A stretch of DNA of 64,000 bases from Roseitranquillus sediminis. Lineage in GTDB: Bacteria; Pseudomonadota; Alphaproteobacteria; Rhodobacterales; Rhodobacteraceae. The notes under the pieces were generated by a model. That model saw only the letters and a list, made by a program, of their open reading frames with translations. It searched no databases and was not told the DNA's origin. A program made the translations under genes and the position numbers. The stretch spans positions 8,237 through 72,236 of the forward strand of contig NZ_JAFFOB010000025.1 of assembly GCF_016918935.1 (NCBI RefSeq). The letters are read 5' to 3'. Of the stretch, positions 1-64,000 are shown piece by piece (position 1 is the first letter of the stretch; every line of letters starts with the position of its first letter).

Positions 1-449
1 CCTTCCGGGCGAGGACGAGCGCCTCGGCCAGTCGGATGAGCGGCCGGGAACCCGCTGGGAATCAACCCGTACGACCGCTTCGGTCAGAATGACGTCATTG
101 TCGAGTTCGCGGACCTCTACCTGCCGGACGACAACCGGTGAAGGTGGTGCTGCGGTCGATCAACGTGCTGCACGAATTCTACGTGCTCGAGTTCCGCGCC
201 AAGATGGACATGGTGCCGGGCACGGTGACCTATTTCTGGTTCACTCCGACCCGGACGGGCGAGTCCGAATATCTTTGCGCCGAACTCTGCGGTACCGGCC
301 ACGCCTACATGCGTGGCTTTGTCCAGGTCGTGGAGGAGGTCGATTACCAGGTCTGGCTGCAGGAGCAACAGGCGCTTGTCGAGCTGGCGAAGAACAACGG
401 ATTCCCTCGGGATACTGGAATAGCGAAGAAGGCCTCTCGGCCGAAATGA
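1..449 (+). pseudogene. Cytochrome c oxidase subunit II remnant (C-terminal CuA domain), frameshifted
   Basis: Reading the three frames piecewise recovers the CuA domain of an alternative-type oxidase subunit II: LPGEDERLGQSDE (frame 2), then NPLGINPYDRFGQNDV (frame 1), then VKVVLRSINVLHEFYVLEF and the copper site CAELCGTGHAYM (frame 3). The shift near 136-137 is explained by one missing C (AACCCGGTG read as AACCGGTG). Another shift lies near 40-48, where a few residues also appear lost. The gene runs off the left edge, so the N-terminal membrane part is not visible. The CuA ligands (two Cys, His, Met) survive. Two shifts in 140 bases beside a broken urtA argue for decay rather than read error, but error cannot be excluded from sequence alone. 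Confidence 0.75.
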
Positions 450-487
450 ACATCGATCACCTGCGCGTTCGAGGTGACGTGGTCGAT

Positions 488-1372
488 GAACGCGTGCCAG
501 GTGGCGATGAACGACTCGTTCTCGGGAATGTCGGCGGTCTTGAAGTAGTTCCACGCCGCGAGTTGCCCGGCGAGATTGCTGGTATCGAGACCCGACAGCT
601 CCCTCTTCGCCCGCCGAGAAGGCGACGACGGGGATGTCGGCGGCGTCGATCCTGCGCCGCCAGCTCCTTGCAGAAACCGACATTGGCGTCGCCGTTGATG
701 GTCGAGATCACGCCCACCTGCTTGCCCCGAACGCCCAGCGCCACGACGGCCGAGACGTTCTTGAACCAGTCGCTGTGCCCGAAGGGCGTGTAGTTGACGA
801 AGATGTCCTCTTCCGGGCCGCCCGCATCCTTGAGGTACTGCTCGAGGGTGTTGTTCGTCGTCCGCGGGTAGACGTCCGAGCAGCGCGAAGCTCTCTAGCC
901 CGATCTCCTCGAGGAAGTAATCGACTGCCGGGACCGCCTGCTGGTTCGGCGCGGCGCCAGCGTAGAACACTTTCCTCTAGCTCTCCTCGCCCTGGTAGTG
1001 AACGGGGTGGAATTGCAGGCCGTCCAGCTCCTCAAGCACCGGCAGCACGGAGTTGCGGGAGGCGCTGGTCCAGTTGCCGAAGCTGACGTCTACCTCGTGG
1101 ACCGTCAGCAGCTCCCGCGCCTTGTCGGCGAAGAGCGGCCAGTCCGACGCCGGGTCGACCACCACCGCTTCCAGCTCGCAGCCGAGGAGGCCGCCCGTCT
1201 CGTTCTGCTGCTCCACAAGCATCAGCACGGTATCCTTCAGCGTCGTCTCCGAAATTGCCATCGTGCCGCTCAGCGAGTGCAGGACCTCGATCTTGATCGG
1301 ATAGTCTGCCTCTTGGGCACCAGCCGTAGTCGCGGCCATCCGGCCTGCCGCGGCCGCCATAGCTGTTTTCAT
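488..1372 (-). pseudogene. urtA-like urea ABC transporter binding protein, decayed
   Basis: UrtA-type periplasmic binding protein of a urea/short-amide ABC transporter. It starts well (ATG at 1372 after GAGGGG, short signal-like leader, then IKIEVLHSLSGTMAISETTL). Lesions follow: an in-frame TAG at 977-979 in GEES*RKVFYAGAAPNQQ; about 8 bases missing near 871 (TDYV lost before YPRTTNNTLEQYL); 2 bases missing near 650 (ELAAQ to IDAADIPVVAFSAGEE); one extra base near 602 (before LSGLDTSNLAGQ). The three indels together restore the original frame, which supports the reconstruction. Similarity stops after FIATWHAF near 488, so the C-terminal third is gone. No urtBCDE or urease genes follow. Not functional as read. 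Confidence 0.85.
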
Positions 1373-1615
1373 GATCCTACCCCTCGCTTGGCTGGTCGCT
1401 TCAACCCATCTGACGGTCGCACTGCCGCTACCGCCCGAGCAGACAGAACTCGGACCACTCGCACCTTGGGAGAGGCGAGAGCCTGCTGCGACCAGCGGCT
1501 GCTGCGGCCTTGGCCATGTCGTCGCCGTTCTTGTCCACAGCCTAGCCAGGCGGTCCGCGGTCGACGTACCGTTCTGGCAGTTTGCGTGGCTAATCCGCGC
1601 GCCAAGGAGGAAATG

Positions 1616-2011
1616 ATGAAGATCACCCGCTCAGGCACCAACTCGTCCAATTCGGGCTCCGAGGAGTACTTCACCGGCACCGTCCGGCTCGACCCGCTGT
1701 TCCAGGCCGAGGAGCCCGGCCGCGCGCGTGCCGCCCACGTAACATTCGAGCCCGGCGCCCGCACCGCATGGCACACCCATCCGGCAGGCCAGGCGCTGAT
1801 CGTCACCTTCGGCCGTGGCCGGGCCCAGCGCGAAAATGGCCCGGTCGAGGAGATCAGCCAGGGCGACGTCGTCTGGATCCCGGCCGGCGAAAAGCATTGG
1901 CACGGCGCCGCGTCCGACACGGCGATGAGCCATATCGCCATCCAGGAGAGCGTCGACGGCACGCACATTACCTGGATGGAGAAGGTCTCCGATGAAGATT
2001 ACGGGGGCTGA
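1616..2011 (+). CDS. Single-domain cupin protein
   Basis: Small cytoplasmic cupin of 131 residues. The barrel carries both cupin motifs: motif 1 with HTHPAGQALIVTFGRG (about residues 55-70) and motif 2 with GDVVWIPAGEKHWHGA (about 83-98), so a metal site of His and Glu/Gln is plausible. The start is the second of two adjacent ATGs because AAGGAGG at 1604-1610 then sits five bases away. The 243 bases upstream to the urtA remnant show nothing recognisable. Close relatives are often annotated as quercetinase-like or carboxymuconolactone-decarboxylase-associated cupins; the substrate here is unknown. Confidence 0.85.
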   Translation: MKITRSGTNSSNSGSEEYFTGTVRLDPLFQAEEPGRARAAHVTFEPGARTAWHTHPAGQALIVTFGRGRAQRENGPVEEISQGDVVWIPAGEKHWHGAASDTAMSHIAIQESVDGTHITWMEKVSDEDYGG

Positions 2012-2384
2012 AACTCCCGCGGGCCGGGTGCCGATGGTGCCTGGCCGCACTGGTAGAACACTCGGCGATCACCGACGGCGGTAGCGAGATCGCCGGCCCT
2101 GGCGCCGATCCGCTTGGGACATGCGAACGCGAGACGCAAAGCCCGCACATCGTCCGGCAAGTGATCAATGCGCTTCACGGGCGGCTCGTTATTGAGCGCC
2201 GGCCCTTTGTGCAAGCGACGCTCCTCGATCCTGGTCGACCCTGGCTCATGGCAGTGAGCAAGGTCGCCTCATCCTCGGTGACAGAAAAAGCCGCCGGTAC
2301 AGTCCGGGTTGGAGCCTTCCTGCGCCAGGCCACGCACGGCCGATACCGAGGCGCAGGAAGAGTGGCTGGGGCAGGGTGGAGCGG
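2012..2384. other. 373-base gap with a possible zinc-ribbon remnant
   Basis: No convincing gene. On the minus strand, 1999-2214 can be read as a 71-residue peptide containing KRIDHLPDDVRALRLAFACP and, 30 residues on, VFYQCGQ. This resembles a short zinc-ribbon protein in which the first CxxC is disrupted (CPKR) and the end is lost. It overlaps the cupin stop and has no clear ribosome site, so it may be a relic or chance. The rest shows no RNA gene or strong hairpin. Confidence 0.25.
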
Positions 2385-2693
2385 CTAGATCTCGCCCAGC
2401 GCGACACCCGACTCGGTCACGATCTCGCGGATGTCCTCGGCCTGGTTGGGATTGTCCTCCATCACCCCCGCGAGCGTCTCGCGGATGGGTTCCAGTTCCT
2501 CGTCCGACATCCCCTCGGCTTCCGCCAGCGCGCGGCGCAGAGCCGAGAAGCAGTCGGCCTCGTATTCGATCCGTCCGCATTGCGAGTCGATGCGACCTGC
2601 GAGCGTCGAGCCGGAGACCTCCTGCGCGACGGCGGGCGCTGCGGTAAGTGCGAGGGCAGCGACGGGCGCTGCGAGGATGGCCAATGGTCTCAT
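2385..2693 (-). CDS. Small exported protein of unknown function
   Basis: 102 residues with a clear signal peptide (MRPLAILAAPVAALALTA, cleavage likely after AVA before QEVSG). The mature part of about 78 residues is acidic and mostly helical, with two cysteines (CGRI and DCFSAL) that could form a disulfide in the periplasm. ATG at 2693 is preceded by AGGGAGGGATTGA. It is divergent from the 2-hydroxyacid dehydrogenase gene. No family recognised. Confidence 0.75.
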   Translation of the reverse strand: MRPLAILAAPVAALALTAAPAVAQEVSGSTLAGRIDSQCGRIEYEADCFSALRRALAEAEGMSDEELEPIRETLAGVMEDNPNQAEDIREIVTESGVALGEI

Positions 2694-2905
2694 TCAATCC
2701 CTCCCTGGGTTATCAGGCTCATCGGGCACGGCCAGCAACAATGACGAGTGCCGACCCCCGACAGCGCAACCATGTTGCGTTTCTCGCTCGCGCTCCGCAA
2801 GGGCAAGCTCATCCGGCCCTTGCCGGCGGGGCGAGGTGGCCATAGAAACGGCACTCGAGACCGCTCCGCCGAAGAGCGGCGCGAACAAAGTGGACGGGAA
2901 AGGGT

Positions 2906-3871
2906 ATGGGCGCACAACGCGCGCTATTGGTGACGCGGCGCCTGACGGATGCAGTCCAGGCGAGGGCGCAGCGCGATTACGATGCCGTGCTCAACGACGC
3001 GGACCGCGTCTTCACCAGCGAGGAGCTGGTTGAGCGGTGCCAGGACGTGGACGCGGTCCTGCCCTGCCACTCGGAACGCTTCACGGCAGAGGTGATCGCC
3101 GCGCTGCCCGACCGGTTGAAGGTCATCGCCAACCACTCCGTCGGGGTGGACCATGTCGACCTCGACGCGGCGCGCGAGAAGGGGATCATAGTCACCAACA
3201 CACCGGACGTCCTGTCGGATGCCACGGCGGAGATCGCAATCCTCTGCATGTTGGGCGCGGCGCGACGCGGTGCCGAGGGCAACCGAATGATCCGCGAGGG
3301 CAAGTGGGATTTCTGGTCGCCGGCGTTCATGGTTGGGCGACAGGTTACCGGCAAGCGCTTCGGCATCCTCGGCATGGGACGGGTCGGGCAGGTGACGGCC
3401 GAGCGCGCACGTGGCTTCGGGATGGAGGTGCACTATCACAACCGCCGCCGGTTACCGCCCGAGGCGGAGAGGGGCGCCGTCTATCACGAGCGGTTCGAGG
3501 ACCTGCTGCGGAACTCCGACGTGCTGTCGCTGCACTGCCCTGCGTCAACGGCCACGCGGAATGCCATCAATGCCGAGACGCTGGCCCTGCTGCCCGAGGG
3601 GGCGATCCTGGTGAACACGGCGCGCGGCGATCTCGTGGACGAGGATGCGCTGATCGCGGCGCTCCAGAGCGGCCGGCTCTTTGCCGCGGGGCTGGATGTG
3701 TTCCGGACCGAACCAGGTGGCAACCCGGCGCTCGCGGCGCTCGAGAACGTGTTCCTGCTGCCGCACATCGGCTCGGCGACGCAGGAGACGCGAGACGCCA
3801 TGGGATTCCGCGCGCTCGACAACCTGGACGCGGTCTTTGCCGGCCGCGAGCCGCGGGACCGCGTCGCTTGA
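2906..3871 (+). CDS. D-2-hydroxyacid dehydrogenase (glyoxylate/hydroxypyruvate reductase type)
   Basis: 321-residue NAD(P)-dependent D-2-hydroxyacid dehydrogenase, likely reducing glyoxylate or hydroxypyruvate in the cytoplasm. The Rossmann motif GILGMGRVG lies at about 153-161 and is followed by a basic patch (HNRRR), which favours NADP. The catalytic trio is complete: Arg240 in NTARGD, Glu269 in FRTEPG and His287 in LPHIGSAT. Start ATG at 2906 follows GGGAAAGG. It lies just before the TRAP operon and faces the glycerate genes beyond it, so a role in the same C2/C3 acid metabolism is likely but inferred. Confidence 0.9.
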   Translation: MGAQRALLVTRRLTDAVQARAQRDYDAVLNDADRVFTSEELVERCQDVDAVLPCHSERFTAEVIAALPDRLKVIANHSVGVDHVDLDAAREKGIIVTNTPDVLSDATAEIAILCMLGAARRGAEGNRMIREGKWDFWSPAFMVGRQVTGKRFGILGMGRVGQVTAERARGFGMEVHYHNRRRLPPEAERGAVYHERFEDLLRNSDVLSLHCPASTATRNAINAETLALLPEGAILVNTARGDLVDEDALIAALQSGRLFAAGLDVFRTEPGGNPALAALENVFLLPHIGSATQETRDAMGFRALDNLDAVFAGREPRDRVA

Positions 3872-4091
3872 CGGGTGCGGAGCGGACGATCGGCGGCGGA
3901 ATGGACGCGCTCCGTAGCGGCGCGGGATCGGGCGAACGGTCCGGGTGCCGGTCGCGGGTCAGGCGCAGATTCGTCGGAGAAATGCGTACTGAAGGCTTCG
4001 GAACCTTGCTTTTCCGGAACGGCTCATGAACGCTAGCGAAGCCGTCGCGCCGGCAACCAAGATCCGCGTGCGACACAATGGGAGGAAGGCA

Positions 4092-5234
4092 ATGAATTCT
4101 GAGAAGAAGACCAGCGGAGCCGTGACTCGGCGCTCGTTCCTGCGCAAGGGCGCGGTGGCTGGCGGAGTCGCCGCAACCGGAGCGCTTGCAGCTCCTGCGG
4201 TTCTGGCGCAGAGCCCGATCGCGGTGCGGATGCAGACGTCGTGGCCGGCTTCGGATATCTGGCAGGAGTTTGCGCAGAACTACGCCAACAGCGTGCAGGA
4301 GATGTCGGGCGGACGTCTCGAGATCGACGTGCTGCCGGCTGGCGCCGTGGTGGGCGCTTTCCAGGTGCTCGACGGGGTCAACGACGGCTTGATCGACATC
4401 GGCCATGACGTGCCGGTCTACTGGTACGGCAAGAACAAGGCGGCTTCGCTCTTCGGCACCGGCCCGGTGTTCGGCGGTTCGGCCACGACCATGCTCGCCT
4501 GGTTCTACAACGGCGGGGGTCAGGAGCTCTACAACGAGCTCACCCAGGAGATCATGGGCCTCGACGTCATCGGGCTCTACGGCTTCCCGATGCCGGCGCA
4601 GCCCTTCGGCTGGTTCAAGAACGAGGTGAACTCGGTCGAGGACATCAGCGGCCTGAAATATCGGACCGTCGGTCTGGCGGCGGACCTGCTGCAGTCGATG
4701 GGCATGAGCGTGGCCCAGCTCCCTGGCGGCGAGATCGTCCCGGCGATGGAGCGCGGCGTCATCGACGCGTTCGAGTTCAACAACCCGACGTCGGACATGC
4801 GCTTCGGGGCGCAGGACGTGGCCTCGAACTACTACCTGTCATCCTACCACCAGGCGTCGGAAGCCTTCGAGTTCCTGTTCAACCGCAGCTTCTTCGAGGA
4901 TCTCGACCCTGACCTGCAGGCGATTCTGCGCTATGCTGTACCGGCCTCGGCAACGCTCGATCACGCCTCGGCGCTCGACAACTACTCGGCGGACCTGCAG
5001 ACGCTGATCAACGAGGGTGGCGTCACCGTGCACCGGACGTCGGACGACATCCTGGCGGCGCAACTCGACGCTTGGGACCAGCTCATCCCCGAGTTGGAGG
5101 CAGACGAGTATATGAAGCGCGTTCTCGACAGCCAGCGCGCCTGGGTAGAGCGGGTCACGTTCTACGAACTGATGAACTCGCCCAACTACGAGCTCGCCTA
5201 CCAGCACTATTTCCCGGGCAAGCTCTCGCTCTGA
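4092..5234 (+). CDS. TRAP transporter substrate-binding protein (DctP family), Tat-exported
   Basis: 380-residue periplasmic binding protein of a tripartite ATP-independent transporter. It begins with a twin-arginine signal (TRRSFLRKGAVAGGVAATGA, then AAPAVLAQ). The mature DctP fold shows MQTSWPASDIWQEFAQNYAN, the dimer or helix region YKYRT-like GLKYRTVGLAADLL and the ligand-binding arginine there. ATG at 4092 is chosen over an in-frame one at 4026 because GGGAGGAAGG sits just upstream and the Tat motif is then near the N-terminus. It is first in an operon with the permeases. The fold resembles binders of 2-oxo acids or mannitol-type ligands; the ligand cannot be read from sequence. Confidence 0.92.
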   Translation: MNSEKKTSGAVTRRSFLRKGAVAGGVAATGALAAPAVLAQSPIAVRMQTSWPASDIWQEFAQNYANSVQEMSGGRLEIDVLPAGAVVGAFQVLDGVNDGLIDIGHDVPVYWYGKNKAASLFGTGPVFGGSATTMLAWFYNGGGQELYNELTQEIMGLDVIGLYGFPMPAQPFGWFKNEVNSVEDISGLKYRTVGLAADLLQSMGMSVAQLPGGEIVPAMERGVIDAFEFNNPTSDMRFGAQDVASNYYLSSYHQASEAFEFLFNRSFFEDLDPDLQAILRYAVPASATLDHASALDNYSADLQTLINEGGVTVHRTSDDILAAQLDAWDQLIPELEADEYMKRVLDSQRAWVERVTFYELMNSPNYELAYQHYFPGKLSL

Positions 5235-5246
5235 TGCATTTACCGG

Positions 5247-5279
5247 GCGTCCCCGGCGGTCCATGATCGCCGGGGACGC
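5247..5279 (+). promoter_or_regulatory. Intercistronic stem-loop between TRAP binding-protein and permease genes
   Basis: A perfect 12-bp stem (GCGTCCCCGGCG / CGCCGGGGACGC) with a 9-base loop lies directly between the binding-protein stop and the small-permease start. There is no T-run, so it is probably not a full terminator. Such hairpins usually protect the 3' end of the binding-protein message or attenuate read-through, giving more binding protein than permease. Confidence 0.7.
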
Positions 5280-5297
5280 GTGCTTGCGGGAGAGGTG

Positions 5298-5882
5298 ATG
5301 ACGGGTTTCATCAAGTTCGCCGACACGCTTTCGGCCGCGTTCGGCAAGGCCTTCGCATGGCTGATCCTGCTGATGACCTTCGGCGTCAGCTACGAGGTCT
5401 TCGTGCGCTACGTGCTGAACGCGCCGACTCCGTGGTCACTGGACGTATCCTTCATCATGTACGGCACGTTGTTCATGATGGGCGGCGCCTACACGCTGTC
5501 GCGCAACGGCCATGTTCGCGGCGACTTCCTCTATCGCCTGTGGCCGGCCCGAGTGCAGGCCAGCGTGGACCTGGTGCTCTACTTCTTCTTCTTCTTTCCT
5601 GGTGTGCTGGCGCTTGTCTTAGCGGGGTGGAAGTACGCGGCCCGATCGTGGTCATACGGTGAGGTCAGCGTGAACAGCCCGGCCGGAATCCCCGTCTACC
5701 AGTTCAAGACGGTCATCGTCGCCGCGGGCCTGCTGCTGCTGGTCCAGGGCGTCGCACAGGTGATGCGCTGCATCCTCTGCATCCGCCAAGGCTACTGGAT
5801 GGCGGCCGAGGACGACGTCGAGGAGACGGAGCAGCTGATGATGAAGAACGCGCCGTCCCAAGACCACCCTGACATGCGCTGA
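5298..5882 (+). CDS. TRAP transporter small permease (DctQ family)
   Basis: 194-residue inner-membrane protein with four hydrophobic segments (around residues 18-38, 50-70, 90-112 and 135-155), the DctQ topology, and the typical SFIMYGTLFMMGGAYTLSRN followed by HVRGDFLY. It partners the large permease. ATG at 5298 follows GGGAGAGG; an in-frame GTG at 5280 is less likely because it lies inside the hairpin edge. The C-terminal tail is acidic and cytoplasmic. Confidence 0.9.
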   Translation: MTGFIKFADTLSAAFGKAFAWLILLMTFGVSYEVFVRYVLNAPTPWSLDVSFIMYGTLFMMGGAYTLSRNGHVRGDFLYRLWPARVQASVDLVLYFFFFFPGVLALVLAGWKYAARSWSYGEVSVNSPAGIPVYQFKTVIVAAGLLLLVQGVAQVMRCILCIRQGYWMAAEDDVEETEQLMMKNAPSQDHPDMR

Positions 5883-5925
5883 TGGGCCACTATCACGCGA
5901 TCCCGACAAATCGGAGCGAGCTGAC

Positions 5926-7344
5926 GTGACCGACCCGCAAGTGGCCCTGCTCATGCTGGGCATCTTCATCTGCCTTGTCTTCCTGGGGTTCCCGATCGCC
6001 TTCACCCTGATGGCGCTCGGCATCGCTTTCGGATACTTTGCGTATTACGACCCGAGCCGGATGTGGCGCGGATACGAGCGGCTGGACGAGACGGCCAGCT
6101 GGTGGGACTCCACGTCGCTCTGGGTCGAGGGGTTCTTCAACAGCCGTATCTTCGACCTCTTCGTCAATCAGTCCTACACGGTGATGGCGAACGAGGTGCT
6201 GACGGCGGTGCCCCTGTTCCTGTTCATGGGCTACATCGTCGAGCGGGCGAACATCGTCGACCGGCTGTTCACGACGCTCAACATCGCCTCGAAGAACGTG
6301 CCTGGGTCCATGGGTGTCGCGGCGCTGATCACCTGCACGCTCTTCGCCACGGCGACCGGCATCGTTGGCGCGGTAGTGACACTGATGGGCCTGCTGGCGC
6401 TGCCGGCGATGCTGAAGGCGCGCTACGACCCGAGTTTTGCGAGCGGGATCATCTGTGCCGGCGGTACGCTGGGAATTCTGATTCCGCCATCGATCATGCT
6501 GATCGTCTACGCCGCAGCATCGGGCGTCTCGATCGTCCGCCTCTATGCGGGCGCGCTCTTTCCCGGACTGGTGCTGGTCGGTCTTTACCTGGTCTACGTC
6601 GTCGGTCGCTCGATCCTGCAACCGCGTGTGGCGCCGCGTCCGACCAGCGAAGAGGTGCCGGACGTTCCCTTTCTGCGCCTCGTCTGGATGCTGGGGACGT
6701 CGTTCCTGCCGCTGGCGTTGCTAATCATGGCCGTGCTGGGCTCGATCCTCTTCGGCCTCGCCACCCCGACTGAGGCCGCGGCCATTGGGGCGCTGGGTGG
6801 CATGGTGCTTGCCGTCGCGTACCGGGCGATGACCTACCAGCGCCTGCGAGAGAGCGTCTACCTGACCGTCCGGACCACGGCGATGGTGTGCTGGCTCTTC
6901 ATCGGCTCCTACACCTTCTCCTCGGTCTTTTCGTACCTCGGGGGCGAAGAACTCATATCGCACTTCGTCAGTGGCCTCGATCTGACGCCGCTGCAGTTCC
7001 TGCTCCTGGCGCAGCTGATCATCTTTCTCCTGGGCTGGCCGCTGGAATGGTCGGAGATCATCATCATCTTCGTCCCGATCTTCTTGCCGCTCTTGCCCAT
7101 GTTCGGCGTCGATCCCCTGTTCTTCGGGATTCTCGTGGCGCTGAACCTGCAGACCTCGTTCCTGACTCCGCCGATGGCAATGTCGGCATACTACCTCAAG
7201 GGGATCGCCCCGCCCGAGGTGCGCCTGACCCAGATCTTTTCCGGCGTGATGCCATTCCTCGTGATGGTCTTCATGGCGATGGCGTTGGTCTACATCTTCC
7301 CCAACCTGGTCTTCGGGCTGCCGCAGATGATTTATGGGCGCTAG
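5926..7344 (+). CDS. TRAP transporter large permease (DctM family)
   Basis: 472-residue polytopic membrane protein with about 12-13 hydrophobic segments, the transport subunit of the TRAP system. Recognisable features are VPLFLFMGYIVER near residue 97, the GTLGILIPPSIMLIVYA re-entrant motif near 183-200 and NLQTSFLTPPMAMSAYYLKG near 405. It has the extra insert after the first helix (WWDSTSLWVEGFFNSRIFDL) seen in the subgroup that carries mannitol or chloroaromatic-type acids. The GTG start at 5926 follows GGAGCGAG. Its end overlaps the amidase start, so the two are co-translated. Confidence 0.92.
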   Translation: MTDPQVALLMLGIFICLVFLGFPIAFTLMALGIAFGYFAYYDPSRMWRGYERLDETASWWDSTSLWVEGFFNSRIFDLFVNQSYTVMANEVLTAVPLFLFMGYIVERANIVDRLFTTLNIASKNVPGSMGVAALITCTLFATATGIVGAVVTLMGLLALPAMLKARYDPSFASGIICAGGTLGILIPPSIMLIVYAAASGVSIVRLYAGALFPGLVLVGLYLVYVVGRSILQPRVAPRPTSEEVPDVPFLRLVWMLGTSFLPLALLIMAVLGSILFGLATPTEAAAIGALGGMVLAVAYRAMTYQRLRESVYLTVRTTAMVCWLFIGSYTFSSVFSYLGGEELISHFVSGLDLTPLQFLLLAQLIIFLLGWPLEWSEIIIIFVPIFLPLLPMFGVDPLFFGILVALNLQTSFLTPPMAMSAYYLKGIAPPEVRLTQIFSGVMPFLVMVFMAMALVYIFPNLVFGLPQMIYGR

Positions 7345-8695
7345 CATGATCCACACCAAGGTGCCGATCGTCAGCCTGACCGCGCTCGAGCTGCGCGATC
7401 GGCTGGCGCGGGGATCGCTCTCGGCGGTCGACCTTGCTCAGGCCTGCCTCGAGCAGATCGCTGCGCGCGAGCCCGAGGTCCAGGCGTGGGCCTGGCTCGA
7501 GAGCGAGCACGTTCTCGACCAGGCGAGGACGCTGGACCGCTACCGCCAGACGGGCCGGCCGCTGGGCCCACTGCACGGGCTGCCCGTGGCACTCAAGGAC
7601 ATCATCGACACCCGGCGGATTCCCACCGAGAACGGCACATCCATCGACGCTGGGAGGGTGCCGGCGAAGGACGCCACCGTGGTCGACCGCCTGCGCGCCG
7701 CGGGTGCCGTGATCGCTGGCAAGACCGTGACCACGGAGCTTGCCTTCCTGCATCCGGGCAAGACCAGGAATCCGGCCAATGGCGGACACACCCCCGGTGG
7801 CTCGTCGTCCGGTTCGGCGGCAGCGGTCGCGGCGGGGATGGTGCCGCTTGCGGTGGGAACCCAGACTGGCGGATCGGTGATCCGGCCGGCGGCCTACTGC
7901 GGCGTCGTAGGCTTCAAGCCGACCTTCGGATCAATCCCGCGCACGGGGATCCTGTCGCAGAGCCCCAGCCTCGACACCGTCGGCGTCTTTGCCCGGACAG
8001 TGGAGGATGCGGCGCTCCTCTCGGACGCACTCTTCGGCTACGATGCGGGCGACAGGTCCACTAACGCGATGCCGCCGCCACGGCTCCTGACGACGGCGCG
8101 ATCCGAGGCACACGTGCGGCCCACCTTCGCATTCGTACGGCCGCCGGGCTGGGAAGAGGCAAGCGAGGAGGTGGTTCTTGCCATGCGGGAGCTGTCCGAC
8201 GCGCTCGGCGAGTACTGCTTTGAGGCGGTGCTGCCCAAGGCCTTCGAGGAAGCCGTGGCGGTTCGAGAGCGCATCAACTTCGCAGAGATGGCAAAATGCT
8301 ATCACCACTACGAACGGCGCGGCGGCGACCAGCTGTCAGAGGTTCTGCGCGCGGCGATGCAGACGGGAAGCAATATGCCGGCGCGCGACTACATCGCTGC
8401 GCTCGACTGGCCCGAGATCCTGAATGCCGGTCTCGCCGAGATTTTCCAGCGCTGCGACGCGATCCTGACTCCGGCAACTCCGTCTCCGGCGCCAGCAGGC
8501 CTTGGATCGACGGGAAGTTCCATCTTCAACGGCCTCTGGACGCTCTGCGGGACGCCCGCCGTGACGCTGCCGCTGCTGGAGTCTGAGGCCGGCCTGCCAA
8601 TGGGCGTGCAGCTGGTCGGGCCGCAGGGCGAGGATGCGCGCCTGCTGCGCACCGCGCGCTGGCTGGCAACATTCACCGAAGGGATGACCGCATGA
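7334..8695 (+). CDS. Amidase (amidase-signature family)
   Basis: 453-residue cytoplasmic amidohydrolase with the Ser-cisSer-Lys triad: Lys in PVALKDIIDT (about 88), the Gly/Ser-rich GGSSSGSAAAVAAG (about 156-169) and the nucleophile in GTQTGGSVIRPA (Ser about 182). Length and the FKPTFGSIPRTG segment match AtzF/GatA-like amidases rather than true GatA, and no gatB/gatC is nearby. ATG at 7334 overlaps the end of the large permease gene; ATG at 7346 is an alternative. Co-transcription with a TRAP system suggests the imported ligand is an amide or is released as one. Substrate unknown. Confidence 0.9.
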   Translation: MGASMIHTKVPIVSLTALELRDRLARGSLSAVDLAQACLEQIAAREPEVQAWAWLESEHVLDQARTLDRYRQTGRPLGPLHGLPVALKDIIDTRRIPTENGTSIDAGRVPAKDATVVDRLRAAGAVIAGKTVTTELAFLHPGKTRNPANGGHTPGGSSSGSAAAVAAGMVPLAVGTQTGGSVIRPAAYCGVVGFKPTFGSIPRTGILSQSPSLDTVGVFARTVEDAALLSDALFGYDAGDRSTNAMPPPRLLTTARSEAHVRPTFAFVRPPGWEEASEEVVLAMRELSDALGEYCFEAVLPKAFEEAVAVRERINFAEMAKCYHHYERRGGDQLSEVLRAAMQTGSNMPARDYIAALDWPEILNAGLAEIFQRCDAILTPATPSPAPAGLGSTGSSIFNGLWTLCGTPAVTLPLLESEAGLPMGVQLVGPQGEDARLLRTARWLATFTEGMTA

Positions 8696-8850
8696 GAAAG
8701 CACATCCTGCCTGTCTTCGCCATCCTCGTACTCCTGGGGTTCCTCGGGATCCTGGTGTGGGAAGTGCCGCGTCTCGACCTTGGCGCAGTCGTGGCGGTAA
8801 CCCTCTTGTTCGCGATCTGGGACCTGCTCGCCCCCCACGACGAGCACTAA
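8692..8850 (+). CDS. 52-residue two-helix membrane protein
   Basis: A short gene that overlaps the amidase stop in an ATGA junction, so it is translationally coupled as the last gene of the TRAP-amidase operon. The product begins MRKHILPVFAILVLLGF and has a second hydrophobic segment GAVVAVTLLFAIWDLL, ending in APHDEH. Both helices are separated by a short charged turn (WEVPRLD), so a hairpin in the inner membrane is likely. Codon use is like its neighbours. No family recognised; it may be an accessory of the transporter. Confidence 0.7.
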   Translation: MRKHILPVFAILVLLGFLGILVWEVPRLDLGAVVAVTLLFAIWDLLAPHDEH

Positions 8851-8858
8851 AGGATCCG

Positions 8859-10145
8859 TCAGCGGATCAGGATCGCGCGGAAGTCGTTCACGTTGGTGAG
8901 GGTCGGACGCGTGACCACGAGTCGATCTCGCGACTGGAAGTAGCCGTAAGCGTCGTTGCGCTGCAGGTATGCGCGCTGCGCGCTCCAGTCCCGCCCGTCA
9001 AGGATGCTGTCATCGAGCCAAGCGCCCGCATTGTTTTCCGATCCGTCGATTCCGTCGGTATCGCAGGCGAGTGCAGCGATTGCACGTTGCTTCTTGAGGG
9101 CGATCGCAAGCGCGAGCAGGAACTCGGCGTTGCGCCCGCCACGGCCGTCCCCATGCACGGTGACGGTAGTCTCGCCGCCGCTGAGCAGGACGCAAGGCGG
9201 TGCGATCGGATCCGAATACCGGCGGACCGAGCTCGCTATGCCCGCCATCACGAGAGCTGCCTCTCGCGCTTCGCCCTCGATCGCATCGCCGAGGATGAGC
9301 GGTGCGATCCCGCGTTTGCGCGCCGTCTCCGCCGCGGCGACGAGCGCCATCCGCGGGGTCGCGATCAGGTGGGTCTCACCCGACGGCGCGTCGGCGGCTT
9401 CACCTGAGTTGCAGCGCATCAGCTTTTCGACGCGTTCGGAAATCGGGATGTCATAGCGGTTCAGGATCGCGAGAGCTTCCTCGACCCGCGGTGCCTGCAC
9501 GACGCTGGGACCGGAGCCGATATCGGCCGGGTCATCGCTCGGCACGTCCGAGATGATGTAGGTCACCACCCGCGCTGGCGCGGCGGCGAGCGCGAGACGG
9601 CCGCCCTTGATCCCGGACAGCGCCTTGCGGACGCAGTTCATGGCGGAAATGGAAGCGCCGCTGCGCAGGAGGCTTCGCGTGATGTCCTGCTTCTCGTCCA
9701 GCGACAAGCCGTCGAGCGGCATTGTCAGGAGCGCCGACGCGCCACCGGAGATGAGCACGACGACGAGGTCGTCCGTGCCCGCCGTGCGCGCTAGGTCGAG
9801 GATGCGCCTCGAGGCGTGCAGCCCTGCCTCATCGGGAACCGGATGACCGGCTTCCACCACCTCGATCCAGCGCGTGGGTGTGCCGTGGTCGTATCGGGTG
9901 ATGACGAGACCTTCGCATGCCTGACCCCAGGCCTTCTCGAATGCGGCGGCCATGCTTGCGGCGGCCTTGCCAGCGCCGAGGACGATGGTGCGCCCCGCAG
10001 GCTTTGACGGCAGGCGCCCTTCGAACTTTCCCTCGGGCAAACTGGCGGCGAGCGCCGCGTGGAACAAGGAATGCAGGATGTCTCTGTCGGAACCGGCAGG
10101 TGCGGCAGCATCACGGACCCGGCCCACGGACGTCACCGTTCCCAC
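8859..10145 (-). CDS. Glycerate 2-kinase / MOFRL-family (GckA, TtuD type)
   Basis: 428-residue DUF4147-MOFRL protein. Family members phosphorylate D-glycerate to 2-phosphoglycerate; older annotations call them hydroxypyruvate reductase. Seen here are the N-terminal GAGKAAASMAAAFE (about 57-70), GHPVPDEAG, LISGGASALL (about 131-140), CVRKALSGIKGGRLA (about 166-180), SDVPSDDPADIGSGPS, and the C-terminal MOFRL part with LLSGGETTVTVHGDGRGGRN and DTDGIDG. It follows tartronate-semialdehyde reductase by ten bases, the expected next step in glycerate formation. Converges on the TRAP operon with an 8-base gap. Confidence 0.92.
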   Translation of the reverse strand: MGTVTSVGRVRDAAAPAGSDRDILHSLFHAALAASLPEGKFEGRLPSKPAGRTIVLGAGKAAASMAAAFEKAWGQACEGLVITRYDHGTPTRWIEVVEAGHPVPDEAGLHASRRILDLARTAGTDDLVVVLISGGASALLTMPLDGLSLDEKQDITRSLLRSGASISAMNCVRKALSGIKGGRLALAAAPARVVTYIISDVPSDDPADIGSGPSVVQAPRVEEALAILNRYDIPISERVEKLMRCNSGEAADAPSGETHLIATPRMALVAAAETARKRGIAPLILGDAIEGEAREAALVMAGIASSVRRYSDPIAPPCVLLSGGETTVTVHGDGRGGRNAEFLLALAIALKKQRAIAALACDTDGIDGSENNAGAWLDDSILDGRDWSAQRAYLQRNDAYGYFQSRDRLVVTRPTLTNVNDFRAILIR

Positions 10146-10154
10146 TTTCGCAGG

Positions 10155-11027
10155 TCAGGCGATTTCATGACGGCCGACCAGCTCGATCGCCCGGACCAGG
10201 GCCGAGTGATCCCATCCTGCGCCACCTTGCGCGGCACAGCTGTTGAAGAGCTGCTGGCAGAGCGCTGTCGCGGGCAGCGCCATCTGAAGCAATCTGGCTG
10301 AAGAGAGCGCGTTTTCGAGGTCCTTCTGGTGCAACTCGATGCGAAACCCGGGCTTGAACGTGCGCTCGAGCATTCGCTTGCCGTGGACCTCCAGTATCCG
10401 GGAGCCGGCGAAGCCGCCCATCAGGGCCTCGCGCACCTTGGCGGGATCTGCGCCGGCCTTGGCTGCGAACACGAGGGCCTCGGCGACCGCGCCGATCGTC
10501 AGGCCCACAACGATCTGGTTGGCGACCTTGGCAGTCTGCCCGTCGCCCGCGGCGCCGACATGCGTGACGTTCTTGCCCATCAGATCGAAGAGCGGGCGCA
10601 CGCGCTCGAACGCTTCGGCGGTGCCGCCGACCATGATCGCGAGCGTCGCCTCCTTGGCGCCGACCTCGCCGCCCGAGACGGGGGCGTCGAGATAGTCGCA
10701 TCCTAGCTCGGTGATGCGCGCTGCGAACGCCTTCGTCGCAATGGGCGAGATGGAGCTCATGTCGACGAGGATCTTGCCCTCCGAGAGCCCGGCGGCAACA
10801 CCGGCCTCGGCGAAGAGCACCTCCTCGACCTCTGGCGTGTTGGGCAGCATGAGGATCACAATGTCGGATCCCTCGGCGACCTCGGCGGGCGAGGCGCAGA
10901 ACGTCGCGGCCTCAAAGCCTTCGGGCCGTCGGTTCCGGACGTAGAGAAAGAGCTCGTGTCCGGCGTCGCGGAGGTGCCCGGCCATGGGCGCACCCATGAT
11001 GCCGAGGCCGATGAAGCCAACTCGCAT
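10155..11027 (-). CDS. garR: 2-hydroxy-3-oxopropionate (tartronate semialdehyde) reductase
   Basis: 290-residue beta-hydroxyacid dehydrogenase that reduces tartronate semialdehyde to D-glycerate. The N-terminal MRVGFIGLGIMGAPMAGHL gives the dinucleotide fold; substrate and catalytic motifs are DAPVSGGEVGAKEATLAIMV (about 119-138) and GAAGDGQTAKVANQ with the catalytic Lys near 171. Start taken at 11027 because the GFIGLG motif must begin near residue 3; a longer reading to 11093 adds an unrelated leader. Relatives in the family include 3-hydroxyisobutyrate dehydrogenase, which is the main alternative. The glycerate kinase downstream favours GarR/GlxR function. Confidence 0.85.
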   Translation of the reverse strand: MRVGFIGLGIMGAPMAGHLRDAGHELFLYVRNRRPEGFEAATFCASPAEVAEGSDIVILMLPNTPEVEEVLFAEAGVAAGLSEGKILVDMSSISPIATKAFAARITELGCDYLDAPVSGGEVGAKEATLAIMVGGTAEAFERVRPLFDLMGKNVTHVGAAGDGQTAKVANQIVVGLTIGAVAEALVFAAKAGADPAKVREALMGGFAGSRILEVHGKRMLERTFKPGFRIELHQKDLENALSSARLLQMALPATALCQQLFNSCAAQGGAGWDHSALVRAIELVGRHEIA

Positions 11028-11093
11028 GGAACAGATTCTCCGGGAGGCAGGGCAGGGGGCTGACGCCGCTCGCGCGACGCCAGCTTCTCGCAT

Positions 11094-11975
11094 CTACTGG
11101 GCGGGGCGCGCCGTCGCTTCGGCTTCGGCCTGGACGCCGCGGCGAATCACCGACGCTTCAGTGCCGGCCTGAAAGCAGGTGAAGCCCTCGCGCTCGGACC
11201 GCCAGCGCAGCGGCCCGCAGAGCGCCTTGCCGCCGGCCTCCGCCGCGTCGGCGATCATTGTCACCAACTGCTCGTACTGCTCGTCACCTTCGCTGTAGCC
11301 CGAGAAGTTGCCGAGATCGCCGCTCGCCACCATCAGCGCGTCGTAGCCATCGAGCGCAGCGATCTCCTCGACATCCTCGACGCCCTCGAGCGTCTCGATC
11401 ATCAGGATCAGGACCACATTGTCGTTGAAGGTCTCGCGGTAGCCGCCCTCCACGTTCCGGTAGATTTCGGACGGCCCCTGGCCGCCACCGGCGCTGTGCC
11501 GGCCCAACGGTGGGAAACGAACCCACGAGATTGCCTCCTCCGCCTCTTCGACCGAGTCGATGGTGGGATAGACGATGACCATCGCGCCCGCGTCGAGGGC
11601 ATGCTGCGCCTCGCGCTCGCTAGTCTCGGCCAGGCGCACGCCGTGAACGGCATCCGCGTTGGGGCAGGCGGCATACATCCGCGCCACCTGTTCCCAGTCG
11701 GTCTGCTCGTGCTGCATCTCGACCCAGGTGAAGTCGTAGCCAGCATTGGCCATGGCGCAGTAGGTCCGCGGATCGGTCGCCCTGATGGTGCCGCCGACGA
11801 GGTCCTCGCCATTCATGATCTTCTGCTTGGCGGTGCTCCAGACGGGCACCTCGCCTTCAACATCGAAGCGCGGCCCATACTCCCAGTCGGCTGCCGAGAA
11901 ACCGCCATCTTGTGCGAAGGCGGCAGCTCCGCCAAGGATAGCCGCGATTGCCGCGAATGCAGTCGTTATTTTCAT
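11094..11975 (-). CDS. HpcH/HpaI-type aldolase homologue with signal peptide
   Basis: 293 residues. The body is an HpcH/HpaI aldolase / citrate-lyase-beta barrel: DFTWVEMQHEQTDW (about 87-100, His position kept), VRLAETSER (catalytic Arg region), VIVYPTIDSVEEAEEAISWV, RFPPLGRHSAGGG, and the metal ligands in LMIETLEGVED and MVASGDLG. Unusually it starts with a clear export signal, MKITTAFAAIAAILGG then AAAFAQD, and an extra 45-residue lead-in. Family members such as GarL act in the cytoplasm, cleaving keto-deoxy acids to pyruvate or tartronate semialdehyde. Here the enzyme, if folded, should be periplasmic. It sits between the ABM gene and garR. Confidence 0.85.
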   Translation of the reverse strand: MKITTAFAAIAAILGGAAAFAQDGGFSAADWEYGPRFDVEGEVPVWSTAKQKIMNGEDLVGGTIRATDPRTYCAMANAGYDFTWVEMQHEQTDWEQVARMYAACPNADAVHGVRLAETSEREAQHALDAGAMVIVYPTIDSVEEAEEAISWVRFPPLGRHSAGGGQGPSEIYRNVEGGYRETFNDNVVLILMIETLEGVEDVEEIAALDGYDALMVASGDLGNFSGYSEGDEQYEQLVTMIADAAEAGGKALCGPLRWRSEREGFTCFQAGTEASVIRRGVQAEAEATARPAQ

Positions 11976-12066
11976 CTTTTCTCCTCCTCGCGCCCTTTTT
12001 GGCGCATCCTTTATGAACGGACAGCGCTGAGCTTTTCTCTTGAACGCGCCGATTCTCCCTCTGGTG

Positions 12067-12363
12067 TCATGTATCGAGCGCCGGATCGAAGAATTCTCGA
12101 GCCCTGTTTTTCAGGTTCGGGACGATACGCCCTTCGACGATCTCCTTGAAATGCGCAGTCTCGCGGTGTGCGTCGACGCCGGCCTGGTCGGCGTAGACTT
12201 CGTGCAGCACAAGCACGTCCGGGTCGTCCTGCGACTGCCACACGTCGTAGGCCAGGCATGCAGGCTCGGTCTCCTCGACTCGCGCCTTCATCTCTCGGAT
12301 TTGCCCGACCACCTCGTCGCGTTTTCCGTCGGCGATGTGATATCTGGCAAGTAGAAGGATCAT
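12067..12363 (-). CDS. ABM-domain putative quinol monooxygenase
   Basis: 98-residue antibiotic-biosynthesis-monooxygenase (dimeric alpha+beta barrel) protein, similar to YgiN. The fold is recognisable from MILLLARYHIADGKRDEVV, LAYDVWQSQDDPDVLVLHEV and ADQAGVDAHRETAHFKEI. Such proteins oxidise quinols or act on small metabolites without a cofactor. It is the first gene after the regulator gap and probably heads the transcript that continues into the aldolase, reductase and kinase genes. Its ribosome site is weak. Confidence 0.85.
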   Translation of the reverse strand: MILLLARYHIADGKRDEVVGQIREMKARVEETEPACLAYDVWQSQDDPDVLVLHEVYADQAGVDAHRETAHFKEIVEGRIVPNLKNRAREFFDPALDT

Positions 12364-12388
12364 CGGCCTATTCCGCTGCTTCCAAAAA

Positions 12389-12418
12389 AGGTTACGTTTG
12401 GCCGATCGGTGATGTCAA
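12389..12418 (-). promoter_or_regulatory. Candidate sigma-70 promoter ahead of the ABM-aldolase-garR operon
   Basis: On the minus strand a consensus -35 TTGACA (12413-12418) is followed by an 18-base spacer and a weak -10 TAACCT (12389-12394), about 25 bases before the ABM start. The spacer contains the palindrome CCGATCGG (12402-12409), a possible operator for the FadR-type regulator encoded just upstream. The surrounding 131-base gap is clearly AT-richer than its flanks. Confidence 0.4.
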
Positions 12419-12494
12419 ATCAATCCGCGTAACGGAGAATGTTTCCCTTACAAAGCTATTATATGAGTATTGAGGCAGGTGAAACGGCTTCGCA

Positions 12495-13343
12495 CTAATG
12501 GGGCTTCACGGCGCCTATTCGCAGCGGCAGCGTTATGGTCGTGGGTGAAGTCGCAAGCTGGAAGTGCGCGTTCTCGATGCCCTCGACAATGACTTGGGAC
12601 ATCGCCGCGCTGGCGGCTGCGGCGTCGCCTCGTGTGACCGCCTCGAGCACGGCGTGGTGCCGCGCGATCGAGGCCGCGAGGCGCTCGCCGCTGTCGACGG
12701 GAGCGCTCACCTTGAAGGCGCGGAAGATCGACGCCTCGATGATGCTGCTGAAGGACAGCATGAAGGGATTGCCCGACGCGAACAGGATCTCTTGGTGGAA
12801 ATGCAGGTCCCACTCGCCATAGCTGTCACGGGTGTGCGCCGGGCGTGCCATCGCCATCAGGAAGAGGCGCATCCGGCGCAGGTTCTCGTTGGTGCGACGG
12901 ATCGCAGCCATCGCCGCTGCCGCCGGTTCGAGCGCCTGGCGCACCTCGAACACCTTGATGAGAAACTCCGAGTCCATGCCGGCGTCGATATGCCAGCTCA
13001 GCACCTGCGGGTCGTACATGTTCCAGCAGGCTTCTGGCAGCACCTTGGTGCCGATCTTCGTCTTCGCGACGATCATCCCTTTGGCGGCCAGCGTCTTCAG
13101 GGCCTCGCGCAGGACGGTACGCGATACGCCGAACTCCTCGATCAGCTGGCTCTCGTTCGGCAGGATACCGTCGGGCGGATAGACGCCCTTCATCACGCGG
13201 ATGGCGATCTCCCGCGTGATCAGTGCGTGCGCAGAGCGGACCCTCGAATCGAGTGATAGCCGCGGAAGCTCGGCCAGGTGCATGGCTGTTCCGGCAGACC
13301 TGGTCTTGCGTTCCTCACGTGTCTCTTGCTCCCCTATCGTCAT
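12495..13343 (-). CDS. FadR/GntR-family transcriptional regulator
   Basis: 282-residue regulator. The N-terminal winged helix contains IRVMKGVYPPDGILPNESQL and FGVSRTVLREALKTLAAKGM (about 55-100); the C-terminal all-helical FCD domain has the metal-binding style FEVRQALEPAAAAMA, WDLHFHQEILFASGNPFM and ARHHAVLEAV. ATG at 13343 was chosen because it follows GGGAGGAGAAGG; a longer frame to 13454 has no such site. FCD regulators sense organic acids such as gluconate, lactate or glycolate. Its position upstream of the aldolase-garR-kinase genes makes these its likely targets. Confidence 0.9.
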   Translation of the reverse strand: MTIGEQETREERKTRSAGTAMHLAELPRLSLDSRVRSAHALITREIAIRVMKGVYPPDGILPNESQLIEEFGVSRTVLREALKTLAAKGMIVAKTKIGTKVLPEACWNMYDPQVLSWHIDAGMDSEFLIKVFEVRQALEPAAAAMAAIRRTNENLRRMRLFLMAMARPAHTRDSYGEWDLHFHQEILFASGNPFMLSFSSIIEASIFRAFKVSAPVDSGERLAASIARHHAVLEAVTRGDAAAASAAMSQVIVEGIENAHFQLATSPTTITLPLRIGAVKPH

Positions 13344-13450
13344 CACCTTCTCCTCCCTGGCGCAACTTTGGAACTCTCGCACAGCTTCGGCGCGACGCAA
13401 AGTTGCACTGTTCCCGCGGCGCGAACAGGCGAATTGCCGCGACCCCCCGC

Positions 13451-14347
13451 TCACCCGGCGACGATTGCGGCGCGCAAACTCGCGAGGCTGTCGCGGAACG
13501 AAGTGACGAAGTCCCCATCGGCGGGTCGATTGGCGAGGGCCGGAAAGACGACGCTGGTGATGCCGAGGTTCATCAGCACTTGTCGCGTGTCGGCGCCTGG
13601 ATCGGCGTCCCAGAGCATGATCGTGGCCGGATGTTTCTCAAGAAGCGCATCCAGGGCGTCGAGTTGCTCCGGGCCAGGCGGCTTGTCTGCCTCCCACTCG
13701 ACGCTTTCCAGCGCGAGACCGTAGCGACGCGCGAGATACTGATACCGCGGGTGCGAGGCGAGGAGAGGTCGTCCGGCAGCCAGTGCGCCAACCTCCTCGG
13801 CTACGGCATCGAGCGTCGCGAGATCGGCAGCGAGTGCCTTGAGGTTCGCTTCGAAGAGCGCGGCCTCGCCAGGCAGGCGACGGGCGAGCGCTTCGGCCAC
13901 CGCTTCGGCCTGCAGCGTCGCCAGGTCAAGGTCCAGCCAGGTGAAGGGCGCGACGCCCGCGTGGGAGTGGTCACCTTCGGGACCGTGGCTGTGGGTGACG
14001 CCCTCGGTCTCGATGAGGGCGTCCGCGTAGGCTGTGGACGTATCGATCGTGCGCGAGCGGGGCAGGGAGGTCCGCGTCGTCCAATCGGCGAGCCCGGCGC
14101 CGGTGAGGAGAACAAGATCGGCCTGCTGGAACGTGGCGATTTCGGCGATGGGCGGCACCCAGTGCGCCGGATCAACGTCGGCCGGCACCGGCAGGACGAC
14201 CTCGGCAGTGTCGCCGGCGATGCGCTCGGCGAAGTAGGCGACGGGGTACGAGTCGGTGCGAACGTCCAGCGTCTCGGCACGGGCCGTCCCCGCGCCAAAT
14301 GTAAGCAGAGCGACCGCGGCCAGGTCGAGGGGCCGACGGCCGATCAC
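13451..14347 (-). CDS. ZnuA-like metal-binding periplasmic protein
   Basis: 298 residues, cluster A-I metal-binding protein of ABC importers. Signal peptide LAAVALLTFGAGTARAE; then YPVAYFAERIAGDTAEVVLP and DPAHWVPPIAEIATFQQADL (His ligand about 62), a short His-rich loop THSHGPEGDHSHAG (about 117-130), and LLASHPRYQYLARRYGL with further His. This fits Zn2+ or Mn2+ binding. Its ATG overlaps the stop of the NikL-like gene (ATGA), making it the seventh gene of the cassette. There is no ZnuB/ZnuC partner; the only ABC proteins nearby are the MacB-like pair upstream. Metal and direction of transport are unknown. Confidence 0.85.
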   Translation of the reverse strand: MIGRRPLDLAAVALLTFGAGTARAETLDVRTDSYPVAYFAERIAGDTAEVVLPVPADVDPAHWVPPIAEIATFQQADLVLLTGAGLADWTTRTSLPRSRTIDTSTAYADALIETEGVTHSHGPEGDHSHAGVAPFTWLDLDLATLQAEAVAEALARRLPGEAALFEANLKALAADLATLDAVAEEVGALAAGRPLLASHPRYQYLARRYGLALESVEWEADKPPGPEQLDALDALLEKHPATIMLWDADPGADTRQVLMNLGITSVVFPALANRPADGDFVTSFRDSLASLRAAIVAG

Positions 14348-14718
14348 GATTGTGTCTCTGCGTCGACGGATGCGCGCGCCATGTCCTGCGGCGTCAGTAT
14401 CCAGTAGTTCGAGTGCCCATCACCGGCGCTGACCTCGATCCGCAGTCCGCCCTCGTTGGCGAGACGCGGCAGTCGAACCGATCCGTCCGCGCCGAGACGT
14501 GTCTCGTGGATGAGCGCATCGGCGGCGTCATAGACGGTGACGACGCCTTCACGCGCCACGCGGCCGCTGGAGAACTTGGCCTCAACCACGATCGCTCCCT
14601 CCTCGATGAACGCGAAGACGTTCAATTGGTGAGCATGGGCTGGTCCGCTCGGGGCGAAGAGGAGCGCCAGGAGCGCGCCTACGACCTTGGTGGGTGCGTT
14701 GAAGGGCGGCGTCCGCAT
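14344..14718 (-). CDS. NikL/CbiL-like small periplasmic protein
   Basis: 124 residues: signal peptide (VVGALLALLFAPSGPAHA) then HQLNVFAFIEEGAIVVEAKF, the hallmark start of the NikL/CbiL-like accessory proteins of nickel and cobalt uptake systems, in which the newly exposed N-terminal His binds metal. The rest (VTVYDAADALIHETRLGADG, LPRLANEGGLRIEVSAGDGH) looks like a beta-sandwich of the carboxypeptidase-regulatory type. It starts three bases after the DUF4198 gene ends. Unlike NikL it lacks an obvious C-terminal membrane segment. Function inferred from family and context. Confidence 0.65.
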   Translation of the reverse strand: MRTPPFNAPTKVVGALLALLFAPSGPAHAHQLNVFAFIEEGAIVVEAKFSSGRVAREGVVTVYDAADALIHETRLGADGSVRLPRLANEGGLRIEVSAGDGHSNYWILTPQDMARASVDAETQS

Positions 14719-14721
14719 CTC

Positions 14722-15495
14722 CTACTCCGGCCACGGCTCGAAGCGGACCCACAGGACGGCGCCGAGCTCGACGTCCTTCTCGACCCCCTCGTGCGGCAGC
14801 TGGTAGTCCGCCGTCGTCAGGGCGGCAAAGCCCCACCAGCCGGGCCGGGGCGGGGCGTAGGTAAAGACGCCGTTGGCGTCGGCCTTGACCACCTGCGTGA
14901 TCATCAGGTCGCTTGGCACCTCGATGGCGCCGTCGGCGTTGTAGCGCTCGACCTCGACCTCGGCATAGGGGACCGGCTCGCCGCCGGCCTTGACGATGCC
15001 CTGAAAGACGTTCCCGCTCCAGAGCCCGAACGGGCGGGACAGCGGCACGATCTCGGTTTCCAGCCCGAGCTCGGCGTCCCAATCCGCGTTATCACCGAAA
15101 GCCGAGACGTAGGTCTTGGTGTAGTGGACGATGAAGACGTCCTCGGACGGCTCCCAGTACGGCTGGGGCTCCATGTGGAAGACATACGTTCCCGGCCTCT
15201 CGGGCGTGAAGCTGCCGGCCCAGGCGGCGCCATCTAGCACCCTCGCTTCGCTCAGCGTGTCGAGAAGGTCCGTGCTTTCGCCATTATGCAGGACGCCGAA
15301 AGCCTTCGGGCGGGCGAGGTCCATTCCAGTGGCCTCGAACGGATGCGAGAAAGAGAGCTCGAGGTCGATCGTGCGCATATCCTGCTGCGACACCATCGGA
15401 TCGGAGGGGATAAGCATGCCGAAGTGGCCGAAGGCCGGTCCGGCGACAACGGCCGCCGATGTCATCGAACAGAGCGCCAACGCTGGCCGCGTCAT
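14722..15495 (-). CDS. DUF4198 periplasmic protein (nickel-uptake NikK-like family)
   Basis: 257 residues with a signal peptide (ALALCSMTSAAVVAGPAFG) and mature start HFGMLIPSDPMVSQQD, typical of DUF4198 proteins found with nickel/cobalt ECF-type transporters. Further conserved parts are LELSFSHPFEATGMDLARP, FTPERPGTYVFHMEPQPYW and the end segment with GWWGFAALTTADY. ATG at 15495 is preferred to 15516 because it makes the same ATGA overlap with the permease stop that recurs along this operon. Exposed N-terminal His and several His/Asp suggest metal capture. Not characterised biochemically as far as can be told. Confidence 0.75.
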   Translation of the reverse strand: MTRPALALCSMTSAAVVAGPAFGHFGMLIPSDPMVSQQDMRTIDLELSFSHPFEATGMDLARPKAFGVLHNGESTDLLDTLSEARVLDGAAWAGSFTPERPGTYVFHMEPQPYWEPSEDVFIVHYTKTYVSAFGDNADWDAELGLETEIVPLSRPFGLWSGNVFQGIVKAGGEPVPYAEVEVERYNADGAIEVPSDLMITQVVKADANGVFTYAPPRPGWWGFAALTTADYQLPHEGVEKDVELGAVLWVRFEPWPE

Positions 15496-16670
15496 TCCCA
15501 GCTGCCGAGCAGCCATAGGGCAAGATCCTCCCGTCCCGCCGCAATTGCCGATACGACAACCGCCGCAAAAACTATACCGGCACCCAGCAGGATCGCAATC
15601 TCCGCCCCGATTAGTCGGAGAATTGTCGACCGGCGGCAGCCGAGCCTGAACACGGTCTCGATCTCGCCGCGGCGAAGCTCGAGCGACATGTAGAAAACGA
15701 GTGCGATCGCGAGAACCGCAGCCAGGGCAATGGTCGCCACCACGGTGTCGATAAGTCGCCCGATCCGGAACATGGTCGCGAGCAGCCCATCGACGACGTC
15801 CTGCGGCACGACGATCTGCAGCGGCTCCTCGCGGTCCAGATACCGCCCCCTGAGGATCACGCCCGACCGCTCGTCGTTCGGGACGGCGATCACGGCGGTA
15901 ACCGAGTAGCTGTCGGAACTGCCATGGAAATGAAAGCTGTCGATGTTCTCCGGCGTGATCTCGGCAAAAGTCGGCAGCGCTGGTCCCGCCACGACGTTCC
16001 GTTCAGTCCGCGCGAGGAGGTCGTCCGCCTCCGCTGCCTCGCCGTGGCCATGGCCGATGCCTTCGATCACCCAAGCCGTCTTCAGATCGACGAAGACGGC
16101 GCGGTCGTCGGGGCCGCCGGTGGCGGCCAGCACCCCCACCACCGGCATCCGAAGCGGGTACGTTCCGCCGAGGTCGAAGAGGTTTTCCGGGGAGGAAACG
16201 AGACTGTCACCCGGCGCCAGGCCAAGGTCCCGCGCCACCGTGGCGCCGAGCACCGCCTCTCCGAGGACGGCAAGATCGCGGCCGTCGGCTACTTCGAGTC
16301 CGCGGAACTCGAAATAGTCGAGCGTGGTGCCGACGATAGGCGCGCCTTGCGCCTCGAACCGGGCGTAGAGCGGGATGGCTGCGGCAAGCCCGCTCGCCCA
16401 GACTTCTTCCGAGGCCGCGACCGAGGTCAGCGGCGGCCGGTCACCGGTGAAGTAGAGGCTGTTCAGCACGAGGTCGAGCGTGCTGCCCCGCGCGCCGACG
16501 ACGAGCGGGGTCGACGCGGCGCGGGCGGTCATCTGGCGCTCGCTCGCGTCGAGGAGGAGGTGGATCACCGCCGGCACCGCGATGATCAAAGCCACGGCGA
16601 GGACGACGATCGCGCTCCGGGCCGCGTGGAAGCGGAGGTACTGGACGGCAAGGTAGAGCGTGCTGGTCAC
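15492..16670 (-). CDS. FtsX/MacB-like ABC permease with His-rich periplasmic loops
   Basis: 392 residues with the FtsX-like topology: one N-terminal helix (AIVVLAVALIIAVPAVIHLL), a large extracytoplasmic region, then three C-terminal helices (about 300-385) with the coupling segment LELRRGEIETVFRLGCRRST. The periplasmic domain holds two His clusters, GIGHGHGEAAEADD and SFHFHGSSDS, unusual for MacB-type permeases. It overlaps the ATPase stop by four bases. MacB-like systems are mechanotransmitters or exporters rather than classic importers, so the permease may pass metal between carriers or across the outer membrane. Inference. Confidence 0.85.
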   Translation of the reverse strand: MTSTLYLAVQYLRFHAARSAIVVLAVALIIAVPAVIHLLLDASERQMTARAASTPLVVGARGSTLDLVLNSLYFTGDRPPLTSVAASEEVWASGLAAAIPLYARFEAQGAPIVGTTLDYFEFRGLEVADGRDLAVLGEAVLGATVARDLGLAPGDSLVSSPENLFDLGGTYPLRMPVVGVLAATGGPDDRAVFVDLKTAWVIEGIGHGHGEAAEADDLLARTERNVVAGPALPTFAEITPENIDSFHFHGSSDSYSVTAVIAVPNDERSGVILRGRYLDREEPLQIVVPQDVVDGLLATMFRIGRLIDTVVATIALAAVLAIALVFYMSLELRRGEIETVFRLGCRRSTILRLIGAEIAILLGAGIVFAAVVVSAIAAGREDLALWLLGSWE

Positions 16671-17335
16671 GCCGGCATCGTCTGGCGAAAGCTGCGGAAG
16701 TCCACCACGCGGTCGAACCGGTCGAGCAGGTCGTGGTCGTGGGTCACCGCGAGGACGGTGGCGTTCTCGGCCTCCGCGCAGGAGAAGAGGAGGTCGAGGA
16801 TCACGCCCTTGGTCTCGGGGTCGAGGTTCCCCGTCGCCTCGTCGGCGAGCACGACCGGCGGCCGTGTCAGGAGGGCGCGGCAGATCGCGACGCGCTGCTT
16901 CTCGCCGTGGGAGAGTGCGCCGGGGCGGTGGCCGAGCTTGGCTCCGATCCCGGCACGCCAGGCAAGATCCTCGGCGCGCTTGCGGGTCGCTCCGTCTAGG
17001 GTGAGCGCGCCGCTGATCCGGTAGGGGTGCAGGATGTTGTCGCGGGCGCTGAGATACTCGACCAGCCCGAAGTCCTGGAAGACGGAACCGATGGTGCGGG
17101 CGCGAAAGTCACGTCGAGCGACATCCCCGAGGGTGTGGACTTCGACGTCACCGACGCGGACGCTGCCCGAGAAGGGCACGAGGATTCCGGCAACGAGACT
17201 GAGGAGTGTCGTCTTGCCCGAGCCGCTCGGCCCAACGACGGCAAGTCGCTCGCCACTGGCGGCTGCGAGGCGCGGGATCTCGAGGCGGAAGCCGGCTGAG
17301 GGATATGCGAAGCTGATGTCCTGAAGCGAAATCAT
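16667..17335 (-). CDS. ABC transporter ATPase (MacB/LolD type)
   Basis: 222-residue nucleotide-binding subunit. Walker A GPSGSGKTTLL (about 35-45), Q-loop VFQDFGLVEYLS, signature LSHGEKQRVAICRAL (about 140-154; SHGEK replaces SGGQ), Walker B PVVLADEATGNLD and switch His in AVTHDHDLLD. The D-loop and GNLD place it with the LolD/MacB group that partners FtsX-like permeases. ATG at 17335 overlaps the previous stop (ATGA), so the 18-codon longer reading to 17389 is rejected. Confidence 0.92.
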   Translation of the reverse strand: MISLQDISFAYPSAGFRLEIPRLAAASGERLAVVGPSGSGKTTLLSLVAGILVPFSGSVRVGDVEVHTLGDVARRDFRARTIGSVFQDFGLVEYLSARDNILHPYRISGALTLDGATRKRAEDLAWRAGIGAKLGHRPGALSHGEKQRVAICRALLTRPPVVLADEATGNLDPETKGVILDLLFSCAEAENATVLAVTHDHDLLDRFDRVVDFRSFRQTMPA

Positions 17336-18414
17336 CGCGGCGGATCGTCCCGCACGACGTCGATGAGGTCGAAGGCGCCGATCTTCCACGCGCCGTCCAC
17401 CGGCACGATCGCAAGATCGGCCTCGTAGCGGTTCACGCGGTCGTGGACGTGGCTCCAGTGTATGACCGAGCCGCGCACGCTCCAGACCCCGTGAACGCGA
17501 TATCCCTCGGCGCCGGGCAGCGGATCCGCTTCCGTGCGTTCGAGTTCGACGGACTGGACGTCCGAGCGCCGCCCGTCCTCCTGCAGAGAGAGCGCGGCGC
17601 GCTTCTGCAGGTAGAGGTCCGCGAGCACGTCGTCCGCTGCCACCGCGGCAAGCGCGTCGTAGATCTCATCCTCGTCCTGCTGCTCGAAGGCGAAGTAGAC
17701 CTGCTCGAGAAGGGCGCCGACGAGGCCGGGGATCTCTTCGTCGCTGAGCACGCGGCTGCCGGCCCTCAGATCGGCTGCGGAGCCGCGCTCTGCCTGGCGC
17801 TCAAGCGTGGCATTCACGAGGACGAGGGCGGCGACAACCGCAATCCACGCGCCGAGGCCACGGACCATGCCCTCGCGGCGCTGGCGCAGCGTCCGGCCGA
17901 GGGCGGCGCCAAGTGCGGTCACGGCGATGGCGCCGCCGACGGCCGCCAAGGCGTAGGCCGCGAGCGAGATCCACGACGCGTCGCCAATGCGGAGGATGGA
18001 CCCGATCCCGAGGCCGAAGAGGGCCGCGACGGCGGCCAGGCACAGGTTCACAGCGCCAGCGGTCCGGACGCCGATGGCCATCAGCGCGGCGATCGCGGCC
18101 GCTGCGCCCGCAATAAGCGCTTCAAGGTAGTAGGGGGCGCCGAAGGCGAACCCAGCGGCAACGCCGACGCAGAGAGCGGCAGGTCCCGACGTTACTGAGT
18201 ACGCCTTGGCCGGAACGCGCGCGGCGCCAAGGAGCGCACCGACGGCGAGGAGGGCGAGCCCGTTCTCCGGCGTTACGACGGCGCCGGCGCCGAAGACCAG
18301 CGCCTGGCCCAGACCCGCATCGGGAACGACAGCGTGGCCCGAGGAGGGTAGCAGCGCAGTTCCTGTGACCAGTGCTGCGAAGACGCGCTTGCCTTGATGT
18401 GCTCGGCTGATCAT
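17332..18414 (-). CDS. Polytopic membrane protein with C-terminal soluble domain, unknown
   Basis: 360 residues. An N-terminal signal-like helix is followed by about six to seven hydrophobic segments up to residue 205, with a layout reminiscent of HupE/UreJ proteins (GLALLAVGALLGAA, FAFGAPYYLEALIAGAAAAI) but without their His-rich motifs. Residues 205-360 are soluble, acidic in the middle (FEQQDEDEIYDALAAVAADD) and end in EADLAIVPVDGAWKIGAFDL, which looks like a small alpha+beta NTF2- or Tim44-like domain. It sits between the HupE-like and ATPase genes. Function not recognised. Confidence 0.75.
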   Translation of the reverse strand: MISRAHQGKRVFAALVTGTALLPSSGHAVVPDAGLGQALVFGAGAVVTPENGLALLAVGALLGAARVPAKAYSVTSGPAALCVGVAAGFAFGAPYYLEALIAGAAAAIAALMAIGVRTAGAVNLCLAAVAALFGLGIGSILRIGDASWISLAAYALAAVGGAIAVTALGAALGRTLRQRREGMVRGLGAWIAVVAALVLVNATLERQAERGSAADLRAGSRVLSDEEIPGLVGALLEQVYFAFEQQDEDEIYDALAAVAADDVLADLYLQKRAALSLQEDGRRSDVQSVELERTEADPLPGAEGYRVHGVWSVRGSVIHWSHVHDRVNRYEADLAIVPVDGAWKIGAFDLIDVVRDDPPR

Positions 18415-18429
18415 CCGCGCCGTGCGCGC

Positions 18430-19782
18430 CTAGAAGCGCTGCGCAAGCGAGTTGCGGTCGGCGCCGTCCTCTGGATCGGCGCTCAAGCCGGAGAAGATCC
18501 AGAGCAGCATCGCGGAGGCGATGATGGCGATCAGCCAGGACATCGCACCCGACGCGACCAGCGCCTCCAGCGGCGGCCACGGAAACTGGCCCAGGAGCGC
18601 TGCCCGCTCGACCGCCATGTGCCAAGCCGAATGCGCTACGAAGGCCGAGAGCACGATAGTGCCGACCCGCGCCGGCACGACGAAACGGAATGCCACTTGC
18701 AGGGCAGCTATCGCGAGGGCCAAGGCGGCTAGCGCGGCCAGTCCCGCGCCCGCGTCGAACGCGATGATTGCCGTCAAGAGGTGGGCGCCCGCGAACTGGA
18801 CGTTTTCGGCGAAGGGCGCCGACAGGGCAAAGCCGATCGGCAGACCGAGAAACGGAGAAACTCGCCAGCGGCGTCGGTAAGTGGCGCCGACGATATTCTC
18901 GACCGATAGATAAATGATCGAGGCGGCAATGAGGAATGAAACCAGATATGGGAACCAGAGGGTATTGGGCGTGAGGCCCCATCCCGATGCCATCAGGCCG
19001 GCGGTCTGCCCTAGAAGGAAGGCCCCGCCGGTTATCAGGAGCTGCCTTGAGCCGATCAGCGGCATCGCCATTGCCAGGAGCAGAAGGAGGTACTCGGATC
19101 TGGCCGAGATTTCGCGGAAGCCTCTTTCCGAATAGAGCCACACGGTTTGCCACCAGCTCGGGTCGAGGTGTACCTGCCCGACGTCGGCATGCACGTCATA
19201 CACCCGGTCGGTGCCGTCCGCGCCGAGGTATCGCATCACGACGTTGACCTGCAGGCCGAGCCGCGCGAGCGCCGGCTCGATGGAAAAGCTCGAATTTTCC
19301 GAAGAAATCGGATATCCATAGGCGATCTGCAGCAGGCCCTGCTCCCACAAGATCTTCGTGTCCGCTGGCAGGTCCGCCTGCGTCGTATGGGCAAGCGCCG
19401 CGTCGTATCCTTCGGTGAACGTGTCGTCAGATGGCAGCGACACGCGCGCATCCAGTACTTCAGGCTGCGGCAACGGTTCGCCGTTCTCGTAGACTTCGAT
19501 GACGTCGCGGACCCAGATCTGCGCCGCGCCTTCGAGCGAGGTGCGAATGTTCGGCAGGTCAAGATAGCCTTCGCTGTCTGTCGCGATGTCGACATCCCGC
19601 AGGGAGTCCATCGGCAGCCGCAGCAGGAGGGTCAGGGTGTCTCCCTCGGGCTTGACGTAGGTGAGGACCGTCACTTCGTTCGGGACCTCGTGCGCGGTCG
19701 CGGTGCCGGCGCCGCCCACGGCCGCCAGCGCGAGCGTGAGGTGGAGCAACAACATGTTGCGGATTCCGCAAAGGCGGCCCAT
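18430..19782 (-). CDS. HupE/UreJ-like membrane protein with periplasmic N-terminal domain
   Basis: 450 residues: signal peptide (LTLALAAVGGAGTATAHE), a periplasmic domain of about 200 residues starting HEVPNEVTVLTYVKPEGDTL, then seven hydrophobic segments resembling the HupE/UreJ family of nickel/cobalt/urease-associated permeases. VAHSAWHMAVE near residue 400 keeps a His pair, but the usual HLLF and AHSLTL metal positions of the first helices are replaced. ATG at 19782 is the best-placed start; 19812 and a later one are possible. First gene of the seven-gene cassette. Confidence 0.75.
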   Translation of the reverse strand: MGRLCGIRNMLLLHLTLALAAVGGAGTATAHEVPNEVTVLTYVKPEGDTLTLLLRLPMDSLRDVDIATDSEGYLDLPNIRTSLEGAAQIWVRDVIEVYENGEPLPQPEVLDARVSLPSDDTFTEGYDAALAHTTQADLPADTKILWEQGLLQIAYGYPISSENSSFSIEPALARLGLQVNVVMRYLGADGTDRVYDVHADVGQVHLDPSWWQTVWLYSERGFREISARSEYLLLLLAMAMPLIGSRQLLITGGAFLLGQTAGLMASGWGLTPNTLWFPYLVSFLIAASIIYLSVENIVGATYRRRWRVSPFLGLPIGFALSAPFAENVQFAGAHLLTAIIAFDAGAGLAALAALALAIAALQVAFRFVVPARVGTIVLSAFVAHSAWHMAVERAALLGQFPWPPLEALVASGAMSWLIAIIASAMLLWIFSGLSADPEDGADRNSLAQRF

Positions 19783-19922
19783 TTCTCTGATGAATAGCGA
19801 AAAGCCGGTCATTTCTCTGACAATTGCAAGGGGTGATCTCAATTATCTCGACAGTTGTGACGCCGCTTGTCTAGTCTTTTTCTACCGAGGCCGCGAATGG
19901 CCGATCAGAGGAGGAGGAAAGC

Positions 19923-21242
19923 ATGCGGTGGTTTCCATCAAGGCGCAAGGCGCTCGCGGGTGGCAGCGTGCTCGCGCTTGTCGCGGTCGTGGGTGCCGGG
20001 CAGTTCGCGTTCGAGGGCGCGTCGGCGCAGGACGCAAGCGCTTCGGCCCAAGAGGCGCCGCGCTTCGAGGTTGATCCGTTCTGGCCAAAGCCGATGCCGA
20101 ACAACTGGGCGCTGGGGCAGGCGATCGGTGTCGCGGTCGACAAGGACGACAACATCTGGATCATCCATCGCGGATGGGATCCGGCTGCATTCGATCCCAC
20201 CGATCTCGCAGTTCCGCCGGAAGGCAGCAGGAATGCCGGGCAAGTGGTCGGGGAGTGCTGCAATCCGTCGCCCCCGGTCATGCAGTTCGACCAGGAGGGC
20301 AACCTTCTGCAGGCGTGGGGCGGACCGACGGATACCGGCGAGTATGAGTGGCCAGCCTCTAACCACGGCATCGCTGTCGACGATGAGGGCCACGTCTACA
20401 TCGGCGGCAACGGGGGTTCCGACGCGCACGTCCTGAAGTTCACGTCAGACGGAGAATTTGTGGCGCAGTGGGGCGCTTCGCACGCGCGCATGGTCGACGC
20501 GGACGGCGCGTCTGTCGAGCCCGACCCGTTGACGGGTTATGCCGGCCTCGCTCCGGGCGGAGAGGTCCCTGAAGGTTTCTCCTTCCAAGCCAATTCAATG
20601 GACATGGAAAACTTCGGCCGGGTGGCCAAGGTCGACCTCGATCAGGAGGCCAACGAGGCGTACCTGTCGGACGGCTACGGCAACCACCGCGTGGCCGTTG
20701 TCGACATGGACAGCGGCGAGATCAAGCGGTTCTGGGGTGCCTATGGCGAGCCCCCGACGGACGAGGATCTTGGCCCCTATGATCCGTCCGCACCGCCGGC
20801 ACGGCAGTTCCGCAATCCGGTTCACTGCGCGAACGTATCGGACGATGGGCTGGTCTATGTCTGCGACCGTCCCAACAACCGCGTCCAGATCTTCCAAGAG
20901 GACGGCACGTTCGTGCAGGAGGTCTTCGTGGCGCCCGAGACCCTCTACGACGGCTCGGTCTGGGACATCGACTTCTCGGCGGACCCGGAGCAGCGCTACC
21001 TCTACATGGCCGACGGCCAGAACGAGCACCTCCGGGTGTTCGATCGCGAGACCATGCAGGAGCTCTACAACTTCGGGACCGGCGGTCGTCAGCCGGGCAT
21101 GTGGATGGGCTTGCACAGCATCGCCGTGGACTCGCAGGGCAATCTGTACACTACCGAGACCTACACCGGTAAGCGTCTGCAGAAGTTCGTGAACATGGGC
21201 ATGGCGCCCGCCGCACCGATGCAGGTTGCCTGGCCGGGCTAG
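19923..21242 (+). CDS. Secreted NHL-type beta-propeller protein
   Basis: 439 residues. N-terminal signal with a pair of arginines (SRRKALAGGSVLALVAVVG) and cleavage near ASAQD, so export to the periplasm is likely. The rest consists of repeated six-bladed propeller units: GIAVDDEGHVYIGGNGGSDA, VLKFTSDGEFVAQWG, AYLSDGYGNHRVAVVDMDSG, VYVCDRPNNRVQIFQEDGTF and HSIAVDSQGNLYTTETYTGK. Related proteins include peptidyl-alpha-hydroxyglycine alpha-amidating lyase, but a binding or scaffold role is just as possible. ATG at 19923 follows AGGAGGAGGAAAGC. It diverges from the metal cassette across 140 bases. Confidence 0.85.
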   Translation: MRWFPSRRKALAGGSVLALVAVVGAGQFAFEGASAQDASASAQEAPRFEVDPFWPKPMPNNWALGQAIGVAVDKDDNIWIIHRGWDPAAFDPTDLAVPPEGSRNAGQVVGECCNPSPPVMQFDQEGNLLQAWGGPTDTGEYEWPASNHGIAVDDEGHVYIGGNGGSDAHVLKFTSDGEFVAQWGASHARMVDADGASVEPDPLTGYAGLAPGGEVPEGFSFQANSMDMENFGRVAKVDLDQEANEAYLSDGYGNHRVAVVDMDSGEIKRFWGAYGEPPTDEDLGPYDPSAPPARQFRNPVHCANVSDDGLVYVCDRPNNRVQIFQEDGTFVQEVFVAPETLYDGSVWDIDFSADPEQRYLYMADGQNEHLRVFDRETMQELYNFGTGGRQPGMWMGLHSIAVDSQGNLYTTETYTGKRLQKFVNMGMAPAAPMQVAWPG

Positions 21243-21283
21243 TACGCGGCAACGCGTTCCAGCCGCAGCCAGCAAGAGCAGAA

Positions 21284-21323
21284 CCTCCGCCCGCCGGTTC
21301 CAGCGGCGGGCGGAGGGCCTTTT
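21284..21323 (+). terminator. Rho-independent terminator after the beta-propeller gene
   Basis: A perfect 13-bp GC-rich stem (CCTCCGCCCGCCG / CGGCGGGCGGAGG), seven-base loop GTTCCAG, followed by GCCTTTT. It lies 42 bases after the stop and also faces the end of the converging GH15 gene. Confidence 0.85.
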
Positions 21324-21406
21324 GGAGCCGTGCTTTCGAAGTCCTGATTCCGTGGAGGGCGCAGAAGCCGGTGAACATCACTGACCGCGGGGACCGGTGC
21401 CGGTCT

Positions 21407-23329
21407 TCAGGTCAGCGACAGGACCGACTTGCGCGACGACCGCAGGCGGACACTCTGATTCCGGATCAGCGCGAACACCAGAGCACTGGCGCCTTCGGTG
21501 GCGCCGGCGATCCGCTTCGCCCGGTCGGCGTTGGTTCCCTGCAGCGCCTCCGGTCCTTTTCGCGCGTGAAGTTCCAGGAGCGATGCGCTCGAGATCAGCG
21601 AGAGGTGCGTGAAGGCCTGCGGGATGTTGCCCAGAAACGCGCCGGTCCGCACGTCGACCTCCTCGGCGTAGAGCCCGACGTCGTTCGCGCGTGACAGGAG
21701 CCGCTCGAAGAGCTCGCGCGCCTCGTCCGCCCGACCCACCGTCAGAAGGGCTTCGACCAGCCAGAAGCTCGTGATGAAGAACGCGCCCTCGCCGCCCTCG
21801 AGGCCATCGTCGCCCCGGTAGCGGTGGACGAGATCCCGGGTGCGGAGCTCGCGCTCGACCTCCTCCACCGTGCGCGCGACGAGGTCCGGGTCGAGTGGCA
21901 GGCCGAGCAGCGGCACCTGCAGGAGCGATGCATCCGTCGTATCGGCTCCATACGACTGCACCAGGTGCGCCGGATCGCCTGCCACTCCCTTCTCGAGCAC
22001 CTCGCGCAGGATCTTGTCGCGCGTGTCGCGCCAGAGGGGCTTCTCGCCGAAGAGGCGGATGGCGCGGTCGAGCGTGACCCACGCCATCGCCTTGCCCTGC
22101 GTGAAGTGCCGTGGCTCGCAGCGCATCTCCCAGATGCCGTGGTCCGGCACCTGCCACGTCTCGCAGACATGGTCCGCCACTCCGCGCAGCAGCGCCTTCT
22201 CGTCGGCGCTGAGGCGCGAGCCGAGGGCGGCGCGGAGTTCGGCCCAGTCGAGCAGCTCGCCGAAGACGTCGAGCTGGCGCTGCTCCGCCGCCCCGTTGCC
22301 GACGCGAACCGGGCGGCTGTCGCGGTAGCCGGAGAGGTGGTCGTGGCAGTGCTCCCTCAGGTACGGCTCGCCGTCGATCCCGTACATGATCCTCAGCGTC
22401 GAGCCTTCGCGCAGGCAGTGCCGCGACAGGAAGGTGGAGAATCGGCTAGCCTCGGCGCTGTAGCCCAGCACCGACAGGGAGAAGAGCGCGAATGTCGCGT
22501 CGCGGATCCAGCAGAAGCGATAGTCCCAGTTCCGGCTGCCGCCGATCTCCTCGGGCAGCGATGTCGTGGGCGCCGCCACGATCGCCCCGCTCGGTGCATA
22601 CGTCAGAAGCTTCAGCGCCAGCGCGCTCCGCCGCACCGCATCCTCGTAGGGGCCGCGGTATCGGGAGTAGTCGGTCCACTCCTGCCAGAAGGCGCAGGTG
22701 ACGTCGTAGAGCTGGTCGGCGCGCTCGCGCGGATCGAAGAGCGGCGCGATGCTGGTCATGACGCAGGTCTGCGCTTCGCCGTCGCCGAGGACGATGCGCA
22801 CCGCCGCGCCGTCATCCTCGCGCCGGGCCTCGCCGGCGCACCAGAGGGTGATCCCGCCCTCGCAGTCGATGCGCCCGTCGCCGATGTGCATTTCCAGCGG
22901 TCTGGTGGAGAATTCGTGACCGCGGGGCCGAAAGCGGGTTTTCAGTGTGGCATGGCCGGAGGTGCAGCGCATCCGGCGAACCACCCAGCCCGGTGCGTTC
23001 AGCGTCACGTAGTCGTGAACCCGTGCGCCGCGCGTCCGCCCGACCGGCATGAAGTCGATCAGCTCGAGCGTGCCCGTCTCGGTCTCGAACAGGGTCCGCA
23101 GGATGTTCGTCCGCTCGACATAGGCACGCGAGATGCGCCTCGTGCCCTCGGGCTCGACGCTCCACGACCCGCCGCCGCCCGCGTCGAGCAGCTGGAAGAA
23201 GACCGGGTCGCCGTCGAACCGCCGCGGTGTGCACCAGTCGATGCTTCCGGCGGCCGAGACCAGCGCGGCACCGTGGCAATCGCCGATCAGCGCATAGTCC
23301 TCGATCGGCGGCTGGCGGTTGCTCGTCAT
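21407..23329 (-). CDS. Glycoside hydrolase family 15 protein (glucoamylase/trehalase-like)
   Basis: 640-residue cytoplasmic enzyme of the bacterial GH15 group, which hydrolyses alpha-glucosidic bonds (glucoamylase or trehalase activity). The N-terminal super-sandwich begins PIEDYALIGDCHGAALVSAA and SIDWCTPRRFDGDPVF; the (alpha/alpha)6 barrel shows GGSRNWDYRFCWIRDATFAL (about 285-304), the general-acid region HGIWEMRCEPRHFTQGKAMA and the second catalytic area LYAEEVDVRTGAFLGNIPQ. ATG at 23329 is used since PIEDYALIGD must be near the start. No trehalose or glycogen gene is adjacent. Confidence 0.92.
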   Translation of the reverse strand: MTSNRQPPIEDYALIGDCHGAALVSAAGSIDWCTPRRFDGDPVFFQLLDAGGGGSWSVEPEGTRRISRAYVERTNILRTLFETETGTLELIDFMPVGRTRGARVHDYVTLNAPGWVVRRMRCTSGHATLKTRFRPRGHEFSTRPLEMHIGDGRIDCEGGITLWCAGEARREDDGAAVRIVLGDGEAQTCVMTSIAPLFDPRERADQLYDVTCAFWQEWTDYSRYRGPYEDAVRRSALALKLLTYAPSGAIVAAPTTSLPEEIGGSRNWDYRFCWIRDATFALFSLSVLGYSAEASRFSTFLSRHCLREGSTLRIMYGIDGEPYLREHCHDHLSGYRDSRPVRVGNGAAEQRQLDVFGELLDWAELRAALGSRLSADEKALLRGVADHVCETWQVPDHGIWEMRCEPRHFTQGKAMAWVTLDRAIRLFGEKPLWRDTRDKILREVLEKGVAGDPAHLVQSYGADTTDASLLQVPLLGLPLDPDLVARTVEEVERELRTRDLVHRYRGDDGLEGGEGAFFITSFWLVEALLTVGRADEARELFERLLSRANDVGLYAEEVDVRTGAFLGNIPQAFTHLSLISSASLLELHARKGPEALQGTNADRAKRIAGATEGASALVFALIRNQSVRLRSSRKSVLSLT

Positions 23330-23440
23330 CACGCACTCATTCCCGATCCCACAGGCGACGGTACGGCCCCGCCGCACGCAGACCCGACCTTGCGCATCTA
23401 TCTGCTGCACGGCCGCGACCGCCGGAAACCGTTTGCCGAA

Positions 23441-24415
23441 TCAAGGCCAGAGCCAGGCGACGTATATCGCGTAGCCAAGTACCAGCGCGGCGCCTTCCGC
23501 GCGCGAGATGATGCGGCCGGTCCAGGCCAGCGCGATGACCAGCACAGAAGCCACGAGCATGACGTAGTTGTCGAAGCCGAGGATCTCGGCCGGTACCTGG
23601 GTCGGCGCGATCACTGCGGTTGTGCCGCCGATCCCGAGGATGTTGTAGATGTTCGACCCGACGATGTTGCCGAAGGCAACTTCGGCTTCCTTCCGTATAG
23701 CGGCCATGACCGAGGTGATGAGTTCCGGCATCGATGTTCCGACAGCCACGATGGTCAGGCCGATCACGGTTTCAGAGATGCCGAAGGATCGCGCGAGGCT
23801 AACCGCGCCGCTCACCAGGAAGACGCCGCCGAGCACCACGAGAGCCAGCCCTACGCCGGCGATCAGGAGCGGCACCGCGAGCGATCCGGCTGCCGCAGGA
23901 ACGGGTGCCAGCGCCGGGTCTGCCTCCTGCGTCGCGGCCGCCTTGTCGTAGAGGGCACCGTGAGCTGCCCCGCGACTCTCCTGGCGGAAGGCGGTGTATA
24001 CGTAGGACGCGAGCGCCAGCAGGAACAGGAGGCCGACGATGCGGCCGAGCGGCATGGAAAGGCCCAGCACAATGAAGATAGCGGCGACCGCTATCATCAC
24101 GGCTCCGTCGCGCTTCAGCGCGCCTGAGGCGACTGCCACCGGCGTGATCAGTGCCGACGCCCCAAGGATGAGCAGGATGTTGGCGATGTTGGAGCCCACG
24201 ATGTTGCCGTAGGCGATCCCTGGAGAGTCGGCGAGCGCCGCCTGAACCGAGGTCACGAGCTCTGGCGTCGACGTGCCGAAGCCGACGAGCGTCAGCCCGA
24301 TGACCAGTGGCGACACGCCAAGCCGGCTCGCCACCCCGACCGCCCCGCGCACCAGCAACTCGCCACCGAGCACGAGCAGGGCGAGCCCTGCGATCAAAGG
24401 TAGCCAGGTCTCCAT
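23441..24415 (-). CDS. CaCA-family Na+/Ca2+-type antiporter (YrbG-like)
   Basis: 324 residues, about ten hydrophobic segments in two inverted halves. Each half carries the alpha repeat: GFGTSTPELVTSVQAAL with GNIVGSNIANILLILG in the first, and AVGTSMPELITSVMAAI with GNIVGSNIYNILGIGG in the second. A short acidic cytoplasmic loop (about 150-180) joins them. ATG at 24415 follows GGAGGAG. It exchanges Ca2+ (or another cation) for Na+ or H+ at the inner membrane. Stands alone. Confidence 0.92.
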   Translation of the reverse strand: METWLPLIAGLALLVLGGELLVRGAVGVASRLGVSPLVIGLTLVGFGTSTPELVTSVQAALADSPGIAYGNIVGSNIANILLILGASALITPVAVASGALKRDGAVMIAVAAIFIVLGLSMPLGRIVGLLFLLALASYVYTAFRQESRGAAHGALYDKAAATQEADPALAPVPAAAGSLAVPLLIAGVGLALVVLGGVFLVSGAVSLARSFGISETVIGLTIVAVGTSMPELITSVMAAIRKEAEVAFGNIVGSNIYNILGIGGTTAVIAPTQVPAEILGFDNYVMLVASVLVIALAWTGRIISRAEGAALVLGYAIYVAWLWP

Positions 24416-24516
24416 GCGCTCCTCCACTAGGTTTGCGACTGGTCTCGCGCCAGCGCGCCAGGTCATGATGACAACCATCCGATCAGCTTGTCCACGAACC
24501 GACCGAACCTGCTTGG

Positions 24517-24545
24517 CTTGGGAGGGTGCAGTTGCGCTTGGGAGG
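24517..24545 (+). repeat. Direct repeat CTTGGGAGG upstream of the lactate genes
   Basis: Two copies of CTTGGGAGG at 24517-24525 and 24537-24545, exactly 20 bases apart, each followed by a GTGCA element. They lie 78-106 bases before the lactate dehydrogenase start, where a regulator binding site is expected. Two-turn spacing would put both on one DNA face. Candidate only. Confidence 0.35.
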
Positions 24546-24622
24546 TTCAAGGTGCAACCGTCGGTCAGGGCCGGACGGCTGGCAGCGCCGTCACAGGATG
24601 CGGGAGCAGTCGAGGTAACAAG

Positions 24623-25624
24623 ATGCGGATCGCCGTCTTCAGCACCAAGCCATACGACGCAAGATACCTGGAGATGGCCAACCGCGCCGGGCACGAGCTG
24701 GTCTTCCTCGAGGCACGCCTGTCTGCCGAGACAGCTTCTCTCGCCGGAGACGCCGACGCCGTTTGCGCTTTCGTCAACGACGACCTCGGCGCGGGGGTGG
24801 TCTCTGCGCTGGCCGATGGCGGCGTCCGGCTGATCGCGCTGCGCTCCGCCGGCTTCAACCATGTCGACCTCGCAGCCGCAGAGGCGGCCGGGATCGCCGT
24901 TGCCCGCGTGCCAGCCTATTCGCCGCACGCGGTTGCCGAGCACACCGTCGCGCTGATCCTGACGCTGAACCGCAAGACGCACCGCGCCTACAACAGAGTG
25001 CGCGAGGGCAACTTCGCGCTCGACGGGCTGCTGGGCTTCGACCTCGACGGCAAGACGGTGGGAATCGTCGGGACCGGCAAGATCGGCGAGGTCGTGGCCC
25101 GTATCCTCGGCGGCTTCGGCTGCACGCTTCTCGCCCACGACCCGGTGGAGAGCTCGATCTGCACCGCACTCGGCGTCCGCTACGTGGAGTTCGACGAGCT
25201 TCTCGGCGCGAGCGACATCATAACGCTCCAGTGCCCGCTCACGCCCGAGACCTTCCATCTTATCGACGCGGCGGCGCTCGCCAGGGTCAAGCCGGGCGTC
25301 ATGCTGATCAACACCAGCCGCGGCGCGGTCGTCGACACGCGGGCACTGATCCAGGGCCTGAAGAGCGGCGCGGTCGGCAGCGTCGGCCTGGATGTCTACG
25401 AAGAGGAGGCGGATCTCTTCTTCGAGGACTTTTCGGACAAGTTCATCCCCGACGACGTCTTCGCGCGGCTTTTGACCTTCCCGAACGTTCTCATCACCGG
25501 ACACCAGGCGTTTTTCACCGAGGAGGCTCTGACCGCTATCGCCGAGACGACGATCGCCAACGTATCTGCCTTCGAGCGCGACGGCGTGCCGATCTACCCG
25601 GTGCGGGCGGCGACGGGCGGCTGA
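24623..25624 (+). CDS. D-lactate dehydrogenase (2-hydroxyacid dehydrogenase, LdhA-like)
   Basis: 333-residue NAD-dependent enzyme that interconverts pyruvate and D-lactate. Starts [20 protein letters not shown], typical of fermentative LdhA. NAD site [16 protein letters not shown] (about 149-164) then acidic HDPVE; catalytic Arg in [10 protein letters not shown], Glu in [11 protein letters not shown] and His in [13 protein letters not shown]. The long insert after DVYEEE matches LdhA. ATG at 24623 follows GAGGTAAC. Six bases later the lactate permease gene starts, so the pair probably handles lactate. Confidence 0.92.
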
Positions 25625-25629
25625 ACACC

Positions 25630-27111
25630 ATGTCGGTGCTGCTTGCCGCCACGCCGCTTGCGGTGATCCTGGTCGGGATGGGCTGGCTGCGGCGCTCGGC
25701 GGTCGTGGCCGGGTCCGCTGGGCTGGCGGTCGCGCTCATTCTTGCGGCGACGGCATTCAGGCCCGGAGAGGCCGGCGAGGCCGGATTGCGCGTCGGCTTC
25801 GGCGCGTTGGCCGAGGCGGTCCACGCGACGGCGACGATCCTCTGGATCATCCTGCCGGCGCTCGCGATCTTCGAGTTCCAGCGTCGCGCCGGCGCCATCG
25901 AACGCATCCGTGACACGCTGGCCGCACTGGCTGACGACCGGCGCATCCAGGCGATCCTCATCGCCTGGTTCTTCGGCCTCTTCATGGAGGGTGCCGCCGG
26001 CTTCGGCACGCCCGTGGCGCTGGCCGCGCCGCTGCTCGTCGGGCTCGGCTACAATCCGGTGAGGGCCGTGGCGCTGGCGCTGCTCGGCCATGCTGCCGGC
26101 GTTTCCTTCGGCGCAGTCGGCACGCCCGTCCTGGCGCAGGTCGAGGTCGCGGGCCTCGCCGCCGACGAAATCGCGCCGAGGGTGGCGGCATTGCATGCCC
26201 TCGCCGGGCCCGTCCTGCTCCTCCTGATGGTCCGCCTCGCGGGCGACGCGCCGCTCTCGAGGTCAGACCTGGCGTGGTCTGGCCTGGCTGCGCTCTGCTT
26301 CTTCGGACCATCGCTCGCACTGGCCTATCTGACGGGGCCTGAGCTGCCAACGCTCGGCGGCGCCCTCGTCGGCACGTTCCTTTTCGTGCTCGTCCTCCGC
26401 CGGCATCGCCCGTCTCCGGGCCTCAGCCTGCGTCGGTTGCTGCCGGACCTGGCGCCCTACCTTCTGATCCTGCTTCTGGTGCTGGCAACGCGGCTGATCC
26501 CACCGCTTCAGCTGATGGCGAGCGGCGTGGTGGCGAGCTGGAGCTTTGCGGACACCTTCAGCGGGTCTTTTCAGCCGCTCTATCATCCGGGCACGATGCT
26601 GTTCCTCGGCTTCTTCGGCGCGGCGCTGGTCACCGGCCGCGGGGCGCTCATCGGGGAGTCCATCCTCGCGGCGCTGCGCCGCCTGCTTCCCGTGGCGGCG
26701 GCGCTTCTCGTCATGCTGGCGCTGTCGCGGCTCATGGTCCACGCGGGGATGATCGCCACGCTGGCCTCCGCCGCTTCCGGCATCGGTCCCGCGTGGCCCC
26801 TGATCGCGCCGCTGATCGGGGTGCTCGGCACCTTCATCTCCGGCTCGGCGACCGCCTCGAACATCCTCTTCACCGAGCTCCAGCTTGAGACCGCCCAGGA
26901 CCTTTCGCTGCCCCCGACATTCATGGCGGCGGCGCAGGCCTTCGGTTCGGCAATCGGCAACGTGATCGCGCCTCACAACATCATCGCCGGCAGCGCCACC
27001 GTGGGCCTGATCGGGCGCGAGGGAGACGTCATGGCACACACGGCGCGCCCCTGCGCCCTCTACGTCGGCATCGGCGGCGCCGTCGTTTTCGGCGTCGTCT
27101 CCTGGATTTGA
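25630..27111 (+). CDS. lldP: L-lactate permease family transporter
   Basis: 493-residue inner-membrane carrier with about 12 helices. The family signature is FGLFMEGAAGFGTPVALAAP (about 116-135), with LGHAAGVSFGAVGTPVLAQV after it and near the end FISGSATASNILFTELQ and QAFGSAIGNVIAPHNIIAG. It imports lactate or glycolate with protons. Shorter than E. coli LldP (about 550), as in many alphaproteobacterial members. Co-transcribed with the D-lactate dehydrogenase gene; whether the substrate is D- or L-lactate or glycolate is open. Confidence 0.9.
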   Translation: MSVLLAATPLAVILVGMGWLRRSAVVAGSAGLAVALILAATAFRPGEAGEAGLRVGFGALAEAVHATATILWIILPALAIFEFQRRAGAIERIRDTLAALADDRRIQAILIAWFFGLFMEGAAGFGTPVALAAPLLVGLGYNPVRAVALALLGHAAGVSFGAVGTPVLAQVEVAGLAADEIAPRVAALHALAGPVLLLLMVRLAGDAPLSRSDLAWSGLAALCFFGPSLALAYLTGPELPTLGGALVGTFLFVLVLRRHRPSPGLSLRRLLPDLAPYLLILLLVLATRLIPPLQLMASGVVASWSFADTFSGSFQPLYHPGTMLFLGFFGAALVTGRGALIGESILAALRRLLPVAAALLVMLALSRLMVHAGMIATLASAASGIGPAWPLIAPLIGVLGTFISGSATASNILFTELQLETAQDLSLPPTFMAAAQAFGSAIGNVIAPHNIIAGSATVGLIGREGDVMAHTARPCALYVGIGGAVVFGVVSWI

Positions 27112-27229
27112 GAGATGCACGCCTAGGGCAGGGGAGGGAGTGCCCGGATCACTTCAAGAACAGAGCGGCGCTTCCGCATTGCATCGTCCTGCCTGCCGGG
27201 CAACGGCCTCGAATGCGATGGGACCCGGC

Positions 27230-27270
27230 GCGACGGCGGGGTTTCGAGCCGATCGAGACCCCGCCGTCGC
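27230..27270. terminator. Hairpin between converging lldP and mmsA genes
   Basis: A perfect 13-bp stem (GCGACGGCGGGGT / ACCCCGCCGTCGC) with a 15-base loop, placed in the gap where lldP and mmsA converge. There is no T-run on either strand, so it may act as a factor-assisted bidirectional terminator. Confidence 0.55.
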
Positions 27271-27275
27271 AAACG

Positions 27276-28775
27276 TCAGTCCATGGCACGGAAATAGAAC
27301 TCGCCGCCTTCCTTCAGACCCGACGGCCAGCGCGAGGTGACAGTCTTGGTTCGGGTGTAGAAGCGGAAGGAGTCGGTGCCGTGCTGGTTCAGGTCGCCGA
27401 AGCCCGACTTCTTCCAGCCGCCGAACGTGTGATACGCCAGCGGCACCGGGATTGGCACGTTGACCCCGATCATCCCGACGTTGACCCGGTGCGCGAAGTC
27501 ACGCGCGGTGTCGCCATCGCGCGTGAAGATCGCGACGCCGTTTCCGTACTCGTTGTCCATCGCCACCCGCAGCGCGTCCTCATAGCTCCCGGCGCGCACC
27601 TGGCTCAGCACGGGGCCGAAGATCTCCTGCCGGTAGATGTCCATCTCGGTCGTCACCCGGTCGAACAGATGCGGCCCGACGAAGAAGCCCTGCTCGTAGC
27701 CCTGAAGATTGAAGTTACGCCCGTCGACGACTAGCTCGGCGCCCTGGTCGATGCCCGACTGCACGAGGCTCAGCACCCGCTCCTTGGCCTGCGGCGTCAC
27801 GAGCGGGCCATAGTCGACGTCGTTCCCGTCGGTGTAGGGGCCGACCTTCAGCTTCTCGATACGCGGAACGAGCTTTTCGATCAGCGCATCCGCCGTCTTG
27901 TCGCCGACCGGAACTGCCACACTGATGGCCATGCATCGTTCGCCCGCCGCGCCGTAACCGGCGCCCACCAGCGCGTCGGCCGCCTGGTCCATGTCGGCAT
28001 CCGGCATGACGATCATGTGGTTCTTGGCGCCGCCGAAGCACTGCACCCGCTTGCCGTTCGCGCAGCCGCGGGAATAGATGTACTCCGCGATCGGCGTCGA
28101 ACCGACGAAGCCCACCGCCATGACGGTGCGGTTGTCGAGGATCGCGTCGACCACCTCCTTGTCGCCGTTGACGACCTGCAGCACGCCGTCCGGCAGGCCG
28201 GCCTCCTGCAGCAGCTCGGCCAGCATCAGCGGGACGGAGGGGTCACGCTCGCTCGGCTTGAGGATGAAGGCGTTGCCGCAGGCGAGGGCAGGGGCCATCT
28301 TCCACATCGGGATCATCGCCGGAAAGTTGAACGGCGTGATCCCCGCTACGACACCCAGCGGCTGGCGCATCGAGTACATGTCGATGCCGGGGCCGGCGCT
28401 GTCGGTGAACTCGCCCTTGAGGAGATGCGGCGCGCCGATGCAGAACTCGACGACCTCGAGCCCCCGCTGGATGTCGCCCTTGGCGTCCGGCAGGGTCTTG
28501 CCGTGCTCGCGGCTCAGGGCCTCGGCCAGCTTTTCCATGTCGCGGTTGATGAGGCGCACGAACTCCATCATCACCCGCGCGCGGCGCTGCGGGTTGGTCG
28601 CGCCCCAGCGCGGCTGCGCTTCCGCGGCGGCAGCCACCGCGGCGTCGAGCTCATCCTTGGATGCCAGCGGTACCTTCGCCTGAACCTCGCCGGTCGCGGG
28701 GTTCCAGACATCGGCGAAGCGGCCCGATTTGCCGGCGACGCGCTTGCCGCCGATGAAGTGACTCAGTTCCTGCAC
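27276..28775 (-). CDS. mmsA: Methylmalonate-semialdehyde dehydrogenase (CoA-acylating)
   Basis: 499-residue ALDH6 enzyme converting methylmalonate or malonate semialdehyde plus CoA and NAD to propionyl- or acetyl-CoA, in valine and inositol breakdown. Seen are HFIGGKRVAGKSGRFADVWN at the start, the oxyanion Asn in GITPFNFPAMIPMW, VGFVGSTPIAEYIYSRG, the catalytic Cys in GAAGERCMAIS (about 283) and the family end GVNVPIPVPLAYHTFGGWKK. GTG start at 28775 follows AAGGAGG. Stands alone; iol or mms partners are not in the window. Confidence 0.95.
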   Translation of the reverse strand: MQELSHFIGGKRVAGKSGRFADVWNPATGEVQAKVPLASKDELDAAVAAAAEAQPRWGATNPQRRARVMMEFVRLINRDMEKLAEALSREHGKTLPDAKGDIQRGLEVVEFCIGAPHLLKGEFTDSAGPGIDMYSMRQPLGVVAGITPFNFPAMIPMWKMAPALACGNAFILKPSERDPSVPLMLAELLQEAGLPDGVLQVVNGDKEVVDAILDNRTVMAVGFVGSTPIAEYIYSRGCANGKRVQCFGGAKNHMIVMPDADMDQAADALVGAGYGAAGERCMAISVAVPVGDKTADALIEKLVPRIEKLKVGPYTDGNDVDYGPLVTPQAKERVLSLVQSGIDQGAELVVDGRNFNLQGYEQGFFVGPHLFDRVTTEMDIYRQEIFGPVLSQVRAGSYEDALRVAMDNEYGNGVAIFTRDGDTARDFAHRVNVGMIGVNVPIPVPLAYHTFGGWKKSGFGDLNQHGTDSFRFYTRTKTVTSRWPSGLKEGGEFYFRAMD

Positions 28776-28906
28776 GATGGTCCTCCTTCGCGATCCGGCG
28801 GCACACTAAGGCGCGCGCAACGCGGTGGGAAGGCCGGTCGGCTTGACAGCAAGGTCGCGCCCCGGCGACGCTGCGTAAAGGGGACCAGGCGTCAAGGAGG
28901 CAACCT

Positions 28907-29341
28907 ATGCGTGTCCATCAGATACTCAGGCAGAAGGGAGACAACGCCGTCGTGACGGTGCGCTCCGGCTCCAGCGTCGCGGAGGCGGCGCGCCTGCTGT
29001 CGGAGCGCAGGATCGGCGCGGTCATTGTGTCGGATGATGGCGAGCGGCCGGAGGGGATCCTGTCGGAACGCGACATCGTGCGCGAGCTCGGCCGGCGCGG
29101 AGCCGAGTGCATGAGCGACAAGGTCGACGCCATGATGACCGGCAAGCTCGTCACCTGCTCGAAGGACGACGCGACCGACGACATCCTCACCAAGATGACC
29201 GAAGGTCGCTTCCGCCACATCCCAGTCATGGAGGACGGTCACATGATCGGCCTCATCTCGATCGGCGACGTCGTCAAGGCGCGGCTGAGCGAGCTGAGCA
29301 TGGAGCGCGATGCTCTGCAGGACATGGTGATGGGCCACTGA
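28907..29341 (+). CDS. Tandem CBS-domain protein
   Basis: 144 residues made up of two CBS domains (VRSGSSVAEAARLLSERRIG with VIVSDDGERPEGILSERDIV, and VTCSKDDATDDILTKMTEGR with HIPVMEDGHMIGLISIGDVV) and a short helical tail. CBS pairs bind adenosyl nucleotides and act as energy sensors. ATG at 28907 follows AAGGAGG. Next gene on the strand is coaD, 59 bases on. Confidence 0.9.
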   Translation: MRVHQILRQKGDNAVVTVRSGSSVAEAARLLSERRIGAVIVSDDGERPEGILSERDIVRELGRRGAECMSDKVDAMMTGKLVTCSKDDATDDILTKMTEGRFRHIPVMEDGHMIGLISIGDVVKARLSELSMERDALQDMVMGH

Positions 29342-29400
29342 TTACTTGATCTTCCACGCATGATCGGTTTGCTTGCGCCGCAGGACGGAAGGAACGTGTC

Positions 29401-29901
29401 ATGCGGGTCGGGCTCTATCCGGGGACATTCGACCCGGTCACGCTGGGACATCTCGATATCATCCGCCGCGCTGCCGCGCTGGTGGACCGGCTGGTCATTG
29501 GCGTGGCCATCAATCGCGACAAGGGGCCGCTCTTCAATCTGGAGGAGCGGGTCGCGATGATTGAGCGTGACTGCGAGGGGATCCTCCGGTCAACCGGGAC
29601 CGAGATCGTGGTCTACCCATTCGAGAACCTGCTGATCGACTGCGCACGCGACGTGGGCGCCCGCGTGATCATCCGCGGACTGCGTGCCGTCGCCGACTTC
29701 GAGTACGAGTATCAGATGGTCGGGATGAACCGGCAGCTCGACGATCAGATCGAGACGGTGTTCCTGATGGCGGAGGCGCAGCATCAGGCGATCGCGTCGA
29801 AGCTGGTGAAAGAGATCGCGCGGCTCGGGGGTGACGTCTCGAAGTTCGTCACCCCCGCCGTGTGTCGGGCGCTTGGGGAGCGCTTTCCTCAGCGTCCATA
29901 G
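29401..29901 (+). CDS. coaD: Phosphopantetheine adenylyltransferase
   Basis: 166-residue enzyme of coenzyme A synthesis that joins ATP and 4'-phosphopantetheine. The nucleotidyltransferase motif TFDPVTLGHLDI (about 9-20) with the HxGH-type TLGH, IRGLRAVADFEYEYQMVGMN (about 87-106) and the ISS-type tail GGDVSKFVTPAVCRAL are all present. ATG at 29401 follows AAGGAA. Overlaps the converging small gene by 13 bases. Confidence 0.96.
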   Translation: MRVGLYPGTFDPVTLGHLDIIRRAAALVDRLVIGVAINRDKGPLFNLEERVAMIERDCEGILRSTGTEIVVYPFENLLIDCARDVGARVIIRGLRAVADFEYEYQMVGMNRQLDDQIETVFLMAEAQHQAIASKLVKEIARLGGDVSKFVTPAVCRALGERFPQRP

Positions 29902-30053
29902 ACGGCATCGCGCGCGATGCGGTCTGCGTCACCTTGGTAGATATCGAGGTCGAGCGCCACGTCGAGCGGCATCCGGCGGATCTCGTCGACGGTCCGGCGG
30001 TATTCGCTGCGCGCGCGAACCGCGTCCTGCATCTGCTTCAATAGAGTCATCAT
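29889..30053 (-). CDS. DUF1127-like small protein
   Basis: 54 residues, basic N-terminal half and the pattern EYRRTVDEIRRMPLDVALDL then DIYQGDADRIARDAVYG, close to the DUF1127 plan (Y/R-rich helix followed by L-x-DLGI and a second helix). Many alphaproteobacterial members bind RNA or affect phosphate and amine metabolism. Two adjacent ATGs (30053, 30050) follow AAGGGAACGG; the first is given. Converges on coaD with a 13-base overlap. Confidence 0.7.
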   Translation of the reverse strand: MMTLLKQMQDAVRARSEYRRTVDEIRRMPLDVALDLDIYQGDADRIARDAVYGR

Positions 30054-30183
30054 GTCCGTTCCCTTTCGTACGCATTGGTGCCGTACCGGTTGAATGTGAG
30101 CGCCAACATCGCGCCCTGCAAGACGCGGCGACGCGATGCTGCCATGCAGCATACGCATCGCCCGAAAGGGAACCTTAACGGCA

Positions 30184-30209
30184 TCCCGCGACCCCGAGAC
30201 GCCGCGGGA
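30184..30209 (-). terminator. Possible terminator of gap
   Basis: A 7-bp stem TCCCGCG / CGCGGGA with a 12-base loop just after the gap stop codon. No T-run follows, so support is moderate. Confidence 0.35.
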
Positions 30210-30216
30210 CGGTAGA

Positions 30217-31218
30217 TCAGAGCCGACCCAGCGCGACGGCCGTGTCGGCCATGCGGTTCGAGAATCCCCACTCGTTGTCGTACCAGGTCAAGACCCGGCA
30301 GAGCTTGCCGCCCTCCATCACCTTCGTCTGGTCGGTGTGGAAGATGGACGAGTGGATGTCGTGGTTGAAGTCGCTCGAGACGAGCTTCTCGTCGGTGAAG
30401 CCCAGGATGCCCTTCATCGGTCCCTGCGCCGCGTCCCGGACCGCGTCGTTGATTTCCTCGACGGTGGTCTCACGTGCGGCCGAGAAGGTGAGGTCCACGA
30501 CCGACACGTTCGGCGTCGGCACGCGGATCGCCACGCCATCGAGCTTGCCGTCGAGTTCCGGCAGCACCAGCCCCACCGCCTTCGCGGCGCCGGTCGAGGT
30601 CGGAATCATCGACAACGCCGCAGCGCGGGCGCGGTAGAGGTCCTTGTGCATCGTGTCGAGCGAGGGCTGGTCGCCGGTGTAGGAGTGGATTGTGGTCATG
30701 AACCCCCGCGAGATCCCGATCGCGTCGTTCAGGACCTTCGCTACCGGCGCAAGACAGTTCGTGGTGCACGACGCGTTCGAGACGACCTTGTCCTCGGCCG
30801 TGAGCGTCTCGTGGTTGACGCCGTAGACCACCGTCTTGTCCGCGCCGGCACCGGGCGCCGAGATCAGCACGCGCTTAGAGCCGTTCTCGAGGTGCATCGC
30901 GGCCTTGTCGCGCGCGGTGAAGATGCCGGTGCACTCCAGCGCGATGTCGACGTCGCTCCAAGGCAGTTCTTTCGGATCGCGCATCGCGGTGACGCGGATC
31001 GGTCCGCGACCGGCGTCGATCGTGTCCTCCGAACTGCGCACCTCGCCGGGAAAGCGGCCATGTACGCTGTCGTAGCGCAAGAGGTGGGCGTTTGTCTCGA
31101 CCGGGCCGAGGTCGTTGATCGCCACCACCTCGATGTCGTCGCGGCCGGACTCGATGATGCCGCGGAGGATGTTGCGCCCGATGCGCCCGAACCCGTTGAT
31201 AGCGACCTTGACTGCCAT
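30217..31218 (-). CDS. gap: Glyceraldehyde-3-phosphate dehydrogenase (type I)
   Basis: 333-residue glycolytic/gluconeogenic enzyme. NAD site [16 protein letters not shown] at the N-terminus; catalytic Cys151 in [15 protein letters not shown]; catalytic His in IHSYTGDQ; conserved end [15 protein letters not shown] at 31218 follows AAGGGAAGG; an in-frame codon three residues earlier is less well placed. Runs in the same direction as tkt, 95 bases upstream, an order common in Rhodobacterales. Confidence 0.97.
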
Positions 31219-31312
31219 TCGAACCACCTTCCCTTCTCAATGCCTGCAAGCGCGCGGCTGCAGGTTCGGCATCTTCATTACGGTGCCCGGTCGGCCTTGG
31301 CCAGACACGGTT

Positions 31313-33331
31313 TCAGAGCAGGTCGCGCACCTTTCCGGCGACTGCCTCGGCGGTGATGCCGAAATGTGCATAGACGTCGTCAATGGCGCCGGAGGCGCCG
31401 AAGCTCTCCATGCCGACGAAACCCGCCTTCGGCTCGCGCCCGCGCTCGCCCAGCAGCCACCGGTCCCAGCCCTGGCGGACGCCCGCCTCGACCGCGACCC
31501 GGACCGGGCCGGCCGGCAGCACGCGACGGCGGTAGCCCTCGTCCTGCGCCGCGAAGAGCTCCATGCACGGAACGGAGACGACGCGCGTGCCGATACCTTC
31601 GGACTGCAGCGCCTCGCGCGCGGCGAGCGCGATTTCGACCTCGCTTCCGGTCGCCATCAGGATCGCGCGGCGGCGGCCTTCCGCCTCGGCCAGCACGTAG
31701 GCGCCCTGGGCGCTCAGGTTCTTCGTCTTGTGGTCCAGCCGCACGGTCGGCAGGTTCTGCCGCGACAGCGCCAGCACCGACGGCGTACGCTCGGCAGTGA
31801 GCGCCAGCTCCCACGCCTCGGCCGTCTCGACCAGGTCGGCGGGGCGGAAGGTCCAGAGGTTTGGCGTCGCCCGACACATCGCCAGATGCTCCACCGGCTG
31901 GTGCGTTGGCCCGTCCTCGCCGAGGCCGATCGAGTCGTGCGTCATCACGTAGACCGCCGGCGCCCCCATCAGTGCCGAGAGGCGCACCGCGCCGCGGGCA
32001 TAGTCGGTGAAGCACAGGAAGGTGCCGCCATAGGGCCGGACGCCGCCATGCAGCACCAGACCGTTCATGGCAGCCGCCATGCCGTGCTCGCGGATCCCGT
32101 AATGGATGTAGCGGCCCTTGCGGTTGTCCGGCGTGAACTTGCCGAGATCCGCGGTCAGCGTGTTGTTCGAGCCGGTAAGGTCGGCCGAGCCGCCGATCGT
32201 CTCCGGCATCACCGGGTTCACCACCTCCAGCACCATTTCCGAGGCCTTGCGGGTGGCCACCTTCGGCCGGTTCTCGCTTGCCTGCTTCTTCAGCGCGCGG
32301 ATCGTGCTGGCCAGGCGCTTCGGCGCGTCACCGGCCACGGTACGGTTGATTTCAGCGCGGCGGGACTGCGACAGCTCGTCGAACCGCTCCTCCCACGCCT
32401 CGCGCTCGGTGCGGCCGCGGCTTCCGAACTCGCGCCACGCGCTCAGGATCTCGTCCGGGATCTCGAACGGCCCGTGGACCCAGCCGTAAGCGTCCCGGAC
32501 CGCGCGGATCTCCTCGTCGCCCAGCGGCGAGCCGTGCGCCTTCGCGGTATCCTGCTTGGTCGGCGCGCCGAAGCCGATATGCGTCTTGCAGGCGATCATC
32601 GTCGGGCGGTCCGATGCTTTTGCCTCGGTCAGCGCCGCGTCGATGGCGTCGGGGTCGTGGCCGTCGATGGCGATGGTGTGCCAGCCCGCCGCCTGGAACC
32701 GCGCCACCTGGTCGGTCGCGTCCGAAAGGCTGATCTTGCCGTCGATCGAGATATCGTTGTCGTCCCAGAGGACGATCAGCCTCGAGAGCTTCTGCATCCC
32801 TGCCAGCCCGATGGCCTCGTGGCTGATCCCCTCCATCAGGCAGCCGTCTCCGGCAAGGACGTAGGTGTAGTGGTCGAATAGCTTCTTGCCGAAGCGCGCC
32901 CTCAGCGCCTCCTCCGCAATGGCGAAGCCGACGGAGTTGGCGAGGCCCTGTCCCAGCGGGCCCGTCGTCGTCTCGATGCCCTTGGCGTGCCCGTATTCCG
33001 GGTGTCCCGCCGTGCGCGAGCCGAGCTGGCGGAAGTTCCGCAGCTCGTCCATCGTCATGTCCTCGTAGCCGGTCAGGTGCAGCAGGCCGTAGAGCAGCAT
33101 TGAGCCGTGCCCGGTCGAGAGGATGAAACGGTCGCGGTCCGGCCAGTCCGGCGCGCCGGCGTCGAACTTCAGGTGCTTGCCAAATAGCACCGTCGCGACA
33201 TCGGCCATGCCCATCGGCATCCCCGGATGGCCCGAATTCGCCTTCTGCACGGCGTCGATCGCCAGCATCCGCAGCGCGGCGGCCCGCATCCAATGGTCTG
33301 GGTGGCGGTCTCTGAGTTCGGCGATATCCAC
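31313..33331 (-). CDS. tkt: Transketolase
   Basis: 672-residue thiamine-diphosphate enzyme of the pentose phosphate and Calvin cycles. Seen: [20 protein letters not shown] (about 27-46), the diphosphate/Mg motif [13 protein letters not shown] (about 154) with [22 protein letters not shown] in the C-terminal domain, and the active-site [19 protein letters not shown]. The GTG at 33331 is chosen because AAAGGAAG lies upstream and [12 protein letters not shown] is the usual beginning. Lies upstream of gap. Confidence 0.96.
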
Positions 33332-33494
33332 GGCGATGCTTCCTTTGGCGACGGATTTGCGGTTGATAGCAGTCGAGCGCTCAAGTTCAAGCGGCGGCGG
33401 GGGCTGCATCCGCAACCCGAACCGATAGGATGTGCGCGAATAACAGCGATTCCCGCCGCAGGTCGGAGGGCGGGACAGCAAGCGGGGCAAGTGA

Positions 33495-33965
33495 ATGGCT
33501 GAGATCGACGAACTCCAGGCGCGCATCGCCGCGGCGCTGGATCAGGCCTCGAAGACGGTCGAGAGGCTGGGCGGCCCGGACGAGAGCGCGCTGGAGTCGC
33601 TTCGCGCCGAGCTCGAGGCCGAGCGGGCGGCGACGAAGCAGCTCGAGGAGCGGGTGCGCGCTTTGCGGTCGGAGAACGAGGCGGGCCAGAAGAAGCTGCA
33701 GGACGAGGTCGAGGCGATGCGCGACGCACTCGCGGCGCAAAGTTCGGCGGCCGAGCGGCTCAAGCGCGTGAACGGCGAGCTGACGGCCACGATGAAGGTG
33801 CTGCGCGAGGCGCAGACGGCAGACCTCGTGGACGCCCACCTGATCGACAAGGCGATGAAGAAGGAGCTAGACGCCCTGCACGCCGCTCAGGAGGCCGACC
33901 GCGCCGAGATGGCCGCGATCCTTTCGGCGCTGGAACCGATGATGCAGGAGAGCCAGGATGCCTAA
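33495..33965 (+). CDS. Coiled-coil protein encoded before zapA
   Basis: 156 residues, almost wholly alpha-helical with long heptad stretches ([40 protein letters not shown]) and a distinct C-terminal helix pair ending in [14 protein letters not shown]. Its last codons overlap the zapA start by eight bases, so it is co-translated with zapA and may belong to the division ring apparatus. No enzyme motif. Common in this position in related genomes. Confidence 0.8.
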
Positions 33966-34335
33966 CATCACCATCACCATCGGCGGCCGCGACTTCGAGG
34001 TGGCCTGCCAGGAGGGCGAGGAGCACTTCCTGCAGTCGGCGGCGAAGCTGCTAGACGACGAGGCGTCGGTCCTCGTGCAGCAGATTGGCCGGATCCCCGA
34101 GGGGCGGATGCTGCTGATGTCGGGGCTGATGCTGGCCGACAAGACCGCCGGAATGCAGGATCAGATCGCCAAGAGCCAGGCCGACCTCGAGCGCCTTCAG
34201 CGAGAGATCGACCGGTTGAAGTCCGAGACCTCATCCGCCGAATCCCGGCAGGGCGCGTCGCTGCAGAAACTGTCGGTGCTGGCCGACCGGGCCGAGGCGC
34301 TGGCGGCGAAGATCGAGGAGAAGGCGGCGAGCTGA
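33958..34335 (+). CDS. zapA: Cell division protein ZapA
   Basis: 125-residue cytoplasmic protein that cross-links FtsZ filaments. The N-terminal globular part reads ITITIGGRDFEVACQEGEEH with LQSAAKLLDDEA; MLLMSGLMLADKTAGMQDQI and the following long coiled coil (about 65-120) make the dimer stalk. It overlaps the preceding coiled-coil gene. Only 17 bases separate it from grxD, so no 6S RNA gene follows it here. Confidence 0.92.
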   Translation: MPNITITIGGRDFEVACQEGEEHFLQSAAKLLDDEASVLVQQIGRIPEGRMLLMSGLMLADKTAGMQDQIAKSQADLERLQREIDRLKSETSSAESRQGASLQKLSVLADRAEALAAKIEEKAAS

Positions 34336-34345
34336 TCGCCGCCTT
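34321..34345. terminator. Hairpin at the zapA/grxD convergence
   Basis: Perfect 10-bp stem AAGGCGGCGA / TCGCCGCCTT with loop GCTGA, overlapping the zapA stop. No T-run on either side; likely a shared, weak bidirectional terminator. Confidence 0.5.
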
Positions 34346-34352
34346 CGGGCGC

Positions 34353-34718
34353 TCAGGCGTTGGCTTCGCGGATCTTGTCGGCGGCAGCCTTGTCGTACGT
34401 CACGCCCTTCTGATCGAAGAGCTGGTCGAGTTCGCCCGAGAGCGTCATCTCGGTAAAGATGTCGCAGCCGCCGACGAACTCGCCCTTGACGTAGAGCTGC
34501 GGGATCGTTGGCCAGTCGGAATAATCCTTAATCCCCTGACGGATGTCCTCATCGGCGAGGACATTAACGTCGGTGTAGGTCACGCCCATGAAGTTCAGCA
34601 CCCCCGCGACGCGGGACGAGAACCCGCACTGCGGCATCTCCTTGGTGCCCTTCATGAAGAGCACCACGTCGCTCGCCTTCACGGTTTCGTCGATGCGGGT
34701 TTTGGTGTCGGCGGTCAT
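34353..34718 (-). CDS. grxD: Monothiol glutaredoxin (Grx4 type)
   Basis: 121 residues with the CGFS active site (KEMPQCGFSSRVAGVL, Cys about 32), the cis-Pro region WPTIPQLYVKGEFVGGCDIF and DQLFDQKGV. CGFS glutaredoxins carry a [2Fe-2S] cluster with glutathione and pair with BolA proteins in iron-sulfur handling. Its start overlaps the bolA stop (ATGA), matching that partnership. Confidence 0.95.
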   Translation of the reverse strand: MTADTKTRIDETVKASDVVLFMKGTKEMPQCGFSSRVAGVLNFMGVTYTDVNVLADEDIRQGIKDYSDWPTIPQLYVKGEFVGGCDIFTEMTLSGELDQLFDQKGVTYDKAAADKIREANA

Positions 34719-34975
34719 GCTTGATCCTTTCCAGTATCCGGGGCCTTGGTCGTCAGCGCGAGGGCATGGAGCTCGCCTTGGCTGCCGGCCATTTTGGCCT
34801 TGAGGGCGGCATAGACCGCGCGCTGCTGCTGCACGCGATTCTTGCCGCGAAAGCTCTCGTCGATGACCTCGGCCGCATAGTGGTTGCCGTCGCCGGCGAG
34901 GTCCGTGATCGTGATCTGCGCGTCCGGAAAGCTCTGCCGCAACAGGGTCTCGATCTCGTGGGCCTGCATCGCCAT
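34715..34975 (-). CDS. bolA: BolA-family protein
   Basis: 86 residues with the BolA/KH-like fold: IETLLRQSFPDAQITITDLA, GDGNHYAAEVIDESFRGKNR (His ligand region) and VQQQRAVYAALKAKM. ATG at 34975 follows GAAAGGA. It partners the glutaredoxin encoded next in iron-sulfur trafficking. Located 31 bases after purL, in the conserved order purL-bolA-grxD. Confidence 0.93.
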   Translation of the reverse strand: MAMQAHEIETLLRQSFPDAQITITDLAGDGNHYAAEVIDESFRGKNRVQQQRAVYAALKAKMAGSQGELHALALTTKAPDTGKDQA

Positions 34976-35006
34976 GCGCGCGTCCTTTCGTTCAAGCGGC
35001 TTTGAC

Positions 35007-37187
35007 TTAAGCCGCGCCGGATCGGGGCGCAAGGTCGGCCACCGCGGCCTCGAAGGCGGTAAGGTAAAGGCGCGACAGCGCTTCGAGCGGCGCCTCGACG
35101 CTGCCGAAGCGTACGACGCTCCTCCCGAACCTGCCGACCAAGGCGACCGCAACGCCCTCGGCACGGCCAGCTGCCAGCAGCGCCTCCGGGTCGGCAGTCG
35201 CGACGAGATAGCGTCCCTGATCCTCGCCGAAGAGCGTCGGGATGTCTTCGACCTCGATCTCCACCCCGATGCCGCCGGCCTGCGCCATCTCGAACGCGGC
35301 GAGGGCGAGGCCGCCGTCGCTTAGGTCGGTGGCGGCCCGGATGCTGGCGCGTTGACCGTGGAGGAAGTGGCCCGCACGCAGCTCGGCATCGAGATCGACC
35401 GGCGGCGGCGGCCCGTCCTCGCGCCCAAACGCCTCCGCCAGCAGCGCCGACTGGCCAAGGTGCCCCGCCGTCGCGCCGATCACCAGCACCGCGTCGCCCG
35501 CCTGCGGCACCGCGCCGATCAGCTCGTCCGCCGAAGCAAGCAGCCCGACCGCGCCGATCGTCGGCGTCGGCAGGATCGCGCTGCCGTCGGTCTCGTTGTA
35601 GAGGGAGACGTTGCCCGACACGATCGGCATGTCGAGCGCGCGGCACGCTTCGCCGACCCCCCGGATCGCCCCGACCAGCTGTCCCATGACCTGCGGCTTC
35701 TCAGGGTTGCCGAAGTTGAGGTTGTCCGTCGCGGCAAGTGGCGTCGCCCCCACCGCCATCAGGTTGCGCCATGCCTCCGCCACCGCCTGCCGGCCGCCCT
35801 CCACCGGGTCGGCCGCGACGTAGCGGGGCGTCACGTCCGACGTAAAGGCCAGCAGCTTCGACGTGCCATGCACCCGCACCACGCCAGGTCCCATGCCCGG
35901 GGCGCGGACCGTATCGGCCAGCACCATGTGATCGTACTGCTCCCACACCCAGTGCTTGCTGGCATAGTTCGGCGAGCCGATCAGCGCCTTCAGGCCCTCG
36001 ATCGGGTCGATCGCCGGCACGTCGTCCAGCGGTTGCGGTGCAGGCGTCGGGCGGTGCGGCCGATCGTATTCCGGCGCCGTCCCAGATAGCGCCGCCAGCG
36101 GCAGGTCCGCCTTCACCTCGCCGCCGTGGACGATAACGAAGCGGTCCTCGGCGATCGTCTCGCCCACCACGGCGAAATCCAGGTCCCACTTGGCAAAGAT
36201 CGCGCGGGCCGCGCCCTCCTTCTCCGGGCGCAGTACCATGAGCATCCGCTCCTGGCTCTCGCTTAGCATCATCTCATAGGCAGTCATCTGCGACTCGCGT
36301 ACCGGCACCCGGTCGAGGTTGAGCCGGATGCCCAGCCGCCCCTTGTCCCCCATCTCGACCGCCGAGCAGGTGAGGCCGGCCGCGCCCATGTCCTGGATCG
36401 AGATCACGGCTCCGCTCGCCATCAGCTCGAGGCACGCCTCGAGCAGACGCTTTTCAGTGAAGGGGTCGCCCACCTGCACCGTCGGGCGCTTTTCCTCGAT
36501 GCTGTCGTCGAACTCCGCCGACGCCATTGTCGCCCCGCCGACACCGTCGCGCCCGGTCTTGGCGCCGAGATAGACGACAGGCATGCGCACGCCCGAGGCC
36601 GCCGAGTAGAACACCGCGTCCGCATTCGCGATGCCCGCGGCGAAGGCGTTGACGAGGCAGTTGCCGTCGTAGGCCCTGTGGAAGCGCACCTCGCCACCAA
36701 TGGTAGGCACGCCGAACGCATTGCCGTAGCCGCCGATGCCGGCCACCACGCCCGATACGAGGCTGCGGGTCCGAGGATGCTCCGGCCGCCCGAAGCTCAG
36801 GCTGTTCATCGCCGCGATCGGCCGCGCACCCATGGTAAAGACGTCGCGCAGGATGCCGCCCACGCCGGTCGCCGCGCCCTGATGGGGCTCGATGTAGCTC
36901 GGGTGATTGTGGCTCTCCATCTTGAAGACCACCACCTGGCCGTCGCCGATGTCGACAACGCCCGCATTCTCGCCCGGCCCGCAGATCACGCGCGCGCCTT
37001 GGGTCGGCAACGTCCTCAGCCACTTCTTAGACGACTTGTAGGAGCAGTGCTCGTTCCACATGGCCGAGAAGATACCAAGCTCGGTGAACGTCGGCGTCCG
37101 GCCAAGGATGTCGAGGATCCGCCGGTACTCGTCCGGCTTCAATCCGTGCGCCTCGACGAGGTCATCGGTTATCTTGGGCTCGATCAT
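35007..37187 (-). CDS. purL: Phosphoribosylformylglycinamidine synthase subunit PurL
   Basis: 726-residue small-type PurL, which with PurQ and PurS makes FGAM in purine synthesis. Seen: [20 protein letters not shown] (about 43-62), [20 protein letters not shown] (about 87-106), [29 protein letters not shown] and, in the second half, [20 protein letters not shown] and [18 protein letters not shown] at 37187 gives the usual MIEPKIT start. Heads the purL-bolA-grxD set. Confidence 0.97.
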
Positions 37188-37519
37188 GGCGGCCTCGCAT
37201 AGCGTCCGTGGCTGCGCATACAGCAGAGTTGTGTCGCGATGGAAGACCCCGGCATCTGACGAACCAGCCGCCGATACCGGCATCGATCTGCGGTATAATT
37301 CTTGCTTCGCGCACAATCGGAGTTGATCTGCACTTCACGCAAAATCTGACATTCGCTTCATCCGAAGGCGGGCGTTCCCGCAAATTTGCGCCCTGAGGGT
37401 GAAATGTAGGAAGGACGTGCACTTTCTCGTAGAGCTCATAACCGACGGAAGGTCTTGACAAATATTCCTCATCTCAGAGTGTGGGGATGCGTAAACGGTT
37501 ATTGTCTGGAGGTGTCCCT
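37188..37519. other. Low-GC intergenic stretch upstream of purL
   Basis: 332 bases, clearly AT-richer than anything around. Holds a perfect palindrome GCAAATTTGC (37380-37389), a 5-bp hairpin GCGGG-CGTT-CCCGC just before it, a TATAAT at 37294-37299 without a matching -35, and a TTGACA at 37455-37460 on the plus strand 60 bases before the next start. No protein or RNA gene is recognisable. The purL promoter should lie in it on the minus strand. Confidence 0.4.
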
Positions 37520-37906
37520 ATGGGTGCCGAGATTGCTACTGGTTCGTCGCATCCCGATCGGCAGATCTCGGATGAGGGAATTCAAACGCGGAGATTCAGG
37601 GGTCGGACATCTTCCGATTCGCACTTTTGTGGTGAATGCGAGAATGAATCTCATGGCAGAATCGCCCGCGGCGCGGTGCTGCACCCCAGCTTGCGCGGTC
37701 CCGGTGGCGCGCAGCCTCGATCAGAAATCGAAAGCTCGCCGCGAGCCGACGTCACAATGCCTCCGTCTCCGGGCCGCCAGACGGTCTTGCTAGCCGACGC
37801 CGTCGAGCCCAGAGCGCAGCGGCTTCGCACACTCGGCCTGATGCTGATGGTTGCCGCTGGAGCGCTCTGGCTTTGGCTTGTTGACGACGAGGGCGACCTC
37901 GATTGA
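37520..37906 (+). CDS. Hypothetical protein with C-terminal membrane helix
   Basis: 128 residues if real. ATG at 37520 has GGAGGTG five bases upstream, the best support. The N-terminal 75 residues are low in recognisable structure and have atypical, AT-richer codons (FCGECENESHGRIARG includes a CxxC). The C-terminus is a single hydrophobic helix GLMLMVAAGALWLWLVDDEG, suggesting an inner-membrane anchor. No family recognised. It could be a recently acquired or decaying gene, or chance. Confidence 0.35.
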   Translation: MGAEIATGSSHPDRQISDEGIQTRRFRGRTSSDSHFCGECENESHGRIARGAVLHPSLRGPGGAQPRSEIESSPRADVTMPPSPGRQTVLLADAVEPRAQRLRTLGLMLMVAAGALWLWLVDDEGDLD

Positions 37907-38014
37907 TCGCGATCGCTTTGGGCGCGGGATGTCCGCCCGCACCTCAAGCAATCTGGTCAACAGGAACGATAGGCCTTTCGGTCGGTTGACCGTCCTCTAC
38001 TCGAGGAGGACATC

Positions 38015-38173
38015 ATGCCGAGCGAGAACAATCCCGATCAGGTTCCCCCCGAATCGCCGAGCGCGGGCGAGGACGTCTGCCGCCGCTGCGACGGCACCGG
38101 CAAGATCGACGGCGACGAATGCCCCGACTGCAAGGGCACCGGTAAGGTGACTACGCCGATCGGCGGCGGCTGA
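38015..38173 (+). CDS. 52-residue DnaJ-type zinc-finger protein
   Basis: Small gene with AGGAGGA six bases before the ATG. The product has a disordered start (MPSENNPDQVPPESPSAGED) and then two CxxCxGxG repeats, CRRCDGTG and CPDCKGTG, which together form one DnaJ-like zinc-binding module, ending in a Gly tail. Isolated modules like this are found as stand-alone chaperone-like or metal-binding proteins. It converges on the FKBP gene with only four bases between, another folding-related protein. Confidence 0.8.
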   Translation: MPSENNPDQVPPESPSAGEDVCRRCDGTGKIDGDECPDCKGTGKVTTPIGGG

Positions 38174-38177
38174 GGCG

Positions 38178-38606
38178 TCAGTCGATCTCGACCAGCTTGA
38201 CGTCGAAAGTCAGGTCCTTGCCTGCGAGCGGATGGTTTGCGTCGAGCGTGACCTCGCTCTCCGTCCGCTCCGTCACGACGACCGGAATACGATGGCCTGC
38301 AGGCGTCTGGAGCTCGAGTTGGGTGCCCGGATCAGTCGGAACCTCCGGCGGCACCTGTTCGCGCGGGACAGTCTGAACGCGCGATGGGTCGCGAGCGCCA
38401 TACGCCTCGTCAGCCGGTATGGTCACGGTCTTTTCCTCGCCGGGTTCCATTCCCTCGACGGCGCGTTCGAGGCCGGGGATAATCTCGCCTTGGCCGAGGG
38501 TGAACTTGAGCGGCTCGCGCCCTTCCGAGCTGTCAAAGCGGGTGCCGTCGCTGAGGGACCCCGTGTAGTGCATGGCGACGGTATCTCCGGCGTTGGCCTT
38601 GGACAT
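38178..38606 (-). CDS. FKBP-type peptidyl-prolyl isomerase (SlyD-like)
   Basis: 142 residues with the FKBP core VAMHYTGSLSDGTRFDSS and the FTLGQGEIIPGLERAVEGM active-site segment, and the IF (insert-in-flap) domain from about 70 to 125 seen in SlyD (YGARDPSRVQTVPREQVP). The long His-rich tail of E. coli SlyD is absent, so strong nickel binding is not expected. Cytoplasmic folding catalyst. Confidence 0.92.
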   Translation of the reverse strand: MSKANAGDTVAMHYTGSLSDGTRFDSSEGREPLKFTLGQGEIIPGLERAVEGMEPGEEKTVTIPADEAYGARDPSRVQTVPREQVPPEVPTDPGTQLELQTPAGHRIPVVVTERTESEVTLDANHPLAGKDLTFDVKLVEID

Positions 38607-38863
38607 GTGTCACTCCTGCATGTTTAGAGATGAATTGGCGAGGCCGGCGTGCGGGTGCTCGCTCTTGGCGCCGCAAGGGTTTCAGGTCGTGCGCCGGATG
38701 TAAACAGCTCCGGCGGTCCACCCTCGCGGCGCCCCGCGCTCTTCCACCTAAACGCGTGCGACTCCTCCCGATATCGCTGCAGGAGGCATCACGGTAATGC
38801 CGGTGAACCGCTGCCCCGCGCGGCGCGTTTCCAAGTGGACGCCGAGCAACATTGGAGAATCAG

Positions 38864-39349
38864 ATGCGGGACAAACATTTTGCCTCCGCCTCCGCGGCCG
38901 CACTGCTGGGGCTCACAGCCGCAGCGTCAGCCCAGGAGGCAGCGCCACCTTTCAATGTGCAGGAGAACGCTGTCATTGCCGCCGCCGTGCACGAGGAGTT
39001 CGGGCCATACCTTGTCGATGATGCGGGGCGGAGCCTCTACATGTTCACCGCCGACACCCAAGGCGAGGGCACGGCCGATGCTGAGGTAGCGTGCGTCGAC
39101 CTGTGCCTTGAGGATTGGCCGCCGTTCCACTCCGAAGCCGAGCCCCGCGCGGCTGAAGGGGCGGACGTTTCCCTCCTCGGCACGGTGCAGCACGAGGATC
39201 ATCCCGTGGTCACCTACAACGGATGGCCGCTCTACTTCTTCGTCGAGGACAAGGTGGAAGGCCACGCGATGGGGCAGGGCGTAGAGAATTTCGGCGGCAC
39301 CTGGTTTCTCGTCGCGCCGGACGGCACGCCGATTACGGAGCAGCGCTAG
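38864..39349 (+). CDS. Secreted-repeat (COG4315) protein
   Basis: 161 residues: signal peptide (HFASASAAALLGLTAAASAQ) and two copies of the short COG4315/Lipoprotein_15 repeat, YLVDDAGRSLYMFTADTQGE and VVTYNGWPLYFFVEDKVEGH. A Cys pair (VACVDLC) links the first. No lipobox cysteine, so the protein is probably free in the periplasm. Function unknown in the family. ATG at 38864 follows GGAGAA. Confidence 0.85.
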   Translation: MRDKHFASASAAALLGLTAAASAQEAAPPFNVQENAVIAAAVHEEFGPYLVDDAGRSLYMFTADTQGEGTADAEVACVDLCLEDWPPFHSEAEPRAAEGADVSLLGTVQHEDHPVVTYNGWPLYFFVEDKVEGHAMGQGVENFGGTWFLVAPDGTPITEQR

Positions 39350-39396
39350 GGGGAGGGGCGCCCGCTATCCCGCCCGCCGAACCTTATGCAGACGGA

Positions 39397-40662
39397 TCAG
39401 AATCGCCACCTGACGGCCGCAGCCACCGTCTGCTGCTCCAAGTCGTCGTATCCGACGAGTGTGCCGTATTCGATCGACACGCTCCAGTTGCCACGCATCG
39501 GCCGTGCCTCCAGGCCGAGGCCAAGTTCGAAGTAGTCGCGATCGCGATCTTCGCCCGGAAGTGACACCGCGATCGGGATCCCGCTGCGCGAGACGGTGTC
39601 GGCGGCAACGGCCCGAACGGGCGAGGCATCGTCCGCGAACTGGTGCAGGTAGACTGCCCGAAATGACGGCACGAGCACGGCCGCCCGCACCGGGAACGCC
39701 CGAGCGACTTCGACCTCCAGTCGGGACAGAAGGGACTCGTGGTCCCTGTCGTCATAGCTGAATGCGAGCTCACCCTCGGCGATGTCGTCGACAAAGCCGG
39801 CGTCCGGAAAGGCGCGGTCCTCCGTGAACTCCTCGTCGTATGCGTCGATGCTCTCGTGCCGGTAAGCAAGCGAGGCCGTCGTCCCGACGTACCATCCGCC
39901 CCCAAGCACAGTAGCGTGACCGATCCCGGCGAGGAGTTCGTAGCTCCGGCCGTCGGTCTCGCCCCCGGCATCGGCAGTGCCGAGGAAGTCGCCTTCCTCG
40001 AAGAAGCTCACCGTCCGCTCGGTCTCGAGGTCGAGCGCCGCGTAGCGGAACCCGCCGAAGGCGAACAGCCCGTTGCCGATTGCGTGGGCGCCGCCGATGC
40101 TCAGCCCGATCTCGTCCCATTCGGTGGAGCCGCCGTCGAAATCGCTCTCTTCGTTCACGACGTCGAGCGCGAGTGCGAAGGCAAAGGGCGCACCGCCGTA
40201 TTCGAGGCCGAAGGTCCCCACCCAGCGGTCCGTGTCAGAGCCGGCCTGGCGCTCGGTTTCGTCCCGCTCCTCGCGCACGCCGAGGCTCTGGACGAAGGCG
40301 GTCGGAGGCGTCACCAGTAGGCCCGGTGGCGCAGAGAAGTTGAGTAGGCCGGTGCCGCCGAGGGCTCGCGTCACGGCGCCGGCCCCGACGGTGGCCGGAT
40401 CCTCGTCCTGCCGCTCCTCGACGAGGTTGTAGAGTTGCTGCGGCCGGATGATGCGCGAGCCCGGCGAGAAGACCTGCGACGTCGTCGTGCCGTTGGTGCC
40501 GCAATCGACCACACCCGGCGGCTGTCCTTGTTGTTCAGTCCGGCACTGCGCATAGACCTCTTGCGGCACGATCAGCGTCGCCAGCGGCAGCGCCGCCGTC
40601 AGGGCGAGAGTGCGAAGTCGGCTAGGCCTCGTTGCGGTGCCTTTAGCGGCGTGAAATACCAT
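39397..40662 (-). CDS. Outer-membrane beta-barrel protein (autotransporter-domain type)
   Basis: 421 residues: signal peptide (LRTLALTAALPLATLIVPQE, cleaved near VYA-QC), a linker of about 100 residues and a C-terminal region of alternating amphipathic strands such as DRWVGTFGLEYGGAPFAFAL, NGLFAFGGFRYAALDLE and WYVGTTASLAYRHES. The last residue is Phe (AAAVRWRF), the outer-membrane insertion signal. The barrel resembles autotransporter beta-domains, but the passenger is too short to be a typical one. ATG at 40662 follows AGGAGACGG. Confidence 0.8.
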   Translation of the reverse strand: MVFHAAKGTATRPSRLRTLALTAALPLATLIVPQEVYAQCRTEQQGQPPGVVDCGTNGTTTSQVFSPGSRIIRPQQLYNLVEERQDEDPATVGAGAVTRALGGTGLLNFSAPPGLLVTPPTAFVQSLGVREERDETERQAGSDTDRWVGTFGLEYGGAPFAFALALDVVNEESDFDGGSTEWDEIGLSIGGAHAIGNGLFAFGGFRYAALDLETERTVSFFEEGDFLGTADAGGETDGRSYELLAGIGHATVLGGGWYVGTTASLAYRHESIDAYDEEFTEDRAFPDAGFVDDIAEGELAFSYDDRDHESLLSRLEVEVARAFPVRAAVLVPSFRAVYLHQFADDASPVRAVAADTVSRSGIPIAVSLPGEDRDRDYFELGLGLEARPMRGNWSVSIEYGTLVGYDDLEQQTVAAAVRWRF

Positions 40663-40796
40663 TGCCCGTCTCCTGGGAATGCATCGATTGGACCTGCACC
40701 CGGAGGCTACCACGGCTCCGCGCAAACGCGTAGGACATTGCATTACGTCGGGTTATGCCGCCAGACGCCTCGAGCCGCGGCCACACCGCTCTCTCG

Positions 40797-42581
40797 TCAC
40801 CGGCCGATGGCGTAGGCTTGCATCAGGCGCGGCGTTGCGGCGGCGCGTAGCCTTCCGTCGGCCTCGCGCATCGCGGCGGTAAGGCGGCCGATCGACCACG
40901 GCTCGCTGACATGCACGACATGGCCGCGAGCGCGCAGATCCTCGATTGTCGCCTCGCCGACGTTCGGCTCGATCATCATCTCGCCGGGCTTCGCGGCGCG
41001 GGGATAGAACGACGACTGGAAGTGCTGCGAGTGGAAGAGCGGCGCATCGATTGCCTGCTGCAGTCCCGGTCCGTGATGCACGAAGCGCAGGAAGAAGATC
41101 AGCTGCCATTGGTCCTGCTGGTCGCCGCCCGGCGTGCCGAAGACGAGGCTTGCGCCGTCCTTATGCGCGATGCTTGGCGTCAATGTCGTCCGCGGCCGCC
41201 GTCCGGGCGCGAGCGAGGTCGGCAGGCCCTCGTCGAGCCAGAACATCTGCGCGCGGGAGTTGAGCGGGAACCCTAGGCCCGGGATCACCGGCGAGGATTG
41301 CAGCCAGCCCCCTGACGGCGTGGCGGAGACCATGTTGCCGTCGGCATCGATGATGTCGAGATGGACGGTGTCGCCGCGCCGCTCCGTCAGGTGCGCCATC
41401 GTCGGCTCTCCCGCATCAGCACCGGCCGCAACCTGAAAGTCGCGCGCAGCGCGCGCGATCGCAGCGTCCGCCCAGTGCTCGTATCCCTGTAGTCGGCCAG
41501 GCCGTTGCTCCATGGAAGCCCGGTCGCCGATCAGCTGCGCACGCTCGGCCCCGTAGGCGTGGGAAATGAGTCTTTCAATCGGGATGTCGGCGTGCGCGGG
41601 GTCGCCGTAGTAGGCTTCGCGGTCGGCGTAGGCGAGGTTCATCGCCTCGATGACGGTGTGCACGAACTCCGGCCCGTTTGGGTCCATCGCCGCGAGATCG
41701 AACCGCTTGAGGATCTGAAGCGCCTGGAGCAGCACCGGCCCCTGACCCCATGGCCCGGTCTTGCAGACCTGCCAGCCGTGGTAGTCGATCGAAAGCGGCA
41801 CCTCGTAGCTTGCCTCCCACCCGGCCATGTCCGTGCGCGAGAGGACGCCACGGTGGCGGCTGCCGGAAATATCCATGACCTCGGCCTCCGCCAGGTACGC
41901 CTCGATGGCATCGGCCACGAAGCCTTCGGACCAGGCCTCGCGGGCAGCATCGATCCGCGCCTCCCGCGTGTCGCCCTGCGCCGCGTCCGACAGCCGCTGG
42001 TATGCCGCCGCGAGGTCTGGGTTGCGGAAGAGCGCGTGCGACTGCGGCGCGCCGTCACGGCACCAGACGGCGGCGGAGGTCGGCCATTCCGCCGCGAAGT
42101 GGTCGGCCAGCCCCTCGATGGTCGCGGCGACGCGGGGCAGCATCGGATGTCCGTCACGAGCATAGCCAATGGCCGGCGCGATGACTTCGGCCAGCTCCAT
42201 CGTGCCGTGGTCGCGCAGCATCAGCATCCATCCGTCCCACGCCCCCGGTACGACCGTCGCCAGAAGGCCCGAACTCGGCACGAGCTCCAGCCCCAGCGAA
42301 CGGTAGTGCTCGATCGTCGCCCCCTGCGGCGCGACGCCCTGCGCGCAGAGCACTTCGGTGCTCCCGGTGCGGGCGGAGCGGAAGATGGCCGGCAGGTCCC
42401 CTGCCGGCCCGTTGAGATGCGGCTCAACGATCTGGAGCGTCAGCCCGGTCGCCACCGCTGCGTCGAAGGCATTGCCGCCGCGCTCCAGGATGCTCATGCC
42501 CACGGCCGAGGCGATCCAGTGCGTCGAGGCGACGACGCCGAAGGTGCCGCGGATCTCCGGGCGGGTGGTGAAAGCCTGCAT
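40797..42581 (-). CDS. Gamma-glutamyltransferase family protein
   Basis: 594-residue Ntn-hydrolase precursor. Conserved segments: GVVASTHWIASAVGMSILER with GGNAFDAAVATGLTLQIVEP, and the self-cleavage site, where Thr of GDTVHLDIIDADGNMVSATP (about 391) becomes the nucleophile, followed by GGWLQSSPVIPGLGFPLNSR. No signal peptide, so it acts in the cytoplasm. It is the last gene of the peptide ABC operon, 21 bases after dppC, suggesting that imported gamma-glutamyl compounds (glutathione or similar) are split here. Confidence 0.9.
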   Translation of the reverse strand: MQAFTTRPEIRGTFGVVASTHWIASAVGMSILERGGNAFDAAVATGLTLQIVEPHLNGPAGDLPAIFRSARTGSTEVLCAQGVAPQGATIEHYRSLGLELVPSSGLLATVVPGAWDGWMLMLRDHGTMELAEVIAPAIGYARDGHPMLPRVAATIEGLADHFAAEWPTSAAVWCRDGAPQSHALFRNPDLAAAYQRLSDAAQGDTREARIDAAREAWSEGFVADAIEAYLAEAEVMDISGSRHRGVLSRTDMAGWEASYEVPLSIDYHGWQVCKTGPWGQGPVLLQALQILKRFDLAAMDPNGPEFVHTVIEAMNLAYADREAYYGDPAHADIPIERLISHAYGAERAQLIGDRASMEQRPGRLQGYEHWADAAIARAARDFQVAAGADAGEPTMAHLTERRGDTVHLDIIDADGNMVSATPSGGWLQSSPVIPGLGFPLNSRAQMFWLDEGLPTSLAPGRRPRTTLTPSIAHKDGASLVFGTPGGDQQDQWQLIFFLRFVHHGPGLQQAIDAPLFHSQHFQSSFYPRAAKPGEMMIEPNVGEATIEDLRARGHVVHVSEPWSIGRLTAAMREADGRLRAAATPRLMQAYAIGR

Positions 42582-42602
42582 CCGCTGTCCCTCGCCTGTG
42601 GT

Positions 42603-43484
42603 TCAGTGCTCGCGCGGGTCGAGCGCGTCGCGCAGCCCGTCGCCGAGCAGGTTGAAGCCGAGCACCACCAGAAAGATCGCGATGCCGGGCCACAGCGCCA
42701 TCCACGGCGCCTGACCGAGGAAGTTCTTGGCGACATTCAGCATCGAGCCCCAGGACGGCGCCGGCGGCTGCTGCCCGAGGCCGAGAAAGCTGAGCGAGGC
42801 CTCGGCGATGATGGCTGTGGCGATCGTCAGCGTCGCCTGCACCAGCACCGGCGGCAGCACGTTCGGAAAGATGTAGCGGGTCAGGATCCGCGGCGTCGAG
42901 AGGCCGATGGCGCGGGCGCCGTCGACGTAGTCCTCGGCCTTGACCGAAATGACCTGGCCGCGGGTGAGGCGGATGAAGATCGGCGTCGCCGAGAGGCCGA
43001 TGGCGATCATCGCGTTGGTGAGCGAAGGTCCAAGGAACGCGGCGAGCGCGATGGCCAGGATGAGGAACGGCGCCGCCAGCAGCGCCTCGGTGCAGCGCGA
43101 GATCACCGCGTCGGTCCAGCCGCCGAAATAGCCCGCGAGGATGCCGAGCGGCACGCCCGCTGCGACCGCGATCACCACCGACACCACCCCGGCCAGGAGC
43201 GACGCCTGCGCCCCCCAGATCAGCCGCGAGAGCACGTCGCGACCGATCTCGTCGGTGCCGAGCGGGTGCGCGGCCGAAGGCGCCTGCCGCACCGCCCCCC
43301 AGTCGGTGGCAATGGGATCGGCGATCGGCAGCACCGGCGCCAGCAGCGCGCCGAGCACGAAGAACGTCACGATGGCGCCGCCCAGCATGGCGCTGCGGTG
43401 GCTGCGGAACTTCTTCCAGACCCGGTTCTCGGGCTTGGCGGAGAGGACGGGATCGGCTGTGGCGGGGTCGCTGACATGCGCCAT
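42603..43484 (-). CDS. Peptide ABC transporter permease (DppC/GsiD family)
   Basis: 293 residues with six membrane helices. The N-terminal cytoplasmic lead includes RVWKKFRSHRSAMLGGAIVT; the EAA-type coupling loop is DGARAIGLSTPRILTRYIFP; SFLGLGQQPPAPSWGSML is the usual DppC signature. ATG at 43484 overlaps the dppB stop by one base. Confidence 0.93.
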   Translation of the reverse strand: MAHVSDPATADPVLSAKPENRVWKKFRSHRSAMLGGAIVTFFVLGALLAPVLPIADPIATDWGAVRQAPSAAHPLGTDEIGRDVLSRLIWGAQASLLAGVVSVVIAVAAGVPLGILAGYFGGWTDAVISRCTEALLAAPFLILAIALAAFLGPSLTNAMIAIGLSATPIFIRLTRGQVISVKAEDYVDGARAIGLSTPRILTRYIFPNVLPPVLVQATLTIATAIIAEASLSFLGLGQQPPAPSWGSMLNVAKNFLGQAPWMALWPGIAIFLVVLGFNLLGDGLRDALDPREH

Positions 43485-44428
43485 CACTGCTTCCTCAGCC
43501 TGGGGTTGAGCACGAAGTAGAGCGCGTCTGCAATGATGTTCATCACGATGAAACCGACGGCGGTGCAGAGCACGATGCCCTGGACGACCGCATAATCGCG
43601 GTTGAAGACGGCATCGACCACCAGCTTGCCGAAACCGGGGATGGTGAAGATCTGCTCGGTCAGCACGGCGCCCGCGATCAACTCGCCGAAGAGCAGGGCA
43701 GTCAGCGTGACGATGGGCGTCAGCGCGTTCCTCAGCGCGTGCTTGAGAATCACTTTGCGCTCGGCCAGCCCCTTGGCCCGCGCCGTCCGCACGTAGTCCG
43801 AGGTCAGGACGCCCAGCATGGCAGAGCGCGTGTGGCGCATCAGCGTCGCGGCGAGGGCCGTCCCCAGGACGAAGGCCGGCATCAGCATGGTCTCGATCGA
43901 CCGCACCGGGTCCTCGGAGAGCGGCACGTAGCCCGAGGCGGGCAGAAGCTGCCATCGCACCGAGACGAGCAGGATCAGCATGATGCCCAGCCAGAAGTTC
44001 GGCACGGAAAGCCCTGACAAGGCTACGACATTGGCGGCGTAATCCGTCACCGTCCCCTTCTTCACCGCCGACAGGATGCCCGCCGGGATGCCGATCACCA
44101 GCGCGAAGATCATCGCCATCACCGCGAGCTGGATCGTGACCGGCAGCTTCTGCCCGATTAGCACCAGCACCGGCTGGTTGGTCCTGAGCGACATGCCGAG
44201 ATCACCGGTCAGCACGCCGCGGATCCAGGTCAGGTACTGCACCGGAACCGGGTCGTTCAGCCGGTATTTCTCGCGCAGGTAGGCGATCACCTCGGGATCG
44301 CGCTCCTCGCCCGCCATGGCCAGCACCGGATCGCCCGGCAGAAGCTTCTGCAGGGCGAACACGAAGACCGAGATCAGGATCACAGTGGGGATCGCGATCA
44401 GGATGCGGCGGGCAAGGAACTGGAGCAT
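43484..44428 (-). CDS. Peptide ABC transporter permease (DppB/GsiC family)
   Basis: 314 residues, six helices. Starts MLQFLARRILIAIPTVILIS; LNDPVPVQYLTWIRGVLTGD, the coupling loop RTARAKGLAERKVILKHALR and GFGKLVVDAVFNRDYAVVQG are typical of DppB. Follows the binding-protein gene across a strong hairpin. Confidence 0.94.
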   Translation of the reverse strand: MLQFLARRILIAIPTVILISVFVFALQKLLPGDPVLAMAGEERDPEVIAYLREKYRLNDPVPVQYLTWIRGVLTGDLGMSLRTNQPVLVLIGQKLPVTIQLAVMAMIFALVIGIPAGILSAVKKGTVTDYAANVVALSGLSVPNFWLGIMLILLVSVRWQLLPASGYVPLSEDPVRSIETMLMPAFVLGTALAATLMRHTRSAMLGVLTSDYVRTARAKGLAERKVILKHALRNALTPIVTLTALLFGELIAGAVLTEQIFTIPGFGKLVVDAVFNRDYAVVQGIVLCTAVGFIVMNIIADALYFVLNPRLRKQ

Positions 44429-44446
44429 GAGGCTTACCCTCGTGAA

Positions 44447-44475
44447 CGGCCGCGCCCGTCACCGGGGCGCGGCCG
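44447..44475 (-). promoter_or_regulatory. Intercistronic stem-loop between peptide-binding-protein and permease genes
   Basis: A perfect 11-bp stem CGGCCGCGCCC / GGGCGCGGCCG with a seven-base loop fills most of the 53-base gap after the binding-protein stop. No T-run. It matches the position of the hairpin in the TRAP operon and likely stabilises the upstream message or lowers permease output. Confidence 0.7.
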
Positions 44476-44481
44476 AAGGTG

Positions 44482-45990
44482 TCATTCAGACATCGTCACG
44501 CCTTCGAGGCGGATCATCCCGTCGGGATATGCGGTGAAGCCGTCGATCGCGTCGTCGTAGGCCCAGATCCACACTGGGTGATAGAGGTAGACGATCGGCA
44601 GTTCCTCGTTGAGGATGTCGCGCGCGGCATCGTAGCTCTCCTTGCGGGTCGCCTGGTCGTTCGAGACCCGCGCCTCGTCAAGCAGCCGGTCGACCTCGGG
44701 GTCCGAGAACTTCGAGTCGTTGATCCCGCCCTCGGTGGTCACGAACTGGTGCAGGTTCCCGTCAGGGTCGACGCGGCCCGACCAGCCGACCTGGCTCGCC
44801 TGATAGGCGCCGGCGGTCTGATCGGCGAGCAGCGTCGCGAACTCCTTGGCCTGCAGCTCGATATTGATGCCGGCCTCGGCGGTCATCGCCTGGATGACCT
44901 GCATCACCTGCATCTGCACCGGGTTGTTGGCGACCTGCACCTCGATCGTCACGCCGTCGGAAAAGCCGGCCTCCTCTAGCAGGGCGCGGGCGGCCTCCAC
45001 ATCACGCTCCGGGATCGGGTGGTCCTGGTCGTACCAGGGCGAGTCCGGCGGGAACGGCTGGTTGCCCGGCGCAAAGGCGCCCTCGAACACGACCTGGTTC
45101 AGCGCGTTGCGGTCGATCGCCATTGACAGCGCCCGCCGCACCGCCGCGTTCTCGCCCAGCGGATTGGCGGCTCGCTCGCCGTTGCCGACGTTGATCGTCA
45201 TGCCCTGATAGCCGAGCGAGGTCGCCGTCGCCACCTCGACGCCTTCGGCCTCACGCGCGGCGGCGAGGTCGGTCGCAGCCAGCCGCTCGACCATGTCGAG
45301 GTCGCCCGAGCGCAGGTTCGCGAACCGCACCGTCGTGTCCGGGATCGGCAGGAACGTGACTGTCTCAAAGGCATAGGCGTCGGCGTTCCAGTAGTCGTCG
45401 AACTTGTTCAGCACGATCCGGTCCTGCTGCACCCGCTCGCCGAACTGGTAGGGGCCGGAGCAGACGGGGTTGTTGCCGAAGTCGACGCCCATCTCCTCGG
45501 CGGCGGTCGGCGAGATCATCATCCCGGCGCGGTCGGCGAGCTGCGACAGCAGCGTCGCGTCCGGCTGGGTCAGGGTGAAGCGGACCGTGTGCTCGTCCAC
45601 CGCCTCGACGCTCGCGACGGAGGTCAGCTCGGACTTGCGGCGGCTCTCCTCGAGGTTCTGGCTGCGGTCGATGTTCGCGACCACTGCTTCGGCGTTGAAG
45701 GGCGTGCCGTCGTGGAACGTGGCGCCCTCGCGCAGCTGCATCGTCAGTTCGATGCCGTCCTCGGACCACGACCAGTCGGTCGCGAGCTGTGGCACGATGT
45801 CGAGCTGGGGGCTGATGTCCACCAGCTTGTCGCAGAGCGACGTGTAGACGATCCGCCCGACGAAGGTGCGCGACTGGTCGGGGTCGAGCACGTCGGCGTC
45901 GTCCTGCAGGCCGATCCGCAGTTCCTGCGCACCGGCGGCCATGGCGGTGGTAGCCAGCAGCGCGGCGATCATCGTTGTCCTTGCGATCAT
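44482..45990 (-). CDS. Peptide ABC transporter substrate-binding protein (DppA/GsiB type)
   Basis: 502-residue periplasmic family-5 solute-binding protein. Signal peptide MIAALLATTAMAAGAQE; mature start LRIGLQDDADVLDPDQSRTF; SWSEDGIELTMQLREGATFH DGTPFNAEAVVANIDRS-type core near residue 85; RRALSMAIDRNALNQVVF near 290. The family binds di- and oligopeptides, glutathione or opines. The neighbouring gamma-glutamyltransferase favours gamma-glutamyl peptides. Confidence 0.93.
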   Translation of the reverse strand: MIARTTMIAALLATTAMAAGAQELRIGLQDDADVLDPDQSRTFVGRIVYTSLCDKLVDISPQLDIVPQLATDWSWSEDGIELTMQLREGATFHDGTPFNAEAVVANIDRSQNLEESRRKSELTSVASVEAVDEHTVRFTLTQPDATLLSQLADRAGMMISPTAAEEMGVDFGNNPVCSGPYQFGERVQQDRIVLNKFDDYWNADAYAFETVTFLPIPDTTVRFANLRSGDLDMVERLAATDLAAAREAEGVEVATATSLGYQGMTINVGNGERAANPLGENAAVRRALSMAIDRNALNQVVFEGAFAPGNQPFPPDSPWYDQDHPIPERDVEAARALLEEAGFSDGVTIEVQVANNPVQMQVMQVIQAMTAEAGINIELQAKEFATLLADQTAGAYQASQVGWSGRVDPDGNLHQFVTTEGGINDSKFSDPEVDRLLDEARVSNDQATRKESYDAARDILNEELPIVYLYHPVWIWAYDDAIDGFTAYPDGMIRLEGVTMSE

Positions 45991-45993
45991 TTC

Positions 45994-47115
45994 TTACCTC
46001 TCCTCTCGTTGGATTTCTCTTGTTTCCGCTCGTCGCGTGACCTGCGCCCCGGCGAGGGCCGCCTCGTAGAGCGCGAAGCGCTGCGCCACCTCCGGCGCCG
46101 GTCGGGGCGGCGGCGGGGGTGACGCCACGGGACCCTCGGCGGCGATCTCCTCCCAGTAGTGGCAGGCGGCCAGCTGGTCCGGCCCCGCGCTCCGCAGCTC
46201 CGGCACCCGGCTGGCGCAGTCGGGGCGGGCGAAGGGGCAGCGCGTGTGAAAGCGGCATCCGGGCGGCGGGTTCGCCGGGCTCGGCGTCTCGCCCTCGAGC
46301 GGCAGGCGCCGGGTGGCGCGGCTGTAGTAGGGCTCGGGGATCGCCGAGAGCAGGACCATCGTGTAGGGGTGCCGCGGCGCCGCGAAGACCTGCTCCGCCG
46401 GCCCGCTCTCGACGATCCGGCCGAGATACATGACTGCGACGCGGTCGCTCATGTGGCGGATGACCGCCAGGTCATGCGCGATGATGACGAGCGTGAGGCC
46501 CAGCTCGTCGCGCAGGTCATGGAGCAGGTTGATGACCTGCGCCTGCACGCTGACGTCGAGCGCCGAGACCGGCTCGTCCCCGATCAGCAGCCGCGGCCCC
46601 GAGGCGAGGGCCCGGGCGATGCCGATGCGCTGCCGCTGGCCGCCCGAGAACTCGTGCGGATAGCGGTCCGCATGCTCGGGCCTGAGCCCTACGGTGCGCA
46701 AGAGCTCAGCCACCTTCGCGCGCCGCTCGTCGGCGGGCATCTCCGGCGCGTGGGTCTCGAGCGGCTCTCCCACCAGCCGCCCGACGCTCATGCGCGGGTT
46801 GAGCGACGAGAACGGGTCCTGGAACACGAACTGCATGTCCCGCCGCAACCCGGCGAGGTGGCGCCCCGTCAGGCCCGCCACGTCTCGCCCGTCGAAGCGG
46901 ACGCTGCCGGAGGTCGGCTCGATCAGCCGCATTAGCAGCCGGGCGAGGGTGGACTTGCCGCAGCCGCTCTCGCCGACGATTGCAAAGGTCTCCCCGCGCC
47001 GCACCTGGAGCGACACGCCGTCCACCGCCTGCACGGTCGCCCTCTGGCGCAGGAGGCCGCCGCCGACGTGGAAGTGCTTCTTGAGGTCGACTGCCTCCAG
47101 CACGATCTCGCTCAC
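45994..47115 (-). CDS. Peptide ABC transporter ATPase (DppF family)
   Basis: 373 residues. Walker A GESGCGKSTLARLL (about 48-61), signature FSGGQRQRIGIARAL, Walker B RLLIGDEPVSALD, switch His in IIAHDLAVI, and the C-terminal oligopeptide domain with PANPPPGCRFHTRCPFARPD, in which cysteines may bind an iron-sulfur cluster. The GTG start at 47115 overlaps the dppD stop (GTGA). Confidence 0.93.
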   Translation of the reverse strand: MSEIVLEAVDLKKHFHVGGGLLRQRATVQAVDGVSLQVRRGETFAIVGESGCGKSTLARLLMRLIEPTSGSVRFDGRDVAGLTGRHLAGLRRDMQFVFQDPFSSLNPRMSVGRLVGEPLETHAPEMPADERRAKVAELLRTVGLRPEHADRYPHEFSGGQRQRIGIARALASGPRLLIGDEPVSALDVSVQAQVINLLHDLRDELGLTLVIIAHDLAVIRHMSDRVAVMYLGRIVESGPAEQVFAAPRHPYTMVLLSAIPEPYYSRATRRLPLEGETPSPANPPPGCRFHTRCPFARPDCASRVPELRSAGPDQLAACHYWEEIAAEGPVASPPPPPRPAPEVAQRFALYEAALAGAQVTRRAETREIQREER

Positions 47116-48119
47116 GCGCTGAGCTCCAGCGTCCGGTCGAGCGGCGCAAAGTGGCACGCGGCGCGGTGACCGGGACCGACCTCCGCGAGCGGCGGGCGCT
47201 CCGCGCAGACGGGGGCAGCGAAGGGGCAGCGGCTGGAGAAGCGGCAGCCGGACGGCATGGTGCCGATGGTCGGCACCATGCCAGGCACCGTCGTCAGGCG
47301 CTGGCGCGGCCCGGTCAGCCGCGGCACCGAGCTCATCAGGCCGATCGTGTAGGGGTGCTGTGGGTCGCCGAAGACGTCGGCCGCGCTGCCGTATTCCGCG
47401 ATGTGTCCTGCGTACATGACGGCCACGTCCGTCGCGATCTCCGCCACCACGCCCAGGTCGTGCGTGATGAGGATGATGCCCATCCCCGTGTCCGCCTGCA
47501 GCTCGGCCATGAGATCCAGGATCTGCGCCTGCACCGTCACGTCGAGCGCGGTCGTCGGCTCGTCGGCAATGAGCACCGACGGCTCGTTGGCAAGCGCCAT
47601 GGCGATCATCACCCGCTGGCGCATCCCGCCCGAGAGCTGGTGCGGATACTCGTCCAGCCGCTGCTCCGCCGCCGGGATGTGGACCCGCTGCAGCATCTCG
47701 AGCGCCCGCGCCCGCGCCTCGGCCCGGCCGCAGCGCCGGTGGCGCTCGACAGCCTCTGCGATCTGGTCGCCGATGCGGAATGCCGGATTGAGCGATGTCA
47801 TCGGCTCCTGAAAGATCATCGCCATCTCGCCGCCGCGAAAGCGCGCCACGCGGTCGAAGTCGTTCACCGGATAGCGCTCACCCCGGAACTCGACGGTGCC
47901 GCTTCGGATGCGCACGGCATTGCGGGGCAGCAGGCCCATCAGCGCGAGCGCTGTCACGCTCTTGCCGCAGCCGCTCTCTCCGACGACGCAGAGCGTCTCG
48001 CCCCGCCGAAGCACAAAGCCCACGTCCTCCACCACGTCCTGCGTCTGACCGCGAAAGCGGAAGGTCAGGTCGCGGACCGAAAGAAGCGTGGACGCGTGCG
48101 ATGGCGGCTTTGGGCTCAA
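47112..48119 (-). CDS. Peptide ABC transporter ATPase (DppD family)
   Basis: 335 residues from the TTG at 48119. Walker A GESGCGKSVTALALMGLL, signature LSGGMRQRVMIAMAL, Walker B VLIADEPTTALDVTVQ, and the C-terminal PSGCRFSSRCPFAAPVCAER cluster. The start is uncertain: the frame stays open to 48371, but the coding character and family similarity begin at LLSVRDLTFRFRG, and the TTG is the nearest start upstream of it. First gene of the peptide operon. Confidence 0.88.
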   Translation of the reverse strand: MSPKPPSHASTLLSVRDLTFRFRGQTQDVVEDVGFVLRRGETLCVVGESGCGKSVTALALMGLLPRNAVRIRSGTVEFRGERYPVNDFDRVARFRGGEMAMIFQEPMTSLNPAFRIGDQIAEAVERHRRCGRAEARARALEMLQRVHIPAAEQRLDEYPHQLSGGMRQRVMIAMALANEPSVLIADEPTTALDVTVQAQILDLMAELQADTGMGIILITHDLGVVAEIATDVAVMYAGHIAEYGSAADVFGDPQHPYTIGLMSSVPRLTGPRQRLTTVPGMVPTIGTMPSGCRFSSRCPFAAPVCAERPPLAEVGPGHRAACHFAPLDRTLELSA

Positions 48120-48494
48120 GTGCGCGCGGGACCTCGAAGTCAGAGGAAGAACGCATCCACTCTTGCGACACTTCGGAAGCCGGTCAACCGGCGCGCGACG
48201 ACGCCCCGCATCTCGTCCAAGCCAATCAAGATGATTGACAAGCGACGCGCGATACCCCACTTGCCCGTAACGCCAGCGCAATGCCGCGTGAGCGGCCTCA
48301 CACCGGCCGACCAGGCAGCTGACGACAGGTTTCCCATCATCACGCGTAGGGGGACGTCGCCGTGGATCCACGAGGGCAATCGGCCTTCGTGGGCGTCACC
48401 CCGGCGCAACCCACCCGGTGCTCCCGCGCGGACAGGCGCGGTGCGCCTCCGTCCGGTTCGAACCCCGAGGGGCGGCCGGCGAAAGGAATTCTCG
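48120..48494. other. Divergent intergenic region between the peptide operon and the helicase gene
   Basis: 375 bases without a convincing gene. It contains a dyad CAATCA-AGA-TGATTG (48223-48237) overlapping a TTGACA (48235-48240) that faces the helicase gene, but no good -10 follows at normal spacing. Long leader possible for the helicase message. The dyad could be an operator serving either gene. Confidence 0.35.
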
Positions 48495-49715
48495 ATGGAC
48501 TTCGACATGCTGGGCTTCTCGCCTCGCCTTACTGCCCGCCTGGCCCAACTCGGCCTGAACGATCCGACCCCGATCCAGACGAAGGCGATCCCGCACGCGA
48601 TGAACGGCCGCGACGTGCTGGGCCTTGCCCAGACCGGCACCGGCAAGACCGCCGCCTTCGGCCTCCCGCTGATCCACGCGCTCAGCCGCGACCGTCTGCC
48701 GGCCGCGCCCAAGACCGTCAAGTCGCTGATCCTCGCCCCCACGCGCGAGCTTGCGCGGCAGATCATGGACAGCCTGCGCAGCTTTTCCGGCGACGCGCTG
48801 AGCATCGGCCTCGTCGTGGGCGGTGCCTCGCCGAACAATCAGGTGCGGATGCTGCACCGCGGGCTCGACATCCTCGTGGCGACGCCGGGGCGGCTGATCG
48901 ACATGCTCGACCGCAAGGCCGTGAGCCTCGGGCAGACGCACTACCTCGTGCTCGATGAGGCCGACCAGATGCTGGACCTGGGCTTTATCCACGCGCTACG
49001 CCGGATCGCGCCGCTCCTGCCGAAGGACCGGCAGACGATGCTATTCTCGGCTACGATGCCCAAGCAGATGGCCGAGCTTTCGCAGGACTACCTGACCGAC
49101 CCGGTGCGGATCGACGTCTCGCCTCCGGGCCGCGCCGCCGAGAAGGTCGCGCAGTCGGTGCACTTCGTGGCGCAGTCGGAAAAGGTCGCGCTGATCATCG
49201 AGCTGCTCGACGCCCACCGCGACGAGCGTGCGCTGGTCTTCGCGCGCACCAAGCACGGGGCGGAGCGGCTGATGAAGCAGCTCACGCACGCCGGCTTCTC
49301 CGCCGCCTCGATCCACGGCAACAAGAGCCAGAACCAGCGCGACCGCGCGCTACTCGCCTTCCGGCAGAACGAGACGCGGGTGCTGGTGGCCACCGACGTA
49401 GCGGCACGCGGCATCGACATCCCAGGCGTCGGCTTCGTCTACAACTTCGACCTGCCGAACGTGCCGGAGAACTACGTCCACCGCATCGGCCGCACCGCGC
49501 GGGCCGGAGCGTCGGGCCGCGCCGTGGCGCTCTGCTCGGCCGACGAGATGGGCGAACTGCGCGCGATCGAGAAGGTGCTGGGCGAGCGTGTGCGCATCGC
49601 CGGCGGCACCGAGTGGGCGCCCGCGCGGCCCGACCGTGACGCGGCGCGCAAGCCGAACGGCGGCCGCCGTCGCAGGCCGCAGCAGGGCAGGGCGCGCAAG
49701 GCCCGCGTCGCCTGA
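48495..49715 (+). CDS. DEAD-box RNA helicase (RhlE-like)
   Basis: 406 residues. Q motif FDMLGFSPRLTARLAQLGLN with PTPIQTKAIP; motif I AQTGTGKTAA; Ia PTRELARQI; Ib TPGRLID; II DEAD in VLDEADQML; III SATMP; IV ALVFARTKHGAE; V ATDVAARGIDIPGV; VI HRIGRTARAG. Ends in a basic tail (RKPNGGRRRRPQQGRARKAR) that likely binds RNA. ATG at 48495 follows AAAGGA. Probably acts in ribosome assembly or cold growth. Confidence 0.95.
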   Translation: MDFDMLGFSPRLTARLAQLGLNDPTPIQTKAIPHAMNGRDVLGLAQTGTGKTAAFGLPLIHALSRDRLPAAPKTVKSLILAPTRELARQIMDSLRSFSGDALSIGLVVGGASPNNQVRMLHRGLDILVATPGRLIDMLDRKAVSLGQTHYLVLDEADQMLDLGFIHALRRIAPLLPKDRQTMLFSATMPKQMAELSQDYLTDPVRIDVSPPGRAAEKVAQSVHFVAQSEKVALIIELLDAHRDERALVFARTKHGAERLMKQLTHAGFSAASIHGNKSQNQRDRALLAFRQNETRVLVATDVAARGIDIPGVGFVYNFDLPNVPENYVHRIGRTARAGASGRAVALCSADEMGELRAIEKVLGERVRIAGGTEWAPARPDRDAARKPNGGRRRRPQQGRARKARVA

Positions 49716-49731
49716 AGTCCGGCGCCCGGCC

Positions 49732-51138
49732 TCAGCCGTTGAGGTCGGGCAGCAGCCTCTGGTGGTGGCGCATCGCCGCCACCGCATCGCCGAAGCTGCG
49801 GATGCCGGCCGCCTCCAGCACCGGAATCAGGTGCAGGAGCACGTCGGCCGTCGCCACAGCGTCGCCGGTGGCGGTGTGACGCAGCGCCGGATCGAGCCGC
49901 ACCCCCAGCCGCTCCGCAATTGCGTCGAGCGTGTGCGGCACGCCTTCGCCCCAGACCGCGGCCGAGAGCAGCACAGTGTCTAGCACCGGGTTGTCGAACC
50001 GCGCCCCGATTTTCGCTTCGTGCCGCCGCAGGAAGCCCAGGTCGAATGGCGCATTGTGCGCCACGAGGACCGAGTCGCCGACGAAGCGGTGAAACGCCCG
50101 TCCCGAATGCGCAATGTCCGGCGCTCCGGCGACTGCCGCGTCGTCGATGCCGTGCACGCGGGTCGACGACGGCGGGATCGGGCGGCCTGGGTTTACCAGC
50201 GTCTCGAACACCTCGGCCTCGATCCGGCGTCCGTTCAGCACCCGCACCGCGCCGATCTGCACGATCTCGTCGGTCTCGGGGGAAAGGCCTGTGGTCTCGG
50301 TATCGAAGACGACGCAGCAAAGGCCCGAGAGCGGGGTGTCGGCAACCTGCCGGTCCGCCGGCCGGTCGATCAGGTCGAAGTCAAAGACCAGCGGCCGCTC
50401 GGCGATGGGATCGCTCTCGATCTCCATCGCCAGCAGGTAGCCGCCCTCTCCGCCGATCGGCCGGATGCGCGCCCGCACGGCGCCGCTGCCGTCCGCCATC
50501 GGAAGCTCCGCATCCTCGAACCGCGCGCCGCCGGTGGCGAGCGCCGCCATCGCCTTGGTCAGCGCCGCGCGGTCGAGGTAGTTGAAGACCGAGCGGTTGA
50601 GGCCGAGCGGCGCGACCCCGCCCAGCAGGTGGACGCATTGCCGGTCGTAGAGCGTGATGCGGTGCGTAGGCCCCACCGCCAAGATGCCGACCGGGATCTC
50701 CGACAGGATGGCCGAGAGCTGCGCCTTCTCGGCGGCTAGGCGCGCGGTCGCCCGAGCCACCACGCCATCCGCTTCCCCACGCGCCCGCGCCAGCCGCTCC
50801 GCCAGCGCGGCGGCGGCCGGCCCTAGATCGCCCAGGTGCCGCACCGGCTCGGGGTCGAGCGGCGCGGTCACGTCGCCATGCGCGCGGGTCCGCATCTCGC
50901 CAGCGAGCGAGACGAGGGGGCGCGCCACGTTCTCGTCGAACAGCAGCCAGATCAGTGCGGTAAGCCCGAGCGTGCCGAAGCCGGCGATGGCGCCGGCGAC
51001 GATCAGCGGCGACAGCGCGTCCGCCCCATCCAGGCGCCCGTGGGCAACCAAGAGGCCCAGCGCCGCCGCCGCCATGGCGCCGAGCGCCAGCGCCGCGAAG
51101 AAGGCCGCCATGCGAAGGCGCAGGCCGAGGCGGCGCAT
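49732..51138 (-). CDS. Membrane-anchored PAS / DnaQ-like 3'-5' exonuclease fusion
   Basis: 468 residues in three parts. Residues 1-110: two hydrophobic helices (AAFFAALALGAMAAAALGLL, AGFGTLGLTALIWLLFDEN) with a HAMP-like linker. Residues 135-245: a PAS-like domain (AILSEIPVGILAVGPTHRIT). Residues 275-468: a DEDDh exonuclease with CVVFDTETTGLSPETDEIVQ, HNAPFDLGFLRRHE and RHTATGDAVATADVLL, so all acidic residues and His are present. Fusion of sensor parts to an exonuclease is unusual. It lies at the end of the acetate cluster, after the cNMP-CBS protein. Confidence 0.88.
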   Translation of the reverse strand: MRRLGLRLRMAAFFAALALGAMAAAALGLLVAHGRLDGADALSPLIVAGAIAGFGTLGLTALIWLLFDENVARPLVSLAGEMRTRAHGDVTAPLDPEPVRHLGDLGPAAAALAERLARARGEADGVVARATARLAAEKAQLSAILSEIPVGILAVGPTHRITLYDRQCVHLLGGVAPLGLNRSVFNYLDRAALTKAMAALATGGARFEDAELPMADGSGAVRARIRPIGGEGGYLLAMEIESDPIAERPLVFDFDLIDRPADRQVADTPLSGLCCVVFDTETTGLSPETDEIVQIGAVRVLNGRRIEAEVFETLVNPGRPIPPSSTRVHGIDDAAVAGAPDIAHSGRAFHRFVGDSVLVAHNAPFDLGFLRRHEAKIGARFDNPVLDTVLLSAAVWGEGVPHTLDAIAERLGVRLDPALRHTATGDAVATADVLLHLIPVLEAAGIRSFGDAVAAMRHHQRLLPDLNG

Positions 51139-51140
51139 GC

Positions 51141-51659
51141 TCACGCCCCCGCGCAGGCCGCCCGCGTGACCGGATCGTCGAGGCCGGTCTCGACCCAGCT
51201 CGCGCCCTGCACCGCGCCGTCCTCCGCGAACGTCACGCCCTCCACGACGTCGGCGCGGCGCCCGCCGGCGCAGTCGAAGATGGCAGGCACGCGCCTGACC
51301 GGCACCCACCGCCCGAAGACCAGCAGATCCACCAGCCGCTGATCCGGCGCCGCCTCGTTCGTGCGCACCGATCCGGTGTCCACCGCGACGAAGCCGTCGA
51401 TGTAGGGCGCTACGTACGTCCATGGCCGAAAGGGCGCCTGGTTCTCGCGCGTCACCACCACCTCCATCCGGTCAGGCAGTCCGGCGACCGTCCGCCCGTA
51501 CCAGCCGTACTCCAGCGCGATCGCGGTCGTGAACATGGCCGCTCCCGCGGCGATCGGCACCAGCCACCGCGGAAGCGACCGCACCGTCCGCACCAGCAGC
51601 AACGCCACGCCGGCGCCTGCCATGCCGGCGACCACCACCGCGATCAGTTCGATCCCCAT
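51141..51659 (-). CDS. Small membrane protein of unknown function in the acetate cluster
   Basis: 172 residues: two N-terminal helices (ELIAVVVAGMAGAGVALLLV and WLVPIAAGAAMFTTAIALEY), then a soluble extracytoplasmic part of about 115 residues with a disulfide-capable Cys pair (FDCAGG and RAACAGA). No family recognised with certainty. Its stop lies two bases before the exonuclease fusion start, so the two are coupled. Confidence 0.75.
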   Translation of the reverse strand: MGIELIAVVVAGMAGAGVALLLVRTVRSLPRWLVPIAAGAAMFTTAIALEYGWYGRTVAGLPDRMEVVVTRENQAPFRPWTYVAPYIDGFVAVDTGSVRTNEAAPDQRLVDLLVFGRWVPVRRVPAIFDCAGGRRADVVEGVTFAEDGAVQGASWVETGLDDPVTRAACAGA

Positions 51660-51685
51660 CTCGCCCCTCCCAGTCTCTTCCCTCG

Positions 51686-53494
51686 TCAGACCACCCCGCG
51701 TCCCTGCGTCGCCGCCGACTGCATCCTGCGTACCACGACAAAGGCGTCGCGGAGATGGCTACGCTCGAATTCCGAGAGCGCGCCCGGCCTGAGATAGTTG
51801 TTCGGCATCCCTCCCTCGCGCACCTGTCGCGCCTGGTGCTCGAGCCGTGTCTGCGCGATCAGGTCGTAGGCGTCGAGCAGGTCGCGGCCGCCGCTCTCGC
51901 TGATGATCCCTGTCGCCCGCGCCGCGTCGAGCCGCGCACGGGTGTTCACAGCCGTCAGTTCGCCTCGCAGGGCATAGACGCGGCCGAGGTCCACCACCGG
52001 GACGACGCCGCTCATCTTGAGGTCGATGTGGTTCCGGTGCTCGCCAGACCGCAGCGTTGCGAGGCCGCGCAGCAGCCCCAGCGGCGGCGCGTGCTTGAGC
52101 GAGTTCGACACCATGTGCGCCACGAAGATCGAGTTCCGTGCCGCCGCCGCCAGGGTCTCGGCCTGCAGCCCCGCATGTAGCGAATAGTCGCCGCCGATCG
52201 GGCGCAGGTCGAACATGACGGAGGCCAGCATCTGCGCCATCGGATCGGGCCGCGCGACCCAGCCTGCGAAGTACTGCCGCCAAACCCGCACCGGCTGCCG
52301 CCAGCGCGGATTGGTGGCCATCATGTCACCGGGGCAAAACACATAGCCGCAGCGGTCGAGGCCTTCGCTGACGAAGCGAGCCAGCTCCGCGAACCAGCCA
52401 TCGTGCTCCGGCCGGACGTCGTCGGAGAGAAACAGGCAGTTGTCCTGGTCCGACACGCCGGTCTGCTCCTGCCGTCCCTGGCTCCCGCAGGCGAGCCAGA
52501 GATAGGGTACCGGCGGCGCCCCCAGCTGCGCCTCGCCCAGGGCCAGCAGGCGTCGCGTCACCGCGTCGGCGATGTCCGTGACGAGGCGCGTGACAACCTC
52601 GTGCCGGTTGCCCGTGCCCACGAGCTGTGCCAGCAGTCGCGGGATGCGCTCCGTCACGAGCGCGAGCGCCGCCACGTCGGGCGCCGAGGCCACGTCGCCC
52701 ACAAGGAGCGCAGAGCTGTCGGCTTGGAACCGTGTCAGGTCCGTCTGCGTGACGATGCCAAGGAGGCCTTCGGTGCCGACGATCGGGACGTGACCGATGC
52801 CCCTCTCCATCATCGCGTGCAGCACATCCGAGCCGATCGCGTCCGGCGGCAGCGACACCGGGTCCGGCGTCATCGCGGCAGTCACCGGTTGGCCCAGGTC
52901 GACATCATCCGCCACGACGCGGCTCGTGATGTCGCGGATCGTGATGATGCCCATGAGGCCGGCCTCGCCCACGACCATGATCGAGCTGATCCGGCGGTCG
53001 CGCATCATTCGCGCAGCCTCGGCCACCGTCGTCTCCGGTGGACAGGTCGCCGGAGATCTGGACATCAGAGTGGCAACGCGGGTCTCCGCCAGGCTCGGCG
53101 GGCGCGAACCCTTCTGTGGGCGGGCGCGGGCGAAGAAGCCGCGCAGCCCCTCGTCGGCGTCGATTAGCGCACGAAAGCGGCCGGCGGGCAGCAGCAGGAG
53201 CGTCGTCTCGGCGGTCGCCGTGGCCGTGGTGGCGGCGCGGCCGTCCCGCATCAGACCGCGCTCGCCGAAGGTGTTCTGCGGCCCGAGGGTGGAGAGCGGC
53301 GCGCCCGCCTCGTCGACCACCTGCACACGCCCCGAGCGAATAACGTAGAGACCGTCGAGCCGGTCGCCGAAGGTGTAGATGCGCTGGCCGCTCTGGAAGT
53401 TGCAGGTCTCGAAGGCCGAGGTGAGCGCGGCGAGATCCTCGGGCGGCAGCGCGTCCCAGGGAGGCACGGTCGAGAGAAAGTCGAGATCGTTCAT
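51686..53494 (-). CDS. cNMP-binding / tandem CBS / DUF294 nucleotidyltransferase-like protein
   Basis: 602 residues: cyclic-nucleotide-type sensor (about 1-125; FQSGQRIYTFGDRLDGLYVI, NTFGERGLMRDGRAATTATA), two CBS domains (about 150-265), DUF294 putative nucleotidyltransferase (ACGSQGRQEQTGVSDQDNCL, with GSQGR and D-x-D pattern) and a C-terminal DUF294_C part. The domain set recalls GlnD-like regulators that modify partner proteins. It lies between the acetate symporter and the exonuclease fusion, as in many Rhodobacterales, and probably adjusts the pathway to energy state. Confidence 0.9.
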   Translation of the reverse strand: MNDLDFLSTVPPWDALPPEDLAALTSAFETCNFQSGQRIYTFGDRLDGLYVIRSGRVQVVDEAGAPLSTLGPQNTFGERGLMRDGRAATTATATAETTLLLLPAGRFRALIDADEGLRGFFARARPQKGSRPPSLAETRVATLMSRSPATCPPETTVAEAARMMRDRRISSIMVVGEAGLMGIITIRDITSRVVADDVDLGQPVTAAMTPDPVSLPPDAIGSDVLHAMMERGIGHVPIVGTEGLLGIVTQTDLTRFQADSSALLVGDVASAPDVAALALVTERIPRLLAQLVGTGNRHEVVTRLVTDIADAVTRRLLALGEAQLGAPPVPYLWLACGSQGRQEQTGVSDQDNCLFLSDDVRPEHDGWFAELARFVSEGLDRCGYVFCPGDMMATNPRWRQPVRVWRQYFAGWVARPDPMAQMLASVMFDLRPIGGDYSLHAGLQAETLAAAARNSIFVAHMVSNSLKHAPPLGLLRGLATLRSGEHRNHIDLKMSGVVPVVDLGRVYALRGELTAVNTRARLDAARATGIISESGGRDLLDAYDLIAQTRLEHQARQVREGGMPNNYLRPGALSEFERSHLRDAFVVVRRMQSAATQGRGVV

Positions 53495-53514
53495 CGCCGG
53501 CCCCTTGAAGAGGG

Positions 53515-53577
53515 CGCGTCCCGCCCGCGGCTGCGGACGGGACGCGGGAAGCGAGTGCGGGCGCACGAGGCGCCCGC
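53515..53577 (-). promoter_or_regulatory. Two tandem hairpins after the symporter gene
   Basis: Hairpin one: GCGGGCGC / GCGCCCGC, loop of five (53557-53577). Hairpin two: CGCGTCCCG / CGGGACGCG with a further four pairs inside one mismatch (53515-53546). Both sit in the 91-base gap before the DUF294 gene. No T-run, so partial termination or message protection is more likely than full termination. Confidence 0.55.
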
Positions 53578-53585
53578 GCTGATGG

Positions 53586-55355
53586 TCAGTGCCCGGCGGT
53601 CGCGACGCCGGCGCCGCGTGGCACGCGGACGCTCTCGACCAGCGCCTTGATGTGCTCGGGCGTCTCCTCCGTCGACTTCGCCACGAAGTAGGCGACCACG
53701 AAGTTGAGCAGCGCACCGACCGCGCCGATCGCCGTCGACTGGATGCCGAAAAGCGAGCCCGCGATCGTGTCCTCGAACTGGTTGGTGCCGGGGACAAAGA
53801 ACCAGCCCTTGTGCAGGAAGATGTAGACGACCGTGAAGATCAGGCCCGTGACCATCCCCCATACCGCGCCCTTGTTGTTGATGCGCTTCATGAAGATGCC
53901 CATCATCAATGCCGGGAAAATTGTCGCCGCCGCAATCCCGAAGGCGAGCGCCACGGTCTGCGCCGCGAAGCCCGGCGGGTTGAGGCCCAGCCAGGTCGCC
54001 ACGGCGATCGAAACCGCCATCGCGATCCGGGCCGCCAGAAGCTCACCCTTCTCACTAATATTCGGGTTGAACCGGCCCTTGATGAGGTCGTGGCTGACGG
54101 CGCCGGATATGGCCAGCAAGAGGCCCGCCGCCGTTGAGAGCGCCGCCGCGAGCCCGCCTGCGGCGACCAGCGCGATGACCCAGCCGGGCAGGTTGGCGAT
54201 CTCTGGGTTCGCCAGGACGAGGATGTCGTTGTTGACGGTCAGCTCGTTGCCTTGCCAGCCGCGCTCCTCGGCGATCGCCGCGCCATCGCTGTAGTACTGG
54301 ATCAGCCCATCTTCGTTCAGATCCTCGTACTGGATCAGGCCCGTCACCTCCCAATTGCGGATCCAGTCCGGCCGGTTCTCGTAGGCGATCGGTTCCTCGT
54401 TAGTGCCCTGCGGGTAGATCGTGTCGAGCAGGTTCAGCCGCGCCATTGCGCCTACGGCAGGGGCCGTGAGGTAGAGCAGCGCGATGAATACGAGCGCCCA
54501 ACCGGCAGACCACCGGGCGTCCGCGACGCGGGGCACGGTGAAGAACCGGATGATGACGTGCGGCAGGCCCGCGGTCCCGATCATCAGCGACAGCGTGAAG
54601 AGCGTCATGTTGATGACAGAGCCGGGCGACGGGTCCTGGTTGGTGTACTGCTGGAAGCCCAGGTCCGTCACCACCTCGTTCAGTCGGGCCAGCAGCGGCT
54701 CGCCCGTCGGCGTGTAGTCCGAAAAGAGGCCGAGGCCCGGAACGGGGTTGCCCGTCAGTTGCAGCGAGATGAAGATCGCCGGGATCGTGTAGGCGGTGAT
54801 AAGAACGACGTACTGCGCCACCTGCGTGTAGGTGATGCCCTTCATGCCGCCGAGCACCGCGTACATGAACACGACCGCCGCGCCGATGAAGAGGCCGGTC
54901 GAGACCTCGACCTCGAGGAAGCGCGAGAACGCGACGCCCACCCCGGTCATCTGCCCGATCACGTAGGTCACCGACGCCACGATGAGGCAGATCACAGCAA
55001 CGAGCCGCGCCGTCGGGCTGTAGAACCGGTCGCCGATGAACTCGGGCACGGTGAACTTGCCGAACTTGCGCAGGTAGGGCGCGAGCAGCAGCGCCAGAAG
55101 CACGTAGCCGCCGGTCCAGCCCATCAGGTAAGAGGAGCCGTTGTAGCCGAGGACGGCGATGAGGCCTGCCATCGAGATGAAGGAGGCGGCCGACATCCAG
55201 TCAGCGGCGGTCGCCATGCCGTTGGTGACGGGATGAACGCCGCGGTTGGCGGCGTAAAACTCGGCCGTCGAGCCCGCACGGGCCCAGATGGCGATGCCGA
55301 TATAGAGCGCGAAGGTGGCGCCCACGATCAGCAGGTTCAGGGTATACTGATCCAT
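53586..55355 (-). CDS. Sodium:solute symporter (ActP-like, VC_2705 group)
   Basis: 589 residues, about 13 hydrophobic segments. SSS-family motifs: MATAADWMSAASFISMAGLI with YNGSSYLMGWTGGYVLLALL, Na+ site region GGMKGITYTQVAQYVVLITA and GLAAALSTAAGLLLAISGAV. A large insert (about 300-380) with repeated acidic/aromatic residues is typical of the VC_2705 subfamily, which pairs with DUF4212 proteins. Expected to import acetate or other short acids. It follows the DUF4212 gene by six bases. Confidence 0.93.
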   Translation of the reverse strand: MDQYTLNLLIVGATFALYIGIAIWARAGSTAEFYAANRGVHPVTNGMATAADWMSAASFISMAGLIAVLGYNGSSYLMGWTGGYVLLALLLAPYLRKFGKFTVPEFIGDRFYSPTARLVAVICLIVASVTYVIGQMTGVGVAFSRFLEVEVSTGLFIGAAVVFMYAVLGGMKGITYTQVAQYVVLITAYTIPAIFISLQLTGNPVPGLGLFSDYTPTGEPLLARLNEVVTDLGFQQYTNQDPSPGSVINMTLFTLSLMIGTAGLPHVIIRFFTVPRVADARWSAGWALVFIALLYLTAPAVGAMARLNLLDTIYPQGTNEEPIAYENRPDWIRNWEVTGLIQYEDLNEDGLIQYYSDGAAIAEERGWQGNELTVNNDILVLANPEIANLPGWVIALVAAGGLAAALSTAAGLLLAISGAVSHDLIKGRFNPNISEKGELLAARIAMAVSIAVATWLGLNPPGFAAQTVALAFGIAAATIFPALMMGIFMKRINNKGAVWGMVTGLIFTVVYIFLHKGWFFVPGTNQFEDTIAGSLFGIQSTAIGAVGALLNFVVAYFVAKSTEETPEHIKALVESVRVPRGAGVATAGH

Positions 55356-55361
55356 TTCCGC

Positions 55362-55658
55362 TTACTCCTCGTCGACGCCGTACTGACGGTCGAGCTTGTT
55401 CATGCGCCACGCGTAGAAGAAGATCAGCGCCAGGAAGACCAGGATCGATCCCTGCTGCGCGAACCAGAAGCCGAGGTCGGTGCCGCCGACCTCCCACCAT
55501 TGCAGCAGCGGGCGCAGCAGGATGCCAAAGCCGAAGCTGACGATGAACCAGACGATGAGGCACCCGATGATCAAGCGGACGTTGGCGCGCCAGTAGCCCG
55601 CCCCGTCGCTCGCGGCGCGGTGCGTCGCCGCCGTCGTGTTTGTCGTTCTGTCTGTCAT
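55362..55658 (-). CDS. DUF4212 membrane protein, symporter partner
   Basis: 98 residues with two helices (LIIGCLIVWFIVSFGFGILL and SILVFLALIFFYAWRMNKLD) and the conserved RANVRLIIGCL and GFWFAQQGS. DUF4212 proteins are encoded next to VC_2705-type symporters and probably act as small subunits. ATG at 55658 overlaps the adk stop (ATGA) and has AGGGGGAAGG upstream. Confidence 0.92.
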   Translation of the reverse strand: MTDRTTNTTAATHRAASDGAGYWRANVRLIIGCLIVWFIVSFGFGILLRPLLQWWEVGGTDLGFWFAQQGSILVFLALIFFYAWRMNKLDRQYGVDEE

Positions 55659-56395
55659 TTTGCCTTCCCCCTCGTTTCCCTTGATGCGCCGGTCGCGCGG
55701 TGTGGCTCGGTTCCTCCGATGGCCCGGACGATGCCGCCCAGCGCCAGGGCGACCTCGTCGATCGGCCGCAACGCGTCCACGCGGAGCAGCTTGCCCCGCG
55801 TGGCGTAGTGGTCGACGAGCGGCGCGGTCTGCTCGTGGTAGGACACGAGCCGTGCCGCCACCGTCTCGGCGGTGTCGTCCGCGCGCCGCACCATTTCGGT
55901 GCCGCCGCAGATGTCGCAGGTACCCGCGCGCGCTGGTTTCTTGTGCCGGTCGTGATAGCCCTCGCCGCAATCGGCGCAGCTCGACCGGCCAGAGATTCGC
56001 TCGACCATCGCCGCGTCGTCCACGGTCAGCGCCACGGCGGCGCCAACCTCCATCCCGCGCTCCGCCAGCAATGCCTCGAGCGCCTCTGCTTGTGCGGCGG
56101 TCCGCGGGAACCCGTCGAGGATGACGCCGGCCGCGACGTCCTCGCGCTCCAGCCGCTCGCGCAGGACCTCGATCACGATATCATCGCCGACGAGGCCGCC
56201 CGCCTCCATCACCGCCGCCGCCGCGCGGCCGGCCTCGGTCCCCTCCGCGACGGCGCCGCGAAGCAGGTCGCCGGTAGAGAGCTGCACGAGCCCGAAGCGT
56301 TCCTCGAGCTTGCGCGCCTGCGTCCCCTTGCCGGCGCCCGGCGGTCCGAGCAGGACCAGGACCGGGGTCGCCACCTTTTGTCTCGCCCCGTCCAT
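55655..56395 (-). CDS. adk: Adenylate kinase linked to acetyl-CoA synthetase
   Basis: 246 residues. P-loop GPPGAGKGTQ (about 17-26), STGDLLRGAV, DGFPRTAAQAEAL, and a LID with four cysteines (CADCGEGYH and CDICGG) that likely bind zinc. A C-terminal tail of about 25 basic residues is extra. It lies three bases after acs and is coupled to the DUF4212 gene. Since acs makes AMP, this kinase would recycle it; the housekeeping adk is expected elsewhere near ribosomal genes. Confidence 0.93.
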   Translation of the reverse strand: MDGARQKVATPVLVLLGPPGAGKGTQARKLEERFGLVQLSTGDLLRGAVAEGTEAGRAAAAVMEAGGLVGDDIVIEVLRERLEREDVAAGVILDGFPRTAAQAEALEALLAERGMEVGAAVALTVDDAAMVERISGRSSCADCGEGYHDRHKKPARAGTCDICGGTEMVRRADDTAETVAARLVSYHEQTAPLVDHYATRGKLLRVDALRPIDEVALALGGIVRAIGGTEPHRATGASRETRGKAK

Positions 56396-56398
56396 CGC

Positions 56399-58357
<1,959 letters not shown>

Positions 58358-58644
58358 CGGGTTCTCCTCGCGTCACTTGCGGCTCCCGCACAGGCTGCGG
58401 GCGATGCTTCCCCATAACCCGGATCGGGAAAATCTCGCACAGGTCTCTGGTACACCGTTCATATCTTGTTAAACATTTCTCTCATTCCCGCGATCGGCTT
58501 GTGAAGTTCTTTACAGCCAATCGCTGATCGGCGCGCCTTCGATGGCATTGCCGCGCCGAAACATCGCGGCAATCATGAAGCAGGCGAGACGCGGCAGGAG
58601 GACGGCGCGATGCAGGCCAACGGGAATATCGGCGCGGTGCGGTC

Positions 58645-59793
58645 ATGAAGATCACGTCGCTCCGCACCTTCGTCGTCCCGCCGCGCTGGCTGTTCCTCAA
58701 GATCGAGACAGACGAGGGCGTTTCCGGCTGGGGCGAGCCGGTGGTCGAGGGCCGCGCGCACACGGTGCAGGCGGCGGTGGAGGAGCTGGCCGACTACCTC
58801 GTCGGGCAGGACCCGCTGAGGATCGAGGACCACTGGAACGTGCTCTATCGCGGCGGCTTCTACCGTGGCGGCCCGGTCCTGATGAGCGCCATCGCCGGGA
58901 TCGACCAGGCGCTGTGGGACATCAAGGGCCGCTGGCTGGACCAGCCGGTGCACCAGCTCCTCGGCGGCCGCTGCCGCGACGGCATCCGGGTCTATTCCTG
59001 GGTCGGAGGAGACCATCCGAGCGAGACGGCCGACTCGGCGTTTGCGCTGGTCGAGGCCGGCTTCACCGCGCTCAAGATGAACGGCACCGGGCCGATGCAG
59101 ATCGTCGACGGCCACGCCGCGGTCGACGCTGCGGTCGCCAACATCGCCGCGGTGCGCGAGGCCGTGGGGCCCCATATCGGCCTCGGCGTGGACTTTCATG
59201 GCCGGGTGCACCGCCCGATGGCGCGCGTGCTGCTGCGCGAGCTCGAGCCCATGCGCCTGATGTTCGTGGAAGAGCCGGTCCTGCCCGAGAACCAGGACGC
59301 GCTGCCCTCGATCACCGCCGGCCTATCGACACCCATTGCGCTGGGCGAGCGCCTTTACTCGCGCTGGGACTTCAAGCCGGTGTTCGAGGGCAGGGCGGTC
59401 GACATCATCCAGCCTGACCTCTCCCACGCGGGTGGCATCACGGAGTGCCGCAAGATCGCCGCCATGGCCGAGGCCTACGACGTGGCGCTCGCGCCGCACT
59501 GTCCGCTCGGGCCGATCGCGCTCGCCGCCTGCCTCCAGGTCGACGCGGTCAGCCACAACGCCTTCATCCAGGAGCAGTCGCTCGGCATCCACTACAACGA
59601 GGCGGCGGACATCCTCGACTACCTCGTCGACCCCAAGGTCTTCGAGTACCACGACGGCATGGTGCGCATCCCCGACGGACCTGGCCTCGGCATCGAGATC
59701 GACGAGGCCGCGGTCGTGCGCGCGGCGGAGACCGGGCACCGCTGGCGCAATCCGGTCTGGCGTCACGCCGACGGCAGCGTCGCGGAGTGGTAA
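58645..59793 (+). CDS. dgoD: D-galactonate dehydratase-like enolase-superfamily enzyme
   Basis: 382 residues, mandelate-racemase subgroup. N-terminal capping domain [40 protein letters not shown]; metal ligands Asp in [14 protein letters not shown] (about 184, with the catalytic His), Glu in [11 protein letters not shown] (about 210) and Glu in [12 protein letters not shown] (about 236); catalytic His in [13 protein letters not shown] (about 286). These match DgoD, which dehydrates galactonate to 2-keto-3-deoxygalactonate. No DgoK/DgoA gene is adjacent, so the exact acid sugar is open. Confidence 0.88.
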
Positions 59794-59888
59794 AAGGCGC
59801 GACGGAATCTCTCACGTGCACCGTTCCAGTATCGAACGCGCGCCCAGACAGCCCGCGTCACTGGAAAGATAGCAAGGAGACTTCCACC

Positions 59889-60478
59889 GTGACCACTCGC
59901 ACACGACTGATCCTGTCCGCCACCACAGCGCTCGCGCTCATCTCGGTGGCGCTGGTGCCGGGGGCCGTGACCGCCCAGGCCGAGCCGCCCGCAGCAGAGC
60001 AATCAGACACGGCGCCTCAGGCCGATGCGTCGCGGCCCACGACGCCACGCGGCCCCACCTTCGCCGAGCTCGACACCGACGCGACGGCAGCATCACCCAA
60101 GAGGACCTCGACGCCGCCGCCACCGCGCGTTTCGCCGAGATCGACACCAGCGGCGACGGCCAGATCGGCGCCGACGAGATGGTCGCCCACATGGAGCGCC
60201 AGGCCGAGGAGCGCCGCCAGCGGATGGCCGAGCGGATGATCGAGCGACTGGATCAGGACGGTGACGGCACCGTGGACGCCGAGGAACTCGCCGCACGCGG
60301 CGAGGGACGGCACGGCGGAATGCTGCGGATGATGGATGCCGACTGGGATGGCGCGGTGACAGAGGCGGAGTTCGATGCCGCGCGCGAGCGGATGGAAGAT
60401 CGTCGCGGCGGCCGTGGCGACCATCACCGCGGCGACCGTCGCTCCGGCCACCACGGCATGGACATGCCGCGCCGCTGA
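59889..60478 (+). pseudogene. Exported EF-hand protein gene with a one-base frameshift
   Basis: GTG at 59889 after AAGGAGA opens a frame with a signal peptide (LILSATTALALISVALVPGA, cleaved near VTAQA) and FAELDTDA. At about 60081 one G is missing: adding it gives DTDGDGSITQEDL, a perfect EF loop, and joins the frame that continues as FAEIDTSGDGQIGADEM, RLDQDGDGTVDAEEL and MMDADWDGAVTEAEF to a His/Arg-rich tail. The intended product is thus a periplasmic four-EF-hand calcium-binding protein of about 196 residues. As read it makes a short aberrant protein. Could be real loss, a phase-variable slip or a read error. Confidence 0.8.
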
Positions 60479-60538
60479 GCCTGAATGCGGCCGGCGGCAC
60501 CAACCGCCGGCCCGAACCGGACGGACCCTCACGAGTCG

Positions 60539-61123
60539 ATGCCGATGCCCCTCGACGAAAACGCGGAAAGCGACGAGGCGCTGGTGGCCGCCTACGGCAG
60601 GGGCGACGCCGCGGCCGCGCGCATGCTGACGATGCGGCTGGTGCCGCGGGCCTTTCGACATGCGGTCAGGATGCTCGGCGGTGACCGGGCCGAGGCCGAT
60701 GACGTGGCGCAGGAGGCCATGCTTCGACTCTGGCGCAGCGCACCTGAGTGGCGGCCCGAGGCGCGGGTGACGACGTGGCTCTACCGCGTGGTGGCGAACC
60801 TCTGCATCGACCGCCTGCGCCGCTCGACCCGCTCCACCGGGATCGAAGCGGCGGGCGATCCGGCGGATGGCGCACCGGGCGCCGTGGCGCGGCTGGTCGA
60901 GCGGGACCGCGCGGCGGCGCTCGAGACGGCGCTCGCCGCCCTGCCGGAGCGGCAGTGCGAGGCAGTCGTGCTGCGCCACCTCGAGGGGCTGGCGAACCCG
61001 GAGATCGCCGAGGTGATGGGGATCGGAATCGAGGCGGTGGAAAGCCTGACGGCGCGGGGCAAGCGGGCACTGGCCGCGGCACTCCGCGGGCGGCGAGAGG
61101 AGTTGGGATATGACGAGAGCTGA
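60539..61123 (+). CDS. ECF sigma factor
   Basis: 194 residues. Region 2 shows VPRAFRHAVRMLGGDRAEAD and DVAQEAMLRLWRSAPEW with TWLYRVVANLCIDRLRRSTR; region 4 shows ALAALPERQCEAVVLRHLEG and NPEIAEVMGIGIEAVESLTARG. ATG at 60539 is preferred to an earlier in-frame start at 60485. Its last 14 bases overlap the next gene, which encodes a small membrane protein likely to hold it inactive. Targets are unknown; the EF-hand gene upstream and the metal-sensor-like gene downstream are probable members of its regulon. Confidence 0.92.
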   Translation: MPMPLDENAESDEALVAAYGRGDAAAARMLTMRLVPRAFRHAVRMLGGDRAEADDVAQEAMLRLWRSAPEWRPEARVTTWLYRVVANLCIDRLRRSTRSTGIEAAGDPADGAPGAVARLVERDRAAALETALAALPERQCEAVVLRHLEGLANPEIAEVMGIGIEAVESLTARGKRALAAALRGRREELGYDES

Positions 61124-61451
61124 GGAAGACGACGACATCCTGGCGCCCTTCTTCGCGGCGGGCCGCGACGGGCCCCGGCCGCCGGAGACGCTCTACAACC
61201 TCGTTGCCGCCGATGCGGAGGCGCTGCGACCGCTGCCATCCCCGCCGCGACGGCAAACCTCGCCGCTCCGCGCCTTCATCGACGCGCTCGGCGGCTGGCC
61301 TGCGCTGGCCGGCCTCACCACGGCGGCGGCGGCGGGCGTCTGGATCGGGGCCGCCGCGCCGGACGCGGTGCGGCAGGTCGCCGGCATCGACGCCGCGGCC
61401 GGCTACGAGCTGGCGGACCTGATGCCCGGCTACCTCAGCGAGGAGTTCTGA
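61110..61451 (+). CDS. Small single-helix membrane protein, putative anti-sigma factor
   Basis: 113 residues. An acidic N-terminal cytoplasmic part (MTRAEEDDDILAPFFAAGRD) is followed by a hydrophobic helix (GWPALAGLTTAAAAGVWIGA, about 62-81) and a short periplasmic tail. Overlaps the sigma gene by 14 bases, the usual arrangement for sigma/anti-sigma pairs. There is no classical zinc-type anti-sigma motif; in size and plan it resembles CnrY. Assignment rests on context. Confidence 0.75.
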   Translation: MTRAEEDDDILAPFFAAGRDGPRPPETLYNLVAADAEALRPLPSPPRRQTSPLRAFIDALGGWPALAGLTTAAAAGVWIGAAAPDAVRQVAGIDAAAGYELADLMPGYLSEEF

Positions 61452-61453
61452 CG

Positions 61454-61942
61454 ATGGTAGATCCGGCACCGTCCGCGCCACGGCGCTGGACCTCGATCCT
61501 CCTGGCGGTGTCGCTGGCGCTGAACCTGCTGGTGGTCGGGATCGTCGTCGGCTTCGTCTTCGACAGTCACGGGCCGGAGCGCTGGCGGGACCGGCCGGCG
61601 GCGGGCCAGTTCGGGCGCAACCCCCTGATCGCTGCGCTGGACGAGGAGGAGCGGCGGCGGATGCTCGAGGATATGCGCCAGCGGGCGGAGCCGCTGCGGG
61701 AGAACCGCGAGGCGCTGCGGCAGCGCTTCGAGACGATGCTGACGCTCCTGCGGGCAGAGCCGTTCGAGCCGGATGCCTTGCGCGCCGCACTTGCCGAGCA
61801 GCGGCGCGCGGCCTCCGACCGGCAGGCGCTGGGCGAGGAGCTCCTGATCGCGCGGCTGGCGGCGATGACGCCAAACGCGCGCGCCGCCTATGCCGAACGA
61901 CTCGACCGCGCCTTTGCCCGGCGGGGTGACGGCAGGCGGTGA
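61454..61942 (+). CDS. Periplasmic heavy-metal sensor (CnrX/CpxP-like) protein
   Basis: 162 residues anchored by one N-terminal helix (SILLAVSLALNLLVVGIVVG, about 13-33). The periplasmic part is all helical with LDEEERRRMLEDMRQRAEPL, REALRQRFETMLTLLRAEPF and AAMTPNARAAYAERLD, the pattern of the metal-resistance sensor family. The His/Met/Cys ligands of CnrX are mostly missing, so the signal may not be a metal. Third gene of the sigma operon, two bases after the putative anti-sigma gene. Confidence 0.85.
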   Translation: MVDPAPSAPRRWTSILLAVSLALNLLVVGIVVGFVFDSHGPERWRDRPAAGQFGRNPLIAALDEEERRRMLEDMRQRAEPLRENREALRQRFETMLTLLRAEPFEPDALRAALAEQRRAASDRQALGEELLIARLAAMTPNARAAYAERLDRAFARRGDGRR

Positions 61943-62142
61943 CGGCGTCTGGCGGGTAGAGAGGTGGTTCCCTCGCCCTGCCGTTTCGGTCGCTTTCCGC
62001 CGGTTCGCGGGTATCCCGGCGGCGGGTTCGGACCGATTTTCGCGTGTCGGCCGAAGCTGCCGGAACTCGCGATCTCAGGCGGATGTTGTGCTCCCATCAT
62101 GGCTGGACGTTCATGCCCGGCCCCTTCGCGAGGAGCGATACG

Positions 62143-62796
62143 ATGTTCAAGCGTTACCTGATTTCCGCGACCGCCGCCGGCGCCCTTCTGGCCGGTGCGG
62201 CCAGCGCACAGACGCAGGCCACGGCCGCCACCGACCTCAACCTGCGCGCCGAGCCGAGCCCGATGGGCGAGATCCTCACGGTGATCCCCGCCGACGGCCA
62301 GGTGATGGTCGAAGCCTGCGCCGAGACCGTCAACTGGTGCCGCGTCGAGTTCGAAGGCACGACCGGCTGGGCCTTCGGCGACTATCTGACGACGCGGATC
62401 GGCGACGAGACCGCGGTCCTCTACGAAAACCGTGAGCGGGCGCAGGTCACGACGGTGGAGGTCACCGACACCCGCGCCGCCTCGGCCGCCGGCGCCGGAA
62501 CGATGGGCGCCGTGATCGGCGGCGTGCTCGGCGGCCCCATCGGAATCGCGGCGGGCGCCGCGATCGGTGCGGGCCTCGGCGCCGCCAGTGACCCGGGACC
62601 TCAGGTCACGTCCTACGTGGTCGAGAACCCGGTCGAGCCGGTCTACCTGGAGGGCGAGGTGGTCGTCGGCGCCACGGTGCCGGAGACGGTGGAGCTCTAC
62701 CAGGTCCCCGAGAGCGAGTTCCGCTACATTTACGTCAACGGCGTGCCTGCGGTGGTGGAGCCGGCAGAGCGGCGCATCGTAACGATCGTGCGCTGA
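62143..62796 (+). CDS. Exported SH3-domain / DUF1236 protein
   Basis: 217 residues: signal peptide (LISATAAGALLAGAASAQ), an SH3b domain (TDLNLRAEPSPMGEILTVIP, DGQVMVEACAETVNWCRVEF, GTTGWAFGDYL), a glycine-rich hydrophobic stretch (MGAVIGGVLGGPIGIAAGAA, about 125-150) that may enter a membrane, and a DUF1236-type end (YQVPESEFRYIYVNGVPAVV). Likely a periplasmic or cell-wall-associated stress protein. ATG at 62143 follows GCGAGGAGCG. Confidence 0.88.
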   Translation: MFKRYLISATAAGALLAGAASAQTQATAATDLNLRAEPSPMGEILTVIPADGQVMVEACAETVNWCRVEFEGTTGWAFGDYLTTRIGDETAVLYENRERAQVTTVEVTDTRAASAAGAGTMGAVIGGVLGGPIGIAAGAAIGAGLGAASDPGPQVTSYVVENPVEPVYLEGEVVVGATVPETVELYQVPESEFRYIYVNGVPAVVEPAERRIVTIVR

Positions 62797-62822
62797 CCCG
62801 GCACCTGGGACAAGAAAGCATC

Positions 62823-62845
62823 AGGGGCGGCCTCGGCCGCCCCTT
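62823..62845 (+). terminator. Terminator after the SH3-domain gene
   Basis: Nine-bp stem AGGGGCGGC / GCCGCCCCT with a CTCG loop, followed by TCCTC. Lies 26 bases after the stop and before the converging tyrS end. Confidence 0.65.
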
Positions 62846-62932
62846 CCTCATGAGCCGGTCATCGAAGTGAGCGGGCGCCGCGGGCGCCCGCGAGACATGC
62901 ATTGGCGCCGTTTGCGTCGTCCGGCGGCGCCG

Positions 62933-64000
62933 TCACCCCGCGAGCGTGACGAGGGCGTGCCGTTTGCGGCCGGCGCTCAGCTTGACCGGAGAGGCCAGCG
63001 CGGCGGCGTCAAGCATCAGGCCCGCGTCCGTCAGCGGCGCATCATCCATCCTCGCGCCGTTCTCGGCGATGAGGCGGCGCGCCTCCTTGCCGGACTTCGC
63101 AAGGCCCGAGCGGACGATGAGCTGCACGATCGAGATGCCACCCGCCACCTCGTCGGGGCTGAGCGCCAGCGTCGGCAGGGCGTCGCCAGCGCCGCCATGC
63201 TCGAACACCTCGCGCGCGGTGGCCTCCGCCGCCCGAGCCGCCTCGCCGCCATGGAGCAGCGCCGTCACCTCGTTGGCAAGGCGGACCTTGGCCTCGTTGA
63301 TCTCGGCGCCACCGAGGGAGCCCAGGCGCTCGCACTCGTCGACCGGCAGCTCGGTGTAGAGCTTCAGGAAGCGGCCAACGTCGGCGTCGGTCGTGTTGCG
63401 CCAGAACTGCCAGAACTCGTAGGGCGCGAGCATCTCGGCCGAGAGCCACACGGCGCCGCCCGCCGACTTGCCCATCTTGCGCCCGTCGGACGTGGTCAAG
63501 AGCGGCGAGGTCAGGCCGAAGAGCTCCACGTCCGCCACGCGCCGCGCGAGGTCGACGCCGTTGACGATGTTGCCCCACTGGTCCGAGCCGCCCATTTGCA
63601 GCAGGCAACCATGCCTCCGCCAGAGTTCGACGAAGTCGTAGGCCTGCAGGATCATGTAGTTGAACTCGAGGAACGACAGTGACTGCTCGCGGTCGAGCCG
63701 CGACTTGACGCTCTCGAAGCTGAGCATCCGGTTGACGCTGAAGTGCCGTCCGATGTCGCGCAGGAAGTCGAGGTAGTTCAGCCCGTCGAGCCACTCGGCG
63801 TTGTTGAGCATCATCGCGCCGCCCGCGCCGTAGTCGAGGTAGCGGTCGAAGACCCGGCCCATCGCGGCGATGTTCTCGTCGATCTGCGTGGGCGTCAGCA
63901 GCGGACGCTCGTCGGCGCGGAACGACGGGTCGCCGACCTTGGTCGTGCCGCCGCCCATCAGCGTGATCGGCCGGTGTCCGCACTTCTGCAGCCAGCGCAG
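62933..64000 (-). CDS. tyrS: Tyrosyl-tRNA synthetase, N-terminus beyond the right edge
   Basis: The frame is open to the right edge (…[20 protein letters not shown]), so about 356 C-terminal residues are seen of roughly 415. Conserved: [20 protein letters not shown], tyrosine and acceptor motif [32 protein letters not shown], the KMSKS-equivalent [12 protein letters not shown] and a C-terminal S4 RNA-binding domain ([20 protein letters not shown]). Class I synthetase charging tRNA-Tyr. The HIGH-type motif lies outside the window. Confidence 0.96.

Follow-up and report, generated by a model that had tools for sequence, protein, structure and literature searches.

The segment from position 13451 to 19782 of the window, by which we mean the whole 64-kb stretch of DNA analyzed here, carries seven open reading frames on the minus strand, all of which were found where the first-pass annotation had placed them. 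Protein families were called with Pfam and NCBIfam, and questions about the host genome were answered by family searches. The genes, designated A to G, and the adjoining intergenic region are as follows.

18430..19755, minus strand: A, anglerase-type (Ang-1-like) periplasmic domain and degenerate HupE_UreJ_2 membrane domain (PF13795, alignment)
17332..18414, minus strand: B, degenerate HupE-like polytopic domain and periplasmic NTF2-like tail (hhalign, Foldseek, conservation)
16667..17335, minus strand: C, LolD/FtsE-type ABC ATPase (PF00005, 95.8 bits)
15492..16670, minus strand: D, MacB-type permease, periplasmic core domain with GHGH and FHFHG (PF12704, AF2, conservation)
14722..15495, minus strand: E, DUF4198 protein (PF10670, 190 bits)
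14344..14718, minus strand: F, small NikL-like exported protein (NF058648)
13451..14347, minus strand: G, ZnuA-like substrate-binding protein (PF01297, 128.8 bits)
19756..19922, no strand: intergenic region between the operon and a divergent NHL gene, no Zur, NikR, Fur, Mur or CueR box (PWM, pattern scan)

The start codon of A is probably the ATG at 19755 rather than 19782, in a reading frame that is open as far as 19782/19842. The starts of C (17335, frame open to 17389) and E (15495, frame open to 15516) are likewise probable, and with both corrected in this way the B-C, C-D, D-E and F-G junctions all become 4-nt ATGA overlaps, which suggests that translation of the operon is coupled and that it forms one translational unit. 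The tight packing of seven same-strand genes reported earlier is thus borne out. A FadR-type regulator gene at 12495-13454 was excluded from the operon because it probably starts internally and is not a recurrent neighbor among relatives; an Rfam search of the window returned no match. The soluble parts had also been described as exposing or concentrating histidines: GHGHGE, HFHGSS and the His loop of G are indeed present, but the histidine content of the seven proteins is not unusually high (1.5-3.2 %), and the unusual trait is the conservation of particular histidines, not their abundance.

The best NCBIfam matches of C are FtsE, YbbA and LolD, each under its cut-off. D is a MacB_PCD protein in Pfam (47.1 bits against a cut-off of 27) that scores 15.2 against the FtsX family, under the cut-off of 25.5, and it displays the architecture of the MacB superfamily (type VII ABC), namely TM1, a large periplasmic domain and a C-terminal FtsX-type TM bundle, with three predicted TM helices and TM4 apparently absent. 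Foldseek assigned its AF2 model (pLDDT 87.5) to the MacB/LolCDE fold, with an E-value of 2.7e-11 to MacB, and BceAB and YbbAP were also among the structural neighbors. Two histidine pairs, H207/H209 in GHGH and H247/H249 in FHFHG (FHxHG in the family), are invariant (69/69). One homologue search pattern contained FHFHG, and GHGH was in no pattern; all nine homologues recovered by a whole-protein search, without any motif pattern, carry both motifs, which counters the view that conservation of FHFHG is a search artefact. The locus conforms to the earlier description of a metal-handling cassette built on a MacB/FtsX-type ABC pair.

The structural neighbors of D (LolCDE, BceAB and YbbAP) and the FtsE/LolD/YbbA-like nature of C could also fit a non-metal envelope device of the LolCDE or BceAB kind, serving lipoprotein release, sensing or peptide detoxification, in which the histidines would be structural. 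We regard this as very unlikely, given that the DUF4198, NikL-like and ZnuA-like proteins are independently linked to metals, that A is of the anglerase type, that there is one permease rather than a LolC/LolE pair, and that the invariant histidines lie in motifs. The MacB fold of D would likewise suit an exporter whose cargo is a metal, free or bound by a chelator. Such a role, with pyochelin-cobalt as cargo, has been proposed for PA4063-PA4066 of Pseudomonas, where the two polypeptides PA4064/4065 form a MacB-type transporter and a metal-binding protein serves as periplasmic partner (PMC11481552). Yet MacA, TolC and metallophore biosynthesis genes are absent from the operon and do not recur near its relatives, and, instead of an adaptor, a binding protein that carries conserved histidines is the main partner, which makes export improbable. 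The operon resembles MacAB-TolC and LolCDE in the fold of D and the type of C, and differs from both in its three TM helices and its substrate-binding partner.

Closer likeness is found in ZrgABCDE of Vibrio and PA4063-PA4066, which likewise combine, in one gene set, a separate LolD-type ATPase, a permease of the MacB type whose periplasmic domain is large, and a His-bearing periplasmic metal-binding protein. ZrgB permeases are the next-nearest relatives of D, in agreement with the first-pass annotation, which had named Zrg as the nearest kin; the D clade is nevertheless separate from ZrgB with full support (100). The GHGH and FHFHG motifs of D are missing from ZrgB, and three TM helices are predicted for D versus four for ZrgB. 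ZrgA (PF10986) is absent from the operon, where a ZnuA-like protein stands in its place, and from the host genome (0 matches), whereas 10 of the 41 genomes searched were positive; DUF3299 (ZrgE) was unmatched in all seven proteins in Pfam. An upstream Zur box, another Zrg trait, is also missing here. The operon is a new variant of Zrg-like, MacB-type metal systems.

G was expected to be a ZnuA-like protein with a His loop. The family and the loop were recovered, but the canonical binding site was not: among 75 sequences, His1 is kept in 0 and His2 in 3, against 73 for His3 and 72 for the acid residue, which is Glu in 71 and Asp in the window. The loop HxHG(N)4HxH (H119, H121, H127 and H129) is invariant (75/75), and H199 is conserved as well, so that the site appears to have been rebuilt relative to ZnuA. 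This corrects the annotation of a “ZnuA” protein that is without half of the ZnuA site. G resembles the binding proteins of ZnuABC and AztABC (cluster A-I) in PF01297, His loop, His3 and acid residue, and departs from them in the loss of His1 (75/75) and His2 (72/75) and in having a MacB_PCD partner. No ABC-3 permease is encoded in the operon, as had been noted from the lack of a ZnuBC-type partner; the host genome possesses ZnuABC-Zur and a second ABC-3 system, the ABC-3 genes lying on other contigs.

The two HupE-like proteins have been revised further. A had been called a HupE/UreJ-like permease, and it does match HupE_UreJ_2 (PF13795, 44.4 bits against a cut-off of 24.5). Cleavage of its signal peptide, placed between TATA and HEVP by the A-x-A rule rather than SignalP, is predicted to expose an N-terminal His that aligns with related proteins. 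This signal peptide-His architecture and PF13795 are shared with anglerases (Ang-1-HupE/UreJ-2). In the work that defines anglerases, Cu/Ni binding by an Ang-1 domain goes through His1 (PMC12537917). The link to anglerases is based on PF13795, architecture and alignment with related HupE proteins; among PDB sequences, no relative of A, E, F or the tail of B came up, and the known anglerase structure 9GCE was likewise not recovered. The HupE metal-ligand signature, kept by 27 related HupE proteins, is lost in A and L027, both known members of the operon type. Because the HILxGxDH, GHT, LLHG and GVE ligands are missing, A is probably not a permease. The second polytopic protein, B, was assigned no Pfam or NCBIfam family. 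Its soluble tail (residues 206-360) stands, and is now recognized as NTF2-like by Foldseek matches of a model with pLDDT ~95; its membrane part (residues 1-205) proved to be a degenerate HupE-like domain (hhalign against HupE PF04955, P=2.2e-6; reversed control, 0.17). The tail motif HxxHxH, H319/H322/H324 in the window, is kept in at least 90% of 59 sequences. Judging from these sequences, the HupE-like domains of A and B are probably anchored metal-binding domains and not permeases, which would leave the ABC pair as the sole motor.

E and F may be counterparts of the accessory pair of the NikKMLQO nickel/cobalt ECF transporters, E as a NikK-like DUF4198 protein and F as a NikL-like protein (NF058648, 79.6 bits, under the cut-off of 100), except that NikM, NikQ and NikO are absent among the seven proteins and the partner is a MacB-type pair. 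In E, the predicted N-terminal His H31, H58 and H131 are invariant (28/28; numbering counts from the frame open to 15516), as are the predicted N-terminal His H30 and H102 of F (26/26). DUF4198 binds Ni through His1 and His18 (PMC12537917). Orphan NikK and NikL without NikMQO were known earlier, with no partner given (PMC2667541), and the operon now offers a plausible one for proteins of this type.

A genome scan retrieved 398 relatives of the permease, and neighborhoods were counted for the best 80 of these, from Pseudomonadota, Desulfobacterota, Nitrospinota and others. The ATPase gene lies directly upstream of the permease gene in 79/80, a ZnuA-like gene is nearby in 71/80, and a B tail or Big+tail gene is found upstream in 69/80. 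This recurrence of gene order, looked for in line with the first-pass annotation, is far beyond chance for the gene set, and the conserved unit is a core of B tail, C, D and G. The system is apparently undescribed, as had been supposed, and the family very likely handles a metal such as zinc or nickel. DUF4198 genes, present at 24 of these best 80 loci, together with NikL mark a mostly Rhodobacterales subtype, while the anglerase-like A was observed in no more than two places, the window and a Bauldia MAG. Some loci (L051, L071) have C-D-G alone, the tail gene being absent within reach.

None of the metal-regulator sites (Zur, NikR, Mur) that had been thought worth seeking was detected upstream of the operon. 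The Zur PWM score there was 0.8, while the positive control, the znuA-zur box of the host itself, was recovered with 22.5, and Zur regulation of the window operon was rejected; pattern scans for NikR, Fur, Mur/Irr and CueR were also negative upstream of the operon, and a de novo motif search upstream of 25 Rhodobacterales-type operons gave only GC-rich noise. A clear Zur box was found at one of 64 relatives, shared with zrg: the intergenic region that separates the Anianabacter (L060) operon from a divergent zrgA-C-B operon contains Zur boxes. That arrangement, the near universality of the binding-protein gene and the kinship with ZrgB, together with the need for ZrgA in growth under zinc limitation (PMC9820375), would favor an importer in which Zn (or Ni/Co) carried by G enters the cytoplasm through the ABC pair, the role suggested for ZrgABC of Vibrio. 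We consider import possible but doubtful, since no import pore is known for MacB-type permeases and D has three predicted TM helices, the window operon has no Zur box, the genome is already equipped for ABC-3 uptake, and G has lost the ligands that pass metal to ABC-3 permeases.

We tentatively favor, with a probability of about 0.45, an ATP-driven, membrane-anchored periplasmic relay of the MacB kind (type VII, mechanotransmission) for metal capture and hand-over, delivering to extracytoplasmic clients. By analogy with solved relatives, a periplasmic transition metal would be caught by proteins exposing an N-terminal His freed by signal-peptide cleavage, namely the Ang domain of A, E and F. 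Conservation suggests that the metal might then pass to the four-His loop of G and the HxxHxH of the B tail. Based on the fold, ATP hydrolysis by C would drive movement of the core domain that D holds in the periplasm; the GHGH and FHFHG motifs of this domain may join in docking or metal transfer, and loaded carriers would be emptied or handed on. The metal is most likely Zn, Ni/Co being possible. This relay reading is supported by the invariant histidines at candidate transfer points in D, G, the B tail, E and F, and by conservation across phyla of the core order of C-D, ZnuA-like protein and tail. Delivery to extracytoplasmic clients is preferred over import because MacB-type proteins act periplasmically and relatives adjoin genes for exported metallohydrolases. 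On the other hand, the relay is weakened by the requirement of ZrgABC, the nearest relatives, for growth in low zinc (PMC9820375), which fits import, and by the loci reduced to C-D-G.

The adjoining metallohydrolases are GntH-like exported metallo-beta-lactamases, encoded next to 17 of the best 80 ABC loci, plus L024, and next to all nine ABC-less loci with a Big protein. This neighbor goes with the Big subtype and is absent from that of the window, which also weakens the relay reading. A narrower account, a new class of ATP-powered metallation system in the periplasm, with the MacB-type motor moving metal from His-brace proteins and G into exported metalloenzymes such as these metallo-beta-lactamases and no metal crossing the inner membrane, seems unlikely.

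The role of MacB-type ABC pairs in metal homeostasis is disputed, ZrgABC being viewed as a zinc importer and PA4063-4066 as a pyochelin-cobalt exporter. The operon family adds a further, so far unnamed branch with candidate metal-contact residues invariant within the permease, and provides a clean test case for mechanotransmission acting on metal. It also supplies an example of HupE domains losing their ligands beside an ABC motor.

The operon at 13451-19782 consists, as the first-pass annotation stated, of seven close-packed genes on one strand, named A to G from the most upstream to the last. If the starts of C and E are moved to 17335 and 15495, as is probable, neighbouring genes meet in an ATGA overlap at four of six junctions and stand 15 and 3 bases apart at the other two, which suggests translational coupling. 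A family scan assigned them as follows:

A, minus strand, HupE_UreJ_2
B, minus strand, no family match
C, minus strand, FtsE/LolD/YbbA-type ABC ATPase
D, minus strand, MacB periplasmic core domain
E, minus strand, DUF4198
F, minus strand, NikL-like, under the NCBIfam cut-off
G, minus strand, ZnuA

In A, E and F, a histidine stands right behind a plausible A-x-A/G signal-peptidase site judged by eye (TATA↓HEVP, PAFG↓HFGM and PAHA↓HQLN, respectively). A DUF4198 protein binds Ni via His1 and His18, and an Ang-1 domain binds Cu/Ni via His1 (PMC12537917); MacB-type transporters act by mechanotransmission on periplasmic partners (PMC11481552). Our preferred reading, with a probability of about 0.45, is a periplasmic metal relay in which the His-brace proteins A, E and F would capture metal, G and the periplasmic tail of B would carry it, and C and D would drive its hand-over with ATP by way of D's periplasmic core domain. 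Two flanking genes were also noted: a divergent exported NHL-repeat propeller (19923-21242, plus strand) that weakly resembles peptidylglycine amidating lyase (3fvz, E 5e-6) and is also adjacent in the Bauldia MAG locus L027 (72 % identity), and an HpcH/HpaI aldolase-like gene (11094-11975, minus strand) with an apparent N-terminal signal peptide, which is odd in a family of cytoplasmic enzymes.

The proposed FtsX/MacB-like ABC pair is borne out by the family of C and by both domain and fold of D, whose AlphaFold2 model (pLDDT 87.5) has its structural matches among type VII transporters, MacB and LolCDE included. Export, which has been claimed for PA4063-4066 (PMC11481552), would suit the MacB fold but is improbable, the operon having no MacA or TolC. 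A non-metal envelope role is the least probable reading. H207, H209, H247 and H249 of D are invariant in 69/69 aligned homologues; because FHFHG was part of one search pattern, conservation was rechecked on homologues from the whole-protein search alone, all nine of which have both GxGHGH and FHFHG. Hydropathy indicates three TM segments in D versus four in ZrgB; D thus appears to lack the TM4 expected from the MacB layout. The next-best D relatives in nearby genomes adjoin ZrgA and lack the GHGH and FHFHG motifs, and a tree that joins 84 D sequences with 20 from ZrgB or others, built by a quick method and with long branches flagged, splits the two groups with support of 100. The Vibrio Zrg system, named earlier as the nearest known idea with differing parts, is closest in working mode, though some of its defining features are absent.

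Import, as claimed for ZrgABC (PMC9820375), is the next most probable reading after the relay. A Zur matrix from five published Caulobacter sites (PMC4176598) scored 22.5 on its positive control, the genome's own znuA-zur intergenic region (canonical znuA/zur/znuB locus L123, G000:C36:28000-37000; box CCTGTAATTATATAACGTT), against 0.8 for the region ahead of the operon and no more than 8.7 at any place in the window. Pattern scans upstream of the operon revealed no NikR, Fur, Mur/Irr or CueR sites, so that the suggested search for Zur, NikR or Mur sites was negative. A starvation importer under Zur control is therefore improbable here. Among 64 relatives, a clear upstream Zur box occurs only in Anianabacter salinae (L060:4907-7860), with a weaker match (20.7) in L044. 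In L060, zrgA-zrgC-zrgB and tail-C-D-DUF4198-NikL-ZnuA operons run divergently from a shared intergenic region, which holds two Zur-like boxes; this arrangement links the operon to zinc.

A and B had been described as a HupE/UreJ-like permease and a second polytopic protein with a soluble tail. The family match of A stands and its N-terminal His is kept, but HILxGxDH, GHT, LLHG and GVE are gone from its domain; the 27 related proteins have all four. Residues 1-205 of B align with HupE/UreJ (PF04955) over 175 columns (P 2.2e-6; the reversed sequence gives 0.17 and ABC-3 permeases give 0.03-0.5) without the HP...DH and FHG ligands. We read both membrane domains as putative HupE-derived anchors for periplasmic metal-binding domains. 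The tail of B (residues 227-356) is real, modelled as an NTF2-like a3b4 domain (pLDDT about 95). Its Foldseek matches are ARC6/PARC6 intermembrane-space, VirB8-type and NTF2-like domains; the His positions of its G-H-W-G-H-x-H motif are kept at at least 90 % in 59 homologues.

The likeness to ZnuA and the His loop ascribed to G are confirmed; the canonical site is absent. The genome's true ZnuA (contig C36, adjoining zur and znuB), taken as the reference, keeps all canonical ligands, whereas among 75 aligned G members the first His is always replaced (A, S, V or M), the second persists in 3 and the third in 73, and the acid ligand is E in 71 (D in the window). A loop, HxHG(N)4HxH, whose four His are invariant (75/75), takes the place of the lost ligands, which identifies G as a ZnuA-fold protein with a rebuilt predicted metal site; we infer that it binds metal.

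D was first searched in 41 relatives. Outside the window genome, this gave five strong homologues, with neighbours in the same order (tail gene, C, D, G), except that in L025, on a short contig, the G homologue lies upstream; DUF4198 and NikL sit between D and G in three. A six-permease alignment queried against 84,980 species genomes yielded 398 relatives. Among the best 80, the ATPase is directly upstream in 79, a ZnuA-like gene is nearby in 71 (most of the nine misses being close to contig ends), and the tail gene, DUF4198 and NikL-like genes occur in 69, 24 and 23, respectively. Three architectures emerge. Big (600 residues, with the tail C-terminal)-C-D-G occupies 35-36 loci in gamma- and betaproteobacteria, Desulfobacterota, Nitrospinota, Myxococcota and Tectimicrobiota. 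The order tail-C-D-DUF4198-NikL-G recurs in about 20 loci, nearly all Rhodobacterales. The window type, which has an anglerase-like A and joins the tail to a HupE-like domain, was seen among these 80 only in the window and L027 (permease 67 % identical). The permease family is widespread but patchy, with a strong homologue in only 5 of 398 genomes of an even Pseudomonadota sample. In Rubrimonas cliftonensis (L058:5134-5997), a second, divergent DUF4198 gene lies between the NikL-like and ZnuA-like genes.

Orphan NikK/NikL proteins without NikMQO were seen earlier by comparative genomics, with no partner assignable (PMC2667541). E and F of the operon resemble the accessory pair of NikKMLQO, F scoring under the family cut-off. 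Each of Zrg, ZnuABC, NikKMLQO and MacAB-TolC has defining features that the operon lacks, so it is best classed with none of these systems. In agreement with the suggestion of an undescribed system, the combination was not found in the open-access literature searched, the parts themselves being known.

Beside Big-type operons, exported GntH-type metallo-beta-lactamase-fold (MBL) proteins recur, making up 16 of 94 close neighbours and one cluster of 17 loci. The MBL-Big pair also occurs in Rhodobacterales with a canonical HupE permease and without the ABC pair, the MBL being present in all nine ABC-less Big-bearing loci (L167:1607-6221, L168:5375-9985, L171:8466-12825, L169, L170, L172, L173, L175 and L176). 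Their order is exported GntH-like MBL, Big and, in most, an anglerase-type HupE with HILxGxDH intact. For transport, Big thus seems able to pair with either HupE or the ABC pair and its substrate-binding protein, which points to metal and makes an exported enzyme a possible client. Two MBL neighbours (L080:4700-5944 and L024:4482-5702) score 415 and 468 bits against the cut-off of 333 of the NCBI guanitoxin GntH equivalog; no guanitoxin genes were noticed around either, and the model is probably too broad. A Desulfobulbaceae MAG (L079:5608-6903) has a gene for another exported metalloenzyme, of the arginase/agmatinase family, inserted into the cluster between the genes for Big and the ATPase.
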